DNA of 64,000 nucleotides from Kiloniellaceae bacterium. GTDB taxonomy: Bacteria; Pseudomonadota; Alphaproteobacteria; Kiloniellales; J153. Positions 1-64,000 of the stretch are shown piece by piece. The notes below the pieces were generated by a model. The model was not told the DNA's origin. It saw nothing but the letters and a program-made list of their open reading frames with translations, and did no database searches. A program made the translations under genes and the position numbers. Where the stretch lies: contig JAJFGN010000065.1 in NCBI GenBank assembly GCA_021776115.1, positions 1 to 64,000 on the forward strand, written 5' to 3'. Position 1 is the stretch's first letter. Every line of letters starts with the position of its first letter.

Positions 1-280
1 TGCGGTGCATCGTCAAGGCTTTCCGACGCCCTCCGGCGGGCCGCCACCGCGACCGGAACGGCGGCTTACCAAGGCTTTCGGACGGCGTCGCGCACGCCTC
101 GCGATGCCCCGCATCGCCACGGCGCACGCTCCTGGCCGAAAGCCTTGGTAAGCCGTCTCTAGGGGTCATTATCATCGAGATTTGGTATAAGACGATGTGC
201 TTAGCTAATCCACACCCTGGCCACCGCACTCTTGGGCGGTTAGCCGCGCGCGGCCCAAGCACAAGTTTGGAGAGAGTGTT
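1..280. other. Left-edge region without a supported gene
   Basis: All three forward frames stay open for at least the first 140 bases, and frame 1 runs from base 1 to a stop at 160-162, so the 3' end of an upstream gene cannot be excluded. No recognisable protein domain is seen in any frame. The main content is the inverted repeat annotated separately and the leader of the small lipoprotein gene that begins at 281. Confidence 0.4.
62..155. repeat. Perfect 20-bp inverted repeat, probable dispersed palindromic element
   Basis: The arms at 62-81 and 136-155 are perfect reverse complements of 20 bases, separated by 54 bases. A third related piece at 15-23 repeats the aaggctttc core of the left arm. 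The layout looks like a dispersed intergenic palindromic element and not a terminator, because the spacer is long and no T-run follows. Read in one minus-strand frame it would encode a short Lys/Arg/Gly-rich peptide, a pattern seen when such repeats are mis-annotated as gene tails; that last point is from general experience and not checked here. No other copy was found in the window. Confidence 0.6.
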
Positions 281-474
281 ATGTGGAAGTCTGTCGTGAA
301 GATCACTCTCGCCTTGACCGTCATGGCGGTCGTGGCCGGATGCGCGGCGAAGCCTAATGGCGACGCCAAGTGGAACCCCCGCACGCAAAGCTACGAATCG
401 CGCGGTGGCGATTAAACGCCGCGTACGGGCCGTCTTTTCGTTGGCAGGTTAGCCGCATCCAAGCACAAATTTGG
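238..474 (+). repeat. Duplicated leader segment around the small lipoprotein gene
   Basis: The motif ggttagccgc followed by ccaagcacaagtttgg occurs at 238-247 and 255-270, just before the lipoprotein start. It occurs again at 447-456 and 459-474 (with one g-to-a change) just after its stop. The second copy is not followed by an open reading frame. This suggests a local duplication in which the second copy of the gene has decayed, or two copies of a regulatory leader. Confidence 0.55.
281..415 (+). CDS. Small secreted lipoprotein (44 aa)
   Basis: This short gene encodes 44 residues. The first 20 residues form a signal peptide with Lys at positions 3 and 7 and a hydrophobic core, ending in a lipobox V-A-G-C with the acceptor cysteine at residue 21. 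The mature peptide is only about 24 residues, hydrophilic, and ends in Arg-Gly-Gly-Asp. A purine-rich Shine-Dalgarno stretch (ggagagag, 269-276) lies just upstream of the ATG. It resembles the entericidin-like or generic small lipoproteins of Proteobacteria by size only; no specific family is recognised. Localisation to the inner face of the outer membrane is inferred from the lipobox. Confidence 0.7.
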   Translation: MWKSVVKITLALTVMAVVAGCAAKPNGDAKWNPRTQSYESRGGD

Positions 475-584
475 GAAAGGCGCAGTTAACCGCGCCTGCT
501 AGACGTGGCAGCGTATATTTTGATTTCAACGGTGGGAAAGCCCGAAACCGCCTGGGCGGCTGTCAGACCGAGATAACGAACGCC

Positions 585-788
585 CTAGAAGCCTTCGCGG
601 TCCATGCGCTTGCGCAATAGCTTACGATAGCGGCGCACGGCCTCGGCCTGTTCGCGCTTGCGTTTGGCGGAGGGCTTTTCGTAGCTGCGCCGCAGCTTCA
701 TTTCCCGGAATACGCCTTCGCGCTGCAGCTTCTTCTTGAGCGCGCGGAGAGCCTGATCGACGTTGTTGTCGCGAACCTGTACCTGCAC
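585..788 (-). CDS. rpsU: 30S ribosomal protein S21
   Basis: The 67-residue product matches ribosomal protein S21 over its whole length: the [18 protein letters not shown] start, the [14 protein letters not shown] centre and an Arg/Lys-rich C-terminus. S21 binds the 30S platform near the 3' end of 16S rRNA and helps initiation. The start chosen is GTG at 788, because S21 proteins begin with this V/M-Q-V segment; a purine-rich aagaggag lies upstream, with a rather long spacing of about 13 bases. A longer in-frame extension to 962 exists but has no S21 similarity. Proximity to a COQ9-family gene is common in alphaproteobacteria. Confidence 0.93.
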
Positions 789-965
789 GGTCTTACCAAC
801 ACTCCTCTTGGCGGTCTCATGGCGCCCAAAGCAAATAGAAAACGGGCGCACACGCACCCACCCGTGCCGCCCATGTCCGGCCCGGGGAGCGTTTGATAAC
901 ACACTCAGGGGCGGAAGGGAAGGGCTCTGAATCGGACGTATAGGACAAAAGTCCGCATCCAAACT

Positions 966-2396
966 CTACAGCGCCGGCCGCCGGTTAAACCAGGGGCGCG
1001 CGGCCTCGAACTGGCTGGCTAGGCGGAACAGGGTGCCTTCCTGGCCCACCCGTGCCGCGATCTGGACCCCGACCGGTAGGCCATCGTTGTCTTGTCCGGG
1101 GCGGGTCCAATGAAGCGGTAGGGAAGCGGCCGGCTGGCCTGAGATATTGAACATTTGGGTGAAGGGGATGAAGGCTCGGATCGCGTCATAAAAGGCGTTC
1201 AAATCGTCGCTCTCCGCGTCGATGGTGCCTAAGGGAACCGGTGGCTGCGCCAAGGTGGGGGTAATTAGAATATCGTAGCGCGTAAAGAACCGAGCGAGGG
1301 TGGCCCCTATCTCGCGCGCGGCATAGCTAGCGCGGATATATCCCGCCGCGTCGCGGCGCCGGCCCGATTCGGCCATGGCCCAGGTTGTGCGCTGCACGAC
1401 CTCTGGGCCAACCGGCCGGGCATGCAGCGGATGCCCCGGTGTCAATGCCTCCGCGACATGGGATTCGACGATGGCGATCATCGTCCGCTTCAGGACCTCG
1501 AAATCGATTCTGGGCGCAGCCTCTTCGACGTCGTGGCCCAGCTCCGCCGCCAAGCGGGCGGCCGATTCAACCGCTGCCCGGCACTCCAGATGGATTGGTA
1601 CATCGTCAGGTGCGGAGACCGCCCAGGCGATGCGCAGGCGCCCCGGATCGACGCCGACCTCCGCCAGGAAGGGGCGCGGCGGCGGGGGGGCCCAGGTCGC
1701 GGAATCGGAGGCCGGGCCGCTGGTTGCATCGAGCAGGGCGGCGCTGTCGCGTACGCTGCGTGTCACCGCGTGCTGCACCGCAAGCCCAGCCCAGCCGGCG
1801 CCATCGGGGTTGCGTGCGCGCGAAGGTTTGAGCCCGAAGAGGCCGCAGGCGGAAGCTGGAATCCGGATCGAACCGCCGCCGTCGGAGGCCTGAGCCAGGG
1901 GCACCATGCCGGCCGCGACCGCCGCTGCGGCACCGCCGCTCGACCCACCGGCCGTGCGCTCAAGGTCCCAGGGATTGCGGGTCGGCCCATAGACCGCGGG
2001 TTCCGTGCTAACCGATAAGCCCAGTTCGGAAGTGTTGGTTTTGCCGAACACGACCAGACCTGCCCGACGCGTGCGCTGGACCATCTCGTCGTCGAATGGG
2101 GCAATTGTGCCGTCGAAAAGGCGGCTCCCATTACCCAGCGGCGCACCCTTATAAAAGGTGTAGAGGTCTTTCAGAAAATAGGGCACGCCCGCGAATAGGC
2201 CGTCGCCGACACCGCCGCGAATGACCAGGCGGGCTTCATCGTAAAGACAGTGGACGACCGCGCCGATAGTGGGATTTTGGGCCTCAACACGCTCAATCGC
2301 GGCTTCCAAGACTTCCTCGGCGCTGACTTCGCGCGCCCGTATCAGGGCCGCCAGGCCAAGGCCGTCATAATCCTGGTATTCGGCAAAGCTCGCCAT
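966..2396 (-). CDS. Amidase signature family amidohydrolase
   Basis: The 476-residue protein has the amidase-signature fold. Catalytic Ser-cisSer-Lys residues can be placed: Lys76 in a FLKD segment, Ser152/153 in a [14 protein letters not shown] stretch, and the nucleophile Ser176 in [12 protein letters not shown]. Spacing of Lys to Ser to Ser matches the family. Such enzymes hydrolyse carboxamides, including aliphatic or aryl amides and nylon-type oligomers; the substrate cannot be told from sequence. It lacks a signal peptide and is expected to be cytoplasmic. It is not in a GatCAB cluster, so a stand-alone amidase is more likely than GatA. It is divergent from the deformylase gene. Confidence 0.88.
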
Positions 2397-2517
2397 GGCC
2401 GTGGGTGTCCGTTTATCGCCGCGTGGGCGGTTAGCAGAGAGAAATTTCCTCGAATTATCAAGTCTAGGTTCCGGCGACGTGCTTTACCGGCTGCCGATCG
2501 CGTTCCATATTACCGGC

Positions 2518-3129
2518 ATGGCAATACTCAAGATCGCGCGCATGGGCCACCCCGTTCTCAACCGGGTCGCCGCGCCTGTCGCCGACCCCACCTCCCCCGA
2601 TATTCACCGCCTGATCGTGGACATGCTGGAAACCATGGAGGACGCGAACGGGACCGGTTTGGCCGCACCGCAGGTCCACGTGCCGGCGCGGATCGTCGCG
2701 TTCTTTGTCTCCGGCGCCCGGGCCAAGCGCGAGGACGGAGCGACGCGCGAGGATGGGGCGGAGGAGGATGCCGAACCGGATGACGTGCCGCTGAGCGTCC
2801 TAATCAACCCGGAGGTCGAGCCCTTGAACGATGAGATGGCCCTTGGCTGGGAGGCTTGCCTGTCGGTGCCCGGCTTGGTCGGTCAGGTGCCGCGTTACAC
2901 CGCCGTGCGTTATCGCGGCTGGACCCCCAAAGGAGAGGAGATCGTGCGCGAGGCAAAGGGTTTTCACGCCCGGGTGGTGCAGCACGAATGCGATCACCTG
3001 GACGGTGTTCTTTATCCGCAGCGCATGACGGATCTTTCGACCCTGATCTTCACAAGCGAAATGGGCGCCCAGGCCGATATCGAAACCGCCCATACCGAAA
3101 CCGCCCGTGCCGAATCGGAGGACCCCTGA
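2518..3129 (+). CDS. def: Peptide deformylase
   Basis: The 203-residue protein has the three deformylase motifs: GTGLAAPQV (motif I), WEACLSVPG (motif II) and QHECDHLDG (motif III, with the two metal-binding His and catalytic Glu). It removes the formyl group from N-terminal Met. Motif II normally reads EGCLS; here Gly is replaced by Ala while the metal-binding Cys stays. An acidic insertion of about 25 residues rich in Glu/Asp follows the first motif. The ATG at 2518 starts MAILKIARMGHPVL, the normal N-terminus; a longer reading frame from 2395 adds non-homologous residues. The COQ9 gene follows after 5 bases, suggesting co-transcription. Confidence 0.92.
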   Translation: MAILKIARMGHPVLNRVAAPVADPTSPDIHRLIVDMLETMEDANGTGLAAPQVHVPARIVAFFVSGARAKREDGATREDGAEEDAEPDDVPLSVLINPEVEPLNDEMALGWEACLSVPGLVGQVPRYTAVRYRGWTPKGEEIVREAKGFHARVVQHECDHLDGVLYPQRMTDLSTLIFTSEMGAQADIETAHTETARAESEDP

Positions 3130-3134
3130 TCGCC

Positions 3135-3800
3135 ATGGAAATAGAGCGTACGAGACAAATCTTGATCGAGGCGGCATTGCCGCACATCGCCTTCGATGGC
3201 TGGACCGACACGTCCTTAAGGGCGGCCGCCGCCGACGCCGGCATTGAAGAGAGTCTGGCGCGCAACGCCTTTCCCGGCGGCCCGTCGGAGCTGATCGAGG
3301 CCTTTAGCAGGGACATCGACCGGCGCATGCTGGCCGAACTGGCAAAAAGCGATCTGGCGGAGATGCGGATGCGCGATCGGATTTATACCGGCGTGCGGAT
3401 ACGGCTGGAGCTGCTTACCCCGCATCGCGAGGCGGTCGGGCGCGGATTGAGCTTTCTGGCGCTGCCGATTCATGCGCCGCTGGCAGCCAAATGCCTTTAC
3501 CGCAGCGTCGATGCGATCTGGCATGCGGCGGGCGACACCGCGACCGACTACGACTTCTATACCAAGCGCCTGTTGCTATCCGGAGTCTATTCCTCGACCG
3601 TGTTGTTCTGGCTGAACGACCGCTCCGAGGGTGGGGCCGAGACCTGGGCCTTTCTGGGCCGGCGCATCGACGACGCGCTACGCCTGGGCGGCACCGTCGG
3701 GAAGATGGCGGGGACCTTGCTCGATCTTCCGGACCGGCTCCTTGAAGGCGGCCTAGGCGGGCGACCAAGGCGTCACTGGCGTCAAGCCACGCCGCAGTAG
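3135..3800 (+). CDS. COQ9 family protein (ubiquinone biosynthesis accessory factor)
   Basis: The 221-residue product matches the COQ9/TetR-like family: an N-terminal helical part resembling a TetR fold, followed by the COQ9 core (LTPHREAVGRGLSFLALP, then SVDAIWHAAGDTATDYDFYTKR, then SSTVLFWLNDRSEG). COQ9 proteins bind lipids and assist ubiquinone hydroxylation by delivering intermediates to COQ7. The ATG at 3135 is preceded by a ggagg sequence at 3117-3121 inside the end of the deformylase gene. No transmembrane segment is visible; a C-terminal amphipathic helix is expected in this family for membrane association. Confidence 0.87.
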   Translation: MEIERTRQILIEAALPHIAFDGWTDTSLRAAAADAGIEESLARNAFPGGPSELIEAFSRDIDRRMLAELAKSDLAEMRMRDRIYTGVRIRLELLTPHREAVGRGLSFLALPIHAPLAAKCLYRSVDAIWHAAGDTATDYDFYTKRLLLSGVYSSTVLFWLNDRSEGGAETWAFLGRRIDDALRLGGTVGKMAGTLLDLPDRLLEGGLGGRPRRHWRQATPQ

Positions 3801-3804
3801 GCTT

Positions 3805-4902
3805 TCAACGACGAATAAGTTTGGTCGTGTGGCCCATCTTTCGACCGGGCCGGGCTTCGCCCTTACCGTAGAGATGCAGCTTCACATAGGGATCGGACCA
3901 GGCGGCCTGCGCGGCCGCCGCTTCCTCGCCCAAGAGATTCTTCATGACCGCGTCCGCCAGGCGGTCCGCGGCGCCGAGCGGCAAGCCCGCGATCGCCCGC
4001 ACCACCTGCTCGAACTGCGAGGTGACGGCGGCGTCCAGGGTCCAATGCCCGGAGTTGTGCGGGCGCGGCGCCAGTTCGTTGACCAAGACGCGTTCGTCGG
4101 CGGTGATGAACATCTCAATCGCCAAAAGGCCGACAAGGCCGATCTTCTCCGCGAGATGGCGGGCGATGCCCTCGGCCTTGTCGGCGACCTTTTCCGAGAT
4201 CCGGGCCGGTACGATCGTTTGATCGAGGATGTGATTCTTGTGTTGATTTTCGACCGGCACGTAGGTCCGGCGGGCGCCATCCAGCCCGCGCGCGACGATG
4301 ACCGAAACCTCCAGCCGGAAATCGACGAAGTCTTCCAGAATGACTCCGGTGGTGGCCGCTGCCTCGGCCACCTGCGCCCAGGCTGTGTCTAGATCGGTGT
4401 CCCGATCGACGGAAATTTGCCCTTTGCCGTCATAACCGAGTTCCGCCGTCTTCAGGACGCAAGGCCGTCCGAATTCCGCGACCCGCTCGTGTAGATCCCG
4501 CGCGCTTGCGATCGGGGCAAAGCGGGTGGTGGGGACTTCAGCCGCCCGGCAGAAGTCCTTTTCGCGCAGCCGGTTTTGGCAGATGCGCAACACCTCCGGG
4601 CCGGGGCGGACCGGTACGTGTTGGGCCAGGGTCGCGGCGGCCACGAAGGGCACATTCTCGAATTCGTAGGTCACGACGTCGACCGCCTCGGCGAAATCGG
4701 CCAAGGCCGCCTCGTCCGTATAGTCCGCGATGCTGGTCAAGGAGGTGACTTGCGTGGCCGGAGCATCGGCCTCGGGGCAATAGATATGGCAGCGATACCC
4801 GAGTTGCGCGGCCGCCAGCGCGGTCATGCGGCCCAACTGACCGCCGCCCAGAATGCCGATTGTAGCGCCGGGAGAGAGCGGTTTGAGCGTGGGGCCCGCC
4901 AT
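3805..4902 (-). CDS. purK: N5-carboxyaminoimidazole ribonucleotide synthase
   Basis: The 365-residue protein is an ATP-grasp enzyme. It starts with GATIGILGGGQLGRM, the PurK nucleotide-fold signature. It continues with YEFENVP and RLREKDFC, then VLKTAELGYDGKGQ (ATP-grasp B loop) and NELAPRPHNSGHWT near the C-terminal active site. It converts aminoimidazole ribonucleotide, bicarbonate and ATP to N5-CAIR in purine synthesis. Start at ATG 4902. It lies downstream of purE with only a 5-base gap, the usual purEK operon, so the two successive steps are made together. Confidence 0.96.
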   Translation of the reverse strand: MAGPTLKPLSPGATIGILGGGQLGRMTALAAAQLGYRCHIYCPEADAPATQVTSLTSIADYTDEAALADFAEAVDVVTYEFENVPFVAAATLAQHVPVRPGPEVLRICQNRLREKDFCRAAEVPTTRFAPIASARDLHERVAEFGRPCVLKTAELGYDGKGQISVDRDTDLDTAWAQVAEAAATTGVILEDFVDFRLEVSVIVARGLDGARRTYVPVENQHKNHILDQTIVPARISEKVADKAEGIARHLAEKIGLVGLLAIEMFITADERVLVNELAPRPHNSGHWTLDAAVTSQFEQVVRAIAGLPLGAADRLADAVMKNLLGEEAAAAQAAWSDPYVKLHLYGKGEARPGRKMGHTTKLIRR

Positions 4903-4907
4903 AGCCG

Positions 4908-5405
4908 CTAACCCTCGTCGCGCGGGCTCTCGGCTACCGCGCCGGTTTGCTCGGCCCGCCGCGCGTCTAGCGCCGTGGCGACACGCTTATCCGAAAGGGC
5001 GAGCACCGAGGCTGCCAGAAGCGCCGCGTTGGCGGCGCCGGCCGGGCCGATCGCCAGGGTGCCGACGGGCACGCCGCTGGGCATCTGTACGATCGACAAG
5101 AGGCTGTCTAAACCCTTGAGCGCCTTACTTTCGACCGGCACGCCAAAGACCGGCAGGGGGGTCAATGCGGCGACCATGCCCGGTAAGTGCGCGGCCCCGC
5201 CGGCGCCGGCTATGATGACTTTCAAGCCGCGCTCGCGCGCGGATTCCGCATAGGCTATCATGCGCTTTGGTGTGCGGTGCGCCGATACGATTCGCTTCTC
5301 AAAGGCGATGCCGAGCGATTCGAGGGTGTCCGCCGCATGCCGCAGCGTCGCCCAGTCGGACTGGCTGCCCATGATGAGACCAACTTGTGCTTGGGCGTCC
5401 GCCAT
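4908..5405 (-). CDS. purE: N5-carboxyaminoimidazole ribonucleotide mutase
   Basis: The product (165 residues from ATG 5405) carries the class I PurE signature: [10 protein letters not shown] (substrate-binding Ser/Asp), VSAHRTP (catalytic His) and [13 protein letters not shown], then [22 protein letters not shown]. It moves the carboxylate of N5-CAIR to carbon 4, the step after PurK. A GTG four codons upstream (5417) is an alternative start; ATG 5405 is favoured because a GGAG lies just before it. A poorly conserved C-terminal tail of about 20 residues follows the core. Confidence 0.95.
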
Positions 5406-5615
5406 TGTCTCCGTCACTTGGCTGGCCGATTATGCCGCGCCGCGCGGCCGCGCATTATCCGGTCAGGATGGTCGCGAGGCAAGCGCGCCAGGCGAAGCTG
5501 CTTTAGCGGGGCCGGAATTATGGTCAACATTCTGTTTACTATAACGGCTTAATATTTGCGGCGTGGGCGGCGAATCGCCTGGCGATCGCTTCTTGATCAG
5601 GGAAAGAGAGTTGTT

Positions 5616-6374
5616 ATGAGGGTCCGAAGTTCGACACGGCCCGCTCCGCTTGGCGCCACGCAAACGGTGGAAGTCAAAGAGGTCCCTCCGGTAGAGAAAG
5701 CCAGCGCCCCCGGTGCTGGCGCGGGCCAAGGGGCCGCGCCCCTGGATATCGCGACCATCCAAGGCATCCCGCAGTCGGAGCTGACACCGCGGGTACGCCT
5801 CGCGCTCGATGTCTTGATGGCGGAGGCGCAAGACTTGCGCAGCGCACTGAGCCAGGCGAAGAAGCGTATCGCCTACCTTGAGAATCTCGCCGATCAGGAC
5901 ACCCTGGCGCCGGTCCTCAACCGGCGCGCTTTTGTGCGCGAGTTGGCGCGCATGATCTCCTTCGCCGAGCGTTACGACGCGCCGGGAAGCGTGCTTTATT
6001 TCGATATCGACGGCATGAAAGCGATCAATGACCGGCATGGTCACGGCGCCGGCGATCTGGTGGTCAGGCAAGCCGCTGAAACACTGCTTGGCAGGCTGCG
6101 CGGCTCCGATCTTGTCGGGCGCCTGGGCGGCGATGAGTTTGGCGTGATCCTGACCCAGGCGGATAAGGATGCCGCCTTGGCCAAGGCTCAAAGCTTGGCT
6201 CAGGCAATCCAGGCGACGCCGGTTATGTGGGACGGCGAGCCCTTGAACATAAAGGTTTCGTACGGGGTCTACACATTTGCCGGGGGCGAGGCGGTGGAGG
6301 ACGCTCTCGACCGCGCCGACAAGGCAATGTATGCGAACAAACGGCGAAGCGGCGAAAAGAGCGGGGCCGCCTAA
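5616..6374 (+). CDS. Diguanylate cyclase (GGDEF domain)
   Basis: The 252-residue protein has a Pro/Ala-rich N-terminal segment, a short coiled region (about 65-92) and a GGDEF domain (about 93-248). The catalytic motif GGDEF is intact at 171-175 and an RxxD inhibitory site (RGSD, 162-165) stands five residues before it, so active synthesis of cyclic di-GMP with product inhibition is expected. The usual D-x-LTGLxNRR motif is changed to DQDTLAPVLNRR. No membrane segment or sensor domain is seen, so it is likely cytoplasmic. ATG 5616 is preceded by ggaaagagag; an upstream in-frame start at 5556 lacks this. Confidence 0.9.
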   Translation: MRVRSSTRPAPLGATQTVEVKEVPPVEKASAPGAGAGQGAAPLDIATIQGIPQSELTPRVRLALDVLMAEAQDLRSALSQAKKRIAYLENLADQDTLAPVLNRRAFVRELARMISFAERYDAPGSVLYFDIDGMKAINDRHGHGAGDLVVRQAAETLLGRLRGSDLVGRLGGDEFGVILTQADKDAALAKAQSLAQAIQATPVMWDGEPLNIKVSYGVYTFAGGEAVEDALDRADKAMYANKRRSGEKSGAA

Positions 6375-6384
6375 AAGGGTCCGC

Positions 6385-6594
6385 TCACGCGATAATGTCT
6401 GGCAACAGCATGTTCTCTACACGCGCCATTTCGTCTTTCAGCATCAGCTTGCGCTTTTTCAGCCGCTTCAGCTGGATCTGATCGAATGGAGCCGCTTCCT
6501 CAAGCCGAGCGATAACGTCGTCAAGATCCCGGTGTTCCTGCATCAGTTGCGAGAGCCGTTTCTGAAGACGCTCGGTATCCGGTAGGTCTTTCAT
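6385..6594 (-). CDS. DUF465 (YdcH-like) small coiled-coil protein
   Basis: The 69-residue protein is almost entirely charged helix, with the DUF465 pattern LxQEHRDLDDVIARLE and QLKRLKKRKLMLKDEMARVE. Members are short antiparallel coiled-coil proteins widespread in alphaproteobacteria with no established function. It is convergent with the diguanylate cyclase gene, whose stop lies 10 bases away. Confidence 0.88.
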   Translation of the reverse strand: MKDLPDTERLQKRLSQLMQEHRDLDDVIARLEEAAPFDQIQLKRLKKRKLMLKDEMARVENMLLPDIIA

Positions 6595-6795
6595 TCGGCG
6601 CCATTCGTGGTAGGCCCTGCCAAGTCTGGCCCAAGAGCCAGAGCCGCTTGGGCCAGAATCCCAGGTGTCACTATATCATAACCCGGATGCCGCGGGAAAA
6701 GGGCTCTAGATCGCCGAACAAAAGGCCGTTTCGGTTGCGGCGACTCGGGAACGGTGGCCAAGTTACACCCTAGGGTAGAGCAGATCGGGTCAACT

Positions 6796-7884
6796 ATGCC
6801 GCAAATCAGGCGCATCGGCATCTTAACCAGCGGCGGCGACTGCGCCGGCCTCAACGCGGTTTTGCGCGCCGTGGTTTTGCGTGCCGCCCAAGGCGACGGG
6901 ATAGAGGTGGTCGGTATCAAGCAGGGTACGGCTGGTCTTCTGGCCCGCCCCGTCGAGGCCGCGACGCTGGATCCGGCCATGTTCACGGGCACGCTGTTGC
7001 GCAGCGGCGGTACTATCCTGGGCACCACGAATCGCGGCGACCCTTTCGCCTATCCCATGTCCGACGGCCGGAAGATCGACCGCTCCGAGGAGGTGATCGA
7101 AGGGTATCGCTCGCTGGACCTCGACGCCCTGATAGGGATCGGAGGCGACGGGAGCCTCGCGATTTTGCGCCGCTTAGCCGTGCAAGGCGGCATTGATTTC
7201 GTCGGCATCCCCAAGACCATCGACAACGACCTCGGTCATACCGAAGTATCGATCGGTTACGCCACGGCGGTTGGAGTCGCAACAGACGGCCTGGACCACT
7301 TGCAAGCGACGGCGGCCAGCCACTCGCGGGTCATGGTCATGGAGGTCATGGGCCGCGATGCCGGTCATATCGCGCTGAACGCGGGAATCGCCGGCGGCGC
7401 GGACGTGATTCTGGTTCCCGAAATCCCATATGCGATCGAGCGCGTTGCGGCCAAGATCGAGGATTTGAAATCCCAGGGCCGAAATTTCGCGCTTGTCGTC
7501 GTGGCCGAGGCGGTCAAGACCGAGTCGGGAGATGCGGTCACGCAGAGCCAGTCGGGCGGGGGCACGACCTATGGCGGGATCGGCTATTATATCGCGGAGC
7601 AAATATCGAAAGCGACCGGGGCGGAGACACGGGTAACGGTGCTCGGCCATTTGCAGCGCGGTGGCACGCCATCGGCGCGCGACCGTATCATGGCGTCGAT
7701 CTTCGGGGTCCATGCAGTCGAGTTGATCTTGCGCGGCGCTTTCGACCGCATGGTCGCCTGGAGCGGGCGGACCGTCATCGACGTGCCCTTGGCTGACGCC
7801 GTCGCGGCCTTTCGCGCCGTCGATCCCAAAGGCCCAATGGTGCGCACGGCCCGGGGGCTCGGCATTTGTCTCGGCGATGCCTAG
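6796..7884 (+). CDS. 6-phosphofructokinase family protein, mixed ATP/PPi signature
   Basis: The 362-residue protein begins IGILTSGGDCAGLNA and has the catalytic PKTIDND loop (139-145, catalytic Asp143) and MEVMGRDAG substrate loop, so it is a PfkA-superfamily enzyme. Position 119 in GIGGDGS is Gly, as in ATP-dependent enzymes, whereas Lys140 in PKTIDND is typical of PPi-dependent ones (ATP enzymes of the E. coli type have Gly there). The phosphoryl donor is therefore uncertain, as in the group III enzymes. ATG 6796 was chosen because it starts right before the conserved first strand; a GTG at 6754 would add 14 non-conserved residues. Confidence 0.9.
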   Translation: MPQIRRIGILTSGGDCAGLNAVLRAVVLRAAQGDGIEVVGIKQGTAGLLARPVEAATLDPAMFTGTLLRSGGTILGTTNRGDPFAYPMSDGRKIDRSEEVIEGYRSLDLDALIGIGGDGSLAILRRLAVQGGIDFVGIPKTIDNDLGHTEVSIGYATAVGVATDGLDHLQATAASHSRVMVMEVMGRDAGHIALNAGIAGGADVILVPEIPYAIERVAAKIEDLKSQGRNFALVVVAEAVKTESGDAVTQSQSGGGTTYGGIGYYIAEQISKATGAETRVTVLGHLQRGGTPSARDRIMASIFGVHAVELILRGAFDRMVAWSGRTVIDVPLADAVAAFRAVDPKGPMVRTARGLGICLGDA

Positions 7885-7925
7885 AGCGGATTTAGCCGCG
7901 CGCCTCCGGTCTCGGATCTAGCGAT

Positions 7926-8702
7926 TTAGATACTTTCGGCGCCCATCAGGTCCTTGTGGGCCTTGTCCAAATGAGAACGGATAAGCTCCGCCGCCGCTTG
8001 CGGGTCGCGCTGGCGGACCGCGTCGAAAATCGCCCGGTGCTGGGCGTTGTAGGCGTCTATCTGTGCCGGCTCCAAGATCGCCTCGCGCATGGCCGCCCAC
8101 TGCGCGTGCGTGCGCACCTCATTGATTTGTAGATAAAGGTGGAGCAACAGCGGATTGCGCGAGCAACGCGCCAGGAGCTGGTGGAACTCCGAATCCAGGC
8201 GCGAGAAGGCGACCTTGTCGTCCCGTGTCTCGTCCAAGCGCGCCAGTACGTTTTCGATGCTCTCCAGGTCGCGTCCCGTGGCGTGCAGGGCCGCCAGCCG
8301 TGCCACGTAGGGCTCGATCGCCAGCCTGGCGTCGATCAATTGCAGGGGGCTGATCAAGTCGGCGATATCGGCGCCCGGCTCCGACAAGGGCCCCGAATAA
8401 TTCACGTAGGTTCCGCTCCCCACGCGCCGCACCACGAGACCGCTGTCTTCCAGCTGGTTCAGCGCCTTACGGATCGTGCTGCGCGCCGCGTTGAAAGCGG
8501 TGGCGAGCTGGCGCTCCGGCGGCAGTTGGTCGCCGTCGGCGTATACGCCGGTTTCTATGGCATGGCGCAGGCGCACGGTGATCGCGCTCGCCCCGCGCCC
8601 GGGAGCCAGATTCAAGCTCTCCTGGCTCACCTCCGGCAATTCGGGCGCGTCGAAGTCGCCGGACACCGATTTTAGCAGGCTCTTTTTAGTTGAATTTTTC
8701 AA
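7926..8702 (-). CDS. FadR-type GntR family transcriptional regulator
   Basis: The 258-residue protein has a GntR winged helix (about 38-103: GDQLPPERQLATAFNAARSTIRKALNQLEDSG) and a C-terminal FCD domain with candidate metal or ligand residues in LDSEFH, QHRAIFDA and SHLDKAH. FCD regulators sense small carboxylates or amino acids. It is transcribed away from gmaS across a shared 340-base region, so it is the natural candidate regulator of the amine cluster and of itself. The start is probably TTG 8702; no good ribosome-binding site is seen and no ATG occurs before the DNA-binding domain. Confidence 0.88.
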   Translation of the reverse strand: MKNSTKKSLLKSVSGDFDAPELPEVSQESLNLAPGRGASAITVRLRHAIETGVYADGDQLPPERQLATAFNAARSTIRKALNQLEDSGLVVRRVGSGTYVNYSGPLSEPGADIADLISPLQLIDARLAIEPYVARLAALHATGRDLESIENVLARLDETRDDKVAFSRLDSEFHQLLARCSRNPLLLHLYLQINEVRTHAQWAAMREAILEPAQIDAYNAQHRAIFDAVRQRDPQAAAELIRSHLDKAHKDLMGAESI

Positions 8703-8720
8703 TGGTCTGATTTGGGGTCA

Positions 8721-8732
8721 ATTGGTTCGTAA
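8721..8732 (+). promoter_or_regulatory. Operator-like TTGGT element next to the GntR gene
   Basis: The sequence attggttcgtaa at 8721-8732 closely matches attggtttgtaa at 8956-8967 upstream of gmaS (one mismatch in 12). Its position just upstream of the regulator start suggests autoregulation. The assignment is by similarity to the other sites in this window. Confidence 0.45.
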
Positions 8733-8953
8733 CAAGCCATATACTATATGGGCCCGATAGGGGAAAAAGAAAGGCCGATTGGCTCCAAAGCTGTAAACGA
8801 CCCTTTCCGCGGCCACCCGATCTACCTCTAAAACCCATTCACTTGTGAAGGTTTTCTAACACCGAGCGACCTGGGGCGCCCGGTGGGTTGAGGATTTTTC
8901 ACCAAAAATCCCACGACAAAATTTCCTGCCGCCGTCTCATTAACCGGTTGTCT

Positions 8954-8975
8954 AAATTGGTTTGTAATTGGTATG
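8954..8975 (+). promoter_or_regulatory. Tandem TTGGT operator upstream of gmaS
   Basis: Two ATTGGT half-sites at 8956-8961 and 8967-8972 form a direct repeat with an 11-bp period, one helical turn. The 22-base block differs at only four positions from the minus-strand block in the tmm/importer promoter region (31013-31034). The site lies about 30 bases upstream of the TATAAT box, where an activator could contact RNA polymerase. Binding by the adjacent GntR regulator is inference. Confidence 0.6.
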
Positions 8976-9003
8976 CTTCGGTCTCGGCTCGCAGGCCAAT
9001 CGG

Positions 9004-9009
9004 TATAAT
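9004..9009 (+). promoter_or_regulatory. Probable -10 element of the gmaS promoter
   Basis: A perfect TATAAT occurs at 9004-9009, but no good -35 hexamer is present 16-18 bases upstream, which fits an activator-dependent promoter using the TTGGT repeats. The expected start of transcription near 9016 supports ATG 9044 as the gmaS start and argues against ATG 9008, which overlaps the box. Confidence 0.5.
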
Positions 9010-9043
9010 GCGGGTGAAAAAGCGGCAGGGAGTGGCAAGCCCC

Positions 9044-10522
9044 ATGACTATGGACATTGAAAATTTCGTCGAGCAGGACGGCCGGGCCGATCTGGTCAAG
9101 CAGGTGCGCAAGCAGATCGACGAGCAGGGCATCGAGTATCTCTATCTTCAGTTCGTTTCCATCACCGGACGAATCTGCGGCAAGGGCATTCCGGCCGACC
9201 ATTGGGAATCGATCGCGGAACGGGGCTTTCAACTCGTCTACGGCGCGACCGTCAATCTGTTCCTCAATCGTCACGGCGAGTACTTGGGCTATGGGCCGCA
9301 GGACAAAGAGTTGGTTGGCATCCCCGAGCCCGAGACCTTCATGCAACTGGCCTGGGACAAGCGCGTCGCGCGCGTTTGGTGCACCCTGTTCCGTAACCGC
9401 GAGGAGCGCCAGGATCCGGGCGCCTTCCTGACCTCGGACGGCCGTGGCAATCTGCGCCGCATCCACGCCCAGTTCCAAAAAGACCACAAGGGCCTGCATC
9501 TGCGCGCCGGCACGGAGCCGGAGATGATGTGGCTCAAGAAGGGCCCGGACGGCAAGCCGGACGGCGGTTTCTCGAATCCCTATTGCTACCACATCGATCA
9601 GTTCGAAAGCCTGCGCCCCGTGTACATGCGGGTGATCGAGTATTGCCGCAAGATGGGCCTGGACATGATCCAGGGCGATCACGAGGACGCGCCGGGCCAA
9701 TTGGAGCTCAACTGGACCTTCGACGACGTGCTCAGGAACGCGGACCGCTTAACGACATACCGTCAGATTTGCGCGCAGGTCGCGCGCGAGTTCGATCTGA
9801 TCGCCTGCTTCATGTCGAAGCCTTTCATGGGTGTCTCGGCTTCGGGCTGCCACCACAACATCTCGTTTTGGCACGGCGGCGAGGATCAGATGAAAGTCCT
9901 CGGCAACGACAGCAAGCACTTGCCGGGCATGGAAGAAAACTTCATGTACCGCAAGGGCGGCGAGAATACCTTCATGCCCGATACCGACGATCCGCAGATG
10001 CCGGGCAAGGTCGGCCTTCAAGTGGTCGGCGGTATCGTCAAGCATCTGGGCGCCCTGACCGCGATCGGCTGTTCGACCGTCAATTCCTACCGGCGCCTCT
10101 GGGATACCGGTTTCTGGGCGCCGATTTTTGCCGATTGGGGCTATCAGAACCGTACCACCGGCCTGCGAATCTCCGCGCCCGGGCGCTTTGAATACCGCGC
10201 GGTCGATTCCATGGTGAATCCCTATCTGATGGGCGCCGCCATCATCAAGGCGGCCGACGACGGCATTAAGAACGACATCGATCCGGGCCCGCCCGAGAAC
10301 CGCAACATCTATCAGGCGATGGAGGAGGGCAAAGAGGTCCGCCGCCTGCCCATGACCTTGGGCGATTCCCTGGCGGCCTTGAAAGACAACGAGGTAATCA
10401 GGTCGGCGATGCCGGGCGAAATGTACCGCCTCTACGACGAATACAAACGCGACGAATGGGAAAGGTTCCTGCACACCACGACCGAGTGGGACATGAAGAC
10501 CTATCTCGACTGTCTGCCCTAA
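9044..10522 (+). CDS. gmaS: Glutamine synthetase-family ligase, probable gamma-glutamylmethylamide synthetase
   Basis: The 492-residue protein has the glutamine synthetase catalytic domain: a GTEPEMMWL strand with metal ligands, QGDHEDAPGQLELN, the ATP/glutamate region KPFMGVSASGCHHNISFW and NRTTGLRISAPGRFEYRAVD. It belongs to the GlnT-like branch, not classical GlnA. In methylotrophs this branch (GmaS) joins methylamine to glutamate with ATP to give gamma-glutamylmethylamide. Its place directly before mgsABC-like genes supports that role; ordinary glutamine synthesis cannot be excluded from sequence. ATG 9044 has an agggag sequence at 9027-9032; an ATG at 9008 overlaps the -10 box. First gene of an apparent operon to about 14.2 kb. 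Confidence 0.8.
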   Translation: MTMDIENFVEQDGRADLVKQVRKQIDEQGIEYLYLQFVSITGRICGKGIPADHWESIAERGFQLVYGATVNLFLNRHGEYLGYGPQDKELVGIPEPETFMQLAWDKRVARVWCTLFRNREERQDPGAFLTSDGRGNLRRIHAQFQKDHKGLHLRAGTEPEMMWLKKGPDGKPDGGFSNPYCYHIDQFESLRPVYMRVIEYCRKMGLDMIQGDHEDAPGQLELNWTFDDVLRNADRLTTYRQICAQVAREFDLIACFMSKPFMGVSASGCHHNISFWHGGEDQMKVLGNDSKHLPGMEENFMYRKGGENTFMPDTDDPQMPGKVGLQVVGGIVKHLGALTAIGCSTVNSYRRLWDTGFWAPIFADWGYQNRTTGLRISAPGRFEYRAVDSMVNPYLMGAAIIKAADDGIKNDIDPGPPENRNIYQAMEEGKEVRRLPMTLGDSLAALKDNEVIRSAMPGEMYRLYDEYKRDEWERFLHTTTEWDMKTYLDCLP

Positions 10523-10573
10523 GGAAAACGCGGCGCGACAAGACCGCGCGCATAGCAAGGAGAACAGGAACGC

Positions 10574-11509
10574 ATGTGTGGAATCGCTGGGCTCATTCAC
10601 CGCGATGGTGCGGGAGAAATTGGCCGGGAAATGACCGACATGTTGCAGGCCTTAAAGCACCGCGGGCCGGACTCGACGGGTTTCGCCATCTACGGCGTGC
10701 CGACGCAGGACCAGTTCGTTCTGCGCTTCAAAGTGGCCGAGCAGGAAGAAATGGCGAAAGGCTTCAAGATCCATGATGAGGTTAAGCGCCGCCGGGTGAG
10801 CGTGGATGAGCGGCTCAAGACTCTGGAGGCGCGTGTCCTCGAGGTTGAGGAAGCGACCGAATACGCCTTTCGCTATCGCATCGCTTACGGCGGCGATCTG
10901 AAGAAGCTGTCGGATTATATCGAGGACGTCGAGGGCGCGGAGATTCTATCGATCGGCAACGCGCTGGAGCTGATCAAGGATTTAGGTGACGCGGGCACCG
11001 TTTCCGGGCAGTACGCCTTGGGTGGGTTTGCCGGTACGCACGGCATCGGCCACACGCGTATGGCGACCGAATCGGATGTCGATATTCGTTCCGCCCATCC
11101 CTACTGGGCCTATCCCTATAACGACATCGCGGTCGTGCATAACGGCCAGATCACGAACTATTGGCTCATGCGCCGCCAGTTAGAGCGCGAGGGGCAGCGT
11201 TTCGTCTCCAACTGCGATTCCGAACTCTTGGCTGTTTATACCGCCACCAACCTGGACAAAGGCGCCAGCTTGGAGGACTCGCTCAAGCAGTCGATCCAGG
11301 AAATCGACGGCGTTTTCACCTATCTGGTGGCGACCAAAGACGAACTGGGCATGGCCAAGGACACCATGGCGGCCAAGCCGATGGTCCTTTACGAGGCCGA
11401 AAACTTGGTAGCTCTGGCCTCTGAAGAGGTCGCGATCCGCAGTATCGTGCCGCACGAGATCGATACCTGGGACCCTTACGACGAGGAGGTACGGGTATGG
11501 CGGGCGTGA
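10574..11509 (+). CDS. mgsA: Class II glutamine amidotransferase-like subunit of N-methylglutamate synthase
   Basis: The 311-residue protein starts Met-Cys-Gly-Ile, so processing would expose the Ntn nucleophile Cys2. Other family residues are seen: LKHRGPDSTG, GHTRMATES, HNGQITNY and NCDSELLA. A charged insertion of about 90 residues separates the first strands from GHTRMA. In methylamine users, MgsA releases methylamine from gamma-glutamylmethylamide and passes it to MgsC. The next gene overlaps it by 13 bases. A closely related paralogue lies at 17658-18563. The alternative name is GlxB. Confidence 0.8.
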   Translation: MCGIAGLIHRDGAGEIGREMTDMLQALKHRGPDSTGFAIYGVPTQDQFVLRFKVAEQEEMAKGFKIHDEVKRRRVSVDERLKTLEARVLEVEEATEYAFRYRIAYGGDLKKLSDYIEDVEGAEILSIGNALELIKDLGDAGTVSGQYALGGFAGTHGIGHTRMATESDVDIRSAHPYWAYPYNDIAVVHNGQITNYWLMRRQLEREGQRFVSNCDSELLAVYTATNLDKGASLEDSLKQSIQEIDGVFTYLVATKDELGMAKDTMAAKPMVLYEAENLVALASEEVAIRSIVPHEIDTWDPYDEEVRVWRA

Positions 11510-12345
11510 GCGACCACGAAACATCGTCCCATGAAATGGGGATGCATACCGAGCAGCTCTCGGGCCGCGATCAACAGGTCTTCTTCGACCTATCGGAGGA
11601 AGGCGGCTTTACCTATACCGACTCCTTCGACGTCGATTTTAACAAGCGCACCGAAATCGATGTCTCCAACATGGACGCGAAGCAAACCAACCTGCGCCTG
11701 CGCGAATTGATGGCGGAGGGCTATGGCACGATTGTCCTAAACAATCCGGGCGCCAAGCACTCGATCGCGGTCGGTATTCTGAACCGGCTCAACCTCATCA
11801 TCGAGGGCAGTCTAGGGTATTTCGGCTGCGGTCTGATCGATGGGCCGAACGTTCGTATTTCGGGGCGCGTCGGTTGGTCCTTCGCGGAAAACATGATGGC
11901 CGGGACTATCGTGATCGAAAAGAACGCGGGCAGCACCTTTGGCGCCGCGCTGCGCGGCGGCGACCTCGTGTGCAAGGGCAGCGTGGGATCGCGTACCGGT
12001 ATCGACATGAAGGGTGGCACCATACTCGTTGGCGGCGACACCGGCGCGTTCTCCGGCTTCATGATGCAGCGCGGCCGCATGGTCGTATGCGGCAACGCCG
12101 GAAAAAACCTGGGCGATTCGATGTACGACGGCAATATCTTCGTCGGCGGGGAGATCAGGGACCTGGGGGTAGACGCCGTGCCCGGCGAGCTGACCGACCT
12201 GGACCGTGCGTGGCTCACCCGCAAATTGAAGATGTACGATCTGCTGCCGGCCAAGGGCGTCGATCACTTCAAGAAGATCGTCGCCGGCAAGCAGCTTTGG
12301 AACTACGACAATCTCGAACCGACAGAAAAGAAACTCATTCTCTGA
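11497..12345 (+). CDS. mgsB: GXGXG-domain subunit of N-methylglutamate synthase
   Basis: The 282-residue protein is a stand-alone version of the C-terminal beta-helix (GXGXG) domain of glutamate synthase. Repeats include NNPGAKHSIAVG, GRVGWSFAENMMAG, GGDTGAFSGFMMQRG and GNAGKNLGDSMYDGNIFVGG. In the three-subunit synthase it is structural, joining the amidotransferase and synthase subunits. ATG 11497 lies inside the end of mgsA with gaggagg before it, suggesting translational coupling. An acidic N-terminal extension of about 60 residues precedes the repeats. Paralogue: 18563-19285. Confidence 0.8.
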   Translation: MAGVSDHETSSHEMGMHTEQLSGRDQQVFFDLSEEGGFTYTDSFDVDFNKRTEIDVSNMDAKQTNLRLRELMAEGYGTIVLNNPGAKHSIAVGILNRLNLIIEGSLGYFGCGLIDGPNVRISGRVGWSFAENMMAGTIVIEKNAGSTFGAALRGGDLVCKGSVGSRTGIDMKGGTILVGGDTGAFSGFMMQRGRMVVCGNAGKNLGDSMYDGNIFVGGEIRDLGVDAVPGELTDLDRAWLTRKLKMYDLLPAKGVDHFKKIVAGKQLWNYDNLEPTEKKLIL

Positions 12346-12390
12346 TCCTGGAAAAAATCTTCCGCGGATCGAGAAAGTCAGAGGCAGAAA

Positions 12391-13764
12391 ATGGCAGGCA
12401 AGAACGGTACCGATAAGGGCGCGCAGCGCTTGGCCGAGGAAAAGAGATACAACCTGGGTCAAAGCCGCATCTTCACCCCCGAGGTCATTAACGATATTCA
12501 CATCAAGGCGGAACTCGGCCGCTACCGGATGCGGGGATTTTCGCTGTTCAAGAAGATTCCCCACTGGGACGATCTGACGTTCCTGCCCGGCACCCTGACC
12601 CGCTTTGTGATCGAGGGCTATCGGGAAAAGTGTGAGACCCAGACCATCCTTGGGCCCCGCGCCAAGCGGCCGCTAAAGCTGGATATTCCGATCTACATCA
12701 CGGGCATGAGCTTTGGCGCGCTCAGCTACGAGGCCAAGATGGCGCTGGCGCGTGGCGCGACCATGGCGGGAACCGCGACCTGTTCCGGCGAAGGCGGCAT
12801 GATTCCCGATGAGCGGCGCTATTCCGTGAAGTGGTTTTACCAGAACATTCAGTCACGCTACGGATTCAACCCGCACCACCTGCGCCTCGCCGACGGTTGC
12901 GAGTTTTTCATCGGTCAGGGCTGCAAGGTCGGCCTGGGCGGCCACCTCATGGGTCAAAAGGTGACCGATCAGGTGGCCGAGATGCGCTCCCTGCCGGCCG
13001 GCATCGATCAGCGCTCCCCGGCCCGGCATCCCGACTGGCTGGGGCCCGACGATCTGGCGCTCAAGATCGAGGAAATCCGCGAAGCGACGAACTGGGAAAT
13101 CCCGATCCAGCTCAAACTGGGCGCCGCGCGGGTTTACGATGACGTGCGCATGGCGGTGAAGTGCGATCCGGATTCAATCTATATCGACGGTATGGAAGGC
13201 AGCACGGGAGCGGGCCCGCATCTGGCGACCGAGGAAACCGGCGTGCCCGGCATGGCCGCGATCCGCCAGGCGCGCCGCGCCATCGACGACTTAGGCAAGC
13301 GGGGCGAAATTTCCCTCGTTTACGCTGGCGGTATCCGTAATGGCGGCGACGTCGCCAAGGCCATCGCATTGGGCGCGGACGCGATCGCCATCGGCCATTC
13401 CTCGATGATGGCCTTGAACTGCAACAAAGACATTCCCGAGGCCAACTTCCCCGAGGAGATGGGGGTCGAGGCTGGGTATTGTTATCATTGCCACACCGGG
13501 CGCTGCCCGGTCGGCGTCGCGACCCAGGACCCCGAGCTGCGCAAGCGCCTCGATCCCGATGCGGCGGCGGAGCGGGTTTACAACTTCCTGCACACACTGA
13601 CCATCGAATGCCAGATGATGGCCCGCGCCTGCGGTAAAACCAATGTGCACAGCCTGGAGCCGGAAGACCTGGCGGCCTTGACCATGGAGGCCTCGGCCAT
13701 CGCGCAGGTGCCCTTGGCCGGCACGGACTTCACGGTTGGCGTGGCGGATTATCACCACATCTAG
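12391..13764 (+). CDS. mgsC: FMN-binding glutamate-synthase-like catalytic subunit of N-methylglutamate synthase
   Basis: The 457-residue protein corresponds to the FMN/Fe-S domain of glutamate synthase. It shows GMSFGALSYEAKMALARGA, the GGHLMGQKV and DGMEGSTGAGP loops, and AGGIRNGGDVAKAIALGADA for FMN phosphate binding. The cluster region reads CYHCHTGRCPVGVATQDPELRKRL, giving three Cys in C-x2-C-x4-C spacing that could hold a 3Fe-4S cluster. It would join methylamine to 2-oxoglutarate and reduce the product to N-methylglutamate. The second copy at 19298-20617 has lost all these Cys. Confidence 0.82.
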   Translation: MAGKNGTDKGAQRLAEEKRYNLGQSRIFTPEVINDIHIKAELGRYRMRGFSLFKKIPHWDDLTFLPGTLTRFVIEGYREKCETQTILGPRAKRPLKLDIPIYITGMSFGALSYEAKMALARGATMAGTATCSGEGGMIPDERRYSVKWFYQNIQSRYGFNPHHLRLADGCEFFIGQGCKVGLGGHLMGQKVTDQVAEMRSLPAGIDQRSPARHPDWLGPDDLALKIEEIREATNWEIPIQLKLGAARVYDDVRMAVKCDPDSIYIDGMEGSTGAGPHLATEETGVPGMAAIRQARRAIDDLGKRGEISLVYAGGIRNGGDVAKAIALGADAIAIGHSSMMALNCNKDIPEANFPEEMGVEAGYCYHCHTGRCPVGVATQDPELRKRLDPDAAAERVYNFLHTLTIECQMMARACGKTNVHSLEPEDLAALTMEASAIAQVPLAGTDFTVGVADYHHI

Positions 13765-13810
13765 TTCTGCCCAATAGCGGTGGAGCGGGATTGGACTCGA
13801 GAGGAATATA

Positions 13811-14221
13811 ATGGCCGGAACAAGTTACAAAGGCTCGCAGATCACCGATGTCGACCAGTTCATCAAAGGCGGCGGTATCGAGTCGGAACGCGAGAAGGAA
13901 ATCGGCCAGCACATCGGCTATCGCTACGATGTCAATATGCTGCCCGATTACGAGCGGCTAACGCCGTTCCTCAAAGACTATATCGAGCACATGGGTTGGG
14001 ACGATCTCAACTGGCTCGAAGATATTCACATGGGCTACGAAGAAGGCCGGCCCGCCGTATTCGACCGCAACATCAATGGCTGGGTCACGATCCCGAAGGA
14101 TTTGGCATTACCCGACAATCAACAAGACCGTGACATGATCGCGCGCGAGTTGTTGATCAAGTTTCAGATGTCGCCGAATCATCCCCTGGTCCAACTCAAC
14201 AAAGCCTACCGAAAGTTTTAG
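13811..14221 (+). CDS. Conserved-looking protein of unknown function in the gmaS-mgsABC operon
   Basis: The 136-residue soluble protein has no recognised domain. It is acidic, with a central block rich in aromatic and acidic residues (PDYERLTPFLKDYIEHMGWDD) and ends ... NKAYRKF. No Cys, signal peptide or membrane segment is seen. A good ribosome-binding site (gagagga) precedes ATG 13811, 46 bases after mgsC, so it is very likely co-expressed with gmaS-mgsABC. A role as accessory subunit or assembly factor of the ligase or synthase is inference only. Its stop overlaps the convergent gene by 4 bases. Confidence 0.75.
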   Translation: MAGTSYKGSQITDVDQFIKGGGIESEREKEIGQHIGYRYDVNMLPDYERLTPFLKDYIEHMGWDDLNWLEDIHMGYEEGRPAVFDRNINGWVTIPKDLALPDNQQDRDMIARELLIKFQMSPNHPLVQLNKAYRKF

Positions 14222-14781
14222 GGCGCCGGCTCGGCTTCGGCCGAGTCCCAATCGGGACGTAAACCCAGGATCGTCACCGCACCTGGGACCGCGGGGTTGA
14301 AGAGCCGATTGTGCCAGTAGGTCGCTTCGAAGGCCGGATCGCTGGGCGCGAGCGAGCGCACCCCGCAAGGCAAACGATAGCGCTGATTAAACTGATCGAA
14401 TTCGAGCACGCAACCACCCACGGCTAACAGGTCCTTGGCGAGGGTGGAGCCGGTATTGAACAGCGCCGTCAACTCATCGCTGAAGCTTTTCGGATGCTGA
14501 AAGTGCGTCGACTGCAGGTATTCCAAGCCTTTTTCATAGATTTGCTTGGGGTCGCGCGTCTTCTGGGCCTGGAACCGGAAAAAACCGGTGCTTTCTTCCG
14601 GCGCCGACGGCACCAGCAGCACGGTCATGGCCGAGGAAACTACGCGCCCGTCGTGCGCTAGGACGCGCGGCCGCATGCCGGACGACGGACGTCCTTGATC
14701 TTTTCGCATCGCGATTTGCCGAATCCGGCACTGCCACCCCAAAAAGTGGTCGCGTAACTTCTCGCTCTGTGTGTTCGTCAT
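14218..14781 (-). CDS. Protein of unknown function next to the amine operon
   Basis: The 187-residue protein has an N-terminal basic motif, LGWQCRIRQIAMR, then GMRPRVL, and a mainly soluble alpha/beta-looking body with AVGGCVLEFDQFNQ and FEATYWHNRLFNP. No known family is recognised. ATG 14781 is supported by aagagga immediately upstream; an extension to 14856 has no such site. It converges on the 136-residue gene and its promoter side faces the amt leader, which contains a CCAAT/ATTGG inverted pair. Confidence 0.7.
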   Translation of the reverse strand: MTNTQSEKLRDHFLGWQCRIRQIAMRKDQGRPSSGMRPRVLAHDGRVVSSAMTVLLVPSAPEESTGFFRFQAQKTRDPKQIYEKGLEYLQSTHFQHPKSFSDELTALFNTGSTLAKDLLAVGGCVLEFDQFNQRYRLPCGVRSLAPSDPAFEATYWHNRLFNPAVPGAVTILGLRPDWDSAEAEPAP

Positions 14782-14847
14782 CGTCCTCTTAGCCAAGTCT
14801 TGCGGTTTTAAATTTGCCGCGCCTGTATCGGATCGGTTGTGAACCAG

Positions 14848-14872
14848 ACCAATCATAGCGTTTATTGGTATG
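14848..14872 (+). promoter_or_regulatory. Operator-like ACCAAT ... ATTGGTATG element
   Basis: ACCAAT at 14848-14853 and ATTGGTATG at 14864-14872 form an inverted pair. The nine-base string ATTGGTATG also occurs at 8967-8975 upstream of gmaS and on the minus strand at 27007-27015 upstream of tdm. It could serve amt or the divergent unknown gene. Confidence 0.45.
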
Positions 14873-15018
14873 GTTTTGGACTAAATAGGTTTACTTTTGG
14901 GTTCAACCGAGCGCAGAATTTGTTCCGATTTTGGCGATTCGCTCGCGGCAACGCCCCGGGTGGACCCCGGCGGAACGTACCGAGAAGCGAAAAAGAACGC
15001 CAGGAACGGCGCCCAATA

Positions 15019-15045
15019 GATTCATTGTGTCAGGCGCAATGAATC
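15019..15045 (+). promoter_or_regulatory. Perfect 9-bp inverted repeat in the amt leader
   Basis: Arms gattcattg (15019-15027) and caatgaatc (15037-15045) are perfect reverse complements around a 9-base spacer. No T-run follows, so it is not a simple terminator. It may be an RNA hairpin in the amt leader or a protein-binding site. Confidence 0.45.
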
Positions 15046-15182
15046 GACGGTCCGAGAGGCCGATCACGACGGGGAGATGGAAAGCGGAAAGGGTTGATCG
15101 GTAAGCGAGGGCTCCGCAAGGCTTTCGCATCCACCGGTTCAGGAATCCGACCCGCAAAAAAAGAAAGGGGGAAGGAGACTCC

Positions 15183-16535
15183 ATGGGAAACAATCTTGAC
15201 GCCATCACGACGGTGTTCACCGAGTTCTATTACTGGGTGACCATCGTCTTCATGTTCCTGATCCACGTCGGATTTTGCATGTACGAGGTGGGGGCGACCC
15301 GATACCGCAATCACCTGCACACCCTGATGAAAAACACCATGTTGATTCCGCTGGTGACGATCACCTTCTATTTCTTCGGCTGGTGGATTTATTGGGCCCT
15401 GCCGAATGGCCCGGGTTTTACCGGTGGCATTCTGTGGGATATGGGCGCGCCCAACGCGCCCTGGTCGGAGGTCATGGCCACGAATCTCGGTGACCGTATC
15501 ACGGGCGTGTTCTGGGCCGCGTTCCTGCTGTTTTCTTGGACCGCCGCCTCAATCGTGTCCGGCTCCGTGATCGAGCGAATCCGCTCCGGCGCGTTCTGGA
15601 TTCACGCGGTTCTTATCGGCTCGGTGTTTTGGATCATCGACGCGGCCTGGGGTTGGTCCGCGACTGGCTGGATGGTTCAGTTGCTCGGCTATCACGATGC
15701 CTATGCCTCGGGTGTGATTCACGCCATCGCCGGCGGCTACGCACTCGGTATATTGGTTGTCCTCGGTCCCCGGATCGGCAAGTTCGCCGCAGACGGCACG
15801 CCGCGCGACATCTCCCCGCACAATCCCTGGCTGGTGACCATAGGGCTGTTCCTGATCTACACCGGCTTCTGGGGCTTCTATGCCGCCTGCAACGTGCCGA
15901 TCATCTCGCCAGAGACAATTGACGGCTTGATCACCGGCGAGACCTGGACCGCGACCAACATCTATCTCGGTCCGACAACTCTAGGCGCCATCACCTTCAA
16001 CTTCCTGATGTCGCTATCGGGCGGGCTCTTGATGGCTTACGTCGTGTCGAAGGGCGATCCCTTCTGGACCTATTCGGGAGGGCTGGCCGGCATTATCACG
16101 GCCTCGGCGGGTAACGACCTCTATCACCCGATTCAGGCGATGATTATTGGCGGTATCGGGGCGTTCCTCGCCTATAAGCTGCACTACTTCGTCGAGCGTA
16201 AATTCAAGATCGACGATGCCGTTGGCGCCGTGGCGGTTCATGGCTACGCCGGATTTATCGGCCTGATCATTTGCGGTTTCGTGCTTTGGGGATATCCGAG
16301 CTCGCCGTATGAGGGCTACGCGGCGATCAACCCGCTGGGTATGTTCATCGGTGCGATCATCATGTTCTTCGTGCTCGGCTTTCTGCCGGCCTTCATCATC
16401 TCGAAGATCATGGCCGCCGCCGGCATCCTGCGCATCCCGCGGGAGGTCGAACTCATGGGCCTCGATTTCAAGGCCTTGGACGAGGCCGAAGAGGCGAGGG
16501 AAGAAATCCGCAACGCCGAGAAGGCCTTGGTCTAA
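15183..16535 (+). CDS. amt: Ammonium/methylammonium transporter (Amt family)
   Basis: The 450-residue membrane protein has about eleven hydrophobic segments and the two pore histidines of Amt proteins: His180 in ASGVIHAIAGG and His353 in DDAVGAVAVHGYAGFIG. The N-terminus has no cleavable signal peptide but leads straight into the first segment. It is rich in Trp and is a divergent branch, and its position beside gmaS-mgsABC suggests uptake of methylammonium as well as ammonium; substrate choice is inference. ATG 15183 follows gggggaaggag. A small membrane protein gene follows after 30 bases, and then a terminator. Confidence 0.88.
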   Translation: MGNNLDAITTVFTEFYYWVTIVFMFLIHVGFCMYEVGATRYRNHLHTLMKNTMLIPLVTITFYFFGWWIYWALPNGPGFTGGILWDMGAPNAPWSEVMATNLGDRITGVFWAAFLLFSWTAASIVSGSVIERIRSGAFWIHAVLIGSVFWIIDAAWGWSATGWMVQLLGYHDAYASGVIHAIAGGYALGILVVLGPRIGKFAADGTPRDISPHNPWLVTIGLFLIYTGFWGFYAACNVPIISPETIDGLITGETWTATNIYLGPTTLGAITFNFLMSLSGGLLMAYVVSKGDPFWTYSGGLAGIITASAGNDLYHPIQAMIIGGIGAFLAYKLHYFVERKFKIDDAVGAVAVHGYAGFIGLIICGFVLWGYPSSPYEGYAAINPLGMFIGAIIMFFVLGFLPAFIISKIMAAAGILRIPREVELMGLDFKALDEAEEAREEIRNAEKALV

Positions 16536-16565
16536 AGCGATATCGTCTCGTAAAGGAGAAGAAAC

Positions 16566-16772
16566 ATGGAAACTTGGGCAGTAGACTTGGCCGACGTCGG
16601 CGCGATCTACCCCTGGCAGGGTGCTGAGGTCATCATGGTGATCGTCGGCGTTGTTCTCTGGCTCTGGTGGCACGTTGCCCAGTTGAGGGGCGAGAACGAG
16701 GAGTTCAAGGCCGATCTGGCGAAGTACGGCAGTCCGGAACGGATCAAGAAGGCGCTCGACGAACACCCCTGA
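16566..16772 (+). CDS. Small single-span membrane protein linked to amt
   Basis: The 68-residue protein has one strongly hydrophobic segment (about 21-40, EVIMVIVGVVLWLWWHVAQL) and a charged C-terminal tail ending SPERIKKALDEHP. The ribosome-binding site aaggagaag precedes ATG 16566. It is followed at once by a clear terminator, so amt and this gene form one transcript. It is not a PII protein; a role as a transporter subunit or regulator is inferred from position only. Confidence 0.8.
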   Translation: METWAVDLADVGAIYPWQGAEVIMVIVGVVLWLWWHVAQLRGENEEFKADLAKYGSPERIKKALDEHP

Positions 16773-16794
16773 TTCCAACGGCAGGACGAAAATG

Positions 16795-16828
16795 CTGGCG
16801 CCGGGCTTGCCCGGCGCCAGTTCTTTTT
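16795..16828 (+). terminator. Rho-independent terminator after the amt operon
   Basis: The arms ctggcgccggg (16795-16805) and cccggcgccag (16810-16820) form an 11-bp perfect GC-rich stem with a four-base loop, followed by ttcttttt. This is a textbook intrinsic terminator on the plus strand and ends the amt/small-membrane-protein unit before the XRE-cupin gene. Confidence 0.9.
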
Positions 16829-16905
16829 GTCTGCTAGGCGAACAGTCGCCTTCGCAGCCGTGACATCCTTGCGGTGACGGGCCACGCGACAAAAGGGGAT
16901 GGGGC

Positions 16906-17538
16906 ATGAGCAAGGACAATGACGACGGGCTACATCAGGAACCCCACGTCACATCCGGCACGCCAGATAACGCGCTGGAAGTCGCAATCGGCCGGCAAGT
17001 GCGAAGCTACCGCCACGAGCAGGGCCTGACGATTACCGAACTGGCGCGCGGGGCGCAGCTTTCGACCGGCATGTTATCGAAGATCGAGAACGGGCAGACC
17101 TCGCCGTCGCTTTCGACCCTGCGAGGTGTCGCGAAAGCCTTGAATGTCCCGGTCACGGCCTTGTTTCGCGAATACGAAGAAGAACGGGACGCGGTTTTCG
17201 TCAAGGCCGGCCAAGGCTTGATGATCGAGCGCCGGGGCACCCGCGCGGGCCACCAGTATCAACTCTTGGGGCACAGCCCCGGCGGCGCCGTCGTGGTCGA
17301 GCCCTACCTCATCACGCTGAGCGAGAGATCGGACGTCTTCCCGCTGTTTCAGCACGATGGGAAGGAGCTCATTTACGTTCTGGAAGGGGAGGTGGCCTAT
17401 CGGCACGCGAACCAAATCTACGAACTGGGACCCGGCGACAGCTTGTTTTTCGAGGCGGATGCGCCCCATGGGCCGGAGAAGCTGCGGCGCCTGCCCATCC
17501 GTTTCCTCTCCATCATCTGCTACGCCCGGGACCGCTAA
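16906..17538 (+). CDS. XRE-family regulator with C-terminal cupin domain
   Basis: The 210-residue protein has a helix-turn-helix domain (about 28-83: GRQVRSYRHEQGLTITELAR, STGMLSKIENGQTSPSLSTL) and a cupin domain (about 130-205: ELIYVLEGEVAYRHANQIYELGPGDSLFFEADAPHGPE). This architecture is shared with PuuR-like regulators that respond to amines, amino acids or their breakdown products. It lies directly upstream of the second glutamate-synthase-like operon in the same orientation, with a separate promoter between them, so it is the likely regulator of that operon. The ATG at 16906 follows aggggatgggg. Confidence 0.87.
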   Translation: MSKDNDDGLHQEPHVTSGTPDNALEVAIGRQVRSYRHEQGLTITELARGAQLSTGMLSKIENGQTSPSLSTLRGVAKALNVPVTALFREYEEERDAVFVKAGQGLMIERRGTRAGHQYQLLGHSPGGAVVVEPYLITLSERSDVFPLFQHDGKELIYVLEGEVAYRHANQIYELGPGDSLFFEADAPHGPEKLRRLPIRFLSIICYARDR

Positions 17539-17564
17539 AAGGGAGACTTTCACTCAAAGAAACA

Positions 17565-17593
17565 TTGTTTATTTTAAGGAAATATCGTATACT
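17565..17593 (+). promoter_or_regulatory. Sigma-70-type promoter of the second glutamate-synthase-like operon
   Basis: TTGTTT (17565-17570) and TATACT (17588-17593) are separated by 17 bases in an AT-rich island within GC-rich DNA. The start codon of the first gene lies about 60 bases beyond. None of the TTGGT elements found around gmaS, tdm and tmm is present here, suggesting separate control. Confidence 0.6.
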
Positions 17594-17657
17594 CAGGCTT
17601 CCTGGCGGGTTGGGTCTGTGCCGCTGATGCCGCCGTCTTATGCCTGGGAGCCGTGCG

Positions 17658-18563
17658 ATGTGCGGAATTGTCGGACTTTTCCTGAAGAACCCGGCCCTTG
17701 AGGGGCAGTTGGGCGCGATGTTCACCCCCATGCTGATCGAGATGACGGACCGAGGGCCCGACAGCGCGGGCATCGCCATCTATCATGACGCCCTGCCGGA
17801 GGGCTTCACCAAACTGACCGCCTTTCACCCTGAGCCCGGCTTCGATTGGGAGGCGGTTTGCGACGCGATTCGCACCGAATTCGACGCGACGGTCAAGGAC
17901 CAGATAAACGACAGCCACATCGTGATCAGCACCGACGCGCCAGCGCGCGAGGCCGCGCAGCTGGTCGAGGACGCCGACCCGAAAGTTCAGATCATGAGCG
18001 CCGGCACGGCAATTGAAATCTACAAGGAGATGGGCCTGCCGGGCGAGGTGGCGCGGCAGTTCAAGCTGGACCGGATGACCGGCAGCCACGCGGTCGGCCA
18101 CACACGCATGGCGACGGAGAGTGCGGTGACCACGGCCGGTTCGCATCCCTTTTCCACCGGGCTCGACCTCTGCCTGGTGCACAATGGATCCTTGTCCAAC
18201 CACAACCGGTTGCGCGAACGGCTACGCGATCACGAGGGGCTGGAGTTCGCGACCGAGAACGACACCGAGGTCGCGGCCGCCTATATCGCCAATCGCTTGG
18301 ACAAAGGCCGCTCGCTGCACGATGCCTTGGAAGATTGTCTCGACGACCTGGACGGCTTTTACACCTTCGTCGCCGGCACCAAGGACGGCTTCGCGGTCTT
18401 GCGCGATCCGATCGCCTGCAAGCCGGCGGTCCTGGCGGAGACGCCGGATTATGTCGCTTTCGGGTCGGAGTACCGGGCCCTGGTCGGTCTGCCCGGAATC
18501 GACCGGGCCAAGGTTTGGGAGCCGGAACCCGCTGTCGTTTACAGTTGGGGAGGGCGGGCATAA
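17658..18563 (+). CDS. glxB: Class II glutamine amidotransferase-like subunit (GlxB type), second copy
   Basis: The 301-residue protein begins Met-Cys-Gly-Ile-Val-Gly, with the Ntn nucleophile Cys2, and has EMTDRGPDSAG, GHTRMATES, HNGSLSNH and ENDTEVAAAY. It is paralogous to the protein at 10574-11509 but lacks most of the charged residues of its insertion. Together with the next two genes it forms a three-part glutamate-synthase-like enzyme as in the rhizobial glxBCD set. ATG 17658 is chosen since Cys must be residue 2; six upstream codons are excluded. Its stop overlaps the next start by one base. Confidence 0.8.
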   Translation: MCGIVGLFLKNPALEGQLGAMFTPMLIEMTDRGPDSAGIAIYHDALPEGFTKLTAFHPEPGFDWEAVCDAIRTEFDATVKDQINDSHIVISTDAPAREAAQLVEDADPKVQIMSAGTAIEIYKEMGLPGEVARQFKLDRMTGSHAVGHTRMATESAVTTAGSHPFSTGLDLCLVHNGSLSNHNRLRERLRDHEGLEFATENDTEVAAAYIANRLDKGRSLHDALEDCLDDLDGFYTFVAGTKDGFAVLRDPIACKPAVLAETPDYVAFGSEYRALVGLPGIDRAKVWEPEPAVVYSWGGRA

Positions 18564-19285
18564 TGGCCGGTCCGGCGGACTCTCCGATGGAGGCCCTCGC
18601 CAACGTTGCCGTCCTGGATTTGGCGCGGGAGGATTTGCGCGCCGTGAACCAGCGCCTGCAGGCGGCGGAAGCGGGAGCCGGCCCGTTCCGTGTTCTGCAT
18701 CCACGCGGCGCGCACGCCTTGGCCTGCGGCCTGACCGCCAGCATCGACGTCGAGATCAAGGGACACACCGGGTACTACTGCGCCGGCATGAACACCGCCG
18801 CCCGTGTCGTGGTCAACGGCAATGCCGGTGTCGGCGTGGCCGAGAACATGATGTCGGGCGAGGTCTGGGTCAACGGCGATGCCAGCCAGTCGGCCGGCGC
18901 CACCGCGCATGGCGGGCTCTTGGTGGTCGAGGGCAATACCGCCGCGCGTTGCGGCATCTCGCTCAAGGGCGCCGATATCGTGGTCAAGGGCAACGTCGGC
19001 CACATGAGCATGTTCCTGGCTCAGGCGGGCAACTTGGTGGTTCTGGGCGACGCCGGCGATTCGCTCGGCGATTCGATCTACGAGGCGCGCATCTACGTGC
19101 GCGGTAAGGTCGCCAGCCTGGGCGCCGATTGTATCGAGAAGGATATGCGCGAAGAGCACCGCGTGGCCTTGCGGGCTCTCCTTGACCGGGCCGGCTGCGG
19201 GGACCTCGACGTCGGCGAGTTCCGCCGCTACGGCTCGGCCCGCGAGCTCTATCACTTTAAGTCCGAAAACCTGGACTCATATTGA
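18563..19285 (+). CDS. glxC: GXGXG-domain glutamate-synthase-like subunit (GlxC type), second copy
   Basis: The 240-residue protein is a beta-helix domain with repeated glycine turns: GHTGYYCAGMNT, GNAGVGVAENMMSGEVWVNG, GNVGHMSMFLAQAG and GDAGDSLGDSIYEARIYVRG. It matches the second subunit of split glutamate-synthase enzymes and is paralogous to 11497-12345. The ATG overlaps the stop of the preceding gene (TAATG), showing tight translational coupling. A longer frame from 18335 is out of frame with glxB and has no homology upstream of this ATG. Confidence 0.8.
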   Translation: MAGPADSPMEALANVAVLDLAREDLRAVNQRLQAAEAGAGPFRVLHPRGAHALACGLTASIDVEIKGHTGYYCAGMNTAARVVVNGNAGVGVAENMMSGEVWVNGDASQSAGATAHGGLLVVEGNTAARCGISLKGADIVVKGNVGHMSMFLAQAGNLVVLGDAGDSLGDSIYEARIYVRGKVASLGADCIEKDMREEHRVALRALLDRAGCGDLDVGEFRRYGSARELYHFKSENLDSY

Positions 19286-19297
19286 GGAATCGCCCAA

Positions 19298-20617
19298 ATG
19301 ACGGAACAAAATTGGGGCCTGCGCGAATCTTACTCTTTCGACAGGTATGCGATTCACGAAATTCGCCGGGCCGCCAGCACGGGCTTGTACCGAATTCGCG
19401 GTTGGGGCGCGAAGCGGTCCCTGCCGACCTTTGACGACCTGGTTTTTCTGGGCGCTTCGGTTTCGCGTTACCCGCTGGAAGGCTACCGCGAAGCCTGCGA
19501 CACCAGTGTTACACTGGGCACGCGCTACGCGAAGAAGCCGATCGAACTCAAGATCCCGATCACCATCGCCGGGATGAGCTTCGGCTCGCTCTCGGCCCAG
19601 GCCAAGGAAGCCTTGGGCCGGGGGGCCAGCGAGGTCGGGACCTCCACGACCACCGGCGATGGCGGCATGACGCAGGAAGAACGCGGTCACTCCAAGCAGC
19701 TCGTCTATCAATACCTGCCCTCGCGTTACGGCATGAACCCGGAAGATTTGCGCAAGGCCGATGCGATCGAGGTGGTCGTGGGACAAGGCGCGAAACCCGG
19801 TGGCGGCGGCATGCTGCTGGGCCAGAAGATCACCAAGCGCGTGGCCGAAATGCGCACCTTGCCCGAAGGGATCGACCAGCGTTCCGCCTGCCGGCATCCC
19901 GACTGGACCGGCCCCGACGATCTCACGATCAAGATCCGTGAGTTGCGCGAGATCACCAATTGGGAAAAGCCGATCTACATTAAGTGCGGCGCGGCGCGGC
20001 CTTATTACGACACTATGCTGGCGGTCAAGGCCGGCGCCGATGTCGTCGTCGTTGACGGCATGCAGGGCGGCACGGCGGCAACCCAGGAGTGCTATATCGA
20101 GCATGTCGGTATCCCGACCCTGGCGGCGGTGCGCGAGTCGGTGCGGGCGTTGAAGGAAATCGACATGCACCGCAAGGTGCAACTGGTCGTGGCGGGCGGC
20201 ATCCGCTCCGGCGCCGATGTCGCCAAGGCCTTGGCCATGGGCGCCGACGCGGTGTCCATCGGCACCGCCGCCCTGATCGCGCTGGGCGATAACGACCCGC
20301 ACTACGAGGCGGAATACCGCAAGATCAATTCGGCGGCCGGCTACTACGAGGACTTTCAGGCCGGTAACGATCCCGCAGGCATCACGACGCAGGACCCGGA
20401 ACTGTCCAAGCGGCTGGACCCGGTCAAGGCCGGGCATCGTCTCGCCAACTACCTGCGCGTTCTGACCCTGGAGGTGCAGACCCTGGCCCGCGCCAACGGC
20501 AAGTCCGACGTCCACAATCTGGAAACCGAAGACCTGGCCGCGCTGACCGTCGAGGCGGCGGCCATGGCCGGCGTGCCTCTAGCCGGAACCAACTGGATTC
20601 CGGGGCAGGGGGTCTAG
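19298..20617 (+). CDS. glxD: FMN-binding glutamate-synthase-like subunit (GlxD type), lacking Fe-S cysteines
   Basis: The 439-residue protein has the glutamate-synthase central fold: GMSFGSLSAQAKEALGRGASEVG, GGGMLLGQKITKRVAEMRTLPEGIDQRS, DGMQGGTAATQ and AGGIRSGADVAKALAMGADA. In the place where the first copy has CYHCHTGRCPVG, this protein reads YYEDFQAGNDPAG, so none of the cluster cysteines is present. FMN-binding motifs are intact. It is probably a distinct functional subtype that takes electrons by another route. It is the last gene of the three-gene operon. Confidence 0.8.
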   Translation: MTEQNWGLRESYSFDRYAIHEIRRAASTGLYRIRGWGAKRSLPTFDDLVFLGASVSRYPLEGYREACDTSVTLGTRYAKKPIELKIPITIAGMSFGSLSAQAKEALGRGASEVGTSTTTGDGGMTQEERGHSKQLVYQYLPSRYGMNPEDLRKADAIEVVVGQGAKPGGGGMLLGQKITKRVAEMRTLPEGIDQRSACRHPDWTGPDDLTIKIRELREITNWEKPIYIKCGAARPYYDTMLAVKAGADVVVVDGMQGGTAATQECYIEHVGIPTLAAVRESVRALKEIDMHRKVQLVVAGGIRSGADVAKALAMGADAVSIGTAALIALGDNDPHYEAEYRKINSAAGYYEDFQAGNDPAGITTQDPELSKRLDPVKAGHRLANYLRVLTLEVQTLARANGKSDVHNLETEDLAALTVEAAAMAGVPLAGTNWIPGQGV

Positions 20618-21295
20618 GTTAGACGCTCATAGACAGGCGGCGAAACGGTTCGGAGCGCGGAGGTCCGGTATCCAGGCGTGAGTTCAATCGGACGTTCCGA
20701 CAGACCGTCCTCTATGTTGCAAATTTGCTATGAACCGTCATTCGATGAGCAGCCTATCGCTCATACGAAGTGGCTGTGATCTACCCTTCTCGGTCCTTCA
20801 TGATCGTTGAACCGAACGTCAGCTTTCGGATCGGAAACCGGTCGTCCAGCTGCGGCCATCGGATATGGCGTTCCTAGCCAAAAGCAGACTCTCTTCACTC
20901 CACAACTGCAAACGCAATTTGGAGCATTGCGACGCCGGAGCAGCGCCAATTGAGGTATTTTGGCCGTCGTGGCGTCAGACAAGCGAGGCGAGGAAAAGAC
21001 CGCCGACCAGGACGCAGACCATGACCCATGCGACCACCACATCCGTCATCGTCGGCGGAGATCCTGGCAAATCGCGTTCGTGTCGCATTGAGTTCGCTCC
21101 TATCTTCCGATACCCGTTGCAGGGCCGCGCCTAGGCCAAGTGACTTCGGGCATTTTCCCGGTTGCTGGGCGGCATTCTGGCCGTTTCTAGAGCCCAGCGC
21201 TGTGCCAATTCGCACAGTCCTCGAGTCGGGTCGCCGCGGTGCCGGCCGCCGATCGCACGGCGGCGCCACCGGCGGGAGGGAGGATCTGGGAGCTG
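20618..21295. other. Intergenic region with no firmly supported gene
   Basis: This 678-base stretch has no reading frame with recognisable homology. Its codon pattern is irregular and frames on both strands are short. The only candidate is a 24-residue hydrophobic peptide on the minus strand (20975-21049), listed separately. No tRNA, terminator with T-run or large repeat is seen. Confidence 0.5.
20975..21049 (-). CDS. Possible 24-residue hydrophobic membrane peptide
   Basis: A minus-strand frame beginning with ATG at 21049 encodes MTDVVVAWVMVCVLVGG and seven further mostly hydrophobic residues before TGA. The whole peptide could form one membrane helix, as in CydX- or KdpF-sized proteins. 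The ribosome-binding site is weak (caggat about 12 bases upstream) and no partner gene is adjacent, so it may be chance. Confidence 0.25.
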   Translation of the reverse strand: MTDVVVAWVMVCVLVGGLFLASLV

Positions 21296-21973
21296 TCAGT
21301 AGCCGATTACGTCCTGCACCAGACGCTTCAGCCGTTCGACATCTTCAACCACCAGAACGCCGGAACGGCGCGCGACGATACCGGCGCGCGAAAGCCGACC
21401 CAACTCCCGGGTTACGGCTTCCCGATGCGTGCTGACGCGGCTTGCGATCTCGGCATGGGTTGGAGCGGGTTGGATTTCCGCAATGTTATCCTCGGTCATG
21501 TGATCGCGGGCGAGGCGCAGGAGCTCCGCGTGGACGCGGTTATTGACGGCCAGGGCACTGAATTCGAACACGCGCTCTGTGAGAGCGCGAACTGAACCGG
21601 TGAGATCCTTAAGCAGCCGCGCCGTTGTCTCGGGATAGGTGCGCAGAACGTCCCAGAACATGTCTGCCGACATCGACGCGATCATCGAGTCGCTCAACGC
21701 AAGAATGTCGGCCGATCGTGGCAGGCCATCGATCGCCGCGAGTTCGCCGAAATACTGGCCCGCCTTGATATCGCGAAACGTTACCTCTCTACCCGCCAGC
21801 GAGTAGATCACCACCCGCACCTCGCCCTGGAGCACTAAGAAGACATCAGTAGAACGATCCAGGTGGCCGACGATCTGTTCGCCGGCGCGATATCGTGTCC
21901 AGTGGAATCGCATGGCCAGACGGTCACGCTCGGCCTGCGGAAGGTCGCGGAAGATTTCAACCTGCGCCAACAT
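21296..21973 (-). CDS. Crp/Fnr family transcriptional regulator with cyclic-nucleotide-binding domain
   Basis: The 225-residue protein has a cyclic-nucleotide-binding domain whose phosphate-binding cassette reads FGELAAIDGLPRSA, retaining the Glu and Arg-Ser that contact cAMP in Crp. It is followed by a long helix and a Crp-type winged helix (THAEIASRVSTHREAVTRELGRLSRAGIV). No Fnr-type cysteine cluster is present. It is divergent from a nucleotide cyclase gene, which suggests a sensor-effector pair. ATG 21973 starts just before the first conserved helix; GTG 22039 or TTG 22051 are alternative starts. Confidence 0.9.
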   Translation of the reverse strand: MLAQVEIFRDLPQAERDRLAMRFHWTRYRAGEQIVGHLDRSTDVFLVLQGEVRVVIYSLAGREVTFRDIKAGQYFGELAAIDGLPRSADILALSDSMIASMSADMFWDVLRTYPETTARLLKDLTGSVRALTERVFEFSALAVNNRVHAELLRLARDHMTEDNIAEIQPAPTHAEIASRVSTHREAVTRELGRLSRAGIVARRSGVLVVEDVERLKRLVQDVIGY

Positions 21974-22514
21974 GCGGCTTCTTGGCTGCCTCACCTCCCG
22001 CCCGGCTGACCGATACGATTTGTCTTCATTCTTGGTCACCGCCCCCCCCAAAGGCCCTCACCAGGAAATCCGGGCCCAGCATATCCGACGCCGCGCCAGG
22101 TATTGTTTTGACTCATAGAGTTTCGAGTCAGACTCCAAGGCGCGTCAACGGCATCATTTCCTGGAACAGACGAAGTAGATACCCAGAGGAATATTCCGAT
22201 CGGTGGTTAAAAACTTTATAGAACCGCCAAATCCCGATCCCCTTGACTTGATCCGGCGACACTTCGTCTGATCGAGGGACGCGATCGCGCGTCGTCTTCG
22301 GGTCCTGGGCCTAAAAGACTATGGTCAAGGAAAGCGCTCGGGAATATGTTATCTTAATAAGCGCACGAATGATAACCTACCAAAGGCCGCATCGGAACTC
22401 CAGATGGCCTCACTGAAGTCGGGTGCGGCGGGTCCGTTGACCAACTAATTTGAAATGCGCGCTCTCGGACTCGGAGGTCAGCAGCCGCACATGAGCTAGG
22501 TTGGGGGTGGTTTT
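21974..22514. other. Divergent intergenic region between the Crp-like gene and the cyclase gene
   Basis: The 541-base region contains two inverted repeats: TGACTC/GAGTCA (22109-22114 and 22125-22130, spacer 10) and GTTATC/GATAAC (22348-22353 and 22371-22376, spacer 17). The second lies in an AT-rich stretch about 140 bases before the cyclase start and may contain its promoter. Neither matches the TGTGA-N6-TCACA Crp consensus. No coding region is supported. Confidence 0.5.
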
Positions 22515-24269
22515 ATGCCCGTTGAGTACCGGCTCGTTACCATTCTGGCAGCCGATGTCGTTGGCTACACCCGCCTCATGGAGGCGCAGGAAGTAGAGAC
22601 CTATACGCAGCTCAGGCGCCTGCGGAAAGAATTTCTTGACCCCGGCATTGAGGCGCAACACGGAAAGGTCATAAAGAACACCGGCGACGGCTTCCTCGCG
22701 ATTTTCGACAGCGCGCACCAAGCGATAGAGTGCGCGCTTTCCCTCCAGCAAACGGTGGCGGCGCAAACGGCGGAGCAATCCGCCGAGCAACGGATTAGCT
22801 TTCGCATGGCCTTGAACCTCGCCGACATTATTGTCGATAGCGAGGATATTCACGGCGACGGCGTCAATGTCGCCGCGCGCCTCCAGGCGTATGCTCCGGC
22901 GGGCGCGATCGTCGTCTCCGGCGCCATTGCCGAGCAGATCAGCGCCGATCTCGGCGTCGGTATGATTGATCTCGGCGAGCTGCATCTTCGCAATCTCGGT
23001 CGCGCCGTTCGCGTATTCGAGCTGCGGATGCCGGCCGCGCCGGCAAGGCTGATTGGTGACGCTGCAGCCGGCTCTGAATCGCGGCCGTCCATTGCTGTAC
23101 TCCCGTTTCGCATGCACCTAACCGACCCGGACGAAGCCTATTTCGCTGATGGTATCGTGGACGACATCATACATGGCCTGGCCACACTCAAGGAATTGTT
23201 CGTTGTCTCGCGTGGATCGACGCTAGGATACGGGGGTGCGACGCTCGACGTGCAAACTGTCGGCCGCGAGTTGGGAGTCCGTTACGTCCTCTATGGCAGC
23301 GTGCGCCGCTCCGGTGGTCGGCTTAGAATTGCGACCGAGCTCAGCGATACCGAGACCGGCACCGTCATCGACTCGCACCAGCATGACGGCGACCTCGCCG
23401 ACCTATTCGAGCTGCAGGATCGTATTGCCATTGGCGTCGTGAAGACAATCGCACCGCACGTTCAAGAGCGGGAGCTGATGCGGGCAATGCGGAAACACCC
23501 GCAGGACATGACCGCCTACGATCTCGTCCTGCAAGCGCTCGATCTCTTGTATCGGATGGACTATGAATCCTTCTCTCGATCGCGCGGCTTGCTGCAGCAA
23601 GCGATTTCCCATGATCCCAGCTACGCGCCAGCCTATTCCTACGGCGCGCTTTGGCACATTTTCCATGTTGGCGAGATCGGGTCCTCCAATTTCGATGCAG
23701 ACGCAGCCGCCGGCGCATATCTGGCCGCTGCCGCCATCGAACACGACCCCAACGATGCACTAGCCCTTTCAATTTGCGGGCATGTTCGGTCATTTCTGCT
23801 GCGGGACTATCGCAGCGCGATGAGCCTTCTCGATCGCGCTATTGACGCGGGGCCGAGCTTGGCCATGGCATGGACGATGAACAGCGCAAACTGTGGTTAT
23901 ATCGGAGATGGCAAAGCAGCCGTGGAGCGGGCCGAGAAGGGCGTTCGTCTGTCACCGCTGGATGCGCGTACTTTCTGGCACGAGGGCCTTCTGGCGCAAG
24001 CCCACTATGTCGACGGAAACTATGAAGAATCGCTGGGATGGGCACGGAGCGCCGTCGCGCGCAACGAGTCGATACGATTCAACGTGCGGACGCTGATTGC
24101 GACGCTCGCCGCCCTCGGACGGCATGATGAAGCAGCGCAGGCAGCTCGTCACCTCCTACGGATTCAACCCAAATTCCGGCTTGGATCGTACGTCAAGTCT
24201 TGCCCTTTCCAGGATGCCGCCTTGGACACTTGGATCGCGCGCTTGAGATCGGCCGGGTTACCGGATTGA
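22515..24269 (+). CDS. Class III adenylate/guanylate cyclase with TolB-like and TPR regions
   Basis: The 584-residue protein has an N-terminal class III cyclase domain (about 7-180). Metal-binding Asp14 is in AADVVGYTRLM, the second in KNTGDGFLAIF, and the transition-state region reads GDGVNVAARLQ. It continues with a TolB-like segment (SRPSIAVLPF ... YFADGIVDDIIHGLATLKELFVVSRGS) and C-terminal TPR-like helices. This arrangement is common in rhizobial CyaA-type cyclases. There is no membrane segment. ATG 22515 follows ggttgggggtgg. Divergence from a Crp-type gene suggests cAMP as product. Confidence 0.9.
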   Translation: MPVEYRLVTILAADVVGYTRLMEAQEVETYTQLRRLRKEFLDPGIEAQHGKVIKNTGDGFLAIFDSAHQAIECALSLQQTVAAQTAEQSAEQRISFRMALNLADIIVDSEDIHGDGVNVAARLQAYAPAGAIVVSGAIAEQISADLGVGMIDLGELHLRNLGRAVRVFELRMPAAPARLIGDAAAGSESRPSIAVLPFRMHLTDPDEAYFADGIVDDIIHGLATLKELFVVSRGSTLGYGGATLDVQTVGRELGVRYVLYGSVRRSGGRLRIATELSDTETGTVIDSHQHDGDLADLFELQDRIAIGVVKTIAPHVQERELMRAMRKHPQDMTAYDLVLQALDLLYRMDYESFSRSRGLLQQAISHDPSYAPAYSYGALWHIFHVGEIGSSNFDADAAAGAYLAAAAIEHDPNDALALSICGHVRSFLLRDYRSAMSLLDRAIDAGPSLAMAWTMNSANCGYIGDGKAAVERAEKGVRLSPLDARTFWHEGLLAQAHYVDGNYEESLGWARSAVARNESIRFNVRTLIATLAALGRHDEAAQAARHLLRIQPKFRLGSYVKSCPFQDAALDTWIARLRSAGLPD

Positions 24270-24326
24270 AGGATCGGGAACCATGCGAAGCAGTCTGAGC
24301 AAACGAAGATAACGGAGGGCATTAAC

Positions 24327-25199
24327 ATGACCGGCAATACGGGAAACACGGGAAATACGGGAAATACGGGTAACACGGGTAACACCGGCAACGCCGGCCT
24401 CGTCGGCGAGATCGGTGGCGGCTGGTTCATTTCCGACCGTGCCGACTTTCCATTCGTGACGATTTTGGACTCCACCAACACGGAGATCGGAGATCGGCAA
24501 AGAAGCCATTTGACGGCCTTCGGCGACCGGAACTGGATCGCCAAATGGCACGCCTGGCGCGTGGTGCACGAATTTTCCGAGCTGACGTGGAAACCGGCGG
24601 GCCAGGCCGCCCTCGACCTAATAAGGAACCCGATCAACTTCCCCAACGAGATCGCCGATCTGAAACTTGCGGCACGCGACGAACGCGCCGATGCGATGGG
24701 TGCCATCCTGTCGCAGGATGTGGAGTTCATCTCGGATTTCATGGGCCTCCTGGCGATGGCACCGGGAACGCACCCGATGACCTATCGCGTTCTGCACATT
24801 GCCAGCCTGGTCGGCTCGTTCGCCGTGCTGCATTTCAAAAGTCACTACGATGTGCCGCGGCCCTCGCAACTCTGTCCGGCGCTGCTGCCGCCGATACCGC
24901 TGCCCGGGCATGCGTCTTTTCCCAGCGGTCACGCGACGCAGGCCTATCTGATCGTGCATTGCATCGGGAAGGTGCTGACCGATGCGGGCATGAACGTTGA
25001 CGACAGGGCTGTCATATCGGCCAACGTGACGGCTCTTGCCGACCGGGTTGCGCGGAATCGCGAGATCGGCGGACTGCACTACAAGAGCGATTCAACCGCC
25101 GGCAAAGCATTGGCCCAGACGGTGTTTGACACCCTGACCGCCGGTTCGACCACCTTGTACACCGCGGCAATGGCCGCTGCGGCGGAGGAGTGGTCATGA
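24327..25199 (+). CDS. PAP2/haloperoxidase-like phosphatase with N-terminal GNT repeats
   Basis: The 290-residue protein has all three PAP2 motifs: K-x6-RP (KSHYDVPRP), PSGH, and R-x5-H-x3-D (REIGGLHYKSD). These form the phosphate or vanadate pocket of type 2 phosphatidic acid phosphatases and vanadium haloperoxidases. It lacks the multiple transmembrane helices of lipid phosphatases, so it resembles the soluble, haloperoxidase-like branch. The first residues are six GNT triplets and one GNA, encoded by 9-base repeats. No signal peptide is seen. ATG 24327 follows ggaggg. Its stop overlaps the start of the peptidase gene (ATGA). Confidence 0.85.
   Translation: MTGNTGNTGNTGNTGNTGNTGNAGLVGEIGGGWFISDRADFPFVTILDSTNTEIGDRQRSHLTAFGDRNWIAKWHAWRVVHEFSELTWKPAGQAALDLIRNPINFPNEIADLKLAARDERADAMGAILSQDVEFISDFMGLLAMAPGTHPMTYRVLHIASLVGSFAVLHFKSHYDVPRPSQLCPALLPPIPLPGHASFPSGHATQAYLIVHCIGKVLTDAGMNVDDRAVISANVTALADRVARNREIGGLHYKSDSTAGKALAQTVFDTLTAGSTTLYTAAMAAAAEEWS
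24333..24395 (+). repeat. Seven tandem 9-bp repeats encoding Gly-Asn-Thr
   Basis: Seven units of the form ggN-aaY-acN start right after codon 2 of the PAP2 gene and give six GNT triplets plus one GNA. Units differ at third bases, so the array is not perfectly identical, but slippage could still change copy number in steps of three residues without breaking the frame. Confidence 0.85.
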
Positions 25200-26242
25200 C
25201 GCCGCAATATGACGCCGACCTCGAGCAAGATCTCGCCAAACGGTTGGAGGAAATCCTTAAGAGGACGCACTTCTTTCCCTTGCCCGAGCCGGGATTCGAC
25301 CCGTTGACGGCGAGCCCGGAGCAGCTTTCGCATTACGGCCTGCCCGCCAAACCGAACGCGGACACGCACCCTGCCCGCTACGCGTTCTGGCACGAGCTGT
25401 TCTCCCCCCCACTGCTGTTCCGCGAGGTGATGTTCTCCTTCGCGCCCTTGCCGCAGCGAACCACGTTGACTTATCGGCGCACCGCGCTGGGTCGCCGGAC
25501 CGTCCACCAGTCGAGCCCCAATTGGTCCGGCGCCTACATCGCGCCCAGGGATCGGCGTATATTCAACGAGGTCCACGGCGCGTGGCAGGTGCCGACGCCA
25601 TCGCCGCCGGCCCCCGCGGTGCCGATCGGCTTGCACGAGTACCGCAGCTCGACCTGGATCGGCCTCGACGGCCAAAGGCGCTATTACCATTCCTCGCTGC
25701 CGCAAATCGGCACCGCGCAGTTCATCGAGGTCGAGGCGGGAGTCGCGGCGGAACCGACTTACAGCGCCTGGTGGCAATGGTGGGTCAAGAACGATTTCTC
25801 GCAGCCCCCGGTCACGTTGTCGCTGGCGGTCAAGGCGCACGACGCAATCATGGCCAGCGTGATCGTGGACGGCGACCGGCAGGGGGTGCGTTTCATGATC
25901 AAGAACGTAACCACCGGCCATATCGTCGGACCGTTCGGTGAATCGGCACCGCCGCAGGCGATTCCGCTGAAGGTCTCCGGCGCGACCGCCGAGTGGGTCA
26001 TGGAGCGCCCGGCGGTCTGGCTCTCCGATGTCCTGTACGACCTGCCAAATTACAACACGGTGCTGTTCAACAACTGCCTCGCCATGGCGGCCAGCCCCCG
26101 GGGCGGGCCGATCAAGGAGAGACGGCTGCAGGGCGCCAAGCTCATCGATATGTACGAGGTCAGGCGAAATCCGCAGAGAACAGCAAAAATTTCTGTTGCT
26201 AAGCTAATCAATGAGCGGCAGGTCATGACGGTTTATCGCTGA
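25196..26242 (+). CDS. Glutamic peptidase of the G1 (eqolisin, formerly A4) family
   Basis: The 348-residue protein contains the eqolisin fold signature: SPNWSGAYIAP, GAWQVPTPSPP, SSTWIGLDG, then LPQIGTAQ with the presumed catalytic Gln, TYSAWWQWW, and GATAEWVMERP with the presumed catalytic Glu. These peptidases are acid-active and best known from fungi, with scattered bacterial members. No signal peptide is visible, and about 95 non-catalytic residues precede the domain. The start is ATG 25196, overlapping the PAP2 stop by 4 bases with ggagg seven bases before, so the pair is translationally coupled. Confidence 0.8.
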   Translation: MTPQYDADLEQDLAKRLEEILKRTHFFPLPEPGFDPLTASPEQLSHYGLPAKPNADTHPARYAFWHELFSPPLLFREVMFSFAPLPQRTTLTYRRTALGRRTVHQSSPNWSGAYIAPRDRRIFNEVHGAWQVPTPSPPAPAVPIGLHEYRSSTWIGLDGQRRYYHSSLPQIGTAQFIEVEAGVAAEPTYSAWWQWWVKNDFSQPPVTLSLAVKAHDAIMASVIVDGDRQGVRFMIKNVTTGHIVGPFGESAPPQAIPLKVSGATAEWVMERPAVWLSDVLYDLPNYNTVLFNNCLAMAASPRGGPIKERRLQGAKLIDMYEVRRNPQRTAKISVAKLINERQVMTVYR

Positions 26243-26312
26243 AGCAAATATTTTGATCGGCAGGAACGGAGTCCCGAAGCGATACTGGCCGGCTGCGGCG
26301 CGCGGGCTTATG

Positions 26313-26624
26313 TTAGCTTGTGTCGCCTAAGTTGACGCCAATGCGGAACTGAAGCTTGCGATCGTCGGAAAGGCCCTTGTTCCGCTCAGCCAACTCGTGC
26401 TGCGCAGTGACGGCGCACTTAAGAGCCGATACCACACTCCCAAATTCCGCGAACACGGCATCGCCCGCGGTAATGACGATCAGGCCGGCGTGGCCTTCGA
26501 TCGTGGCGCTCAACGCGTCGAAGTGCGCTCGGAAGACCCTGTGGGCGCCTTCCTCATCCAAACATGCCAGGTGACTGTAGCCCACCACGTCGGCATAGAG
26601 GATCGCTGCAAGCTTCCGTTCCAC
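26313..26624 (-). pseudogene. Truncated class III nucleotide cyclase (N-terminal fragment)
   Basis: A 103-residue frame matches the first half of a class III cyclase domain: KLAAILYADVVGYSHL with the first metal Asp, VITAGDAVFAEF, and FRIGVNLGD. It ends Thr-Ser-stop where an intact protein would continue with the GDGVNVAARL region, and nothing related follows in any frame. The second Asp of the GDG motif is replaced (AGDA). It is a decayed remnant of a cyclase similar in type to the one at 22515-24269. Confidence 0.75.
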
Positions 26625-27137
26625 AGCATTTCCCCTATCCAGCCAATGAAAACGGACCTAGCGCGGGATTTTGGCGTAGCCGCCAGCCTCACCTAAGTGC
26701 TTCTGTGTCGGCCAGATTGAAAGCGGATGGCCGCACTGGGTCATCTTTCCCCGTCCGCACCGTGCCCTTCGAACGTCCGCTTCCTGATCCGAAACTGGCC
26801 CTCCAGGTAACCAGCTCGATCGCCCGCTCCTGGCCGAAGGCTGGCTTTATCCGTTCAGTTTTACCGAAGGCGGCTTTGGGGCACGCGCCGCATTTCGTGG
26901 AGATACCTCGGATTGTCTACAAGGTGAATGAAAGCGGACCCTTGGTTTATGAGCCGACTCTAAGGAACCCAAAAGAGACCAATTTCAGACCAAAATGGCT
27001 GAGATCCATACCAATTCTTGATTTCGGTTGCCGCCTGCCCTAGGCTTACGCCGAGCCCTTGATGCGAGGAGGCGCCCATTCTCTGCGAAACCGACCTGCC
27101 CAGCGTACGGCCCGGACCGCCGCGGCCCAGCGCGATT
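26625..27137. other. Non-coding region upstream of tdm
   Basis: About 510 bases without a supported gene. A forward frame at 26564-27043 is open but has no recognisable homology and no ribosome-binding site. The last 160 bases contain operator-like ACCAA elements and the strong gaggagg that probably serves tdm. Confidence 0.5.
26978..27015 (-). promoter_or_regulatory. Operator-like ACCAA repeats upstream of tdm
   Basis: ACCAAT at 26978-26983 and ACCAAA at 26989-26994 form a direct repeat with an 11-bp period, as in the gmaS promoter. CATACCAAT at 27007-27015 is the exact reverse complement of the ATTGGTATG found at 8967-8975 and 14864-14872. The cluster lies 60-160 bases upstream of tdm. Confidence 0.5.
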
Positions 27138-29450
27138 TTGCGGCCCGGCTTATGGACTCTGCCGCCCGGTGTCGAAAGGTATCGGGTTGCTGGGGGTGCG
27201 GCCGTCGTGGTCGGGATCGAGGCCGGCGACCGGATTGTCCTGCGTGACCTGGAAGGGCGTCAGCCCTGCGAGGTGATCGCGGCAGGCCCGGACGGCCGCA
27301 TCGATGTTGGTATCTTCGGCGCCAAGGCCACGGTGGCGGCGGATGGTTTGAAAGCGATTTTGGCGCGCGGCGGCGAGGGCGCGCGCCGGGTGCGTTCGGC
27401 CTTGGAGCGCCGGGGCATCGATTTAGCGAAAGCCATGGCGCTGCGCCTCTTTGGCGGCGACTCGCGCGCGGGCGAGAGTGACGACTTCACCGCGACAAGC
27501 AGCGGCGTCCTCATCGTCTGCGCGCCGGGCGGGCCCATGGCCGTGGACAGTCATGAGACCGCGACCCCCATCGAGCTTCGACTGATCAGGGCCCGGGTTC
27601 CCGCGCCCGAAGACACGTCGCTTCCCGAGCCCTTGGCCGACCCGATGCTGGATCTTCGCGTGCGCCGGGCGACGGCCGAGGCCTATGAGGTCAAGGCGGG
27701 CGAGTTCATTCAAGTGATCGACGTGGCCGGACGCCAATGCAGCGACTTCCAGTGCTTTTCGGCGCGGGCGTTGGAACGCGGGGTGGAGCGGCCGCTGGAT
27801 GCGACGACGACGCGCACGCTGGTCGGCCAGAGCTATCCCCTGCCCGGTTTGTTCGCGAAGGGCTTCGACCGGGATATGCAGCCCCTGGTCGAGATCGTCC
27901 AGGATACCTGCGGCCGGCACGACGCCTTCGCGCTCGCCTGCAGCGCCAAGTATTACGACGACATGGGTTATCCGGGCCATGTCAATTGCTCGGAAAATTT
28001 TAACGGCGCGCTCAAGCCCTATGGCGTCGCCGCGCGCAAAGGGTGGATGGCGTTTAACTTCTTCTACAATACCGCGATCGACGATCATAACGCGATGTAC
28101 CTGGACGAGCCTTGGTCGCGGCCCGGCGACTACGTGCTGATGCGGGCCTTGAGCGACCTGGTCTGCGTATCCTCGGCCTGTCCCGACGATATCGATGCGG
28201 CGAATGGCTGGGACCCAACCGACATTCAGGTTCGGACCTACGCCGGCAAGGAACGTTTCTCCAAAGCGGTGGCCTATAGGATGACACCAGATGCAGATCC
28301 TCAGATGACGCGCGAAACCGCGTTCCATCCGCGCCTCTCGGAAATGACGCGCAACTACGTCGAATACCGCGGCTATTGGCTGCCCACGAGCTTCGCCAAG
28401 GCCGGAGTGCTCGAGGAATACTGGGCCTGCCGGCAGCGTGCCATCGTGACCGACCTTTCGCCCTTGCGTAAATTCGAAGTGACGGGGCCGGACGCGGAAG
28501 CCTTGATGCAGTACACCCTGACCCGGAACGTGCGTAAGCTGGCGGTCGGGCAGGTCGTCTATTCCGCCATATGTTACGAGCACGGCGGCATGATCGACGA
28601 CGGCACTCTGTTCCGTCTGGGGGCGGACAACTTCCGTTGGATCGGCGGTGACGATTACGGCGGCATCTGGCTGCGAGAGCAGGCCGAAAAGCTGGGCCTG
28701 CGGGCCTGGGTCCGGTCCTCGACCGAGCAGTTGCACAACGTTGCGGTTCAAGGGCCGAAATCGCGCGACATCTTGCGTGAGGTTATCTGGACCCCACCCA
28801 CTCAGCCGGCCTTGGACGAGCTTGGCTGGTTCCGTTTCACCATCGGGCGGATCGGCGATTTCGATGGCGCGCCGGTCGTGGTTTCGCGTACCGGCTATTC
28901 CGGCGAGCTCGGTTACGAGATTTGGTGCCACCCCAAGGACGCGGTGGCGGTCTTCGATGCCGTTTGGGCCGCGGGCGAAGCCCACGGCATCGCGCCGCTC
29001 GGCCTGGAGGCGCTCGACATGTTGCGCATCGAGGCGGGGCTGATTTTCGCCGGCACCGAATTCAGCGACCAGACGGATCCCTTCGAGGCGGGAATCGGAT
29101 TCTCTGTCGCCCTCAAAACCAAGGAGGACGATTTCATCGGGCGCGAGGCGCTGATCCGGCGCAAGGCGAACCCGCAGAAACTCTTGGTTGGCTTGGAAAT
29201 CGAGTCGAACGAGGCCGTCGGCCACGGCGATTGCGTGCATGTCGGCCGGGCGCAGATCGGCGAGGTAACCAGCGCCGTCCGCTCCCCGGTCCTCAAGAAA
29301 AATATCGCGCTCGCGCGTCTCGACCTTGCCCACGCCGCGTTGGATACGGCGGTCGAGGTCGGCAAGCTGGACGGGCACCAGAAGCGCCTGCCGGCGCGCG
29401 TCGTCCGCTTCCCCCACTATGACCCGGATAAGGTCCGCGTGCGCGCTTAA
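27138..29450 (+). CDS. tdm: Trimethylamine N-oxide demethylase (DUF1989 plus GcvT-type domains)
   Basis: About 770 residues. The N-terminal half contains DUF1989-type sequence, with Cys-rich stretches QCSDFQCF, DTCGRHDAF, NCSENFNGAL and CVSSACPDDIDAANGW, candidate metal ligands. The C-terminal half (about 395-770) is an aminomethyltransferase (GcvT) domain with RTGYSGELGYEIW and LGLEALDMLRIEAG, expected to bind tetrahydrofolate. This fusion is the architecture of Tdm, which cleaves TMAO to dimethylamine and formaldehyde. The convergent neighbour is tmm. TTG 27138 is the first conventional start but lacks a ribosome-binding site; a gaggagg at 27066-27072 points to an ATT at 27078 in the same frame. 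Confidence 0.82.
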   Translation: MRPGLWTLPPGVERYRVAGGAAVVVGIEAGDRIVLRDLEGRQPCEVIAAGPDGRIDVGIFGAKATVAADGLKAILARGGEGARRVRSALERRGIDLAKAMALRLFGGDSRAGESDDFTATSSGVLIVCAPGGPMAVDSHETATPIELRLIRARVPAPEDTSLPEPLADPMLDLRVRRATAEAYEVKAGEFIQVIDVAGRQCSDFQCFSARALERGVERPLDATTTRTLVGQSYPLPGLFAKGFDRDMQPLVEIVQDTCGRHDAFALACSAKYYDDMGYPGHVNCSENFNGALKPYGVAARKGWMAFNFFYNTAIDDHNAMYLDEPWSRPGDYVLMRALSDLVCVSSACPDDIDAANGWDPTDIQVRTYAGKERFSKAVAYRMTPDADPQMTRETAFHPRLSEMTRNYVEYRGYWLPTSFAKAGVLEEYWACRQRAIVTDLSPLRKFEVTGPDAEALMQYTLTRNVRKLAVGQVVYSAICYEHGGMIDDGTLFRLGADNFRWIGGDDYGGIWLREQAEKLGLRAWVRSSTEQLHNVAVQGPKSRDILREVIWTPPTQPALDELGWFRFTIGRIGDFDGAPVVVSRTGYSGELGYEIWCHPKDAVAVFDAVWAAGEAHGIAPLGLEALDMLRIEAGLIFAGTEFSDQTDPFEAGIGFSVALKTKEDDFIGREALIRRKANPQKLLVGLEIESNEAVGHGDCVHVGRAQIGEVTSAVRSPVLKKNIALARLDLAHAALDTAVEVGKLDGHQKRLPARVVRFPHYDPDKVRVRA

Positions 29451-29462
29451 GCGGTTTGGCAA

Positions 29463-29495
29463 AGAAAAAGGGGCTGCCCAAATTCCGGGCAGCCC
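29463..29495 (-). terminator. Intrinsic terminator after tmm (minus strand)
   Basis: The arms gggctgccc (29471-29479) and gggcagccc (29487-29495) form a 9-bp stem with a 7-base loop. Read on the minus strand, the stem is followed by a T-rich run (from aaagaaaaag on the plus strand), so it terminates tmm. It may also slow transcripts from tdm, which ends 13 bases earlier. Confidence 0.8.
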
Positions 29496-29534
29496 TCTCA
29501 GTCGAAGAACCGGGAAGGTTCGACGTTAACTCCG

Positions 29535-30878
29535 CTATTTCGTCTGCAGATAGGACTCCAAGGAATCGTCCATGGCGTCTAGCCACGGCGTGTGATGGGC
29601 GGGCGCCATAGTGCCGGTCATCAGCGAGCGGTAGCCATTATTTCGGAAGCCCATGATGTCGTCCATCTTGTGGTGTTCCCACGCCATGAACGTCTTGTTG
29701 ACCCCATCGACGTCAAAGCTTGGATAGTCCGTCTGATCGATCAGTTTCTGAACGTAGTCGCCCTGGAAATAGATCATGTCTTCGGCGCTCTCGAGCTTGG
29801 CTTCGCGCGCGAGCCAGGCTTGGCTATCCGCATCCATCTCCGCCTTTGACGGCAGTGCGATCCGTCCCATGATCGCATCGCGGGCGTACCAGGCCTGCGC
29901 GTCGAACATGTTGAAAGTATAAAATTGATCCTGCATGCCCAGATACATGAGCTTGGGATTGCTCTCCCACACCACCCCCTGATAGAGGCCGGGTGTCCAC
30001 ATGCGATTCGTGGTGGTCAAACGAAGGTCGTCGGGCAGGAACGGGAAATGGTGCAGGTAACCGGTGCACTGGATAATCGCATCGAAATCCTTCTTGGTGC
30101 CGTCCTTGAACGTACACGTCTTGTTTTCGACCTTTTCGAGGAGCGGGACCTCCTGCCAATTGTCGGGCCAGTTGAAGCCTGTCGGCGCTGAGCGGTAACT
30201 GATCGTGATCGACTTGGCGCCGTACTTGTAGCATTGGGAGCCGATATCCTCGGCGGAGTAGCTGCGGCCGATGATAAGGATATCCTTGCCCTTGAATTCC
30301 AGGGCGTCGCGGAAATCGTGAGAGTGCAGGACGCGGCCGTTAAAGCCCTCAAGTCCTGGGAAGTAGGGGACATGGGCGGTCGAGAAGTGCCCGCTTGAGA
30401 CGACGACGTTGTCGAAGTCCTCGCTGGTCATGGTATTGTTCGCCAGGTCTTGCGCGGTGACCGTGAACTTTTCCGTGTCGTTCGAATAGGTGACCATGCG
30501 GACCGGCGTGCTGAAGCGAATCCAGTCGCGGACGCCGGCCTTCTCGACCCGCCCCTTGATGTAGTCCCAAAGGACCGCGCGCGGCGGATAGGAGGCGATT
30601 GGTTTGCCGAAATGCTCCTCGAAGGTGTAGTCGGCGAATTCCAAACACTCCTTCGGGCCGTTTGACCAGAGGTAACGGTACATGCTGCAGTGAACCGGCT
30701 CGCCGTACTCGTCTAGGCCGGTGCGCCAGGTATAATTCCAAAGCCCGCCCCAATCCGACTGCTTCTCGAAGCAAACCACTTCTGGAATTTCGGCGCCCTT
30801 AGCGGCCGCTGACTGGAAGGCCCTGAGTTGCGCCAGACCCGAGGGGCCCGCCCCGATAACCGCGACACGAAGCGTCAT
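29535..30878 (-). CDS. tmm: Trimethylamine monooxygenase (flavin-containing)
   Basis: The 447-residue protein is a class B flavin monooxygenase. It has the FAD Rossmann motif GAGPSG at 9-14, the FMO-type motif [11 protein letters not shown], and an NADPH site [19 protein letters not shown]. These strings and the [11 protein letters not shown] region match bacterial Tmm, which oxidises trimethylamine to TMAO. ATG 30878 starts [14 protein letters not shown] with gggagag upstream; a longer frame to 30947 adds unrelated residues. It faces tdm, whose enzyme would use its product, and is divergent from the ABC importer. Confidence 0.88.
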
Positions 30879-31228
30879 TATTACTCTCCCGTGTTTTTTT
30901 CTTCGCCCTTTGAGCCTAACCGCCTCTTGGGCAAATGTCTTGCTCACCCGCGGCGGTCACGATGCGCCCGAGTGGCGAAACCAATTCATCGCATGATCCA
31001 ACCATTTTAAACCAACTACAAACCAATTTGTCAAAAACAACCGAAATTGGTATTGCCCATTGGTTGCGATCCGCCCTAAGCTCTGGGTACCGCTTGGCTG
31101 CATCGTGAGCCAAGCCGCATAAAACGTGAACCGTGGTGAGGTGAGTCGGCCAAGCCGTATTTCTTGGCCCGCCCCAAAAAGGATTTTTTGTCTGTTTGCC
31201 ACGGAACGAAATTCAGGGGAGGACAGAG
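30879..31228. other. Divergent regulatory region between tmm and the ABC importer
   Basis: This 350-base region is relatively AT-rich and holds at least five ACCAA/TTGGT elements (30980-31064), annotated separately. No reading frame in it has homology. It must contain the promoters of tmm (minus) and of the importer operon (plus). Confidence 0.7.
30980..31064. promoter_or_regulatory. Cluster of ACCAA/TTGGT operator elements in the tmm/importer promoter region
   Basis: ACCAAT (30980-30985), ACCAAC (31011-31016), ACCAAT (31022-31027), ATTGGT (31046-31051) and ATTGGT (31059-31064) occur within 85 bases. The elements at 31011 and 31022 are a direct repeat with an 11-bp period. The minus-strand block 31034-31013 matches 18 of 22 bases with 8954-8975 in the gmaS promoter. 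Inverted orientation of the two groups fits control of both divergent units. Confidence 0.6.
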
Positions 31229-32530
31229 ATGACTAGTCACCTAACTGGACCGTTTATCGATCGGCGGACCTTTTTGTCCACGAGTGCGGCCGCCGCCGCC
31301 CTAGCCGGCATGGCCCGGCCGCGGATCGCCTTCGCCGCCAACAAAACCGTGAAAATTGGCTTCCTCGCGCCCTTGACCGGCGATGTCGCGGCTTGGGGCA
31401 AGCCGGGCCTGGATGGTTGCCGGATTTGGGCCGATTGGGTCAATGCCGGCGGTGGCGTCAAGGTCGGTGGCGACAGCTACATCGTCGAATTCGTCGCCTA
31501 TGACAACGAGTACGATCCGGGCAAGGCGCGTACCGGCGCGACCCAGTTGATCAAGGAAGACGGCGTCAAGTTCGTCATGATGCTGGGTGGCGACACCTGG
31601 CCGGGCGTGGAGCGGATCGCGGCCAAGGAAGGCATGCTGTTTTCGACCTTGTTGCCGAGCGACCTGACGCCGGAGACCAAGACGCTTTTGGCGCCTTGCG
31701 AGGTTCACCCGATCTACAACGTGACCGGCGTCGAGTGGCTTGCCGAGAATAAACCGAACCTGAAGCGCGCTGTTGTTTGCGCGCAGGACGATGCCTTGGG
31801 CAAACCCTCCGTTGCGACTTATCTGGCCGCCTTCGAGGCCGCGGGCATCGACGTGGTCGAGGATCCGTTGTTCTTCGATCCGGCGACGACCGACTTCGCG
31901 CCGGTCATGACCAAGATGCTGGCTGCTAAGCCGGACATCCTGTGTTTGGATACGGCCTATGCCGACTACGTGCATCCTTTGTGCGAACAGGCGTTCCAAC
32001 AAGGCTTCAAGGGGCAGATCATTTCCTGCACCGCCGATTTCTATCCCAAGATCATCGAGAAGACGTCGAAAGAGTTCATGGAAGGTTTCATCTTCCAGTT
32101 CCCGGATTTCGACGATCCGGCGTTGAACGATCCGCAGGTGAATTTCGCCCGGCCGAACGATTTCTACGCCGAATACGCCAAGCGTTACGGCGAGAGCGAA
32201 TGGGGTGCGGTGAGTTGGGAATATGCCTCGATTATGGACCTTTGGGCCGACGCGGCCTCCAAAGCCGGCAGTGTGGAACCCGGCGCCGTGCTCAAGGCCA
32301 TGAAGGGCGACGGCAAGGGCAAGCACGCTTTCGGCGATGCGCAGTGGTGGGGCAAGGAGCTGTTCGGAATCGACAACGCGCTGGTCGGCAACTGGCCGGT
32401 TGTCGCGATCGAGAACGGTAAGGCCGTGATCAAGGAATACAGAAGCATCCCGGCCTGGTGGGATAAGCACGGCGATCTGATGATCAAACATATGACCGCG
32501 CTTGGCCAAATGTATACCCAGCGCGGCTAG
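31229..32530 (+). CDS. ABC transporter substrate-binding protein (branched-chain amino acid/amide type)
   Basis: The 433-residue protein has a twin-arginine-like signal peptide (DRRTFLSTSAAAAALAGMARPRIAFA) and a type I periplasmic-binding fold (KTVKIGFLAPLTGDVAAWGKPGLDG ... YDNEYDPGKARTGATQLIKEDGVKFVMMLGG). It would capture a small substrate in the periplasm for the permeases encoded next. The family takes up branched-chain amino acids, urea and short amides; next to tmm and tdm a nitrogenous methyl compound is possible but unproven. ATG 31229 follows ggggagga; a start at 31196 would precede the signal. Confidence 0.87.
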   Translation: MTSHLTGPFIDRRTFLSTSAAAAALAGMARPRIAFAANKTVKIGFLAPLTGDVAAWGKPGLDGCRIWADWVNAGGGVKVGGDSYIVEFVAYDNEYDPGKARTGATQLIKEDGVKFVMMLGGDTWPGVERIAAKEGMLFSTLLPSDLTPETKTLLAPCEVHPIYNVTGVEWLAENKPNLKRAVVCAQDDALGKPSVATYLAAFEAAGIDVVEDPLFFDPATTDFAPVMTKMLAAKPDILCLDTAYADYVHPLCEQAFQQGFKGQIISCTADFYPKIIEKTSKEFMEGFIFQFPDFDDPALNDPQVNFARPNDFYAEYAKRYGESEWGAVSWEYASIMDLWADAASKAGSVEPGAVLKAMKGDGKGKHAFGDAQWWGKELFGIDNALVGNWPVVAIENGKAVIKEYRSIPAWWDKHGDLMIKHMTALGQMYTQRG

Positions 32531-32637
32531 AGTCGAAAACAGGAAGTTGGTATTGGGCCGGGGCTGGCGATCTCCTTCGCCGGTCCCGATCCGACTCGCA
32601 TGTTGATCGCGGCGGCCGGGAACTCTATCGGAACGCC

Positions 32638-33504
32638 ATGGAACTGATCCTCCAAACCATCGTCAACGCGACCTATGCCGCCAGCTATATGGCGTTAGTC
32701 GCCGTTGGATTGGTCCTCATATTCGGCGTCATGGGGGTCATCAACTTCGCTCATGGCGAGCTCTATATGGCCGGTGCTTACACGGTCGTGTTCTTTTACG
32801 CGGATCTCGATTTTCCGTTCTTCGCGGCGGTCGCGCTGGGCCTCCTATTCGTCGGCTGCCTAGGGTTGGTGATGGAGCGAGCCCTTTTCCGGCCCATGCG
32901 GGACAACCCGCTGGGCGGTTTGATCGCTTCGATCGGGTTTCTCCTGGTGTTGCAGACGCTCGCGGTCGTCGGATTCGGCGTGCGTATGGAGCACATCCCG
33001 CCGCCGACGCAGGAAAAAATTGTTGTAATTGAAGGCGTGATCCTGACCTGGCAACGCCTTTACGTTATCCTGGCGACCGTCGTCCTGTTAGGGGCCTTGT
33101 GGGTCTTTCTGCGCCGATCGAAATTCGGCTGGGCTCTGCGCGCCTGCGCCCAAGACCCGGAGGCCGCCGCACTTCAAGGTATTTCGATGAACAACACGGC
33201 GCGTCTCGCCATGTTCATCGGCGCCGCCTTGGCGGGGGTTGCCGGCGCCTTGACCGCGCCCTTGGTTAGCCCGACGCCTTACATCGGTCACTCGATCATC
33301 GTCACCGCCTTTATCATCATCATCGTCGGCGGCATCGGCAGTTTGGAAGGGGCGGTCATCGCGGCGGTCCTTTACGCTTTCGTCCACACGATTGTCACCA
33401 CGTATTACGACGGCGTCGTCGCGAACATCGTCGGATTGTCGATGATGCTGATTGTCTTGGTGGTCAAACCGACGGGGCTGTTCGGGGCAAAAGAGCGTGC
33501 TTGA
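32638..33504 (+). CDS. ABC transporter permease (LivH type)
   Basis: The 288-residue membrane protein has about eight hydrophobic segments and the LivH pattern GLVLIFGVMGVINFAHGELYMAGAY near the N-terminus and the cytoplasmic loop RACAQDPEAAALQGISMNNTARLAMFIGAALAGVAGAL that contacts the ATPases. It forms the membrane channel with the following permease. The next gene starts inside its 3' end (8-base overlap), indicating coupled expression. Confidence 0.9.
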   Translation: MELILQTIVNATYAASYMALVAVGLVLIFGVMGVINFAHGELYMAGAYTVVFFYADLDFPFFAAVALGLLFVGCLGLVMERALFRPMRDNPLGGLIASIGFLLVLQTLAVVGFGVRMEHIPPPTQEKIVVIEGVILTWQRLYVILATVVLLGALWVFLRRSKFGWALRACAQDPEAAALQGISMNNTARLAMFIGAALAGVAGALTAPLVSPTPYIGHSIIVTAFIIIIVGGIGSLEGAVIAAVLYAFVHTIVTTYYDGVVANIVGLSMMLIVLVVKPTGLFGAKERA

Positions 33505-34510
33505 TCCCGCGCGCCGGAAAAACCGGCTATGGACGGCCTTTGGATCGATCGCCGTATTCGTGGGCTTGATCGCCGCGCCGCATCTGTTGAGCTTTTCGCA
33601 GCAGGAGATCGCGGTCCTGCTGGTGATCAATGTGCTTCTGGTGGCCAGCTACCGCCTGATGACCTTGACCGGGGAATGGTCGCTCGGTCACGTCGTCATC
33701 ATGGGCACCGGCGCCTACGCCAGCGCGCTATTCACAAAGAGCCTTGGCGTCCCCGTACCCATATCCATGGTGCTGGGCGCGCTATTCGCCGGTTTGGTCG
33801 CGCTTGGGCTCAGCTTTCCGTTATTCCGCATGAAGGGGTTTTATTTTCTAATCGGCTCCTTCGCGGCAGGCGAGATCATCCGACTGATCTGGAAACGCTT
33901 TACCAATCCTTTTGGCGGACCCAAGGGTATCAAACGCATCCCCGAGTTTCCCGGCTTCGATCTTGGCCCATTCACCTTCGATTTCTACGAGCCGGTGACC
34001 TACTATTATTTTGCCCTGATCGTCGTTACGGTTTCTCTCTTCATTTTGTACAGGATCGAACGGTCGCGCATCGGGCTGACCTTTCATGCCATTCACTGGC
34101 AAGACAAGCTGGCCGAATCGGTCGGTGTCGATACCTTTCGATACCGCACACTCGCCTTCGTGATTGCGTCCGTCTTCGCTGGGCTGGCGGGCGCGCTCTA
34201 TGCCCATTACGTCGGAACGGTGAATCCGAACCGCTTCAGCGTCGAGGAAATGGTCTTCGTCTTAATTTGGGCGATCGTCGGCGGGACCGCGACCTTCTAC
34301 GGGCCGATCTTGGGTGTGGTCATCCTCACGGTCATAAACGAGGTCGTGCTCAGATCGCTGGGCGTCGATACTCTGCGCCCGCTGTTCTACGGCGCGATCC
34401 TTATATTCTCGGTGTTGCTCTTGCCAGCGGGGCTGGAAAGTCTGGTCCCCAAAGCGCGGACTTGGTTGACCCGACGCCGCACCGAGGCGGAGCGCTCTCC
34501 TACCCAATAG
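33497..34510 (+). CDS. ABC transporter permease (LivM type)
   Basis: The 337-residue membrane protein has the LivM pattern: LVINVLLVASYRLMTLTGEWSLGHVVIMGTGAYASAL, GLSFPLFRMKGFYFLIGSFAAGEIIRL, and the coupling loop HWQDKLAESVGVDTFRYRTLAFVIASVFAGLAGALYAHYVG. GTG 33497 is chosen: it overlaps the preceding gene by 8 bases and is preceded by aagag, whereas the frame from 33452 would add residues read inside the LivH gene. Together with 32638-33504 it completes the channel; the ATPases lie convergently downstream. Confidence 0.88.
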   Translation: MLDPARRKNRLWTAFGSIAVFVGLIAAPHLLSFSQQEIAVLLVINVLLVASYRLMTLTGEWSLGHVVIMGTGAYASALFTKSLGVPVPISMVLGALFAGLVALGLSFPLFRMKGFYFLIGSFAAGEIIRLIWKRFTNPFGGPKGIKRIPEFPGFDLGPFTFDFYEPVTYYYFALIVVTVSLFILYRIERSRIGLTFHAIHWQDKLAESVGVDTFRYRTLAFVIASVFAGLAGALYAHYVGTVNPNRFSVEEMVFVLIWAIVGGTATFYGPILGVVILTVINEVVLRSLGVDTLRPLFYGAILIFSVLLLPAGLESLVPKARTWLTRRRTEAERSPTQ

Positions 34511-34532
34511 TGCCGAAGAGGTCGCGGCGAAG

Positions 34533-35141
34533 TTATCTTGTAGCAAGAAGCATCGCCGCGGCCATCAGCTTGCGGGTGTCGTTGAGCATGGCAGGGCATT
34601 CGCGGCGCCAGCGGGCGAGCGCGTCTTTCGCGGCTGCTGCGCTGAGCACACTGGCCGCTTTGGGTTCGGTTAGCCGGGTTCGCGCCTCCCCGACCAATTC
34701 GCCCCACTTCTCGCGCCAACGCGCCTCATAGGTATCCCGGTGCAGCTGTTCCATGCGCATGTGAAACATCGAGCTGCGCGCGGTTCTCGGCGCAGTCATG
34801 TTCCCGATCCAGCTATCGCAGCTCGCCCAAACGCTCCGCGCCTCCGCGAGTAAAGTCTCCGCCGTCGCGTCCTTGCCGGCGGCGCCAAGGCAGACAGCGT
34901 GGTTCGCCAAACTGGTGCCCAGGCGAGGGTCGTCCTCGGCGAAAGATTCGCGTGCGATACGCAGCGATAGGGCGGCGGCCTCCGCCGCCTCATCGGTTCT
35001 ATTCTCGGCGATGCCCTGTGTGGTGGCGACCGCCGCGCGTTCCCACGCCAGATCGGACTCGCGCCAACCGGCCTTGATCAGTTCCGCCGGAGACCAGTCT
35101 TCGGCCTCTTGTTCAGCCACCGAGGTAGGCCCGCCGGACAT
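34533..35141 (-). CDS. Alpha-helical (TPR-like) protein of unknown function in the importer ATPase operon
   Basis: The 202-residue soluble protein is Ala/Glu/Arg-rich and helical, with stretches such as AALSLRIARESFAEDDPRLGTSLANHA and AGKDATAETLLAEARSVW that resemble tetratricopeptide repeats, then SWIGNMTAPRTARSSMFHMRME. No catalytic motif is seen. It follows livF-type gene 35113-35820 with an overlap: ATG 35141 overlaps by 29 bases and GTG 35120 by 8. Co-transcription with the ATPases suggests a link to uptake or use of the same substrate. Confidence 0.65.
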   Translation of the reverse strand: MSGGPTSVAEQEAEDWSPAELIKAGWRESDLAWERAAVATTQGIAENRTDEAAEAAALSLRIARESFAEDDPRLGTSLANHAVCLGAAGKDATAETLLAEARSVWASCDSWIGNMTAPRTARSSMFHMRMEQLHRDTYEARWREKWGELVGEARTRLTEPKAASVLSAAAAKDALARWRRECPAMLNDTRKLMAAAMLLATR

Positions 35142-35820
35142 GATCGGTCTCGTGCAATTCTTGTGCGGGACCTTCCAGCGCCACGTTACCGGTTTCCAGC
35201 ACATAGGCGAAGCGGGCCAGGCGCAAGGCCAGTTCCGCGTTCTGTTCGACCAAGACGACGGGCACGCCGCGTTCCGCGATCTCGACAATAATCCGGGCGA
35301 TTTCCTGAACCATGACCGGCGACAATCCCATGGAGGGTTCGTCCAGCAAGAGCAGACGCGGTTTGCTCATCAAGGCGCGGCCGATGGCGACCATCTGCTG
35401 TTCGCCGCCCGAAAGCGTGCGCGCCCATTGGGTCCGGCGCTCCTTCAGGCGTGGGAAGTGACCGAAAACCTCCTGCAAATCGGCCTCGACCCCGGCCTTG
35501 TCGTTGCGCAGATAGGCGCCGGTGCGCAGATTTTCTTCCACCGTCAGGTCGGGAAAGATGCGCCGGCCCTCCGGCACCTGGGCGATGCCCCGCGCGACGA
35601 TCTTCTCCGGCGGTAGATGGTCGATGCGCTCACCGTCGAAATGGATCTCGCCTTGGCTCAAGCGAACCAGGCCGGAGATCGATCGCAGCGTCGTGCTCTT
35701 GCCCGCGCCGTTGGCGCCAATGATGGTCACGATACCGCCTTCCGGCACGCCCATGGATACGCCCTTCAAGGCCGCGACCTTGTTGTAGTGGACGTGGATG
35801 TCGCGAAGCTCAAGCAACAT
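35113..35820 (-). CDS. ABC transporter ATP-binding protein (LivF type)
   Basis: The 235-residue ATPase has Walker A GANGAGKST, the signature LSGGEQQ and Walker B LLLLDEPS, and begins MLLELRDIHVHYNKVAALKGVSMGV as in LivF proteins. It energises the importer with the LivG-type partner upstream, whose stop it overlaps by 11 bases. The operon runs on the minus strand, opposite to the permease genes, so the transporter is encoded by two convergent units. Confidence 0.92.
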   Translation of the reverse strand: MLLELRDIHVHYNKVAALKGVSMGVPEGGIVTIIGANGAGKSTTLRSISGLVRLSQGEIHFDGERIDHLPPEKIVARGIAQVPEGRRIFPDLTVEENLRTGAYLRNDKAGVEADLQEVFGHFPRLKERRTQWARTLSGGEQQMVAIGRALMSKPRLLLLDEPSMGLSPVMVQEIARIIVEIAERGVPVVLVEQNAELALRLARFAYVLETGNVALEGPAQELHETDHVRRAYLGG

Positions 35821-36589
35821 GCTCGGCGCTTCCTAGATAGGCCTCGATCACGGCCGGGTTACGCCGCACCTCCTCGGGTGTGCCTTCGGTCAGGCGGGTG
35901 CCGAAGTTCATCACGGTGATGATATCGCAAAGGCCCATGACCGCCTGCATATCGTGCTCGACAAGCATAACGGTGACGCCCCGGGCGCGAACCTGAGTTA
36001 CCAAGGCCATCATGCGCCGGGTTTCCTCAGGGTTCATGCCGGTGAAGGGTTCGTCCAACAGCAGAAGCTTTGGCCCGGCGGCCAGGGCGACGGCCATGCC
36101 CAAGGCGCGTTGGTGGCCGTGTGGCAAGTTGAGCGCCTGCTCCTCCGCTAATTCGGCCAGGTCGAAAAACTCCAAAATTTCGTCGGTTTTCCGATTGGCT
36201 GCCGCCTCGATCGCTCCGTCGGTGCCAAGCACACGGCTGAGGAACCCGGCACGCGCGCTGCGGTGACAACCCAGACGTACATTGTCGCGCACGCTGAATT
36301 CCTGGAACAAGGTCGTGCCCTGGAAGGTTCGGACCAAGCCCAACTCGGCGAGCGCCGCCGTCTTGCGGCCCGATACGTCCTCGCCGCGATAAATGACCTG
36401 GCCGGTGCTGGGGGCGTAGAACCCGCTGATGACGTTGAAAGTGGTCGTTTTACCGGCGCCGTTGGGTCCAATCAGACCGTGAATCGTTCCCGGGTAGACC
36501 TCGAAGCTAAGATCGCCGACCGCGGTTAAGCCGCCGAATCGCCGGGTCAATTTGCGCAGTTCCAGAATCGGATTTTCCGCGGCCGCCAT
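35810..36589 (-). CDS. ABC transporter ATP-binding protein (LivG type)
   Basis: The 259-residue ATPase has Walker A GPNGAGKTT, a LivG-specific segment AELGLVRTFQGTTLFQEFSVRDNV, the degenerate signature LPHGHQRALGMAVALA (in place of LSGGQ) and Walker B LLLLDEPFTGMNPEE. It pairs with the LivF protein. The signature motif is shifted from the usual LPYGxQRxLEIARAL of this family only mildly. ATG 36589 is favoured; a TTG at 36625 would add 12 residues. Confidence 0.9.
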   Translation of the reverse strand: MAAAENPILELRKLTRRFGGLTAVGDLSFEVYPGTIHGLIGPNGAGKTTTFNVISGFYAPSTGQVIYRGEDVSGRKTAALAELGLVRTFQGTTLFQEFSVRDNVRLGCHRSARAGFLSRVLGTDGAIEAAANRKTDEILEFFDLAELAEEQALNLPHGHQRALGMAVALAAGPKLLLLDEPFTGMNPEETRRMMALVTQVRARGVTVMLVEHDMQAVMGLCDIITVMNFGTRLTEGTPEEVRRNPAVIEAYLGSAEHVA

Positions 36590-36681
36590 CTCGAAAGTGT
36601 GCGGAGCGGAGCCCTTGCCCGTCAAGGAAAATTCCTGGGATTCCTTGATTAAACAACGAACTAAGCGGGAGCGCGCCCGCG

Positions 36682-37875
36682 CTACACGACCGGCGTGTCC
36701 ATCATTTCCAGGTGCAACGCGTTGCCGGTATAGGGGTGCGCGGCCGCGACCTCTTCATTCAGCTCCACGCCCAGGCCGGGATCGCTCGGCGGGATCACAT
36801 AACCGTCCTCCCACTGGATCGGTTTTTTCAAAATCTCCGCATGAAAACCGCCCCAGGTCTGGATGCTTTCCAGGATCAGGAAATTTGGCGTGCAGGTGCT
36901 GATCTGAATATTGGCGGCGCCCTCGATCGGTCCGCAGTAGAGGTGCGGCGCGATCTGCGCGTAGTAGGTTTCCGCCATGCCGGCGATCTTCTTGGCTTCC
37001 AACAAGCCGCCGACCCGCCCCAGCGCCATTTGCAGGATAGAGGCCGCCTGCGCCTCCAGTACCCGGGCGAATTCGTACTTGGTGGTCAAGCGCTCGCCGG
37101 TCGCGATGGGAATCGAAGTCTGGCGCGCGATGCGGGCCATCTCACGCGGGTTTTCCGGCGGGCAAGGTTCTTCGAACCACAGGGGGTCGTAGGGTTCCAA
37201 CCGGCGTGCGAGGCGGATCGCGCCGGAGGTTGTGAATTGACCGTGGGTACCGAACAAGAGGTCCGCCTTGGCGCCGACCGCCTCGCGGATCAGGCGCGTG
37301 AACTTTTCGCAAAGGTCCAAGGATTCGACGGAAGGTTGGCGCGGGTCGAAGGCGGAATAGGGCGCGGCCGGGTCGAATTTCACGGCGGTGAATCCCTGGG
37401 CCACATAATCCGCCGCCAATTCGGCCGAGCGTTCCGCATTCCAATAAACGTCTGCGCCGTCTCCCTTCGCGATGTCGGGATAGATATAGGTGTAGGTCCG
37501 CAGCTTTTCGTGCACCCTTCCGCCAAGCAATTCGTAAACCGGTTTGTCGACCGCCTTCCCGACGATGTCCCAGCAGGCCATTTCGATCCCGCTTAGAACG
37601 CTCATCAGCGTGATATCGGGCCGCAGGGTGTAGCCGGAGCCATAGGTCTTGCGCCACATCGCCTCGATATGGAAGGGGTCGGCGCCGATGATGTGACGCT
37701 CGCAAACATCCTCGATCATACGCGCCACGACATGGGGCCCGAAGGTCGCGGTATAAACCTCGCCCACGCCCTCGATGCCGGTGTCGGTGGTCAGCTTCAA
37801 AAAGATAAAATACCGCCCGCCGAAATGGGGCGGCGGGTTCCCGACCACGAAGGTCTTTACATCGGCGATCTTCAT
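36682..37875 (-). CDS. Enolase-superfamily protein (mandelate racemase/muconate-lactonising type)
   Basis: The 397-residue protein has the N-terminal capping domain and a barrel with YTAVKFDP (Lys on the second strand), FGTHGQFTTSGAIRLARRLEPYDPLWFEEPCPPEN, TGERL, and PHLYCGPIEGAAN. Enzymes of this group dehydrate or epimerise acid sugars. In the third-strand position where an Asp metal ligand (D-x-H or D-x-N) is usual, the sequence reads G-T-H, so the first ligand seems changed; the two Glu ligands (FEEP, GER) are kept. It precedes the LivG gene by about 90 bases on the same strand and may belong to that unit. Confidence 0.85.
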   Translation of the reverse strand: MKIADVKTFVVGNPPPHFGGRYFIFLKLTTDTGIEGVGEVYTATFGPHVVARMIEDVCERHIIGADPFHIEAMWRKTYGSGYTLRPDITLMSVLSGIEMACWDIVGKAVDKPVYELLGGRVHEKLRTYTYIYPDIAKGDGADVYWNAERSAELAADYVAQGFTAVKFDPAAPYSAFDPRQPSVESLDLCEKFTRLIREAVGAKADLLFGTHGQFTTSGAIRLARRLEPYDPLWFEEPCPPENPREMARIARQTSIPIATGERLTTKYEFARVLEAQAASILQMALGRVGGLLEAKKIAGMAETYYAQIAPHLYCGPIEGAANIQISTCTPNFLILESIQTWGGFHAEILKKPIQWEDGYVIPPSDPGLGVELNEEVAAAHPYTGNALHLEMMDTPVV

Positions 37876-38045
37876 TCAAAATTTTCCTTGCGATGCGGAG
37901 GCGAGAGGTCGGGCTGGCGCACGACATCAAGCTTCCACACTTAAGCCTAGTTTCTCGACGGTTCCCAGAACGATTATGGTCGGGGGCTAGGCGATATGAA
38001 ACAGCCAAGGCTCCAGGCCGGGAATGACATGGGGATGCCTCCATG

Positions 38046-38063
38046 TTACGTTACGGTAGGTAA
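38046..38063. promoter_or_regulatory. Operator-like TTACG repeats upstream of the TetR gene
   Basis: The sequence TTACGTTACGGTAGGTAA lies about 60 bases before the TetR start. Its first ten bases are the exact reverse complement of CGTAACGTAA at 38850-38859, inside the palindrome upstream of the AhpD-like gene. This suggests that the TetR protein binds both promoters. Confidence 0.55.
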
Positions 38064-38123
38064 TCGAACTATGTACGGCGCGGTATAATCTATTGCGCCG
38101 AAAGGCTTTTAGCGGTCCGAAGA

Positions 38124-38723
38124 ATGGCCAAGCGTGCTGAGACGGGACGAAAACCGGGGCGCCCGCGTAGCGAGGAGGCTCATCGGGCGGTCATCGAGGC
38201 GACTAGCCGTCTGATGGAAGCCATGCCGATTCGCAACATCACGGTCGAGGGTATCGCCAGGGAAGCGGGGGTCGGCAAACCCACCATTTATCGATGGTGG
38301 GATTCCAAATGCGCGCTGGTCATGGATGCGTTTCTGGCAACCGCCGCGCCGCAGGTACCTAGTTCCGTCAAGGGCTCGGCCGTGGATGCCGTCAGGTTGC
38401 AGGTCAAATCCGTGATCAAGCTGCTGCGCGGGCGGCCGGGTGGGATCGTTGCCGAGATGGTGGGCGAGGGTCAGTCCGACCCGCATATTCTCGAGGAGTT
38501 CCGGGACCGCTTTTTTTCTCATCTTCTGGCTCCAGCGCGTGCGGTCATCGAGCGGGGGAAAGAATCCGGTGAGATCGACAAAACGCTCGACACGGATCTC
38601 GCGCTTGACCTGATTTACGGACCTATCTGCTACCGGTTGCTTGTCGGGCATCGGCCCCTCGATGCGAAATTTGCCCAAAGCCTGCAAGATCGGGCGGTCG
38701 CGCTTTTGAGAGCGGCGAACTAG
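38124..38723 (+). CDS. TetR family transcriptional regulator
   Basis: The 199-residue protein has a TetR DNA-binding domain: GRPRSEEAHRAVIEATSRLM, then ITVEGIAREAGVGKPTIYRWWDSKCALVMDAF. The C-terminal part (TetR_C type with LLRGRPGGIVAEMVGEGQSDP) forms the ligand and dimer domain. The ligand is unknown. It is in the same orientation as the AhpD-like gene 160 bases downstream, and the two upstream regions share a ten-base element, so it probably controls that gene and itself. Confidence 0.9.
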   Translation: MAKRAETGRKPGRPRSEEAHRAVIEATSRLMEAMPIRNITVEGIAREAGVGKPTIYRWWDSKCALVMDAFLATAAPQVPSSVKGSAVDAVRLQVKSVIKLLRGRPGGIVAEMVGEGQSDPHILEEFRDRFFSHLLAPARAVIERGKESGEIDKTLDTDLALDLIYGPICYRLLVGHRPLDAKFAQSLQDRAVALLRAAN

Positions 38724-38834
38724 CGGGACAGGCTACTAGCTCGCCCGCACTTCTCAAGCCGGTCGCGGCCCGTGCCTGCACCGATTCCATCTTTGCAAAT
38801 TCCGGTTTTGTCACTTGCGATCGATTCCAATGCT

Positions 38835-38870
38835 TGTTATATTACGGATCGTAACGTAAATAATATAACA
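38835..38870. promoter_or_regulatory. Large palindromic operator upstream of the AhpD-like gene
   Basis: Perfect 10-bp arms tgttatatta (38835-38844) and taatataaca (38861-38870) flank 16 bases. The centre contains a second inverted repeat, TTACG-GAT-CGTAA (38842-38854), and the shared CGTAACGTAA (38850-38859). The site ends 14 bases before the start codon of 38885, where a repressor would block initiation. Confidence 0.65.
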
Positions 38871-38884
38871 GCAGAGACGGTCGG

Positions 38885-39415
38885 ATGACATACCTGAGCC
38901 ACACCAAGGATACGGAGAATTTCCTGGAAGTTCTCTTGCGAAACCATGAGCGCTATCTGCCGATTGTGCAGTTTCTGGACAATGTAATCCTGAACATGGA
39001 CGAGTTGAGCTGGGCGGAGGGCGAGTTAATCGGATTGGAGTTGGGTAAGCAAAACGGCTCCGACTTTTGCGCCGGTATTCGCGGTGGAATGGTCGCGGCG
39101 CTCGACGCTGACGACAGCGCCCTTGGCGGTGAAAAGCTCAAACCGGTTCTGGCTTTCGCGCGCAAACTCAATCGAGACGCGAGTACGGTAACGGAAGCCG
39201 ACGTTCAGGCCGTGCGCGATGCCGGCTGGAGCGACAAGACCGTCGAAGACGTGATCGGCCTGGTCGCTATCCTCAAGGTCTACAGCATTCTGGCGAACGG
39301 TCTTGGCTTTAAGGCGCTGCCCGAGTCCGCGTTCGCCGAAATGGGGCACGCAACCGTGCAGATGCGCGGCTACACACCCATGTTTAAATCCTTTATCGAC
39401 AGGAACGCCGGTTAA
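38885..39415 (+). CDS. Carboxymuconolactone decarboxylase/AhpD-like protein
   Basis: The 176-residue helical protein resembles the AhpD/CMD superfamily: WAEGELIGLELGKQNGSDFCAGIRGGMVAAL and AGWSDKTVEDVIGLVAILKVYSILANGLGF. AhpD proteins reduce peroxides through a Cys-x-x-Cys pair with a nearby His. Here the motif region reads S-D-F-C-A-G-I-R, with only the second Cys kept and the His replaced by Arg, so classic peroxidase chemistry is doubtful. A large palindrome precedes it and the TetR gene lies upstream. Confidence 0.78.
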   Translation: MTYLSHTKDTENFLEVLLRNHERYLPIVQFLDNVILNMDELSWAEGELIGLELGKQNGSDFCAGIRGGMVAALDADDSALGGEKLKPVLAFARKLNRDASTVTEADVQAVRDAGWSDKTVEDVIGLVAILKVYSILANGLGFKALPESAFAEMGHATVQMRGYTPMFKSFIDRNAG

Positions 39416-39432
39416 CCGGGTATTCGGGCGTC

Positions 39433-39765
39433 TTATCCCTTTGGCTTACAAAATAGATTATAGAGGAGTGTGACGACTTCGCCGGCCTCCTTGCTCGCCA
39501 GGGAGTAGTAAATTGTCTTACCGTCACGCCGGGTCGATACCAATTGATCGCCCCGCAAGCGCGCGAGCTGTTGCGACACGCTTGGCTGGCGCATTTCCAG
39601 CAGCATCTCAAGGTCGCGCACCGACTTCTCGCCCTCGACCAACATGCACAGGATGAGCAGGCGGTTTTCGTGCGCGACGGCCTTCAGAAGATCGCTGGCG
39701 GCCCGCGCATTGGCCATCATGTCTTCCATTGAGCCGATCTCGGCAGAATTCTCGGTCATCGCCAT
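39433..39765 (-). CDS. ArsR-family persulfide-sensing repressor (SqrR/BigR type)
   Basis: The 110-residue protein has an ArsR winged helix with recognition helix EMRQPSVSQQLARLR. Two cysteines, Cys40 in NRLLILCML and Cys106 in YNLFCKPKG, are at the positions of the pair that forms a tetrasulfide or disulfide in SqrR and BigR. The usual metal-site motif of ArsR (ELCVCD) is absent. It would repress sulfur-oxidation genes until sulfide or thiosulfate-derived persulfides appear, matching its place at the head of the sox island. Confidence 0.85.
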   Translation of the reverse strand: MAMTENSAEIGSMEDMMANARAASDLLKAVAHENRLLILCMLVEGEKSVRDLEMLLEMRQPSVSQQLARLRGDQLVSTRRDGKTIYYSLASKEAGEVVTLLYNLFCKPKG

Positions 39766-39814
39766 ATGTCTATCCGAACAAAAAAGTTATCAGGCATGGT
39801 GGCCGCGGACGTAT

Positions 39815-40204
39815 TCAGTCTTCGCTGCGCGAGGTTTGTGTGGCGCCCGGATCCGGTAGCCGCTCGATCACGTTAGCCAGCAAGGCCCAGAAAAAATCTT
39901 CCCCAGGATATCCTTGAATACGGCCGACTTCTTTGGTGCCCTCGACTAGAACGAAGGTCGGCGTGAAGCGGACACCTTTGATTTCGCTAAGATCGGCTGG
40001 CCTCTCCTCGTGTATGTCTACACGCCGCAAGGGCGCACGTCGCCCCTCGGACGTCTTGGGGTAGATGGGTCCGATCTGCCGGTTCCAGGCATCGCACCAC
40101 TCGCACCCGGCCTGCTCGAACATGACCAGTTCCGCCGCCGGGCTGGCCGATGACAATCCAAGGGCCCAGACCCCAACTAGGAACACGCCAAAAAGACGTT
40201 GCAT
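39815..40204 (-). CDS. soxS: Periplasmic thioredoxin-like protein SoxS
   Basis: The roughly 129-residue protein has a signal peptide ending SSASPAAE and a thioredoxin-type active site C-E-W-C in EQAGCEWCDAWNRQIGPIYPKT, then GVRFTPTFVLVEGTKEVGRIQGYPGEDFF. SoxS keeps the carrier cysteine of SoxY reduced during thiosulfate oxidation. It is divergent from soxV/ccdA, which supplies electrons. Starts at 40204, 40225 and 40246 are all possible; none has a strong ribosome-binding site, and all give an export signal. Confidence 0.85.
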   Translation of the reverse strand: MQRLFGVFLVGVWALGLSSASPAAELVMFEQAGCEWCDAWNRQIGPIYPKTSEGRRAPLRRVDIHEERPADLSEIKGVRFTPTFVLVEGTKEVGRIQGYPGEDFFWALLANVIERLPDPGATQTSRSED

Positions 40205-40278
40205 CGCTTTCACAGTCAATCCCATAAAGGACCATATATAGCGCAAATGGAATACGAAAGCTAACCCGGAGAAAAAGC

Positions 40279-41013
40279 ATGGGCTTCGATGTCAGCCTCG
40301 GTGGGGCTTTTTTAGCGGGCCTGCTTTCATTCTTGTCGCCGTGTGTCTTGCCTCTTGTCCCACCGTACCTCTGCTTCGTTGCCGGCGTGTCCTTGGACGA
40401 ACTGACCGCGCACGACTCCGGCGCCCAAGGACGGCGAGTGATGCTGACGGCGCTTGCCTTCGTTCTGGGATTCACAAGCATTTTCGTGGCCTTGGGCGCT
40501 AGCGCCAGTGCGATCGGCCAGTTCGTCTCTGAGTATTTCGGGGCGCTGAGTATCGTGGCGGGCATTGTCATCATACTGATGGGTCTGCATTTCCTCGGTG
40601 TTTTGCGGGTGCCTGTGCTCTATCGCGAGGCCCGCTTCCATGTCGCGCGCCGCCCCACGGGACCGCTTGGCGCCTTCGTCATCGGCCTGACCTTCGCCTT
40701 CGGTTGGACCCCTTGTGTCGGCCCGGTTCTGGCCGCGATCCTTTTCGTCGCCGGAAGCGCCGACAGCGTGGCGCGGGGCACCGCGCTGTTGACCGTATAT
40801 GGCCTGGGTATTGGATTACCCTTTCTCTTAGCAGCACTTTTCGCGGGCCCCTTCATGCGGCTCGCGGCCCGATTCCGGCGTTACATCGGCGCGGTCGAGA
40901 AAGTCATAGGCGTGGCGCTAGTCGTGACCGGCGTCCTGTTCATGACCGGGACGATGAGCACCTTGTCTTATTGGCTTTTGGAGGCCTTTCCCGACTTGGG
41001 AACCATTGGTTAA
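40279..41013 (+). CDS. soxV: CcdA-type thiol-disulfide transporter SoxV
   Basis: The 244-residue protein has six hydrophobic segments and the CcdA cysteine motifs LSPCVLPLVPPYLCF and FGWTPCVGPVLAAILF. It carries reducing equivalents from cytoplasmic thioredoxin across the membrane to SoxS/SoxW. ATG 40279 follows ggagaaaa. Location between soxS and soxX identifies it as SoxV and not a general cytochrome c maturation protein. Confidence 0.9.
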   Translation: MGFDVSLGGAFLAGLLSFLSPCVLPLVPPYLCFVAGVSLDELTAHDSGAQGRRVMLTALAFVLGFTSIFVALGASASAIGQFVSEYFGALSIVAGIVIILMGLHFLGVLRVPVLYREARFHVARRPTGPLGAFVIGLTFAFGWTPCVGPVLAAILFVAGSADSVARGTALLTVYGLGIGLPFLLAALFAGPFMRLAARFRRYIGAVEKVIGVALVVTGVLFMTGTMSTLSYWLLEAFPDLGTIG

Positions 41014-41039
41014 CAAATGCTATTGAGTTTCGTATGCAA

Positions 41040-41051
41040 ATATTGCAATAT
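41040..41051. promoter_or_regulatory. AT-rich palindrome upstream of soxX
   Basis: atattgcaatat (41040-41051) is a perfect 12-bp palindrome in the short gap between soxV and soxX. It is a candidate binding site for the ArsR-type repressor of the island, but similarity to published SqrR or BigR sites was not established. Confidence 0.35.
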
Positions 41052-41165
41052 GTCTCTTGATCTGATCGGAGATCGTCGGCCACAATGAGATGGTTGGAAA
41101 CTGGGCGCCACGAGAAGCCGGAAAGGCTGGTCGCCATATCGTCCAATAGGATGAGGGAGGGAATC

Positions 41166-41633
41166 TTGCATTTCGGATATAAAGCTGGAATCTGCTTGGT
41201 CTTCGCGGCCCTGCTCCCCCTGGGAGCGGCCGGGGCCGCGACAGTTGCGCCGGATAGTGTGCGTATGAGTGACGGCATGGTCGAGGCCTCGTTGTCCGGC
41301 GCGCCGGGCGATCCGGCAGCTGGAAAGAAATGGTTCACGGGCCGCAAGCTTGGCAACTGCCTGGCCTGTCATGCGAATCAGGATGCGGCGAGTCAGCCGT
41401 TTCATGGCGAGATTGGGCCGGCGCTTGACGGTGTGGCCGATCGTTATTCCGAAGCCCAGCTGCGCGCGATCCTGGTCAATTCCAAGGCGGTGTTCGGAGA
41501 TGCGACGATCATGCCCGCCTTCTATCGCCTCCTCAAAGACCAGCGCGTGCGCAAGGAGTTCGACGGTAAGACGATCCTCAGCGCCGAGCAGGTGGAGGAT
41601 GTGATCGCCTACCTGATGACCCTTAAGGAATAG
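41166..41633 (+). CDS. soxX: Sulfur oxidation c-type cytochrome SoxX
   Basis: The product (155 residues from TTG 41166) has a signal peptide (MHFGYKAGICLVFAALLPLGAAGA) cut into the periplasm, one heme motif CLACH at 65-69 and the SoxX pattern GEIGPALDGVADRYSEAQLRAILVN with a later Met (IMPAFY) as likely sixth ligand. With SoxA it attaches thiosulfate to SoxY. The TTG is preferred because gggaggg lies at 41155-41161; ATG 41151 has no such site and ATG 41085 adds a non-signal extension. Confidence 0.9.
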   Translation: MHFGYKAGICLVFAALLPLGAAGAATVAPDSVRMSDGMVEASLSGAPGDPAAGKKWFTGRKLGNCLACHANQDAASQPFHGEIGPALDGVADRYSEAQLRAILVNSKAVFGDATIMPAFYRLLKDQRVRKEFDGKTILSAEQVEDVIAYLMTLKE

Positions 41634-41673
41634 AACGCCTAGCGACGCGCACCACACCAAGGAAGGAATAGGC

Positions 41674-42123
41674 ATGAAGGAAATTACTCGGCGAGACGCC
41701 ATATTATTGGCGGTAGGTTTGACCGCCGCGGCGACTTTGCCCCTGCCTGCCCTGGCGGCCGAATCCGCCATGGACGAATTGAAGAAATTCACAGGTGGCG
41801 CCGATGCACGCGAGAGCGGTCGTATCACGCTCGATATGCCGGAGATCGCCGAAAACGGTAACACGGTGCCTCTGACGGTTTCCGTGGACAGTCCCATGAC
41901 GTCGGAGGACTACGTCAAACGGGTGATGATCGTCGCAAGCGGCAATCCTCGACCGGGTGTCGCGACCTTCCATTTTTCTCCGAGGAGCGGGGTCGCGGAG
42001 GCTGCGACGCGTATGCGTCTGGCCAAGACGCAAGATGTTATCGCCGTCGCCGAGATGTCGGACGGCTCGTTCCACATGGCGAAAGCAGCCGTCAAAGTCA
42101 CAATCGGCGGCTGCGGCGGCTGA
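41674..42123 (+). CDS. soxY: Thiosulfate oxidation carrier protein SoxY
   Basis: The 149-residue protein has a Tat-type signal (TRRDAILLAVG) and ends in the hallmark GGCGG, whose cysteine carries the sulfur substrate through the Sox cycle on a swinging arm. The beta-sandwich core includes NTVPLTVSVDSPMTSEDYV. It forms a heterodimer with SoxZ. ATG 41674 follows aaggaagg. The next gene, soxZ, starts 24 bases after its stop. Confidence 0.96.
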   Translation: MKEITRRDAILLAVGLTAAATLPLPALAAESAMDELKKFTGGADARESGRITLDMPEIAENGNTVPLTVSVDSPMTSEDYVKRVMIVASGNPRPGVATFHFSPRSGVAEAATRMRLAKTQDVIAVAEMSDGSFHMAKAAVKVTIGGCGG

Positions 42124-42147
42124 TCCGTAATTCAGGAGGTTTTAGCG

Positions 42148-42474
42148 ATGGCGAAATCTAAGCCGCGTGTGAAGGTGCCGAAAAAGGCCGACAAGGGCGA
42201 GGTCATCAAGATCAAGACTTTGATCTCGCACAAGATGGAATCCGGACAGCGCAAAGATAAGAAGGGCGAGCTCATTCCGCGCCAGATCATCAACCACTTC
42301 AGCGCGAAATTTAACGGCGAGACCGTGTTCGAAGTCGATATCCAACCCGCCATTTCCGCCAATCCCTATATGGAATTCAACATGCGGGCCGAGGAGTCTG
42401 GCGAGTTCGAGTTCATTTGGGTGGATGACGACGGCTCGATCTATACGAAGAAACAACCGCTAGAAGTTTCGTAA
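42148..42474 (+). CDS. soxZ: Thiosulfate oxidation carrier complex protein SoxZ
   Basis: The 108-residue protein matches SoxZ: VKVPKKADKGEVIKIKTLISHKMESGQRKDKKGELIPRQIINHF and EFIWVDDDGSIYTKKQPLEVS. It has no signal peptide and is co-exported with SoxY through the Tat signal of its partner. A perfect aggaggt precedes ATG 42148, pointing to strong translation, as expected for a carrier subunit needed in stoichiometric amounts. Confidence 0.96.
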   Translation: MAKSKPRVKVPKKADKGEVIKIKTLISHKMESGQRKDKKGELIPRQIINHFSAKFNGETVFEVDIQPAISANPYMEFNMRAEESGEFEFIWVDDDGSIYTKKQPLEVS

Positions 42475-42538
42475 ACTTGAGCACGCGCGGGAGCGGAGCA
42501 ATCCACTCACACAGTGCGGCCCGTATGGGAGGGACGTT

Positions 42539-43375
42539 ATGAAGACATCGCGTTGGAAGATGAGCTTAGTGGGGGCCTTGGCCGGCGGACTTTTGCTTGG
42601 CAGTCAAGCGCTGGCCTTGCCTGAGGGCGTGGATACCGTCGAAGTCATGGCGGCCTCAAAGGATCATCCCTTGCAGGAGATCCGCTCGGGCTGGAATTAC
42701 CGGTCACCAGAGACTCAATCTCTGCAGTCGGACGATTTCGAAAATCCTGGTTTCATCTGGGTCGAGCAAGGCGCCGAACTGTGGGAAACCGTCGAGGGAA
42801 CCGAAGGCAAAGCCTGCGCGACCTGTCATGGCGACGCCGCGGAGTCCATGGCCGGCGTGGGCGCCGCCATGCCGAAGTGGAATGAGAAGCTTGGTAAGCC
42901 GATCAACCTCGAGCAGCAGATTAACGCTTGCCGCACCGAGCGTATGGGTGCCGAAGCCTGGAAATGGGAATCGAACGAATCGCTCTCGATGACCACCTTC
43001 GTGCGCAATCAATCGCGCGGCATGGCGGTTGAAGTGCAAACCGATGGCCCGATGGCGCCGTGGTTCGAGAAGGGCAAAGAACTCTACTACACGCGGGTCG
43101 GGCAACTCGACATGGCTTGCGCCAACTGCCACCAGGATTTTTACGGACAACGCATCCGCGCCGACATGTTGAGCCAGGGGCAGTCCAACGGTTTCCCGAC
43201 TTATCGTCTGAAATGGCAGAAGATCGGTTCGCTGCATCGGCGCTTCAAGGGTTGCATGAAGCAGGTGCGCGCGACGCCCTACAAGGTCGGGTCGGACGAG
43301 TTCCTCGCGCTGGAACTTTATGTAAACTGGCGCGGCCAGGGACTCCCGGTCGAAACGCCGGCTGTCCGGAACTAG
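42539..43375 (+). CDS. soxA: Diheme c-type cytochrome SoxA
   Basis: The 278-residue protein has a signal peptide (about 1-26) and two heme motifs, CATCH at 93-97 and CANCH at 194-198, so it is the two-heme form. Cys239 in RRFKGCMKQVRA is the probable active-site ligand that is modified during catalysis. SoxAX conjugates thiosulfate to the SoxY cysteine. ATG 42539 follows gggagggacg. A stem-loop separates it from soxB. Confidence 0.95.
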   Translation: MKTSRWKMSLVGALAGGLLLGSQALALPEGVDTVEVMAASKDHPLQEIRSGWNYRSPETQSLQSDDFENPGFIWVEQGAELWETVEGTEGKACATCHGDAAESMAGVGAAMPKWNEKLGKPINLEQQINACRTERMGAEAWKWESNESLSMTTFVRNQSRGMAVEVQTDGPMAPWFEKGKELYYTRVGQLDMACANCHQDFYGQRIRADMLSQGQSNGFPTYRLKWQKIGSLHRRFKGCMKQVRATPYKVGSDEFLALELYVNWRGQGLPVETPAVRN

Positions 43376-43381
43376 CGTTCA

Positions 43382-43415
43382 GGCGGCCGCTTTCCTCGAT
43401 AGCGGAGCGGCCGCC
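43382..43415 (+). terminator. Stem-loop between soxA and soxB
   Basis: ggcggccgct (43382-43391) pairs with agcggccgcc (43406-43415) in a perfect 10-bp GC-rich stem with a 14-base loop, followed by gatttt. It may be a weak terminator or a stability element that lowers soxBCD transcript relative to soxXYZA. The T-run is short, so full termination is unlikely. Confidence 0.45.
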
Positions 43416-43506
43416 GATTTTCCCTGGGGCCATAGTTTGCCCACGAGGCGCGATCGTCGGGTGGATCGCGGAGCGGCGGCTTGTCGCTGATTTCGGGAGC
43501 TAGAAC

Positions 43507-45195
43507 TTGCTTTCAAGACGTGATTTTCTGCAGGTGAGTCTGGCGGCGGGCGCCATTTACGGCGCCGGGGCGCCTTGGGGCCGGCTGGCGGCACAGCAGA
43601 AATTGAGCCAGGCCGACCTGCTGGCGTTCGAGCCCCTGGGCAATGTCACGTTGCTGCACATCACCGATATCCATGCGCAGCTTGTGCCGCTCTACTTTCG
43701 CGAACCCTCGATTAACATTGGTGTCGGCGAGGCGAGCGGCCTGCCGCCGCATATCACAGGTGCGGCCTTCCTGCGGAAATTTGGGATCGCCGCGGGCAGC
43801 GCGAGCGCGTATGCCCTGACGAACCAGGACTTTTCGGCTCTGGCCGGCGCCTATGGCCGGGTCGGCGGTGTCGATCGGATTGCCACATTGCTCAAATCGG
43901 TGCGTGCGGCGCGGCCCGACAATACCCTGTTTCTGGACGGCGGCGACACCTGGCAAGGGTCTTACACCTCCTATCGCAGCCAGGGTGCGGATATGGTCCA
44001 GGTGATGAACGCTCTTGGCACGGACGCCATGACCGCGCACTGGGAATTCACTTACGGTACCGACCGGGTGCAGGAGCTGATCGAGCAGATAAAGTTTCCG
44101 TTCCTGGCGCAGAATGTCCGAGACACTGAATGGGAAGAACCGGTCTTCGACGGAACCGCTTTTTTCGAGCGCAGCGGGGTCAAGATCGCGGTTGTCGGCC
44201 AAGCCTTTCCCTACACGCCGGTGGCGAACCCGCGCTACAAGATTCCCACCTGGTCCTTCGGCATCCGCGAAGAAGCGGTCCAGGCGCAAGTTGACGATGC
44301 GCGCGCCAAAGGCGCCGAACTGATCGTCCTATTGTCGCACAATGGCTTCGACGTCGATCGCAAGCTTGCCGGCCGCGTGACCGGCATTGATGTCATCTTG
44401 ACGGGGCATACGCACGATGCCCTGCCGGAAGCGGTCAAGGTCGGCAAGACGCTGCTCATTGCCAGCGGATCGCACGGCAAGTTCCTGTCGCGCCTTGACC
44501 TCGACGTACGGAACGGCGAGGTCAAGGGTTACCGGTATAAATTGATCCCGGTGCTTTCCGACGTCATTACACCGGACCCGGAGATCGCGGCCTTGGTGAA
44601 GGAGGTTCGCGCGCCCCACCAGGAAGAGCTCAAGCGCGTGCTCGGAACCACGGGGTCCTTGCTTTACCGGCGCGGGAACTTCAACGGGACCCTTGACGAT
44701 CTCATTTGCCAGGCGCTTCTCGAGCAAAGGGACGCGCAGATCGCCTTGTCGCCTGGGTTCCGATGGGGCGCGTCGCTACTGCCCGGCCAGGACATCACGG
44801 TGGAGGACATCCACAACGCGACTTCCATCACCTATCCGGCCGCATACCGCAACGAGATGACGGGTGAGTTCCTCAAAACGGTGCTGGAGGATGTCGCCGA
44901 CAATCTGTTCAACCCCGACCCCTATTATCAGCAGGGCGGCGATATGGTCCGGGTCGGGGGCCTCGGCTACACGATCGACCCCAGCAAGACCATCGGTAAG
45001 CGCATCTCGAACATGACTTCGCTCCCCGACGGGAAACCGATTGAGCCGGGCAAGACTTATACGGTCGCTGGATGGGCAAGCGTGAATGAAGCCACGGAAG
45101 GCCCGGCGATCTGGGATGTGGTCCAATCCCACGTCACGCGACATAAGACCGTCAACGTCGCCCCGAACAATGCCGTAAAGGTGGTCGGCATCTAA
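43507..45195 (+). CDS. soxB: Thiosulfohydrolase SoxB
   Basis: The 562-residue protein begins with a Tat signal (LSRRDFLQVSLAAGA) and has the dimanganese hydrolase motifs of the 5'-nucleotidase family: ITDIHAQL, DGGDTWQGS, HWEFTYG and LTGHTHDALPE. It releases sulfate from the S-thiosulfonate bound to SoxY. The start is TTG 43507, with gggag about 8 bases upstream; no ATG or GTG would include the Tat signal. Length is normal for SoxB. Confidence 0.95.
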   Translation: MLSRRDFLQVSLAAGAIYGAGAPWGRLAAQQKLSQADLLAFEPLGNVTLLHITDIHAQLVPLYFREPSINIGVGEASGLPPHITGAAFLRKFGIAAGSASAYALTNQDFSALAGAYGRVGGVDRIATLLKSVRAARPDNTLFLDGGDTWQGSYTSYRSQGADMVQVMNALGTDAMTAHWEFTYGTDRVQELIEQIKFPFLAQNVRDTEWEEPVFDGTAFFERSGVKIAVVGQAFPYTPVANPRYKIPTWSFGIREEAVQAQVDDARAKGAELIVLLSHNGFDVDRKLAGRVTGIDVILTGHTHDALPEAVKVGKTLLIASGSHGKFLSRLDLDVRNGEVKGYRYKLIPVLSDVITPDPEIAALVKEVRAPHQEELKRVLGTTGSLLYRRGNFNGTLDDLICQALLEQRDAQIALSPGFRWGASLLPGQDITVEDIHNATSITYPAAYRNEMTGEFLKTVLEDVADNLFNPDPYYQQGGDMVRVGGLGYTIDPSKTIGKRISNMTSLPDGKPIEPGKTYTVAGWASVNEATEGPAIWDVVQSHVTRHKTVNVAPNNAVKVVGI

Positions 45196-45235
45196 GAGCG
45201 GCGCCGCGCGAACTGTCGGCGCCGGAGGAGAGATC

Positions 45236-46507
45236 ATGAGTACGTCACGAAAGCCCCAAGGCGGAACCACGCGCCGTGGATTCTTGTCCGCCGCCGGGGG
45301 CGCGGCGCTGGCCGCCGGGGCGATCCGGCCGGCCGTTAGCGCCGGGCCGGAGAATTTGCCACCGAACGTCCCCGGCTGGTCACGCTATCTGGGTTCAGGT
45401 GTGGATGCTTATCCTTACGGTCAGCCGTCGAGTTTCGAATCTCATGTCGTGCGCCGAAATGTCGCTTGGCTGACAGCGTCGGTCGAAAGCTCGGTGAATT
45501 TCACGCCGCTGCACGAGCTCGACGGGATCATCACGCCCAATGGACTGTGTTTCGAGCGGCATCATGCGGGTATAGCCGAGGTCGATCCGAGCGACTATCG
45601 CCTGATGATCAACGGTCTGGTGGACAAACCGATGATCTTTACGCTGGACGACATCAAGCGCTTCCCGCGCACCAACAAGATTTTTTTCCTCGAGTGCGCC
45701 GCTAATTCGGGCATGGAGTGGCGCGGGGCGCAGCTCAACGGCTGCCAATTCACACACGGCATGGTGCACTGCGTCATGTACACCGGCGTGCCTCTGAAGC
45801 TGATTCTGGAAGAGGCGGGGTTAAAGACCAACGCTAAGTGGCTCATGGTGGAAGGTGCCGATGCCGCCGGTATGAACCGCTCCGTGCCGCTGGATAAGGC
45901 GCTCGACGACTGCATGGTCGCCTTCAAGATGAATGGCGAGGCCTTGCGGCCGGAGCAGGGGTATCCCTTGCGTCTCGTGGTGCCGGGCTGGGAGGGAAAT
46001 ATGTGGATCAAGTGGCTGCGCCGGATCGAGGTCGGCGATCAGCCCTGGCATACCCGCGAAGAAACCTCGAAGTACACGGATCTTCTGGAAAACGGCAAAT
46101 CGCGCCGCTTCACCTGGGCGATGGACTGCAAGTCGGTCATCACCAGCCCCAGCCCACAGGCGCCGCTTCTTCACAAGGGCCACAACATCCTAAGTGGTAT
46201 CGCCTGGTCAGGGCGCGGAACCGTGGACCGGGTCGATGTGACCCTTGACGGGGGCCGGAACTGGCGCCCGGCCCGCATCGACGGCCCAAGCTTCGACAAG
46301 GCGGTGCATCGATTCTATTTCGAGTTCGACTGGCAGGGCGAATCGCTCCTGCTGCAGTCGCGCGCTATCGACTCGACCGGCTACGTGCAGCCGACCAAGG
46401 ACGAATTGCGCGCCGTGCGCGGCACGAATTCGATCTACCACAATAACGGTATCCAAACTTGGCATGTGCGCGGAAACGGCGAGGTTGAGAATGTTGAAGT
46501 CAGCTAA
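45236..46507 (+). CDS. soxC: Sulfane dehydrogenase molybdenum subunit SoxC
   Basis: The 423-residue protein has a Tat signal (TTRRGFLSAAGGAAL) and a sulfite-oxidase-type molybdopterin domain with the molybdenum-binding Cys154 in IFFLECAANSG, then VPGWEGNMWIKWL and a C-terminal dimerisation domain (VDRVDVTLDGGRNW). With SoxD it oxidises the sulfane sulfur left on SoxY, so full oxidation of thiosulfate without sulfur globules is expected. ATG 45236 follows ggaggaga. It overlaps soxD by 17 bases. Confidence 0.94.
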   Translation: MSTSRKPQGGTTRRGFLSAAGGAALAAGAIRPAVSAGPENLPPNVPGWSRYLGSGVDAYPYGQPSSFESHVVRRNVAWLTASVESSVNFTPLHELDGIITPNGLCFERHHAGIAEVDPSDYRLMINGLVDKPMIFTLDDIKRFPRTNKIFFLECAANSGMEWRGAQLNGCQFTHGMVHCVMYTGVPLKLILEEAGLKTNAKWLMVEGADAAGMNRSVPLDKALDDCMVAFKMNGEALRPEQGYPLRLVVPGWEGNMWIKWLRRIEVGDQPWHTREETSKYTDLLENGKSRRFTWAMDCKSVITSPSPQAPLLHKGHNILSGIAWSGRGTVDRVDVTLDGGRNWRPARIDGPSFDKAVHRFYFEFDWQGESLLLQSRAIDSTGYVQPTKDELRAVRGTNSIYHNNGIQTWHVRGNGEVENVEVS

Positions 46508-47147
46508 ACGTTTCGCGCTAACCGCCGCGCTTGCGCTCGCTGCAGGACCGGCGTTGGGCGGCGCTCTCGGGCTCGGCAGCGAGGCGAGACCAGAGGAAGT
46601 CACCGCTTGGGATATCGACGTACGCCCCGATGGCCAAGGCTTGCCGGAAGGCGGTGGCACGGTCGAACAGGGCGAGATGCTGTTTCAGGAACGGTGCACG
46701 GCTTGTCATGGCGAATTTGGCGAAGGGGCCGGGCGCTGGCCGGTTCTCGCGGGCGGGTACGATACGCTGGACAGTGACAATCCGGTCAAGACGATAGGGT
46801 CGTACTGGCCGCACCTCTCCACGGTGTACGACTACATTCGGCGCGCCATGCCTTTCGGCGATGCCCAATCGCTCACAGCCGACGAGACCTATGCGCTCAC
46901 GGCGTATCTGCTTTATCTAAACGAGATCGTCGCGGAGGACTTCGAACTTACCAAAGAAAACTTCACCTCGATTGAACTGAGTAACGAATCGGGGTTCATT
47001 CCGGACGATCGCCCGGATACACCCGGTTTGTCCGAGCGCGAGCCCTGTATGACCGATTGCAAGCCTGAGGTGGTGATCCGTATGCGTGCCCGGGTTTTGG
47101 ACGTAACGCCCGATACGGAAGACACTAGTGCGGTCACCAGCGATTGA
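46491..47147 (+). CDS. soxD: Sulfane dehydrogenase cytochrome subunit SoxD (short, one heme)
   Basis: The 218-residue protein has a signal peptide (MLKSAKRFALTAALALAAGPALG) and a single heme motif CTACH at 69-73, then GEGAGRWPVLAGG and YIRRAMPFGDAQSLTADETYALTAYLLYLN. It accepts electrons from SoxC. The Paracoccus protein is longer and carries two hemes; this one has only the first cytochrome domain and a tail with EREPCMTDCKPEVVIR. ATG 46491 lies inside the 3' end of soxC with gcgagg before it. Confidence 0.9.
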   Translation: MLKSAKRFALTAALALAAGPALGGALGLGSEARPEEVTAWDIDVRPDGQGLPEGGGTVEQGEMLFQERCTACHGEFGEGAGRWPVLAGGYDTLDSDNPVKTIGSYWPHLSTVYDYIRRAMPFGDAQSLTADETYALTAYLLYLNEIVAEDFELTKENFTSIELSNESGFIPDDRPDTPGLSEREPCMTDCKPEVVIRMRARVLDVTPDTEDTSAVTSD

Positions 47148-47276
47148 ATCGCATCGCGACCTTCGGTGTCTTGCTACTGCTGCTTCGATGCCCGATCTTT
47201 ATGTAGTGCGAATTGAGTGTTAGCGCATCCGCCGCGGACGTGGGATCGGCGTCTGAAAGGTGGACGGGAAGGCCCA

Positions 47277-48572
47277 ATGACACGGCATCGAGAGGTACCA
47301 TCTCTGAGCAGGCGGCGCTTTACCGCCGTGCTCGGCAGCGCCGCGGCGGTATTGGCCGCGCCATCTGTCTTCGCCGCGAAGCGGCCGCGCATTGTCATTG
47401 TCGGCGCCGGCGCCGGCGGCGCCACGGCGGCCCAGGCCCTCGTCTCCCTGCTTGGCAAAAAAGCCGACATCACGGTTCTCGCCGGTGCTGCCGCGCGGTA
47501 CCGGGCGCCATTCCTTGGCACCTCGGTAATGCTTGGAGAAGCGATCCCGGCTGCTGTCCCGCTTGTTGAGCGTCTAACTCAAATCGGGGTTCGGGTCGTG
47601 CTGGGGACGGCCACCGCCCTCGACCGGCGCACCAAATCCCTATCCGTCGAACGCGGGGGCGAGCGAGTCGAACTTTCCTACGACCTTCTTATCGCCGCCC
47701 CCGGGGTTGCGCTCCGGCCCTTTGGGGCAGCGCGCGGAATCGCAGACGTGAAGGGCGCGTGCTGGTTGGCGAGCGGCGACTGCGCTTCGGCGGTGGCGGC
47801 TCTCGCGCGCTTGCCGAAAGGTGGAACCTTGGCGATTGCCGCGCCGCCGCAACCCTATCGATGCCCGCCGGCGATTTACGAGCGCGCTTGCCTCATCGCG
47901 CACCGATTCAAGACGACGAATCCCACGGCCAAGATTCTTATCGTCGACGACAAGGACGCCTACCCGATGCAAGCGCTCTTCGAGGCGGCCTATGCCGACT
48001 ATTACGAGGACATGATCGAGTGGGTGCCGCGCGAGTTCCATGGCGGCATCAAGCGTCTCGACACCGCCGCCGGTACCATTGAGACCGAAGACGATAGCTT
48101 CGAAGCGGATGTCCTGCACGCGGTGCCACCGCAGTCGGCGCCGGATTTTCTGACCGAAGCCGGGTTGAGTGACGATCGCGGCTATTGCCCGGTCGAGGCG
48201 GCGAGCATGCGCGCGGGCGAAGACCCCGACATCTATGTCGTCGGCGATGCCGCCGCCGCTGGCGAGATGTCGAAGTCGGCGGTCTCCGCCGTTGTTCAAG
48301 CGCAACTCGCGGCACGATCTATCGCCGAGCGGCTGGCCGGACGCAGGTCAACGGCGCCGCTGGAGATTGCAGACCAATGCTGGAGCTTTGTTGCGCCCAA
48401 CGACGCCGTCACTCTGGGCGGTCGTTACAAGCCCGAGGGCGGCGCCTTCGTTTCCACCGGACGTTTCGTCAGCGATGTCGAGGATAGCGCGCAAAAGCGG
48501 CAGGACAATGCCCGCCAGGCTAAAGAATGGCCGGCCACGATGCTCAAGAATATCTATGGAGCGGCCGTGTGA
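47277..48572 (+). CDS. Sulfide dehydrogenase flavoprotein subunit (FccB/SoxF type)
   Basis: The 431-residue protein has a Tat signal (SRRRFTAVLGSAAAV) and an FAD fold (RPRIVIVGAGAGGATAA), with cysteines in YRCPPAIYERA and GYCPVEAASM at the positions of the redox pair of flavocytochrome c. IYVVGDAAAAGEMSKSAVSA is the second FAD motif. It would oxidise sulfide to sulfur compounds in the periplasm. No cytochrome partner (FccA/SoxE) gene is adjacent, so electrons must go to another cytochrome. ATG 47277 follows gggaagg. It overlaps the hydrolase gene by 4 bases. Confidence 0.87.
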   Translation: MTRHREVPSLSRRRFTAVLGSAAAVLAAPSVFAAKRPRIVIVGAGAGGATAAQALVSLLGKKADITVLAGAAARYRAPFLGTSVMLGEAIPAAVPLVERLTQIGVRVVLGTATALDRRTKSLSVERGGERVELSYDLLIAAPGVALRPFGAARGIADVKGACWLASGDCASAVAALARLPKGGTLAIAAPPQPYRCPPAIYERACLIAHRFKTTNPTAKILIVDDKDAYPMQALFEAAYADYYEDMIEWVPREFHGGIKRLDTAAGTIETEDDSFEADVLHAVPPQSAPDFLTEAGLSDDRGYCPVEAASMRAGEDPDIYVVGDAAAAGEMSKSAVSAVVQAQLAARSIAERLAGRRSTAPLEIADQCWSFVAPNDAVTLGGRYKPEGGAFVSTGRFVSDVEDSAQKRQDNARQAKEWPATMLKNIYGAAV

Positions 48573-49486
48573 CCAAACGGCTCTGCGGGCTCATATCGTT
48601 GCTCTTGCTGATCCTGGCTGGCCCGGCCAAGGCGCAGGAGGCTCGAGAAATTGAGCTTCGATACGAAGAGCTTACGCTCCTCGGCGATCTCATGCTGCCG
48701 GAGGATGAGAAACTTGAGGGTGGCATCGTCGTGCTGACCCACGGCACCTTGGCCCACAAGGACATGGAATTAATTGAGGCACTTCAGGCGGCGCTGGCCG
48801 AACGTGGTATTGCCAGCCTGGCACACACTCTTTCTTTGGGCATTAATCGCCGACGGGGGATGTACGATTGCGCCGCGCCGCACGGGTACCTGCACGAGGA
48901 AGCGGTACATGAAATCGCGGCTTGGGTCGCTTGGCTAAAGGGTCAAGGCGCCGACGGTATAACGGTGATGGGTCACAGCCGCGGTGGCAATCAAGTCGCT
49001 TGGTATGCCGCCGAAGGGGCAGACGAAAAGATCGCCAAGGTGGTGCTTTTGGCGCCGGCGACCGGCGCTTCTGCGCAGGAGTTGGAAGCACGCTACCGCG
49101 CGCGTTACGACGCCGAGTTGTCGCCGCTCTTGACCAAGGCCCAAGCTTTGATCGCTGAAGGCAAGGGAGACACGATGATGCGCGTTCCCGGTTTCCTCTA
49201 TTGCGAGGATGCCCGTGTGCGCGCGGTCAGCATGGTTTCGGTTTACGGTCCCGAGCCCCGGCGCGATACGCCGACTTTGATACCGCGGATTGGCCAAGCG
49301 GTCCTGGTCGTCGCTGGATCGGCCGACGACGTCGTGCCGGATGTTCCTCGGCGCGTGCGGCCGCTGGTCGATGGGAAGCGTGTTCGGCTGGAAATAATCG
49401 AGGATGCCGGCCACATGTTCCTCGATTTCTTCACCGAAGACGTTGCCGACCTGGTCGCCGGGTTTGTCGCCGAAACTGACGGGTGA
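48569..49486 (+). CDS. Secreted alpha/beta-hydrolase in the sox island
   Basis: The 305-residue protein has a signal peptide (about 1-22, ending AKAQ) and an alpha/beta-hydrolase fold: VVLTHGTLAHKDM (oxyanion region), nucleophile Ser in VMGHSRGGNQV, an Asp in VAGSADDVVPD and His in EDAGHMFLDFF. The substrate is unknown. The start is GTG 48569, overlapping the flavoprotein stop (GTGA). Its coupling to the flavoprotein suggests a role in sulfur metabolism, perhaps on a thioester or disulfide, but nothing in the sequence shows this. Confidence 0.8.
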   Translation: MTKRLCGLISLLLLILAGPAKAQEAREIELRYEELTLLGDLMLPEDEKLEGGIVVLTHGTLAHKDMELIEALQAALAERGIASLAHTLSLGINRRRGMYDCAAPHGYLHEEAVHEIAAWVAWLKGQGADGITVMGHSRGGNQVAWYAAEGADEKIAKVVLLAPATGASAQELEARYRARYDAELSPLLTKAQALIAEGKGDTMMRVPGFLYCEDARVRAVSMVSVYGPEPRRDTPTLIPRIGQAVLVVAGSADDVVPDVPRRVRPLVDGKRVRLEIIEDAGHMFLDFFTEDVADLVAGFVAETDG

Positions 49487-49508
49487 GAATCGCCAAGCCC
49501 AACGCGCC

Positions 49509-50459
49509 CTATTCGAATTCCATCTGCTCGAAGACGCGCCCGGCGTTGCGGGTGGCGAGTTGATCGAAGGTGTCCAGATGGGCGTAGGGCGACTGGTCGA
49601 CGTAGTAGGCTTGCTCGAGCGTACCGCCCTTATCCAGAAGTTCGCGAATTTGCCCGCGAAGATAAACCAGATAGTCCTTCGTATAGCGGCGGACCTGATC
49701 CATGTTGGTCGGGTGGCCGTGACCGGGTATCACGTAATTTGCGCCCAGGGCCTCGAAATTTTCCCAACTTTCAAGCCAGGCCGCTGTATCCGTGTCGTCG
49801 AAGATGGGCGGAAGCCGCTCGTGAAACGCCATGTCGCCCGAAATAACCAGTTTTTGCTTAGGCAGCCAGACCACGACATCGCCAGGAGAATGGGCAGGCC
49901 CTAGATTCTTGACCTCGATCCGAAAGCGTCCCATCTCGAACACCTTCTCGTCGGTGAAGGTCTCGCTCGGCCCTTGTAGGACGGTGCCCTCGGCCTTTTC
50001 TTTGTTGTAGCGCTTCATGCTCTCCAAGGCTTGCGGTCCGCGGTCGGCGAATTCGGCCGCTGCATCCTCATGCGCCAGGATCGGCACGCCTTGTTTTGCC
50101 CAGTACGCGTTGCCGAGCATCGCGTGCCCCTGACCGTTCTCGTTTACGACCAGCTTCACCGGCTCCTTGGTGATGAGCTTGATCTCCTCGTGCAGGGCCT
50201 TGGCGAGCAGGATCGAGGCGCTTCCATTGATCACCACGACCCCTTCGCCGGTCACAATGAAGGATAGGTTGTTGTTATGCCCGGAGTTGGCGTAGCCCGG
50301 CGGGGCGGTCGCCCCAATCGCCGACCAGACATACGGGATGGCCTCCACGGGTTTTGAGTACAAAAGCGATTGAGGATACTGGTCGGGAATTTTCTCGCTG
50401 GCGGCCGCGACGCCGGTGAAAACGAAGGCGACAGCCAGCAGCGCAAATACGAGGCGCAC
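49509..50459 (-). CDS. SoxH-like metallo-beta-lactamase-fold protein with degenerate metal motif
   Basis: The 316-residue exported protein (signal peptide about 1-20) has the metallo-beta-lactamase fold with later motifs LGPAHSPGD, ISGDMAFHE and VIPGHGHP intact. In the place of the key H-x-H-x-D-H motif it reads N-E-N-G-Q-G-H, so most ligands of the first metal site are missing. It resembles SoxH, which lies near several sox clusters and has no proven activity. GTG 50459 is the start, with aaagga upstream. It runs opposite to the hydrolase gene. Confidence 0.8.
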   Translation of the reverse strand: MRLVFALLAVAFVFTGVAAASEKIPDQYPQSLLYSKPVEAIPYVWSAIGATAPPGYANSGHNNNLSFIVTGEGVVVINGSASILLAKALHEEIKLITKEPVKLVVNENGQGHAMLGNAYWAKQGVPILAHEDAAAEFADRGPQALESMKRYNKEKAEGTVLQGPSETFTDEKVFEMGRFRIEVKNLGPAHSPGDVVVWLPKQKLVISGDMAFHERLPPIFDDTDTAAWLESWENFEALGANYVIPGHGHPTNMDQVRRYTKDYLVYLRGQIRELLDKGGTLEQAYYVDQSPYAHLDTFDQLATRNAGRVFEQMEFE

Positions 50460-50513
50460 AGTTCGGTCCTTTCAATAGGCACACGGAGTCGAGAAATGAG
50501 CTCCGTGACGTCG

Positions 50514-51020
50514 TCAGAAGGCGATTTTATCCTCAATGGCCCGAAGCCCGGCGCGGGCGCAGTCCGTGTCGAGTTGGCCGCTAGGGGCACCGGATATACC
50601 GATGCCGCCTAGGAGGCTGCCGTCTCCCGCCTGCACTTGAATTCCGCCGCCTAGCGGCAATGCCTTGGACACACCGCGAATTGCCCAGGCGGGTCCCGTC
50701 TCCGCCAAGGTCGAGAGTTCCAGCGTGCTGGTCCTGAAACTGACCGAGGTCCAGGCCTTACGGTAAGATGTGTCGGGCGTATGCGGGCCGGCGAAGCGAT
50801 CCCGGATCGTGGCTTGAAGGTTCCCGCCGCGGTCGACGACCGAAACGGCCACTTGATACCCCGCGGTACGGCAGGCCGTGAGGGCTGCTTGCGCCATTTC
50901 CACGGCGGCCTCCGGCGACAGCGATTTATAGGTGACGATGGCTTCCTGGCCCGCCGCTGGCATGGCGCCCAGGCCATTTGCCAAAAGCAGGGCTACGAGT
51001 GTGTTGCGGTACCCTCTCAT
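50514..51020 (-). CDS. GlcG/HbpS-type heme-binding family protein, exported
   Basis: The 168-residue protein has a signal peptide (about 1-24, ending AAGQ) and the GlcG/HbpS domain: AVEMAQAALTACRTAGYQVAVSVVDRGGNLQATIRD, SYRKAWTSVSF and GGGIQVQAGDGSLLGGIGISGAPSGQLDTDCARAG. Some family members bind heme or degrade it. Proteins of this type often accompany c-type cytochrome clusters. ATG 51020 follows gggagaag, better than the frame start at 51041. It is upstream of, and in the same orientation as, the SoxH-like gene. Confidence 0.85.
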   Translation of the reverse strand: MRGYRNTLVALLLANGLGAMPAAGQEAIVTYKSLSPEAAVEMAQAALTACRTAGYQVAVSVVDRGGNLQATIRDRFAGPHTPDTSYRKAWTSVSFRTSTLELSTLAETGPAWAIRGVSKALPLGGGIQVQAGDGSLLGGIGISGAPSGQLDTDCARAGLRAIEDKIAF

Positions 51021-51224
51021 GTCGCTTCTCCCTTTTTTCACTCCCCGCGCTAGTACCGGGCCGTGTGGGTGTGCCTCAGGATTCCTCTAATTCGTCCCAG
51101 TTCGCGCACTGATTATGATACATCTAAAAAATTGAATATGAAAGAAGTGAGTCGGGCTCGCCTGGCGAATTACGCTATCCTGAGTCAAGATTACGAGCTG
51201 ACTAATCGCGGATGGAGGAAGGCC

Positions 51225-51842
51225 ATGAATCCAGACCGGCGAAAGCTATTGGTGGCCGGCGCGGCGGTGTCCTTGGCTGTGATCCTTCCCAGATCGGCGC
51301 GCGCCGTCGCGGCGGAACTTGGCGACAATGGCTTGTACGTGCAGGATTGGTTCGTGCAGTCGTTTCTCGATCTTCAGGAAGATCTGAGCGACGCGGCCGG
51401 CAAGGGTAAGCGCTTCGCAGTTCTTTGGGAGCAGCGCGGCTGCCCTTATTGCCGGGAACTGCACACGGTCAACTTGGCGCGGCCGAAAATAGTGTCTTAC
51501 CTAAAAGCCAACTTCGAGATTCTGCAGCTAGACCTGTGGGGCAGTCGCGCCGTGACCGACTTCGACGGCGAGGAGTTGGAAGAACGCTCGCTGGCCAGAA
51601 AATGGCAGGTGAATTTCACACCGACCGTCAGTTTCTTTCCAAAAGATCCGGCCGGCACCGCCGGCAAAAGCGGCCGCACGGGCGAAGTCGCCCGCATGCC
51701 GGGCTACTTCAAGCCGTTCCACTTCATCACCATGTTCGAATACGTTCGCGGCGACCACTATAAGGCCCAGCCGTTCCAACGGTTTTTACAGGACAAGCTG
51801 GCCCGGTTGGAAGCGGAAGGAAAGAAGGCCGATGTCTGGTGA
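51225..51842 (+). CDS. soxW: Periplasmic thioredoxin SoxW
   Basis: The 205-residue protein has a Tat-like signal (DRRKLLVAGAAVSLAVILPRSARA) and a thioredoxin active site C-P-Y-C in EQRGCPYCRELH, then NFTPTVSFFPKD. SoxW-type thioredoxins receive electrons from SoxV and reduce Sox proteins. The sox island thus has two such proteins (with SoxS). ATG 51225 is preceded by ggaggaa; the reading frame open to 51063 has no signal-like features. The TsuA-type transporter gene follows after 26 bases. Confidence 0.85.
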   Translation: MNPDRRKLLVAGAAVSLAVILPRSARAVAAELGDNGLYVQDWFVQSFLDLQEDLSDAAGKGKRFAVLWEQRGCPYCRELHTVNLARPKIVSYLKANFEILQLDLWGSRAVTDFDGEELEERSLARKWQVNFTPTVSFFPKDPAGTAGKSGRTGEVARMPGYFKPFHFITMFEYVRGDHYKAQPFQRFLQDKLARLEAEGKKADVW

Positions 51843-51868
51843 GTCGGCGCCGCATCAGGGTGTAAGCC

Positions 51869-52969
51869 TTGGATGACGTCCCAACACCGTTGATTTTGGC
51901 GGGATGCGGCTTGCTTGCGGGCGCTGTTGTGGGCGTGGTGGCGCGTGCCGCACGGTTCTGTACTTTCGGGGCGGTCGAGGACTGGATCTTGGCCAGCGAT
52001 ACCAAGCGCATGAGAAGCTGGGCCTTCGCCATCGCCGTCGCGGTGATCATCGTTCAGTTTCTCGATGCGGCCGGGGTCGCGCGCCTCGATCAAAGCTTCT
52101 ATCTCTCGGCCGATTTTGGCTGGGCCGGCGCGATACTCGGCGGCCTGTTGTTTGGCTTCGGCATGGCCATGGTCGGCACCTGCGGTTACGGCACGCTGGT
52201 TCGCATGGGCGGCGGCGATTTGCGCGCGGTCGTGGTGTTTCTGGTTATGGGACTCACCGCTTACATGACCGCCAGAGGTTTCACCGGCGTCTTTCGCGAA
52301 ACCTTGATCGAGCCCTTGAACCTGGACTTGACCGGTGTGGGCGGGCAAGGGCTCTCGCATCTGCTTTCCAGCGCGTTGGGAGTTGAGCGGTCCGCGGTGG
52401 CTTTTGGATTGGGGGTTGTGGTCCCGGCCACGATTGTCTGGTGGTGCTTCAAGGACCCCGCTTTTCGCCGCGCGCCGCGCGACATTCTAGCCGGGGCGCT
52501 GATTGGGCTGGCGGTTGCTTTCGGCTTCGCGACCACCGGGATTATCGGCTCCGACCCCTTCGAGCCGCAACAGGTTGAGTCTCTAAGCTACGCCCTGCCA
52601 CCCGGGGAGACGATCATCTACTTCCTGACCTTTACCGGCGCTACGATCGACTTCGGGGTCGGGTTGGTGCTGGGCACCTTTGGCGGCGCCTTCTTGACCG
52701 CGGCCGCTAAGGGGGAATTACGCCTGGAGGCCTTTGACGATGCCCGCGAGATGCGCCGTCATCTGGCGGGTGCGTTCCTCATGGGCTTTGGCGGGGTGAG
52801 CGCGCTTGGCTGTACCGTGGGGCAGGGGATCTCCGCCATGTCGACCCTGGCGCTCAGCGCGCCCTTGGCGCTCGCTTCGATCCTCTTGGGCGCCGCCTTC
52901 GGGTTGCAGTACCTGGTAAGCGGAAGCGTCCGCGAGGCGTTCTCCGCCCTGCGATTCGCGGGCCGCTAG
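51869..52969 (+). CDS. YeeE/YedE-type thiosulfate transporter (TsuA family)
   Basis: The 366-residue membrane protein has about ten hydrophobic segments and the conserved cysteines of the YeeE family: Cys31 in RFCTFGAVEDW, Cys105 in MVGTCGYGTLVRMGGGDLRA and Cys315 in LGCTVGQG. In TsuA such cysteines pass thiosulfate through the pore. It is expected to import thiosulfate or a related sulfur ion. The start is TTG 51869 since a stop lies two codons before; agggtg precedes it. It closes the sox island. Confidence 0.85.
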   Translation: MDDVPTPLILAGCGLLAGAVVGVVARAARFCTFGAVEDWILASDTKRMRSWAFAIAVAVIIVQFLDAAGVARLDQSFYLSADFGWAGAILGGLLFGFGMAMVGTCGYGTLVRMGGGDLRAVVVFLVMGLTAYMTARGFTGVFRETLIEPLNLDLTGVGGQGLSHLLSSALGVERSAVAFGLGVVVPATIVWWCFKDPAFRRAPRDILAGALIGLAVAFGFATTGIIGSDPFEPQQVESLSYALPPGETIIYFLTFTGATIDFGVGLVLGTFGGAFLTAAAKGELRLEAFDDAREMRRHLAGAFLMGFGGVSALGCTVGQGISAMSTLALSAPLALASILLGAAFGLQYLVSGSVREAFSALRFAGR

Positions 52970-53165
52970 CTCGGAAATCGGCCAGCCGCCGCGTGGCTGC
53001 GGGAAAGGCCGATTGAGGGTCGATTCACCCGCTCATTTCAGCCATGATCCGATCGATCGCGTGGGGTTGGGCCGGCCTGGCCCCGGCACTTTTGCGACCC
53101 GCAGCAAGCGCGACACGGGCGCCGGTACAAAAGCCCGGTGGGAGGGAGTTCAGGGAGGTCAATAA
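52970..53165. other. Intergenic region between the sox island and the type VI locus
   Basis: The 196 bases have no supported gene. The ribosome-binding site gggaggt for clpV lies at the end. No terminator with a T-run is visible after the transporter gene. Confidence 0.5.
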
Positions 53166-55907
53166 ATGACGGAAATCAGCAGGCCCAGCTTGTTCGGCAA
53201 GCTGAACAAGCTGGGCTACAAGGCGTTGGAAAGCGCCACCGTATTCTGCAAGATGCGAGGCAATCCCCATGTCGAGATGGTCCACTGGGCTCACCAGATC
53301 CTCCAGGTTCAGGACTCCGACCTGCACCGGATCCTCGTGGAATTCGAGCTCGATCCCTCGAGCCTGGCTAAGGATCTGACCGAGGCGCTGGATCGCTTGC
53401 CGCGCGGCGCGACCTCGATCCCCAATCTCTCGGCCCACGTCGACGAGGCGGTCGAACGTGCGTGGGTGTACGCGTCCCTCATGTTCGGCGAATCGCAGGT
53501 CCGCAGCGGCCATCTGGTCGTCGGCATGCTCAAGACGCCGGGTCTGCGCAACGTGCTCTACGATATCTCCGGCGAATTCGAAAAGCTCAAGGTCGAAGCC
53601 TTGTGCGACCGGTTTGGCGAGATCACCTCCGGCTCCCCCGAGGAGAGCTTGGCCGCGACCGACGGACAACAGGCAGCCGGTGCCGCGCCGGGCGAGGCGA
53701 GCGGCGCGATGGCGCCGCCCCAGATGGGCAAGCAGGAAGCCTTGGCTCAATTCACCGTCGATTTGACCGCGCGGGCGCGCAGCGGCGAAATCGATCCCAT
53801 CGTCGGCCGGGACGAGGAAATACGCCAAATCGTCGACATCCTCATGCGCCGGCGTCAGAACAACCCGATCCTGACCGGCGAAGCCGGAGTCGGGAAGACC
53901 GCGGTGGTAGAGGGCTTTGCTCTCAAGATCGCGGCCGGTGACGTGCCGCCGCCCTTACGCGACGTTCGCCTGCTCACGCTAGATGTTGGATTGTTGCAGG
54001 CCGGCGCCAGCATGAAGGGCGAATTCGAGAACCGCCTGCGTTCCGTGATCGAGGAAGTGCAATCCTCGCCCAAACCGATCATCCTGTTCATCGACGAGGC
54101 GCACACGCTGGTCGGGGCCGGCGGTGCGGCCGGCACGGGCGACGCGGCCAATCTGCTCAAACCGGCCTTGGCCCGGGGCACTTTGCGCACGGTCGCGGCG
54201 ACGACCTGGGCCGAGTACAAAAAGCACATCGAGAAGGACCCGGCGTTGACCCGCCGGTTCCAAGTCGTCCAGGTGCCGGAGCCGGATGAGGCCAAGGGCA
54301 TCTTGATGATGCGCGGCATCGCCTCGACCTTGGAAAAGCATCACCGGGTGCAAGTTCTGGACGAAGCCCTGGAGGCGGCGGTCAAGTTATCGCACCGCTA
54401 TATTCCGGCGCGTCAACTACCGGATAAGGCGGTCAGTCTGCTCGACACCGCTTGTGCCCGGGTTGCGATCTCTCAGCACGCGGTGCCGGCGGAGGTCGAC
54501 GATTGCCGGAAGCGCATCGATGCGCTCAATACCGAGCTGGCGATCATCGCGCGCGAGGCGGCGGCGGGATTCGCGACCGGGACCCGCCAGGCCGACGCAA
54601 CCGCGCTCTTGGAGGAAGAGAAAACCCGTCTCGACGGGCTCGACCAACGTTGGGACGCGGAAAAGTCCTTGGTCGACCGGATACTGGAAATCCGCGCCCG
54701 ATTACGTGGCGATAGCGGAAAGGTCGAGGGGACGGAAAGCAAGTTGGAAGAAGGCGCCGACGCGGCCGCCCAGAAGGTCCGGCAGGACGAAGCTACGGCG
54801 CCTCCGGATGCCGCAGAGCGCGAGACCTTGCTTGCCGAACTCGATGATCTTCATGGCAAGCTGAAGGACTTGCAGGGCGAGGCGCCGCTGATCCTGCCGA
54901 CGGTAGATGAACAAGCGGTCGCCGCCGTGGTTGCGGATTGGACCGGCATTCCGGTCGGGCGCATGGTCAAGAACGAGATCGAGTCGGTTCTGAATTTGGC
55001 GGACTCTCTAAACAAACGAGTCATCGGCCAGGACCACGCCATGGAGATGGTCGCCAAGCGGGTCCAAACCTCGCGCGCGGGTTTGGACAACCCCAGCAAG
55101 CCGATCGGCGTCTTCATGTTGTGCGGGCCTAGCGGCGTCGGCAAAACCGAGACGGCGTTGGCACTGGCCGAATCGCTCTATGGCGGTGAGCACAACATTA
55201 TCACGATCAATATGAGTGAGTTTCAGGAAGCCCATACGGTCTCGACCCTTAAGGGCGCGCCGCCCGGTTATGTTGGCTATGGCGAGGGCGGAATTCTGAC
55301 GGAGGCGGTGCGCCGGCGGCCCTATTCCGTGGTCTTGCTCGACGAGGTCGAGAAAGCCCACGCCGATGTGCACGAGATTTTCTTTCAGGTCTTCGACAAG
55401 GGCGTCATGGAGGACGGCGAAGGGCGCCTGATCGATTTCAAGAACACCTTGATTCTCTTGACGTCGAACGTCGGCAGCGACCTGATCATGAGGCTTTGCG
55501 GGGACAACAAGGCGGCGCCGGATCCGGAAAGCATCGCCAAGTCGCTGCGCGACCCCCTGCTTCAAGTATTTCCGGCCGCCCTTCTGGGGCGCATTGTTAC
55601 GATTCCCTATTATCCCTTGAGCGACGACATGGTCGCGGCCATCGCGCGCCTGCAGTTGGGCCGGATCGAGAAGCGGATTCGACTCAATCACAAGGTCCCA
55701 TTCACGTATGACGATGCGGTGGTAGCCCTTATCGCCAGTCGCTGTACCGAGCTGGAGAGTGGCGGGCGTATGATCGACTCGATACTGACAAACTCCATGC
55801 TGCCGTCCGTTAGTCGCGAATTCCTGACCAGGATGATGGAAGGTAAACCGGTGGATCGCGTGCATATCGGTGTGTACGACGCGGATTTCACGTATCAATT
55901 CGAATAG
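53166..55907 (+). CDS. clpV: Type VI secretion ATPase ClpV (TssH)
   Basis: The 913-residue AAA+ protein has an N-terminal domain typical of ClpV (SLFGKLNKLGYKALESATVFCKMRGNPHVEMVHW). Walker A of the first module is GEAGVGKT at 238-245 and of the second GPSGVGKT at 654-661, with a coiled-coil middle domain between them. FIDEAHTLVGAGGAAGTGDAANLLKPALARG and ADWTGIPVGRM are family hallmarks. The unusual VEMVHWAHQ N-domain separates it from ClpB. It recycles contracted TssB/C sheaths. ATG 53166 follows gggaggt. Confidence 0.95.
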   Translation: MTEISRPSLFGKLNKLGYKALESATVFCKMRGNPHVEMVHWAHQILQVQDSDLHRILVEFELDPSSLAKDLTEALDRLPRGATSIPNLSAHVDEAVERAWVYASLMFGESQVRSGHLVVGMLKTPGLRNVLYDISGEFEKLKVEALCDRFGEITSGSPEESLAATDGQQAAGAAPGEASGAMAPPQMGKQEALAQFTVDLTARARSGEIDPIVGRDEEIRQIVDILMRRRQNNPILTGEAGVGKTAVVEGFALKIAAGDVPPPLRDVRLLTLDVGLLQAGASMKGEFENRLRSVIEEVQSSPKPIILFIDEAHTLVGAGGAAGTGDAANLLKPALARGTLRTVAATTWAEYKKHIEKDPALTRRFQVVQVPEPDEAKGILMMRGIASTLEKHHRVQVLDEALEAAVKLSHRYIPARQLPDKAVSLLDTACARVAISQHAVPAEVDDCRKRIDALNTELAIIAREAAAGFATGTRQADATALLEEEKTRLDGLDQRWDAEKSLVDRILEIRARLRGDSGKVEGTESKLEEGADAAAQKVRQDEATAPPDAAERETLLAELDDLHGKLKDLQGEAPLILPTVDEQAVAAVVADWTGIPVGRMVKNEIESVLNLADSLNKRVIGQDHAMEMVAKRVQTSRAGLDNPSKPIGVFMLCGPSGVGKTETALALAESLYGGEHNIITINMSEFQEAHTVSTLKGAPPGYVGYGEGGILTEAVRRRPYSVVLLDEVEKAHADVHEIFFQVFDKGVMEDGEGRLIDFKNTLILLTSNVGSDLIMRLCGDNKAAPDPESIAKSLRDPLLQVFPAALLGRIVTIPYYPLSDDMVAAIARLQLGRIEKRIRLNHKVPFTYDDAVVALIASRCTELESGGRMIDSILTNSMLPSVSREFLTRMMEGKPVDRVHIGVYDADFTYQFE

Positions 55908-55988
55908 ATTGATGCCTCGCACCGGCGTGATCCAGATACCGGGTCCGCCTCAAGCACCTTGACGGAATCCATCCACTAGAGAGCGCGA

Positions 55989-56780
55989 ATGTCAGAAGAT
56001 ACCGGCGACACCCCTGCTGCGAGCGTGCCCGAGGAGGCGCCCGGTCCAGGTCTCTATGGCAAACTCAGCGACCGGGGCGATTTCATTTCCCGCCGCTTGC
56101 CGCGCACTTTTGTCGACCCCTGGGATAGCTGGTTGCAGGATTCCCTCGCGCGCAGCCGTGAGCGTTTGGGCGAGGCCTGGCTGCCGGCGTATCTGAATGC
56201 ACCGGTCTGGCGCTTCGTCCTCTCGGCCGGGATCTGTGGCGAGAGCATCATGGCGGGCGCGATGATGCCCAGCCTCGATAAAGTCGGCCGGCATTTTCCC
56301 CTGACTCTGGCTGCCGCGATCCCTGCGGCCGCGAACCCGTCCGCGATCTTCGCTGGCGGTAGCAAGTGGTTTGGCGGTCTGGAGGATTTGGCGCTATCGA
56401 CGCTAGACGATGGCTTCGCTTTCGACTCCTTCGACGAGGATTTGGCCGGCTTTGGGGCGCCTCCCCATGCCGAGGACCTCGCGATGGCGCTTGGGCCGCC
56501 CAAGCCGCTCGAGGGCAAACGTTGGCGTTTCGCTGTCGACCCGGCCTGCGGTCAGGGCCCCGGGGATCCCCTGGTGGCGCATCAAATCCTGCGCGCCTCG
56601 TTGCAGGGTTACAGTCTTTGGTGGAGCGCGGGGTCCCGGCTCGTCGCTCCATCGTTTCTGGCGTGCGCTGGCTTGCCAACGGGAGATAGCTTTGTCGCCC
56701 TACTCGACGGCGAGTGGGATAAATGGAGTTGGTCGGGCACGAAACCCGGCGCGATGCCCTGGTCGGAGGATGACGTCTGA
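55989..56780 (+). CDS. tagF: Type VI secretion-associated protein TagF
   Basis: The 263-residue protein has the TagF (DUF2094) signature GLYGKLSDRGDFISRRLPRTFVDPWDSWLQDSL, then LPAYLNAPVWRFVLSAGICG and KVGRHFPLTLAAAI. TagF is a post-translational negative regulator of type VI assembly that sequesters Fha-type partners. It starts 81 bases after clpV and precedes the phosphatase gene, consistent with a regulatory trio. Confidence 0.93.
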   Translation: MSEDTGDTPAASVPEEAPGPGLYGKLSDRGDFISRRLPRTFVDPWDSWLQDSLARSRERLGEAWLPAYLNAPVWRFVLSAGICGESIMAGAMMPSLDKVGRHFPLTLAAAIPAAANPSAIFAGGSKWFGGLEDLALSTLDDGFAFDSFDEDLAGFGAPPHAEDLAMALGPPKPLEGKRWRFAVDPACGQGPGDPLVAHQILRASLQGYSLWWSAGSRLVAPSFLACAGLPTGDSFVALLDGEWDKWSWSGTKPGAMPWSEDDV

Positions 56781-56861
56781 TTTGCACCGAGACGAAGGCG
56801 TGCCGGGTGCTGTCTAACGCGGTAGATGTGCTGTAATCTCGTCCCGATCGCCGAGGAATGC

Positions 56862-57902
56862 ATGGCGGGGGTTGCGAGCCAAACTGGGAGAGACGCGGAC
56901 ACCAACATGACTGGGCCGGTACAAGCGCATCGATGCGTTTCTTCAAGCGCCACGGATATTGGGTGCGTCCGCGCCCTGAACGAGGACGCGCTGTTGGAGC
57001 GCGCTGAAATCGGCCTTTGGGCCGTGGCCGACGGCATGGGCGGGCATGAGGCAGGCGATTTCGCCAGCCGGACCATTGTAGAATCCCTAAGCCGGGTGAC
57101 GCCGCCGCTGGACGCCGCGAGTTTCTTGCGCGACGTTCAATGGCACATTCGCGCGGCGCATCAAGCCTTGCTGGAAGAGGCGGCGCGGCGGGGCAGCGCT
57201 AAGACCATCGGCAGCACGGTCGTCGCATTGCTTGTCTTCGGACAGGAGTTCACCTGCGTTTGGGCCGGGGACAGCCGCTTATACCTTTTGCGCGACTGCG
57301 CTTTGCGCCAGGTAACCCGGGACCATTCCCTGGTGCAGGATTTAGTTGATGCCGGCAGTCTCGACGCGGCTGAAGCCGAAAACCATCCGCACGCCAATGT
57401 CATCACCCGTGCCGTTGGGGCGGCGGCGGAGCTGGCACTCGATAAATCGCACGGACAACTAGGGCCGGGAGATCGTCTGCTCCTGTGCAGCGATGGCCTG
57501 ACACGCTATGTGCCCGAGGACGAGATCGCCGGCATTCTGATCCGGGCCGAGGTCGAGGACGCGGCGGCGGCCCTCGTACAGGCCGCCTTGTTGCATCAGA
57601 CACGCGACAACGTTTCCGCCATTGTCATCGATTGCCATGCGGCGACCGGAACCGAGGACGATCTGGCCGACACCTTGCCACGCACACGTGGAGCGGTTTC
57701 CGGCGCGCCTGTTGAGGTGGCTGACCTACCGGTTGCGACAGAAGGGGACCAGATCCTCGATCGGATTTTGAACGAAGGACGTGCGGGCCATGCCCCCGAA
57801 CCCCTAGACTCCGGGGATACCGGTGGCGCCGACCCCGAGCCGGCGGGGCGGAGCGGTCTGTTCGGCCGCTTCAACCCGGCCGGCAAGGACCCGAAAGACT
57901 AA
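56862..57902 (+). CDS. pppA: PP2C-type protein phosphatase PppA
   Basis: The 346-residue protein is a bacterial PP2C: NEDALLE, LWAVADGMGGHEAGD, WAGDSRLYLLRD, LLLCSDGLTRYV and TRDNVSAIVID supply the metal-binding aspartates. In type VI systems PppA reverses phosphorylation by the kinase PpkA and so tunes firing. A C-terminal tail of about 90 residues is acidic and Pro/Gly-rich and ends GRFNPAGKDPKD. ATG 56862 follows gagga; starts at 56826 and 56907 are alternatives. No PpkA gene is in the window. Confidence 0.9.
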   Translation: MAGVASQTGRDADTNMTGPVQAHRCVSSSATDIGCVRALNEDALLERAEIGLWAVADGMGGHEAGDFASRTIVESLSRVTPPLDAASFLRDVQWHIRAAHQALLEEAARRGSAKTIGSTVVALLVFGQEFTCVWAGDSRLYLLRDCALRQVTRDHSLVQDLVDAGSLDAAEAENHPHANVITRAVGAAAELALDKSHGQLGPGDRLLLCSDGLTRYVPEDEIAGILIRAEVEDAAAALVQAALLHQTRDNVSAIVIDCHAATGTEDDLADTLPRTRGAVSGAPVEVADLPVATEGDQILDRILNEGRAGHAPEPLDSGDTGGADPEPAGRSGLFGRFNPAGKDPKD

Positions 57903-57958
57903 GTCGCACGGCGACGCCCTGCTGAGGGTCAAAACCCTCGGCTGAGGGAAGGCCCGCG

Positions 57959-58690
57959 CTAGCCGAGCATCTCCATGATCTTGATCCTGAAGGGGTCCGG
58001 CAGCGTTTCGATCGCGTCCAGGTCGATCAATTCCTCGAACACGGGCTTGCCCGATAGCTGCGTCACCGTTTCGATTAATTCGTCCTGTGGGCGAAAAGTA
58101 GCGAGGTCGGAGCCGATCACGCTTAGCGGCAGGTCACCTGTCGCGCCCGCGGTTTCCGTGCTGAGCGGAAAGCGCAGGTCCTCGAGCATCTGTTGAATCG
58201 AGGGCGAGGTCTCGATCAGCTTGTTCAAGGTCAGGGTACGAACGATGAACTGCTTCAGGTCTTCGGCCTCAAGCAACTCCTCGCGCGCCTGGTGACTCAT
58301 AACGTCAGAGAGGGTTGTGCCGCCCGCATAGGTGAGTATCCAGCGTACTGGGGAGGTGATGATCACCGGATGTTCCGCATTGCCCCCGATTAAGTAACGA
58401 TATTCCCAGGGATGGATTTCCAACTGATTTCGAATATTGGGAACCGGCGTGCTCAGCTTGGCGGGGATGTCGAAGGTCTCACGCGCCAATGTCTTGAAAG
58501 TTTCCTCGAGCGCGATGAAGTTCGTGTCGGCGCCGGACACCCGCTCTTTAAACGCGCTGTCCATGAACTCACCCAGGATCTTGCGCGGCGCGAAGAGCGG
58601 GGTCAGGGTCTGGAGGTACCCGTTCAGCCGCTTGTGCAGATGGCCGGATATTTTTTGGGATGCCTGGCGGAGGCTCCCCATCGACTTCAT
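57959..58690 (-). CDS. Unknown protein of the type VI locus
   Basis: The 243-residue soluble protein is not recognised. It has a helical N-terminus (LHKRLNGYLQTLTPLFAPRKILGEFMDSAF), a centre with EIHPWEYRYLIGGNAEHPVIITSPVRWILTY, and an acidic helical C-terminus. No Cys is seen. ATG 58690 is preferred because aaggaaat lies five bases before it; a TTG at 58723 and ATG at 58714 are alternatives. Genes at this place between pppA and vgrG suggest a structural or accessory type VI part specific to this lineage. That role is inference. Confidence 0.65.
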   Translation of the reverse strand: MKSMGSLRQASQKISGHLHKRLNGYLQTLTPLFAPRKILGEFMDSAFKERVSGADTNFIALEETFKTLARETFDIPAKLSTPVPNIRNQLEIHPWEYRYLIGGNAEHPVIITSPVRWILTYAGGTTLSDVMSHQAREELLEAEDLKQFIVRTLTLNKLIETSPSIQQMLEDLRFPLSTETAGATGDLPLSVIGSDLATFRPQDELIETVTQLSGKPVFEELIDLDAIETLPDPFRIKIMEMLG

Positions 58691-58790
58691 GTCGATTTCC
58701 TTGGCGGATGTCATGGCCGTCAACCTGTCATATGAATGTCTTGGAGAGTATTCCGGATACGCCGGTTAAGCGCAAATCGCTAGATTTCGC

Positions 58791-59570
58791 TTAGATGAGA
58801 TCTAGCACGTGCACATCGGCCTCGTCCGATTCGGGGTGCTGTCCCAGGATCAATTTGGCTGGCCGGCCCTCGATCCGCACGAAGTAGGATTCCGTGAGCC
58901 CGATACGGTTCTGTACCGCCCAGGCAACGAACTTCTCGTCGCCGAGCTCTGCCTCAAGGCCCTGAAGCGGATACTCGACCGTCGCGCGCTCCGGCAGTTG
59001 GCCACGCGCGCCGACGGCGTGGTGCGTAATTGTGCCGCCGTCACCGGTTCCAATCATGGCGCCGTGCCATTCCCCGGCGCGCGGGCCCAGTTCGATCCAT
59101 TGCCCGATCATCGGTTGGGCGATAACGCTCAAATAGAAGTCGTCGCCGGCCGGCATCGCCGGTGAGGCGTCAGCCAAACTCGCCGGCCAACCCGGATCGC
59201 TAGCGTCGAGGATATGGGCCGCGCGCAGCAGGCTCGGCATCTCCTCGGGCACGAGCCCGCCATCGAGACTAAGGCAAGCGGCGGTCACCGGCTTCGGCGC
59301 GTCGCGGATCATGGCGCCGATCATCGATAAGCCATAGCGCGTCGCGATCCCCATGAAGTCGCCGCTTGTGCCGCCGACCAACCATAGGTCGGGCCCCGTC
59401 GGCCCCATCAACAGGTTCCCCAACTCCGCCCAGGCGAACTTGTCGGGGTCGTCGACCCAGGGCGCGCCGCCAACCTCAAACCCCGCTTGTGACAGGGCGG
59501 CAATCGTCTCGTGCGGCGCGGCGCCGCCCTCGGCCGGTAGCCAGGTCAACCACAATTTCTTTCCCGCCAT
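58791..59570 (-). CDS. Unknown protein of the type VI locus
   Basis: The 259-residue soluble protein has a possible Rossmann-like layout: KLWLTWLPAEGG at the N-terminus, DLWLVGGTSGDFMGIATRYG, then AACLSLDGGLVPEEMPSLLRA and LSVIAQPMIGQWIELG. The C-terminal part is strand-rich, with ESYFVRIEGRPAKLILGQHPESDEADVHVLDLI. No family is recognised. ATG 59570 follows agggagag, better than the frame start at 59630. It lies 50 bases after the transglutaminase gene on the same strand, so the two are probably co-transcribed. Confidence 0.65.
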   Translation of the reverse strand: MAGKKLWLTWLPAEGGAAPHETIAALSQAGFEVGGAPWVDDPDKFAWAELGNLLMGPTGPDLWLVGGTSGDFMGIATRYGLSMIGAMIRDAPKPVTAACLSLDGGLVPEEMPSLLRAAHILDASDPGWPASLADASPAMPAGDDFYLSVIAQPMIGQWIELGPRAGEWHGAMIGTGDGGTITHHAVGARGQLPERATVEYPLQGLEAELGDEKFVAWAVQNRIGLTESYFVRIEGRPAKLILGQHPESDEADVHVLDLI

Positions 59571-59619
59571 GGGGTCTCTCCCTTTTTCAAATGCCCGCCT
59601 TGCGGCAGCGAGCTTGTCC

Positions 59620-60504
59620 TTATGTTTCAACCATAACTGCTTCTTCCCGAGTCATGTCGATTGAAACCCGCAGGCTGTGCCGGCCACCGCCTGCCGTACC
59701 TAGCAGGGGCGCCGTGTCGCGATAATCCCGGCCCCAGGCCAGGGTGACGTAACCGGCGTCTGCAAGGCTATCGTTAGCCGGGTCGAAATCGACCCAGCCG
59801 AGACCCGGCGCATGGACGGCGAACCAGGCATGGGAGGCGTCGCCGCCCGGCGGCGCACCAGCGGCCTTCATCGCCGAGGTATCGAGATAGCCACTGACAT
59901 AGCGGGCCGCCAAGCCCAGCGCGCGCAGACAGGCAGCGCCCAGATGCGCGAAGTCCTGACACACCCCTTTGCCCAGACGCATAGTCTCGGCCGCCGTGGT
60001 TTCGACCGTGGTTGCGCCGGGCACATAGGCGAAGTCGCGGTGGATCCGTGCGGTCAGATCGCGCGTGGCGCGCAAGACCGGGCGTCCGGGTGGGAAGCTG
60101 GCCCGCGCATAATCGGCGAGATTGGGCGGACAGGCCGTTAGGGATGTTTCGGCAAGAAATGGGGCGAGGTCCGGCGCAGTCGCGGAATCGACTTCCGGCC
60201 GCGCGCACTCCCACGGCGGCGAATCGGCCAAGGCCGTACCTTGGCGCGGCGCTATGTCTACGATATTGATCGCGCTAACCTCAAGAGTCTGGTGCGCCGC
60301 CGGAACCGTGAACCTGGCGACAAGGTTGCCGAAGGCATCGCGCCATTCGCGCCGCTTGCCGGTCAGGGGACGCACCACGAGTTGATGAAAGTGGCACTGC
60401 TGGCCCGGCAGGTCGCGCGCCCTGAGGCGCGCTTCCAGGGCACAGGACGCGGTCGCCGCGTCGAACTCGTATCGCGTCGTGTGCAGGATGCGGTAGCGGG
60501 TCAT
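59620..60504 (-). CDS. Transglutaminase-like cysteine protease family protein
   Basis: The 294-residue protein has the bacterial transglutaminase N-terminal domain (MTRYRILHTTRYEFDAATASCALEARLRARD) and the core domain with the triad Cys in GKGVCQDFAHLG, His in GDASHAWFAVHAPG and Asp in WVDFDPANDS. These proteins cut or join peptide bonds. It has no signal peptide. In most genomes it sits with ATP-grasp and alpha-E genes; here it is inside a type VI locus, so it may act on a secreted or cell-wall peptide or be an unrelated passenger. Confidence 0.87.
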   Translation of the reverse strand: MTRYRILHTTRYEFDAATASCALEARLRARDLPGQQCHFHQLVVRPLTGKRREWRDAFGNLVARFTVPAAHQTLEVSAINIVDIAPRQGTALADSPPWECARPEVDSATAPDLAPFLAETSLTACPPNLADYARASFPPGRPVLRATRDLTARIHRDFAYVPGATTVETTAAETMRLGKGVCQDFAHLGAACLRALGLAARYVSGYLDTSAMKAAGAPPGGDASHAWFAVHAPGLGWVDFDPANDSLADAGYVTLAWGRDYRDTAPLLGTAGGGRHSLRVSIDMTREEAVMVET

Positions 60505-60529
60505 TGGATCTTCGCCACGTGCGCCTGAT

Positions 60530-60919
60530 TCAACCTACCTGTGTTCGCACGGAATTCGGATTGCTGATCGAAATCACCCCGGCCCACTGGCACATGCACT
60601 TGCAGTCTTTATGCAAGGCAGGTTGACCGCCCACCGTGACGGTGGGATTCGGTGGCGCCCAAGGTAGGCTGGTGGCTGGAACGCAAGGAGCCTGCGTGAA
60701 CACGCCGCTTGCCGCCGATGTCGCCGCGATGACCGCCGGGTTGGTCGGGGCCTTGCACATGCCGAACGGCGGAATGTTCACGGCCGGCTTGTGGTCCATG
60801 ATCGTGGCCGCGGCGCCCATTCCCGAAATTGTGCGGTTTAGCGGAAGCACGGTCAGGGTTGCGGGCGCCGCTCCAAACGAACACTTGAGTTGTGCACCGG
60901 TACACACCAGTTCTGGCAT
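60530..60919 (-). CDS. PAAR-like (DUF4280/DUF4150-type) spike-tip protein
   Basis: The 129-residue protein has the PAAR-like pattern: CTGAQLKCSFGAAPATLTVLP at the start, a glycine-rich centre with NIPPFGMCKAPTNPAV, and a C-terminal Cys cluster KDCKCMCQWAGVISI. The Cys and His residues probably bind a metal at the tip of the VgrG spike. ATG 60919 follows gagagga. It comes directly after the DUF2169 gene (25-base gap), the usual VgrG-DUF2169-PAAR order. Confidence 0.85.
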   Translation of the reverse strand: MPELVCTGAQLKCSFGAAPATLTVLPLNRTISGMGAAATIMDHKPAVNIPPFGMCKAPTNPAVIAATSAASGVFTQAPCVPATSLPWAPPNPTVTVGGQPALHKDCKCMCQWAGVISISNPNSVRTQVG

Positions 60920-60944
60920 CTTTCAGGTTCCTCTCAAACAATGA

Positions 60945-62567
60945 CTATCCGCGGCTGATCTCGTCAGTTCCGGCTTCATGAGGCTCCGGGCCCATGTCTT
61001 CGCCGGCGACGTGGGCGAGCAGGGCCAGGAACATCGCGCCGTCGTTCACCGGCGGCCGGTCGGCACCATAAGCGGCGGTCAGTGCGGCGATAGTCTCAGT
61101 TTCCGCCGCGCTTTGCGCCGGCCAATCGGGAACCTCGCCGGCCGCGATGGCCTGTTCTGCCTTTTCACCCGGCAGTTCCATGGCGGGAGGCTTGCCGGGC
61201 TCGATCTTGTCCAGGAATTGCATTGCGGCATCAATTGCGGTCGAGTCCTCAAGCAGTGCTTGAATATCTTTGGGCAGCTCGCCGAATTCCAATCCCGCGA
61301 GCAGCAGGGTCCCGGTACTTGCCGCTTTAGGGCTGCTCGGACCTTCCGGCGCTACGACCGCGTCTTGAGCGGTTTGACTCAAGCCGAGGCCGGCAAGCTG
61401 CTTCGACATTGCGTCTATGAGGTCCGGGTCTGCGCTGGGTTCTTCATCCTCGTCCGAAGTCTTGGCATTGTCCGGAGTTTCCTCGGCGCCGTCCTGTGGG
61501 GCGAAAAATTCTTTAAGGGGTGCGGGGGCGGAGGCGTCCGGCACACCCGAAGCCGTGGTGACACCATCCATGCCCGCGTTGGGGTCTGCCGGGCCATCGC
61601 CGGAGCCTAAGCCGTCGAATCGCGGATCGTCCAGCTTGGCTTGCTCGGCCAGTATCGGTGTTCCCACCTCGGGATCGTCGAGAGCCAGCCTGATCTCGGG
61701 CGGCAGCCCATCCGGCGCGCCGCCGGCCGCGGACAGGACTTCTTCGGCCTTTTCCGATTTGGCCGGTTCCTCCACCGGTTCCTCGGCGTCGAGCCTTGAG
61801 CAGTAGGCCGCCTCGGCCTTTGGCGCATCGGTCAGATTCTCCGAAACCACGAGCACATCGGTTTCCGAATCGGGGTTAGCCTCGGCCTGGCCGCGCCACA
61901 GGAGCACCAGGGTATCGCTGGCGGCATCAAGCCAGAGCGTATCGAGATTCATCTCGACCTCCGCCGCATCGCCGCCTTCTTGTTTCAGGAAGCAGCGGAC
62001 CTTGAGGCCGGGCAGCCGGGCGCGGAAAGAGTCGTGCCTGGGGTGCAGGTTTTCGAGCGCGATCTCCTCGTTGCCCTGCAGGTAGCCCTCGACCTGCATC
62101 TCCGATGGCGCGGCGTTGAAGTAGTCCCAGGGACAGCTTTCGGCCAGGTGTGGCCAGTGATATTCGAACCAATCGCCCGCGTTGGCGCCGGCCAGCTTGG
62201 CCCGTGAAGCGGCGGAGCGACTCACGGGACCGAAGCTGGCCAGCGCCGCGCCGTGCCCGCCGACCCTACATGTGTCGGAGGCAGGCTCCCCGCGGCCATC
62301 GCATCCGACCAGCAGAAGGTCGGCGCGTGGCTTGAAGGGGGCGAAATCGTCTTCGTAACGGCAAACCCGATCCGCGCCATCGCCCGCGAACTGGTCGCCG
62401 CACAGGAGGTGTTGCTCAGGCGCCGTGGCCGCCGCTTCGTCCTGCGCCAAGGCGAAGGTCCCCTTAACGATCAGCGTGAAACCCGCGGGATTGGCGCCGG
62501 ACCTGACGGCAATGGAGCCGACGGCAAATGGTGTCTCGTTTACGATACGCATGACTGTTGTCCGCAT
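60945..62567 (-). CDS. DUF2169 type VI adaptor protein
   Basis: The 540-residue protein has an N-terminal DUF2169 domain (about 5-290), including RIVNETPFAVGSIAVRSGANPAGFTLIVKGTFAL, PWDYFNAAPSEMQVEGYLQGNEEIALENLHP and LDTLWLDAASDTLVLLWRGQ. The remaining 250 residues are acidic, Ala/Pro/Glu-rich and low in complexity, with repeated short acidic motifs. DUF2169 proteins help load PAAR-like effectors on VgrG. Starts at 62567 (gaagga just before) and 62552 are both possible; a TTG at 62615 would overlap vgrG. Confidence 0.85.
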   Translation of the reverse strand: MRTTVMRIVNETPFAVGSIAVRSGANPAGFTLIVKGTFALAQDEAAATAPEQHLLCGDQFAGDGADRVCRYEDDFAPFKPRADLLLVGCDGRGEPASDTCRVGGHGAALASFGPVSRSAASRAKLAGANAGDWFEYHWPHLAESCPWDYFNAAPSEMQVEGYLQGNEEIALENLHPRHDSFRARLPGLKVRCFLKQEGGDAAEVEMNLDTLWLDAASDTLVLLWRGQAEANPDSETDVLVVSENLTDAPKAEAAYCSRLDAEEPVEEPAKSEKAEEVLSAAGGAPDGLPPEIRLALDDPEVGTPILAEQAKLDDPRFDGLGSGDGPADPNAGMDGVTTASGVPDASAPAPLKEFFAPQDGAEETPDNAKTSDEDEEPSADPDLIDAMSKQLAGLGLSQTAQDAVVAPEGPSSPKAASTGTLLLAGLEFGELPKDIQALLEDSTAIDAAMQFLDKIEPGKPPAMELPGEKAEQAIAAGEVPDWPAQSAAETETIAALTAAYGADRPPVNDGAMFLALLAHVAGEDMGPEPHEAGTDEISRG

Positions 62568-62592
62568 TCCTTCGGGTTGACGCTCGATTGGA

Positions 62593-64000
62593 TTAGTTGA
62601 GTTTGATCTGTCCACCCTTGAGGCTGATCATATTCCCGTTGAGTTCTATCTTGACGGCATCGATCGACACCGTTCCGTCGGATTTGAGAGTGATGGCTGC
62701 GCCGCCTGGCATCATCCCTATTCTGAGGTCGATCCTGTCCTTTTTTAGCTCGACCGTCGGCAATCCCAATTGAGTTCCCGTGTCGGTTGCCTTTTCGACC
62801 TGGGACCTGAGGACCGTGGGCACGCCGAAACCAAGAAGGGGGAGAGCTTTCAAGAACTGGCCGCCCCTGGTTAGTCCCCGGAACCAATTCTTGGCCGCGC
62901 CGACCGCAGGTTTGTTAACCTGCAACATGATGCTTTCTGCGGCGATCAAATCCTGTTCCTCGGACACCGAATAGGTATTGCCTTCGACGTGCACGAACTC
63001 GCCCGCCTGGTTCCAATGGTACTTCCAGTCGGAGTCGATTTCGACGACCATGCCCTGGTGCACGCTGCCGGTGAATCCGGCCCAGTACGAGAGGTCCATG
63101 CCGCCGGCGATCTCGGTGCGGATGCCCAAATAGGTGTCGAGCTTGTTGCCGAGGGTGTGACTCTCCTGGTAGCCCTTGTAGGTGCTGTAGGTATCGCCCT
63201 TGGTTCTGTTCTCGGTGTAACCTTCGTAGTCGGCTTTGGTCCAACCGTTGCGGGTCACTTCGGTCGTGCCCCACTGCTTCGGGCTGTCGGCGTCGGCCGC
63301 CGCGTCCCGCGAATCGCCGGTCAAGCCACAGGCGGTGCCGGTCTCAACCCATTTCATGCTGACGTTGCCGGGGACGTTGCTGCCGTTGCGGAGCACGCCG
63401 TTGACGGCGTCCATGCTGATCGAACCGTTGCAGATGACCTGGCGGTAATTGCCGGTGATGATCTCGACGCTGTCGCCCAGCGTGGTGCTTAGGCGGTTGC
63501 CGCTGACGTGATCGCGCCAGACGACGCCGTTGCGGAATTTGGCCTTCGACGCCTCGTCCGTGCGTGAGGGGTTGCCGCTATTTTCGTCATTGCCGTCGCT
63601 GACGTTATCGATAAAGCCGTCGAAGAGCCCCTCGGCCCGGGTTTGAGTTTGAACCGTCGTGGTCTCGCCGGTTTGATTGTCCGTCGTGGTCTTCTCCAGG
63701 GCGGGGAGCCCGAACAAGTCGTCGCCCGGTTCCGCCCGCAGCGGCAACCAAGCCGCGTCCTCGCCGCTCTTAAGGGCTGAGCCGTCGGTGCGTGGAATAT
63801 TGGCGCCCATGCGCATATAGGCTTCGATCTTGTCGTTCGGTAAACCCTGGTTGCCAGGATGCGCATCGGGCTGCGCTCCGTAGTACTGGTAATGCGGATC
63901 CTGCGGATCGATCGTTTGCGGTGGATTGTTTTTGCTTGAATCCAGTGTCGCTTGCGGCACGTGCATGCGGAGGTAACGGCCCTGACCTTGCTCGTTGGCG
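62593..64000 (-). CDS. vgrG: VgrG-type spike protein, cut by the window edge
   Basis: The 3' part of the gene encodes at least 468 residues; the frame continues through the right edge with no stop. Just beyond the Met at 63966 the sequence reads GQGRYLRMHVPQA, matching the GRY-x-V-R-x region of the gp5-like OB domain in VgrG. The C-terminus ends in glycine-rich beta repeats, AAITLKSDGTVSIDAVKIELNGNMISLKGGQIKLN, as in VgrG stalks. Between them lie about 300 residues rich in Tyr, Trp and Gly (WTKADYEGYTENRTKGDTYSTYKGYQES) not typical of VgrG. The N-terminal gp27-like part is outside the window. Confidence 0.85.
   Translation of the reverse strand, partial: ANEQGQGRYLRMHVPQATLDSSKNNPPQTIDPQDPHYQYYGAQPDAHPGNQGLPNDKIEAYMRMGANIPRTDGSALKSGEDAAWLPLRAEPGDDLFGLPALEKTTTDNQTGETTTVQTQTRAEGLFDGFIDNVSDGNDENSGNPSRTDEASKAKFRNGVVWRDHVSGNRLSTTLGDSVEIITGNYRQVICNGSISMDAVNGVLRNGSNVPGNVSMKWVETGTACGLTGDSRDAAADADSPKQWGTTEVTRNGWTKADYEGYTENRTKGDTYSTYKGYQESHTLGNKLDTYLGIRTEIAGGMDLSYWAGFTGSVHQGMVVEIDSDWKYHWNQAGEFVHVEGNTYSVSEEQDLIAAESIMLQVNKPAVGAAKNWFRGLTRGGQFLKALPLLGFGVPTVLRSQVEKATDTGTQLGLPTVELKKDRIDLRIGMMPGGAAITLKSDGTVSIDAVKIELNGNMISLKGGQIKLN

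What the first reader, a model, noticed from the sequence alone, without database searches (positions are those of the whole stretch)
24327..26242. PAP2 phosphatase translationally coupled to a glutamic peptidase
The two genes overlap by ATGA. Bacterial G1 (eqolisin) peptidases are uncommon and no link with PAP2 or haloperoxidase-like enzymes is known to me. Neither protein has a recognisable signal peptide, so both appear cytoplasmic or use another export route. This could be a two-protein system of unknown purpose.
Basis: partly seen in the sequence, partly recalled or inferred. Interest (0 to 1): 0.55.

Follow-up and report, generated by a model that had tools for sequence, protein, structure and literature searches.

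The report
Repeat-tailed PAP2 enzyme with partner protease
The two overlapping genes belong to a recurring but apparently undescribed three-gene bacterial module: a sensor-regulator, a phosphatase- or haloperoxidase-like enzyme with an odd, perfectly repetitive tail, and a partner protease whose chemical class is swapped between species.

Summary
A PAP2 gene (24327-25199) overlaps a G1 glutamic peptidase gene (25196-26242) by ATGA; neither product shows a secretion signal. They are genes 2 and 3 of a cassette whose gene 1 (22515-24269) is a class III cyclase/TPR regulator. Of 57 homologous loci gathered (alphaproteobacteria, two genomes of another class, four named plasmids; some near-duplicates), 57 have a related regulator, 56 a peptidase and 56 a short-period repeat at or near the PAP2 N-terminus. 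The peptidase class is exchanged (glutamic G1, serine S8, papain C1, C70-like), as is the regulator's head (cyclase, BTAD, OmpR-type). The repeat unit (TGN here; AGN, GGY, DAR, GGF, NK elsewhere) turns over much faster, yet inside one gene the tail's amino acids stay constant while codons drift: 540 synonymous against 2 amino-acid differences. Ten full-text searches gave no description of it. The module and its tail are shown. The mechanism is inferred: a regulated, cytoplasmic PAP2/haloperoxidase-like enzyme controlled by its own protease through the tail.

The parts
22515..24269 (+). gene 1: regulator, class III adenylate/guanylate cyclase head + TolB-like region + TPR repeats (584 aa)
   Evidence: Pfam PF00211 38.3 bits, TPR_14 29.3 bits; 'TolB-like' rests on weak, below-cut-off hits in a relative (L102) and on reading. 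The linked copy is the best match of its genome in all 8 other cassette genomes tested, 46-68% identity against 44% or less for other copies.
24314..24319 (+). Shine-Dalgarno-like GGAGGG of the PAP2 gene
   Evidence: read
24327..25199 (+). gene 2: PAP2 / vanadium-haloperoxidase-like enzyme (290 aa)
   Evidence: PF01569 26.0 bits. PAP2 active-site residues invariant in 22 diverse cassette PAP2 proteins.
24330..24392 (+). (Thr-Gly-Asn)x7 repeat tail at the N-terminus of the PAP2 protein, residues 2-22
   Evidence: 9 synonymous and 0 amino-acid differences between units in this array
24837..25091 (+). PAP2 active-site span K171 to D255 (K171-x6-R178-P179; H195; P199-S200-G201-H202; R245-x5-H251-x3-D255)
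   Evidence: H195 stands where bromoperoxidases have His and the acid phosphatase 7f17 does not.
25184..25189 (+). Shine-Dalgarno-like GGAGGA of the peptidase gene
   Evidence: read
25196..25199 (+). ATGA start-stop overlap of genes 2 and 3
   Evidence: kept in 28 of the 42 G1 rows printed (a few genomes stand there twice)
25196..26242 (+). gene 3: G1 glutamic peptidase (eqolisin, PF01828), 348 aa, with an N-terminal pro-region and no signal peptide
25703..25705 (+). catalytic Gln170
26003..26005 (+). catalytic Glu270

Best explanation
Genes 22515-26242 form one operon-like module. Gene 1 senses something through its TPR/TolB-like part and switches the module on, by making a cyclic nucleotide here and by binding DNA directly in other lineages. 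Genes 2 and 3 are then made together in the cytoplasm: a PAP2/vanadium-haloperoxidase-like enzyme, and an endopeptidase dedicated to it. The flexible N-terminal tail of identical short units is the handle through which the peptidase controls the PAP2 enzyme: each unit is an equivalent docking or cutting site, and trimming the tail releases, activates or destroys the enzyme. Shown: the conserved three-gene composition, intact G1 and PAP2 catalytic residues, lack of a secretion signal in the 16 of 20 cassette G1 peptidases that could be scored, the tail and its protein-level conservation, and the exchange of peptidase and regulator heads. Inferred: that gene 1 controls genes 2 and 3, that the peptidase acts on the tail, and the direction of that effect.
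For: Composition: 57 of 57 loci with the regulator, 56 with a peptidase, 56 with the repeat. Loci chosen by PAP2 similarity: 10 of 11 newly examined loci complete, against 0 of 6 PAP2 controls. In 385 class genomes the window-type PAP2 (E<1e-50) occurs in exactly the 6 genomes that hold the cassette peptidase. A peptidase is supplied in 56 of 57 whatever its class: PF01828, PF00082, PF00112, PF12385. Tail charge and period go with the peptidase subtype: basic dipeptides GR, NK, NK with one subtilase type; Asp/Glu-Gly-Gly tetrapeptides with the three cysteine-peptidase loci; charged units in 9 of 9 loci with S8div/S8apr/C1/C70 against 4 of 38 with G1/main S8. Tail sequence is held at protein level: 540 synonymous against 2 non-synonymous unit differences in 50 distinct arrays. 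Tight or overlapping junctions.
Against: The tail-peptidase correlation is confounded with PAP2 ancestry: only a few independent clades. In one genus the unit is TGL, AGT, SGV or AGI while the subtilases are 68-88% identical, so a strict cut-site code is unlikely there. Perfect regularity is not needed for cleavage. One locus (L163) has tail and regulator but no peptidase found. The AlphaFold model of the PAP2 is unusable (pLDDT 41), so the place of the tail relative to the active site is unknown. Eight of 57 PAP2 proteins have a 19-residue Kyte-Doolittle maximum of 1.6 or more (highest 2.1), so membrane contact is not excluded for them. Motif search did not show a complete S8 triad in every subtilase. 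No expression data.
Confidence: 0.35

Rival explanations
1. The tail is a self-association arm. Identical units from many PAP2 subunits zip or condense in any register, gathering the enzyme and its protease into one body. Homogeneity matters because any register must fit, and the chemistry of the unit may drift.
For: Units are identical within a gene yet free between genes (31 unit changes on a 48-locus tree). Many units (GGY, GGF, GSF, NSF, GR, GGA, SGV) resemble sequences that I recall as self-associating low-complexity segments. Copy number varies, 5 to 7, among seven Phaeobacter records at least 96.8% identical over the last 340 residues.
Against: Charged units (DAR, NAE, NAD, NK, NGK) are hard to fit to one assembly type. 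Short arrays (3-5 units) exist.
Confidence: 0.3
2. A conflict or regulated-death module: under phage attack or stress the regulator turns on a damaging cytoplasmic enzyme (oxidant-making haloperoxidase or phosphatase) and a protease, which together stop growth.
For: Patchy distribution (17 of 299 phylum genomes with cassette-level hits); plasmid carriage, some conjugative; exchangeable proteases; the window cyclase has weak similarity to Pycsar cyclases (17.5 bits); a SIR2-family gene lies downstream of one cassette (L173).
Against: PADLOC gave only that weak cyclase hit, a generic subtilase model and a 9.5-bit IetS hit. Defence-gene context of the flanks was not searched systematically. 0 of the 80 viral loci examined (best 80 of 244) carry the tail. 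No immunity gene was recognised.
Confidence: 0.15
3. The repeat is a DNA-level tuning element: 9-bp units beside the start codon gain and lose copies and so adjust translation or enzyme level; the tail protein itself is inert.
For: Copy-number differences between close relatives. Arrays often begin within a few codons of a start codon.
Against: The amino-acid unit is kept while codons diverge (540 to 2), and the DNA unit differs completely between lineages.
Confidence: 0.1
4. Ordinary co-location: unrelated housekeeping genes that happen to be neighbours in a few lineages.
For: Cyclase/TPR regulators and subtilases are common gene families (3 to 29 cyclase-query matches per genome).
Against: 57 of 57 and 56 of 57 co-occurrence; 0 of 6 control PAP2 loci; the linked cyclase is the genome's best match in each of 8 other genomes; the arrangement survives replacement of peptidase and regulator head.
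Confidence: 0.01

Closest known systems
MEROPS family G1 / Pfam PF01828 (eqolisins); bacterial example pepG1 of Alicyclobacillus (PMC3009609, abstract and passages seen)
   Same: Domain and Gln/Glu dyad; N-terminal pro-region motif shared, by eye, with a secreted-looking alphaproteobacterial G1 (G331)
   Different: pepG1 has a signal peptide and an optimum of pH 3-4 (that fungal members are secreted too is recalled); the cassette members scored lack a signal peptide and sit behind a PAP2 gene
Vanadium-dependent haloperoxidases and class A acid phosphatases (PAP2 superfamily)
   Same: Active-site motifs. Best solved relative by sequence is an acid phosphatase (7f17, E 1e-24), then bromoperoxidases (1qi9, 1.5e-11)
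   Different: Short, no N-terminal hydrophobic stretch in the window protein, with a repeat tail; His seven residues before the PSGH His as in bromoperoxidases
CadC/HilA-type and class III cyclase regulators with TPR regions; NCBIfam TIGR04510 peptide modification system cyclase (29.0 bits, cut-off 400)
   Same: Similar domain order; heads differ between cassettes
   Different: Far below the TIGR04510 cut-off; different partner genes (recalled)
Pycsar anti-phage systems
   Same: A class III cyclase beside possible effector genes
   Different: Only weak cyclase similarity (17.5 bits); effectors unrelated to those I recall for Pycsar

Membership tests
G1 glutamic peptidases (PF01828) | family profile above the curated cut-off | tested here: met
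   89.7 bits against 22.3
G1 glutamic peptidases (PF01828) | Gln/Glu catalytic dyad | tested here: met
   Q170/E270 align with residues 24 and 110 of aspergillopepsin II heavy chain; 20 of 20 cassette members
G1 glutamic peptidases (PF01828) | beta-sandwich fold | tested here: inconclusive
   Low-confidence model, mostly beta after residue 110 (pLDDT 54.6). Foldseek rank 2 is the glutamic peptidase neprosin, E 8e-4, TM-score only 0.33.
G1 glutamic peptidases (PF01828) | secretion, as in the characterised members | tested here: not met
   No hydrophobic N-terminus in the 16 of 20 scored, window included
G1 glutamic peptidases (PF01828) | acid-pH, pepstatin-insensitive activity | not testable with these tools
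   needs an assay
PAP2 superfamily (PF01569) | K-x6-RP, PSGH, R-x5-H-x3-D | tested here: met
   Met in the window protein. K, R, P, both His, R, H and D invariant in 22 diverse cassette members, the Ser of PSGH in at least 90%. One further locus, L159, has PMGH.
PAP2 superfamily (PF01569) | profile above the curated cut-off | tested here: inconclusive
   Window protein 26.0 against 27.2; the 10 relatives tested score 28.4-59.4
Vanadium haloperoxidase | vanadate-dependent halide oxidation | not testable with these tools
   Needs an assay. The bromoperoxidase-like His is present but does not decide it; PMC9144378 passages say its role in halide choice is unclear.
Class III nucleotide cyclase | catalytic domain above the Pfam cut-off | tested here: met
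   38.3 bits against 21.9; activity not testable
Pycsar or another catalogued defence system | PADLOC models for cyclase and effector | tested here: not met
   Cyclase 17.5 bits to PycC; no model hit by the window PAP2 or peptidase

The most novel reading that the evidence does not exclude
A previously undescribed class of regulated bacterial effector module in which a cytoplasmic PAP2/haloperoxidase-like enzyme carries a lineage-specific peptide barcode (a protein-level minisatellite) that is read or cut by a co-encoded, freely exchangeable protease. The barcode makes each enzyme-protease pair private, a molecular self-identity code used in stress-induced death or conflict.
Probability: 0.15. 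Interest if true: 0.92.

Novelty: categorically new. Interest (0 to 1): 0.74.

Why it matters
The window's parts belong to known families, yet the combination matches no system I could find. Proteases of three catalytic types (glutamic, serine, cysteine) fill one slot beside one enzyme, and a tail is kept perfectly regular within a gene while its letters change between species. That makes direct, cheap tests possible: does the protease cut the tail, does the tail drive assembly, and is the enzyme a haloperoxidase or a phosphatase? It would also give a cytoplasmic role to glutamic peptidases, known to me mainly as secreted acid enzymes, and a role for one group among the many cyclase-TPR regulators of Bradyrhizobium. 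Cultured carriers exist (Bradyrhizobium, Phaeobacter, Paracoccus, Microvirga).

Tried and rejected
Structure route: AlphaFold of the PAP2 from 12 rows gave pLDDT 41 and was not used. The peptidase model (54.6) gave weak, mostly lectin-like matches with neprosin at rank 2, used only as a hint.

Cyclic-nucleotide receptor: a Crp-family gene lies divergently beside the window cassette (21296-22051), but Crp-like genes turned up in the fetched flanks of only 5 of 57 loci, so I dropped it as a fixed part.

Collagen-like tail: PF01391 scored 14.5 bits. Units without Gly (DAR, TSN, NSF, NAE, NK) speak against one triple-helix explanation for the family.

Known defence system: PADLOC gave only weak or generic hits. 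Phage origin: PHROGs matched only the low-complexity tail of the window PAP2; none of the 80 viral loci examined (of 244 relatives found) has the tail. PAP2 in the genome of L027 (Cohnella): two short matches only, best E 1.3e-8, nothing cassette-like. Plasmids: no G1 match.

Error found and mended: the table used one out-of-frame query (L099 peptidase); one search repeated it with the right frame, and the class counts quoted are. Queries for 18 peptidase and 18 regulator rows came from loci of the same table, so those rows match themselves. Of these 18 peptidases Pfam supports 13 above cut-off and 2 below it (L122 C70 17.2 against 19; L159 S8 20.4 against 21.8); L099 rests on 36% identity to the window peptidase (its genome's locus L056); L160 and L162 have no Pfam hit and count as S8-like by motif reading only. 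L174 is like L160 but annotated S8 in its record. Regulator L125 gave no Pfam hit and L162 only a below-cut-off DNA-binding hit. The cyclase heads of L102 and L163 were read by eye, without a Pfam hit; that of L163 looks degenerate. On the tree every non-cyclase head was labelled DNA-binding by default, so the 6 regulator changes are cyclase against non-cyclase.

Biases: the 540 to 2 count defines arrays by exact units with one mismatch allowed, which undercounts amino-acid changes, above all at the ends, and block duplications make differences non-independent; arrays of period 2 and 4 are not in it. Near-identical Bradyrhizobium rows inflate the 57; the tree uses 48 (8 near-duplicates dropped, L159 dropped for lack of the search motif). 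The genome sets are samples. Of the 12 lower-scoring genomes I fetched 6 as controls, and of 39 plasmid records with a PAP2 match I opened 10. The gene caller started some PAP2 genes after their tail.

Full report
1. What is there. The PAP2 gene (24327-25199) and the peptidase gene (25196-26242) overlap by ATGA, each behind a purine-rich ribosome-binding-like site. Pfam gives PF01569 (26.0 bits, cut-off 27.2) and PF01828 (89.7, cut-off 22.3). The PAP2 starts with seven Thr-Gly-Asn units. A third gene, 22515-24269, ends 57 bp upstream on the same strand: class III cyclase head and TPR repeats by Pfam, with a TolB-like stretch between them by reading and by weak hits in a relative. The host genome (4.3 Mb, 85 contigs) has a single PF01828 match, this one. 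Its class is Alphaproteobacteria by inference: G414, called 'same class', has a contig of the same length as G461, from the genus of a named Bradyrhizobium, and the same cassette at 100% identity.

2. The pair is conserved, and so is the third gene. A scan with the peptidase found 12 loci: 11 Bradyrhizobium and one Cohnella. All 11 Bradyrhizobium loci carry the PAP2 directly upstream at about 50% identity; the Cohnella locus has no PAP2 match. Within Bradyrhizobium 28 of 146 sampled genomes have a peptidase match: 25 have PAP2 and a regulator-like match beside it (in 11 of these the regulator is only distantly similar), and 3 (L067-L069) are C-terminal fragments with no PAP2 or cyclase match nearby. 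In the class, 8 of 385 genomes have any PF01828 protein; 6 of these (own included) have regulator + PAP2 + peptidase. The two exceptions carry G1 peptidases with hydrophobic, signal-like N-termini. In the same 385 genomes, window-type PAP2 (E<1e-50) occurs in exactly those 6. The linked cyclase is the best match of its genome in each of the 8 other cassette genomes tested (46-68% identity; other copies 44% or less, and the 44% copy is itself in another cassette, L108). In the phylum sample 3 of 398 genomes have PF01828, and all three had already been met.

3. The cassette is larger than the glutamic peptidase. PAP2 relatives found without regard to neighbours also carry short repeats: by eye, all 20 loci with E of 1.2e-11 or better, and none of 15 weaker ones, most of which look like ordinary secreted or membrane PAP2 proteins (a sixteenth, L094, gave no hit). 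Regions around all 20 (18, 2) and some further loci showed the same parts with substitutions. Peptidases tested by Pfam: 7 S8, one C1, one C70 and one C70-like below cut-off, of 10, 8 of 10 with an S8 match (one of them below cut-off), 2 with none. Regulators: a TPR match in 8 of 8 (two only below cut-off) and 8 of 10 (one below). Heads above cut-off: cyclase (L103, L120, L156), BTAD (L111, L122, L099), OmpR-type DNA binding (L121, L124); other heads are placed by similarity or reading.

4. A test on newly examined loci. A profile of 22 diverse cassette PAP2 proteins (A3) was run on 299 phylum genomes: 29 matched at 1e-15, 17 at cassette level (E<1e-35), two of these labelled 'same phylum' only, so of another class. 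Eleven loci not examined before were fetched with 6 lower-scoring controls. Ten of 11 have repeat, regulator and peptidase. Eight of those 10 peptidases are supported by Pfam (one below cut-off) or by similarity to a Pfam-supported one; L160 and L162 rest on motif reading. In L161 and L164 the repeat is a dipeptide inside the protein. The eleventh (L163) has an irregular Gly-Leu-rich tail, a regulator and no peptidase found. None of the 6 controls shows any of the three in its PAP2 ORF or its four nearest called genes (read). The A3 rows include some repeat columns, so the profile may lean slightly towards repeat-bearing proteins. In four named plasmid records with a PAP2 match, the record's own annotation names an S8 peptidase beside the PAP2 in three and a winged-helix or SARP-family regulator in two, for example Phaeobacter inhibens pP66_c: winged-helix protein, phosphatase PAP2 family protein, S8 family serine peptidase; elsewhere the neighbours are 'hypothetical protein' and match cassette queries.

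5. Totals. Over 57 loci: regulator 57, repeat 56, peptidase 56. Classes: G1 20, S8 27, S8 divergently placed 3, a shorter S8 type 3, C70-like 2, C1 1, none 1. On a PAP2 tree of 48 loci the fewest changes are 6 for peptidase class, 6 for cyclase against non-cyclase head, 5 for repeat period and 31 for repeat unit. The tree is a quick one: 11 of 45 inner branches are starred, 20 are open, and three rows are long.

6. The tail. Between units of one array, 50 distinct tripeptide arrays show 540 synonymous and 2 non-synonymous differences where about 27% synonymous would be expected by chance (biases in Tried and rejected). Of 259 genes called in 22 regions, 10 have four or more tripeptide units in the first 80 residues: 9 are the PAP2 and one is the partner peptidase of L120. 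In one genus the unit is TGL, AGT, SGV, SGV or AGI although PAP2 proteins (aligned from the tail on) are 69-94% and subtilases 68-88% identical. Among seven Phaeobacter records at least 96.8% identical over the last 340 residues the number of NSF units is 5, 6 or 7. So copy number moves fastest, the unit next, the parts slowest. Charged units go with the rarer peptidase types (9 of 9 against 4 of 38, Fisher p 5e-7), but these are few clades and the test ignores ancestry.

7. Enzyme chemistry. The Lys and Arg-Pro of K-x6-RP, the PSGH His, R-x5-H-x3-D and a His seven residues before the PSGH His are invariant in the 22; locus L159 has PMGH. That extra His aligns with bromoperoxidases (PDB 1qi9, 7qvw) and not with the acid phosphatase 7f17, which is nevertheless the best overall match. 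PMC9144378 (passages seen) states that Phe397 of the fungal chloroperoxidase is a His in a bromoperoxidase and that its role is unclear. I therefore call the enzyme PAP2/haloperoxidase-like and leave phosphatase against peroxidase open. The glutamic dyad is complete in 20 of 20. For the serine peptidases a motif search gave mixed results, so I do not claim that all of them are active.

8. Mechanism. Shown: a conserved module, its tail, its exchangeable parts. Inferred: inducible co-production of the enzyme and its protease in the cytoplasm, and control of the enzyme by the protease through the tail. The strongest argument is that some endopeptidase is nearly always supplied while its class does not matter, which suggests that a nearby, always accessible substrate is what has to be cut; the tail is the obvious candidate. 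The strongest counter-argument is the free change of the unit beside nearly the same subtilase, which favours an assembly tail. Both can be true.

9. Novelty. Ten full-text searches of the held library: 0 papers for eight combinations; one search listed 8 papers on eqolisins, of which I saw the abstract and passages of PMC3009609 and of the others only the listing; one search served the bromoperoxidase question (2 papers). The library misses most subscription papers and holds no bioRxiv preprints, so 'apparently undescribed' is the limit of the claim.

Noticed in passing
window 21296-22051 (-): Crp/Fnr-family regulator (cNMP_binding + HTH_Crp_2) divergent from the cassette cyclase; Crp-like genes lie in the fetched flanks of 5 of 57 cassettes, so possibly a receptor for the cyclase product in some lineages.
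   Followed up: partly
window 26313-26624 (-): Short ORF (103 aa) matching the first part of a class III cyclase domain below cut-off (20.2 bits): probably a truncated or remnant cyclase gene just downstream of the cassette.
   Followed up: no
window 27138-29450 (+): DUF1989 domain fused to an aminomethyltransferase (GCV_T) domain pair, beside an FMO-like monooxygenase at 29535-30947 (-).
   Followed up: no
L108 11356-12018, L122 9269-9877: Both cassettes with the papain-like C70-type peptidase have an extra small gene next to the peptidase; the two look alike by eye, and the L108 protein has no PADLOC or NCBIfam hit.
   Followed up: partly
L118, L161, L164: Cassettes with a shorter subtilase type have dipeptide repeats (GR, NK, NK) placed further inside the PAP2 reading frame instead of N-terminal tripeptides.
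   Followed up: partly
L120 9607-11790: Here the partner subtilase itself begins with a short repeat (EPS x4), the only non-PAP2 gene with one among the 259 called.
   Followed up: no
L104-L106 (Bradyrhizobium): Isolated C-terminal fragments of the G1 peptidase with no PAP2 or cyclase match in the 12-18 kb fetched: likely decayed cassettes.
   Followed up: partly
L036 and L031 (genomes G331, G380): Secreted-looking G1 peptidases outside the cassette; the first shares, by eye, the cassette peptidase's N-terminal pro-region motif.
   Followed up: partly
L256, L257, L258, L260: The Phaeobacter cassettes of these four records sit on plasmids typed as conjugative, so the module can probably move between strains; three other Phaeobacter records are typed non-mobilizable.
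   Followed up: no
L173 11015-12199: A SIR2-family gene lies one gene downstream of the Paracoccus sp. AK26 cassette, the one possible defence-type neighbour noticed.
   Followed up: no
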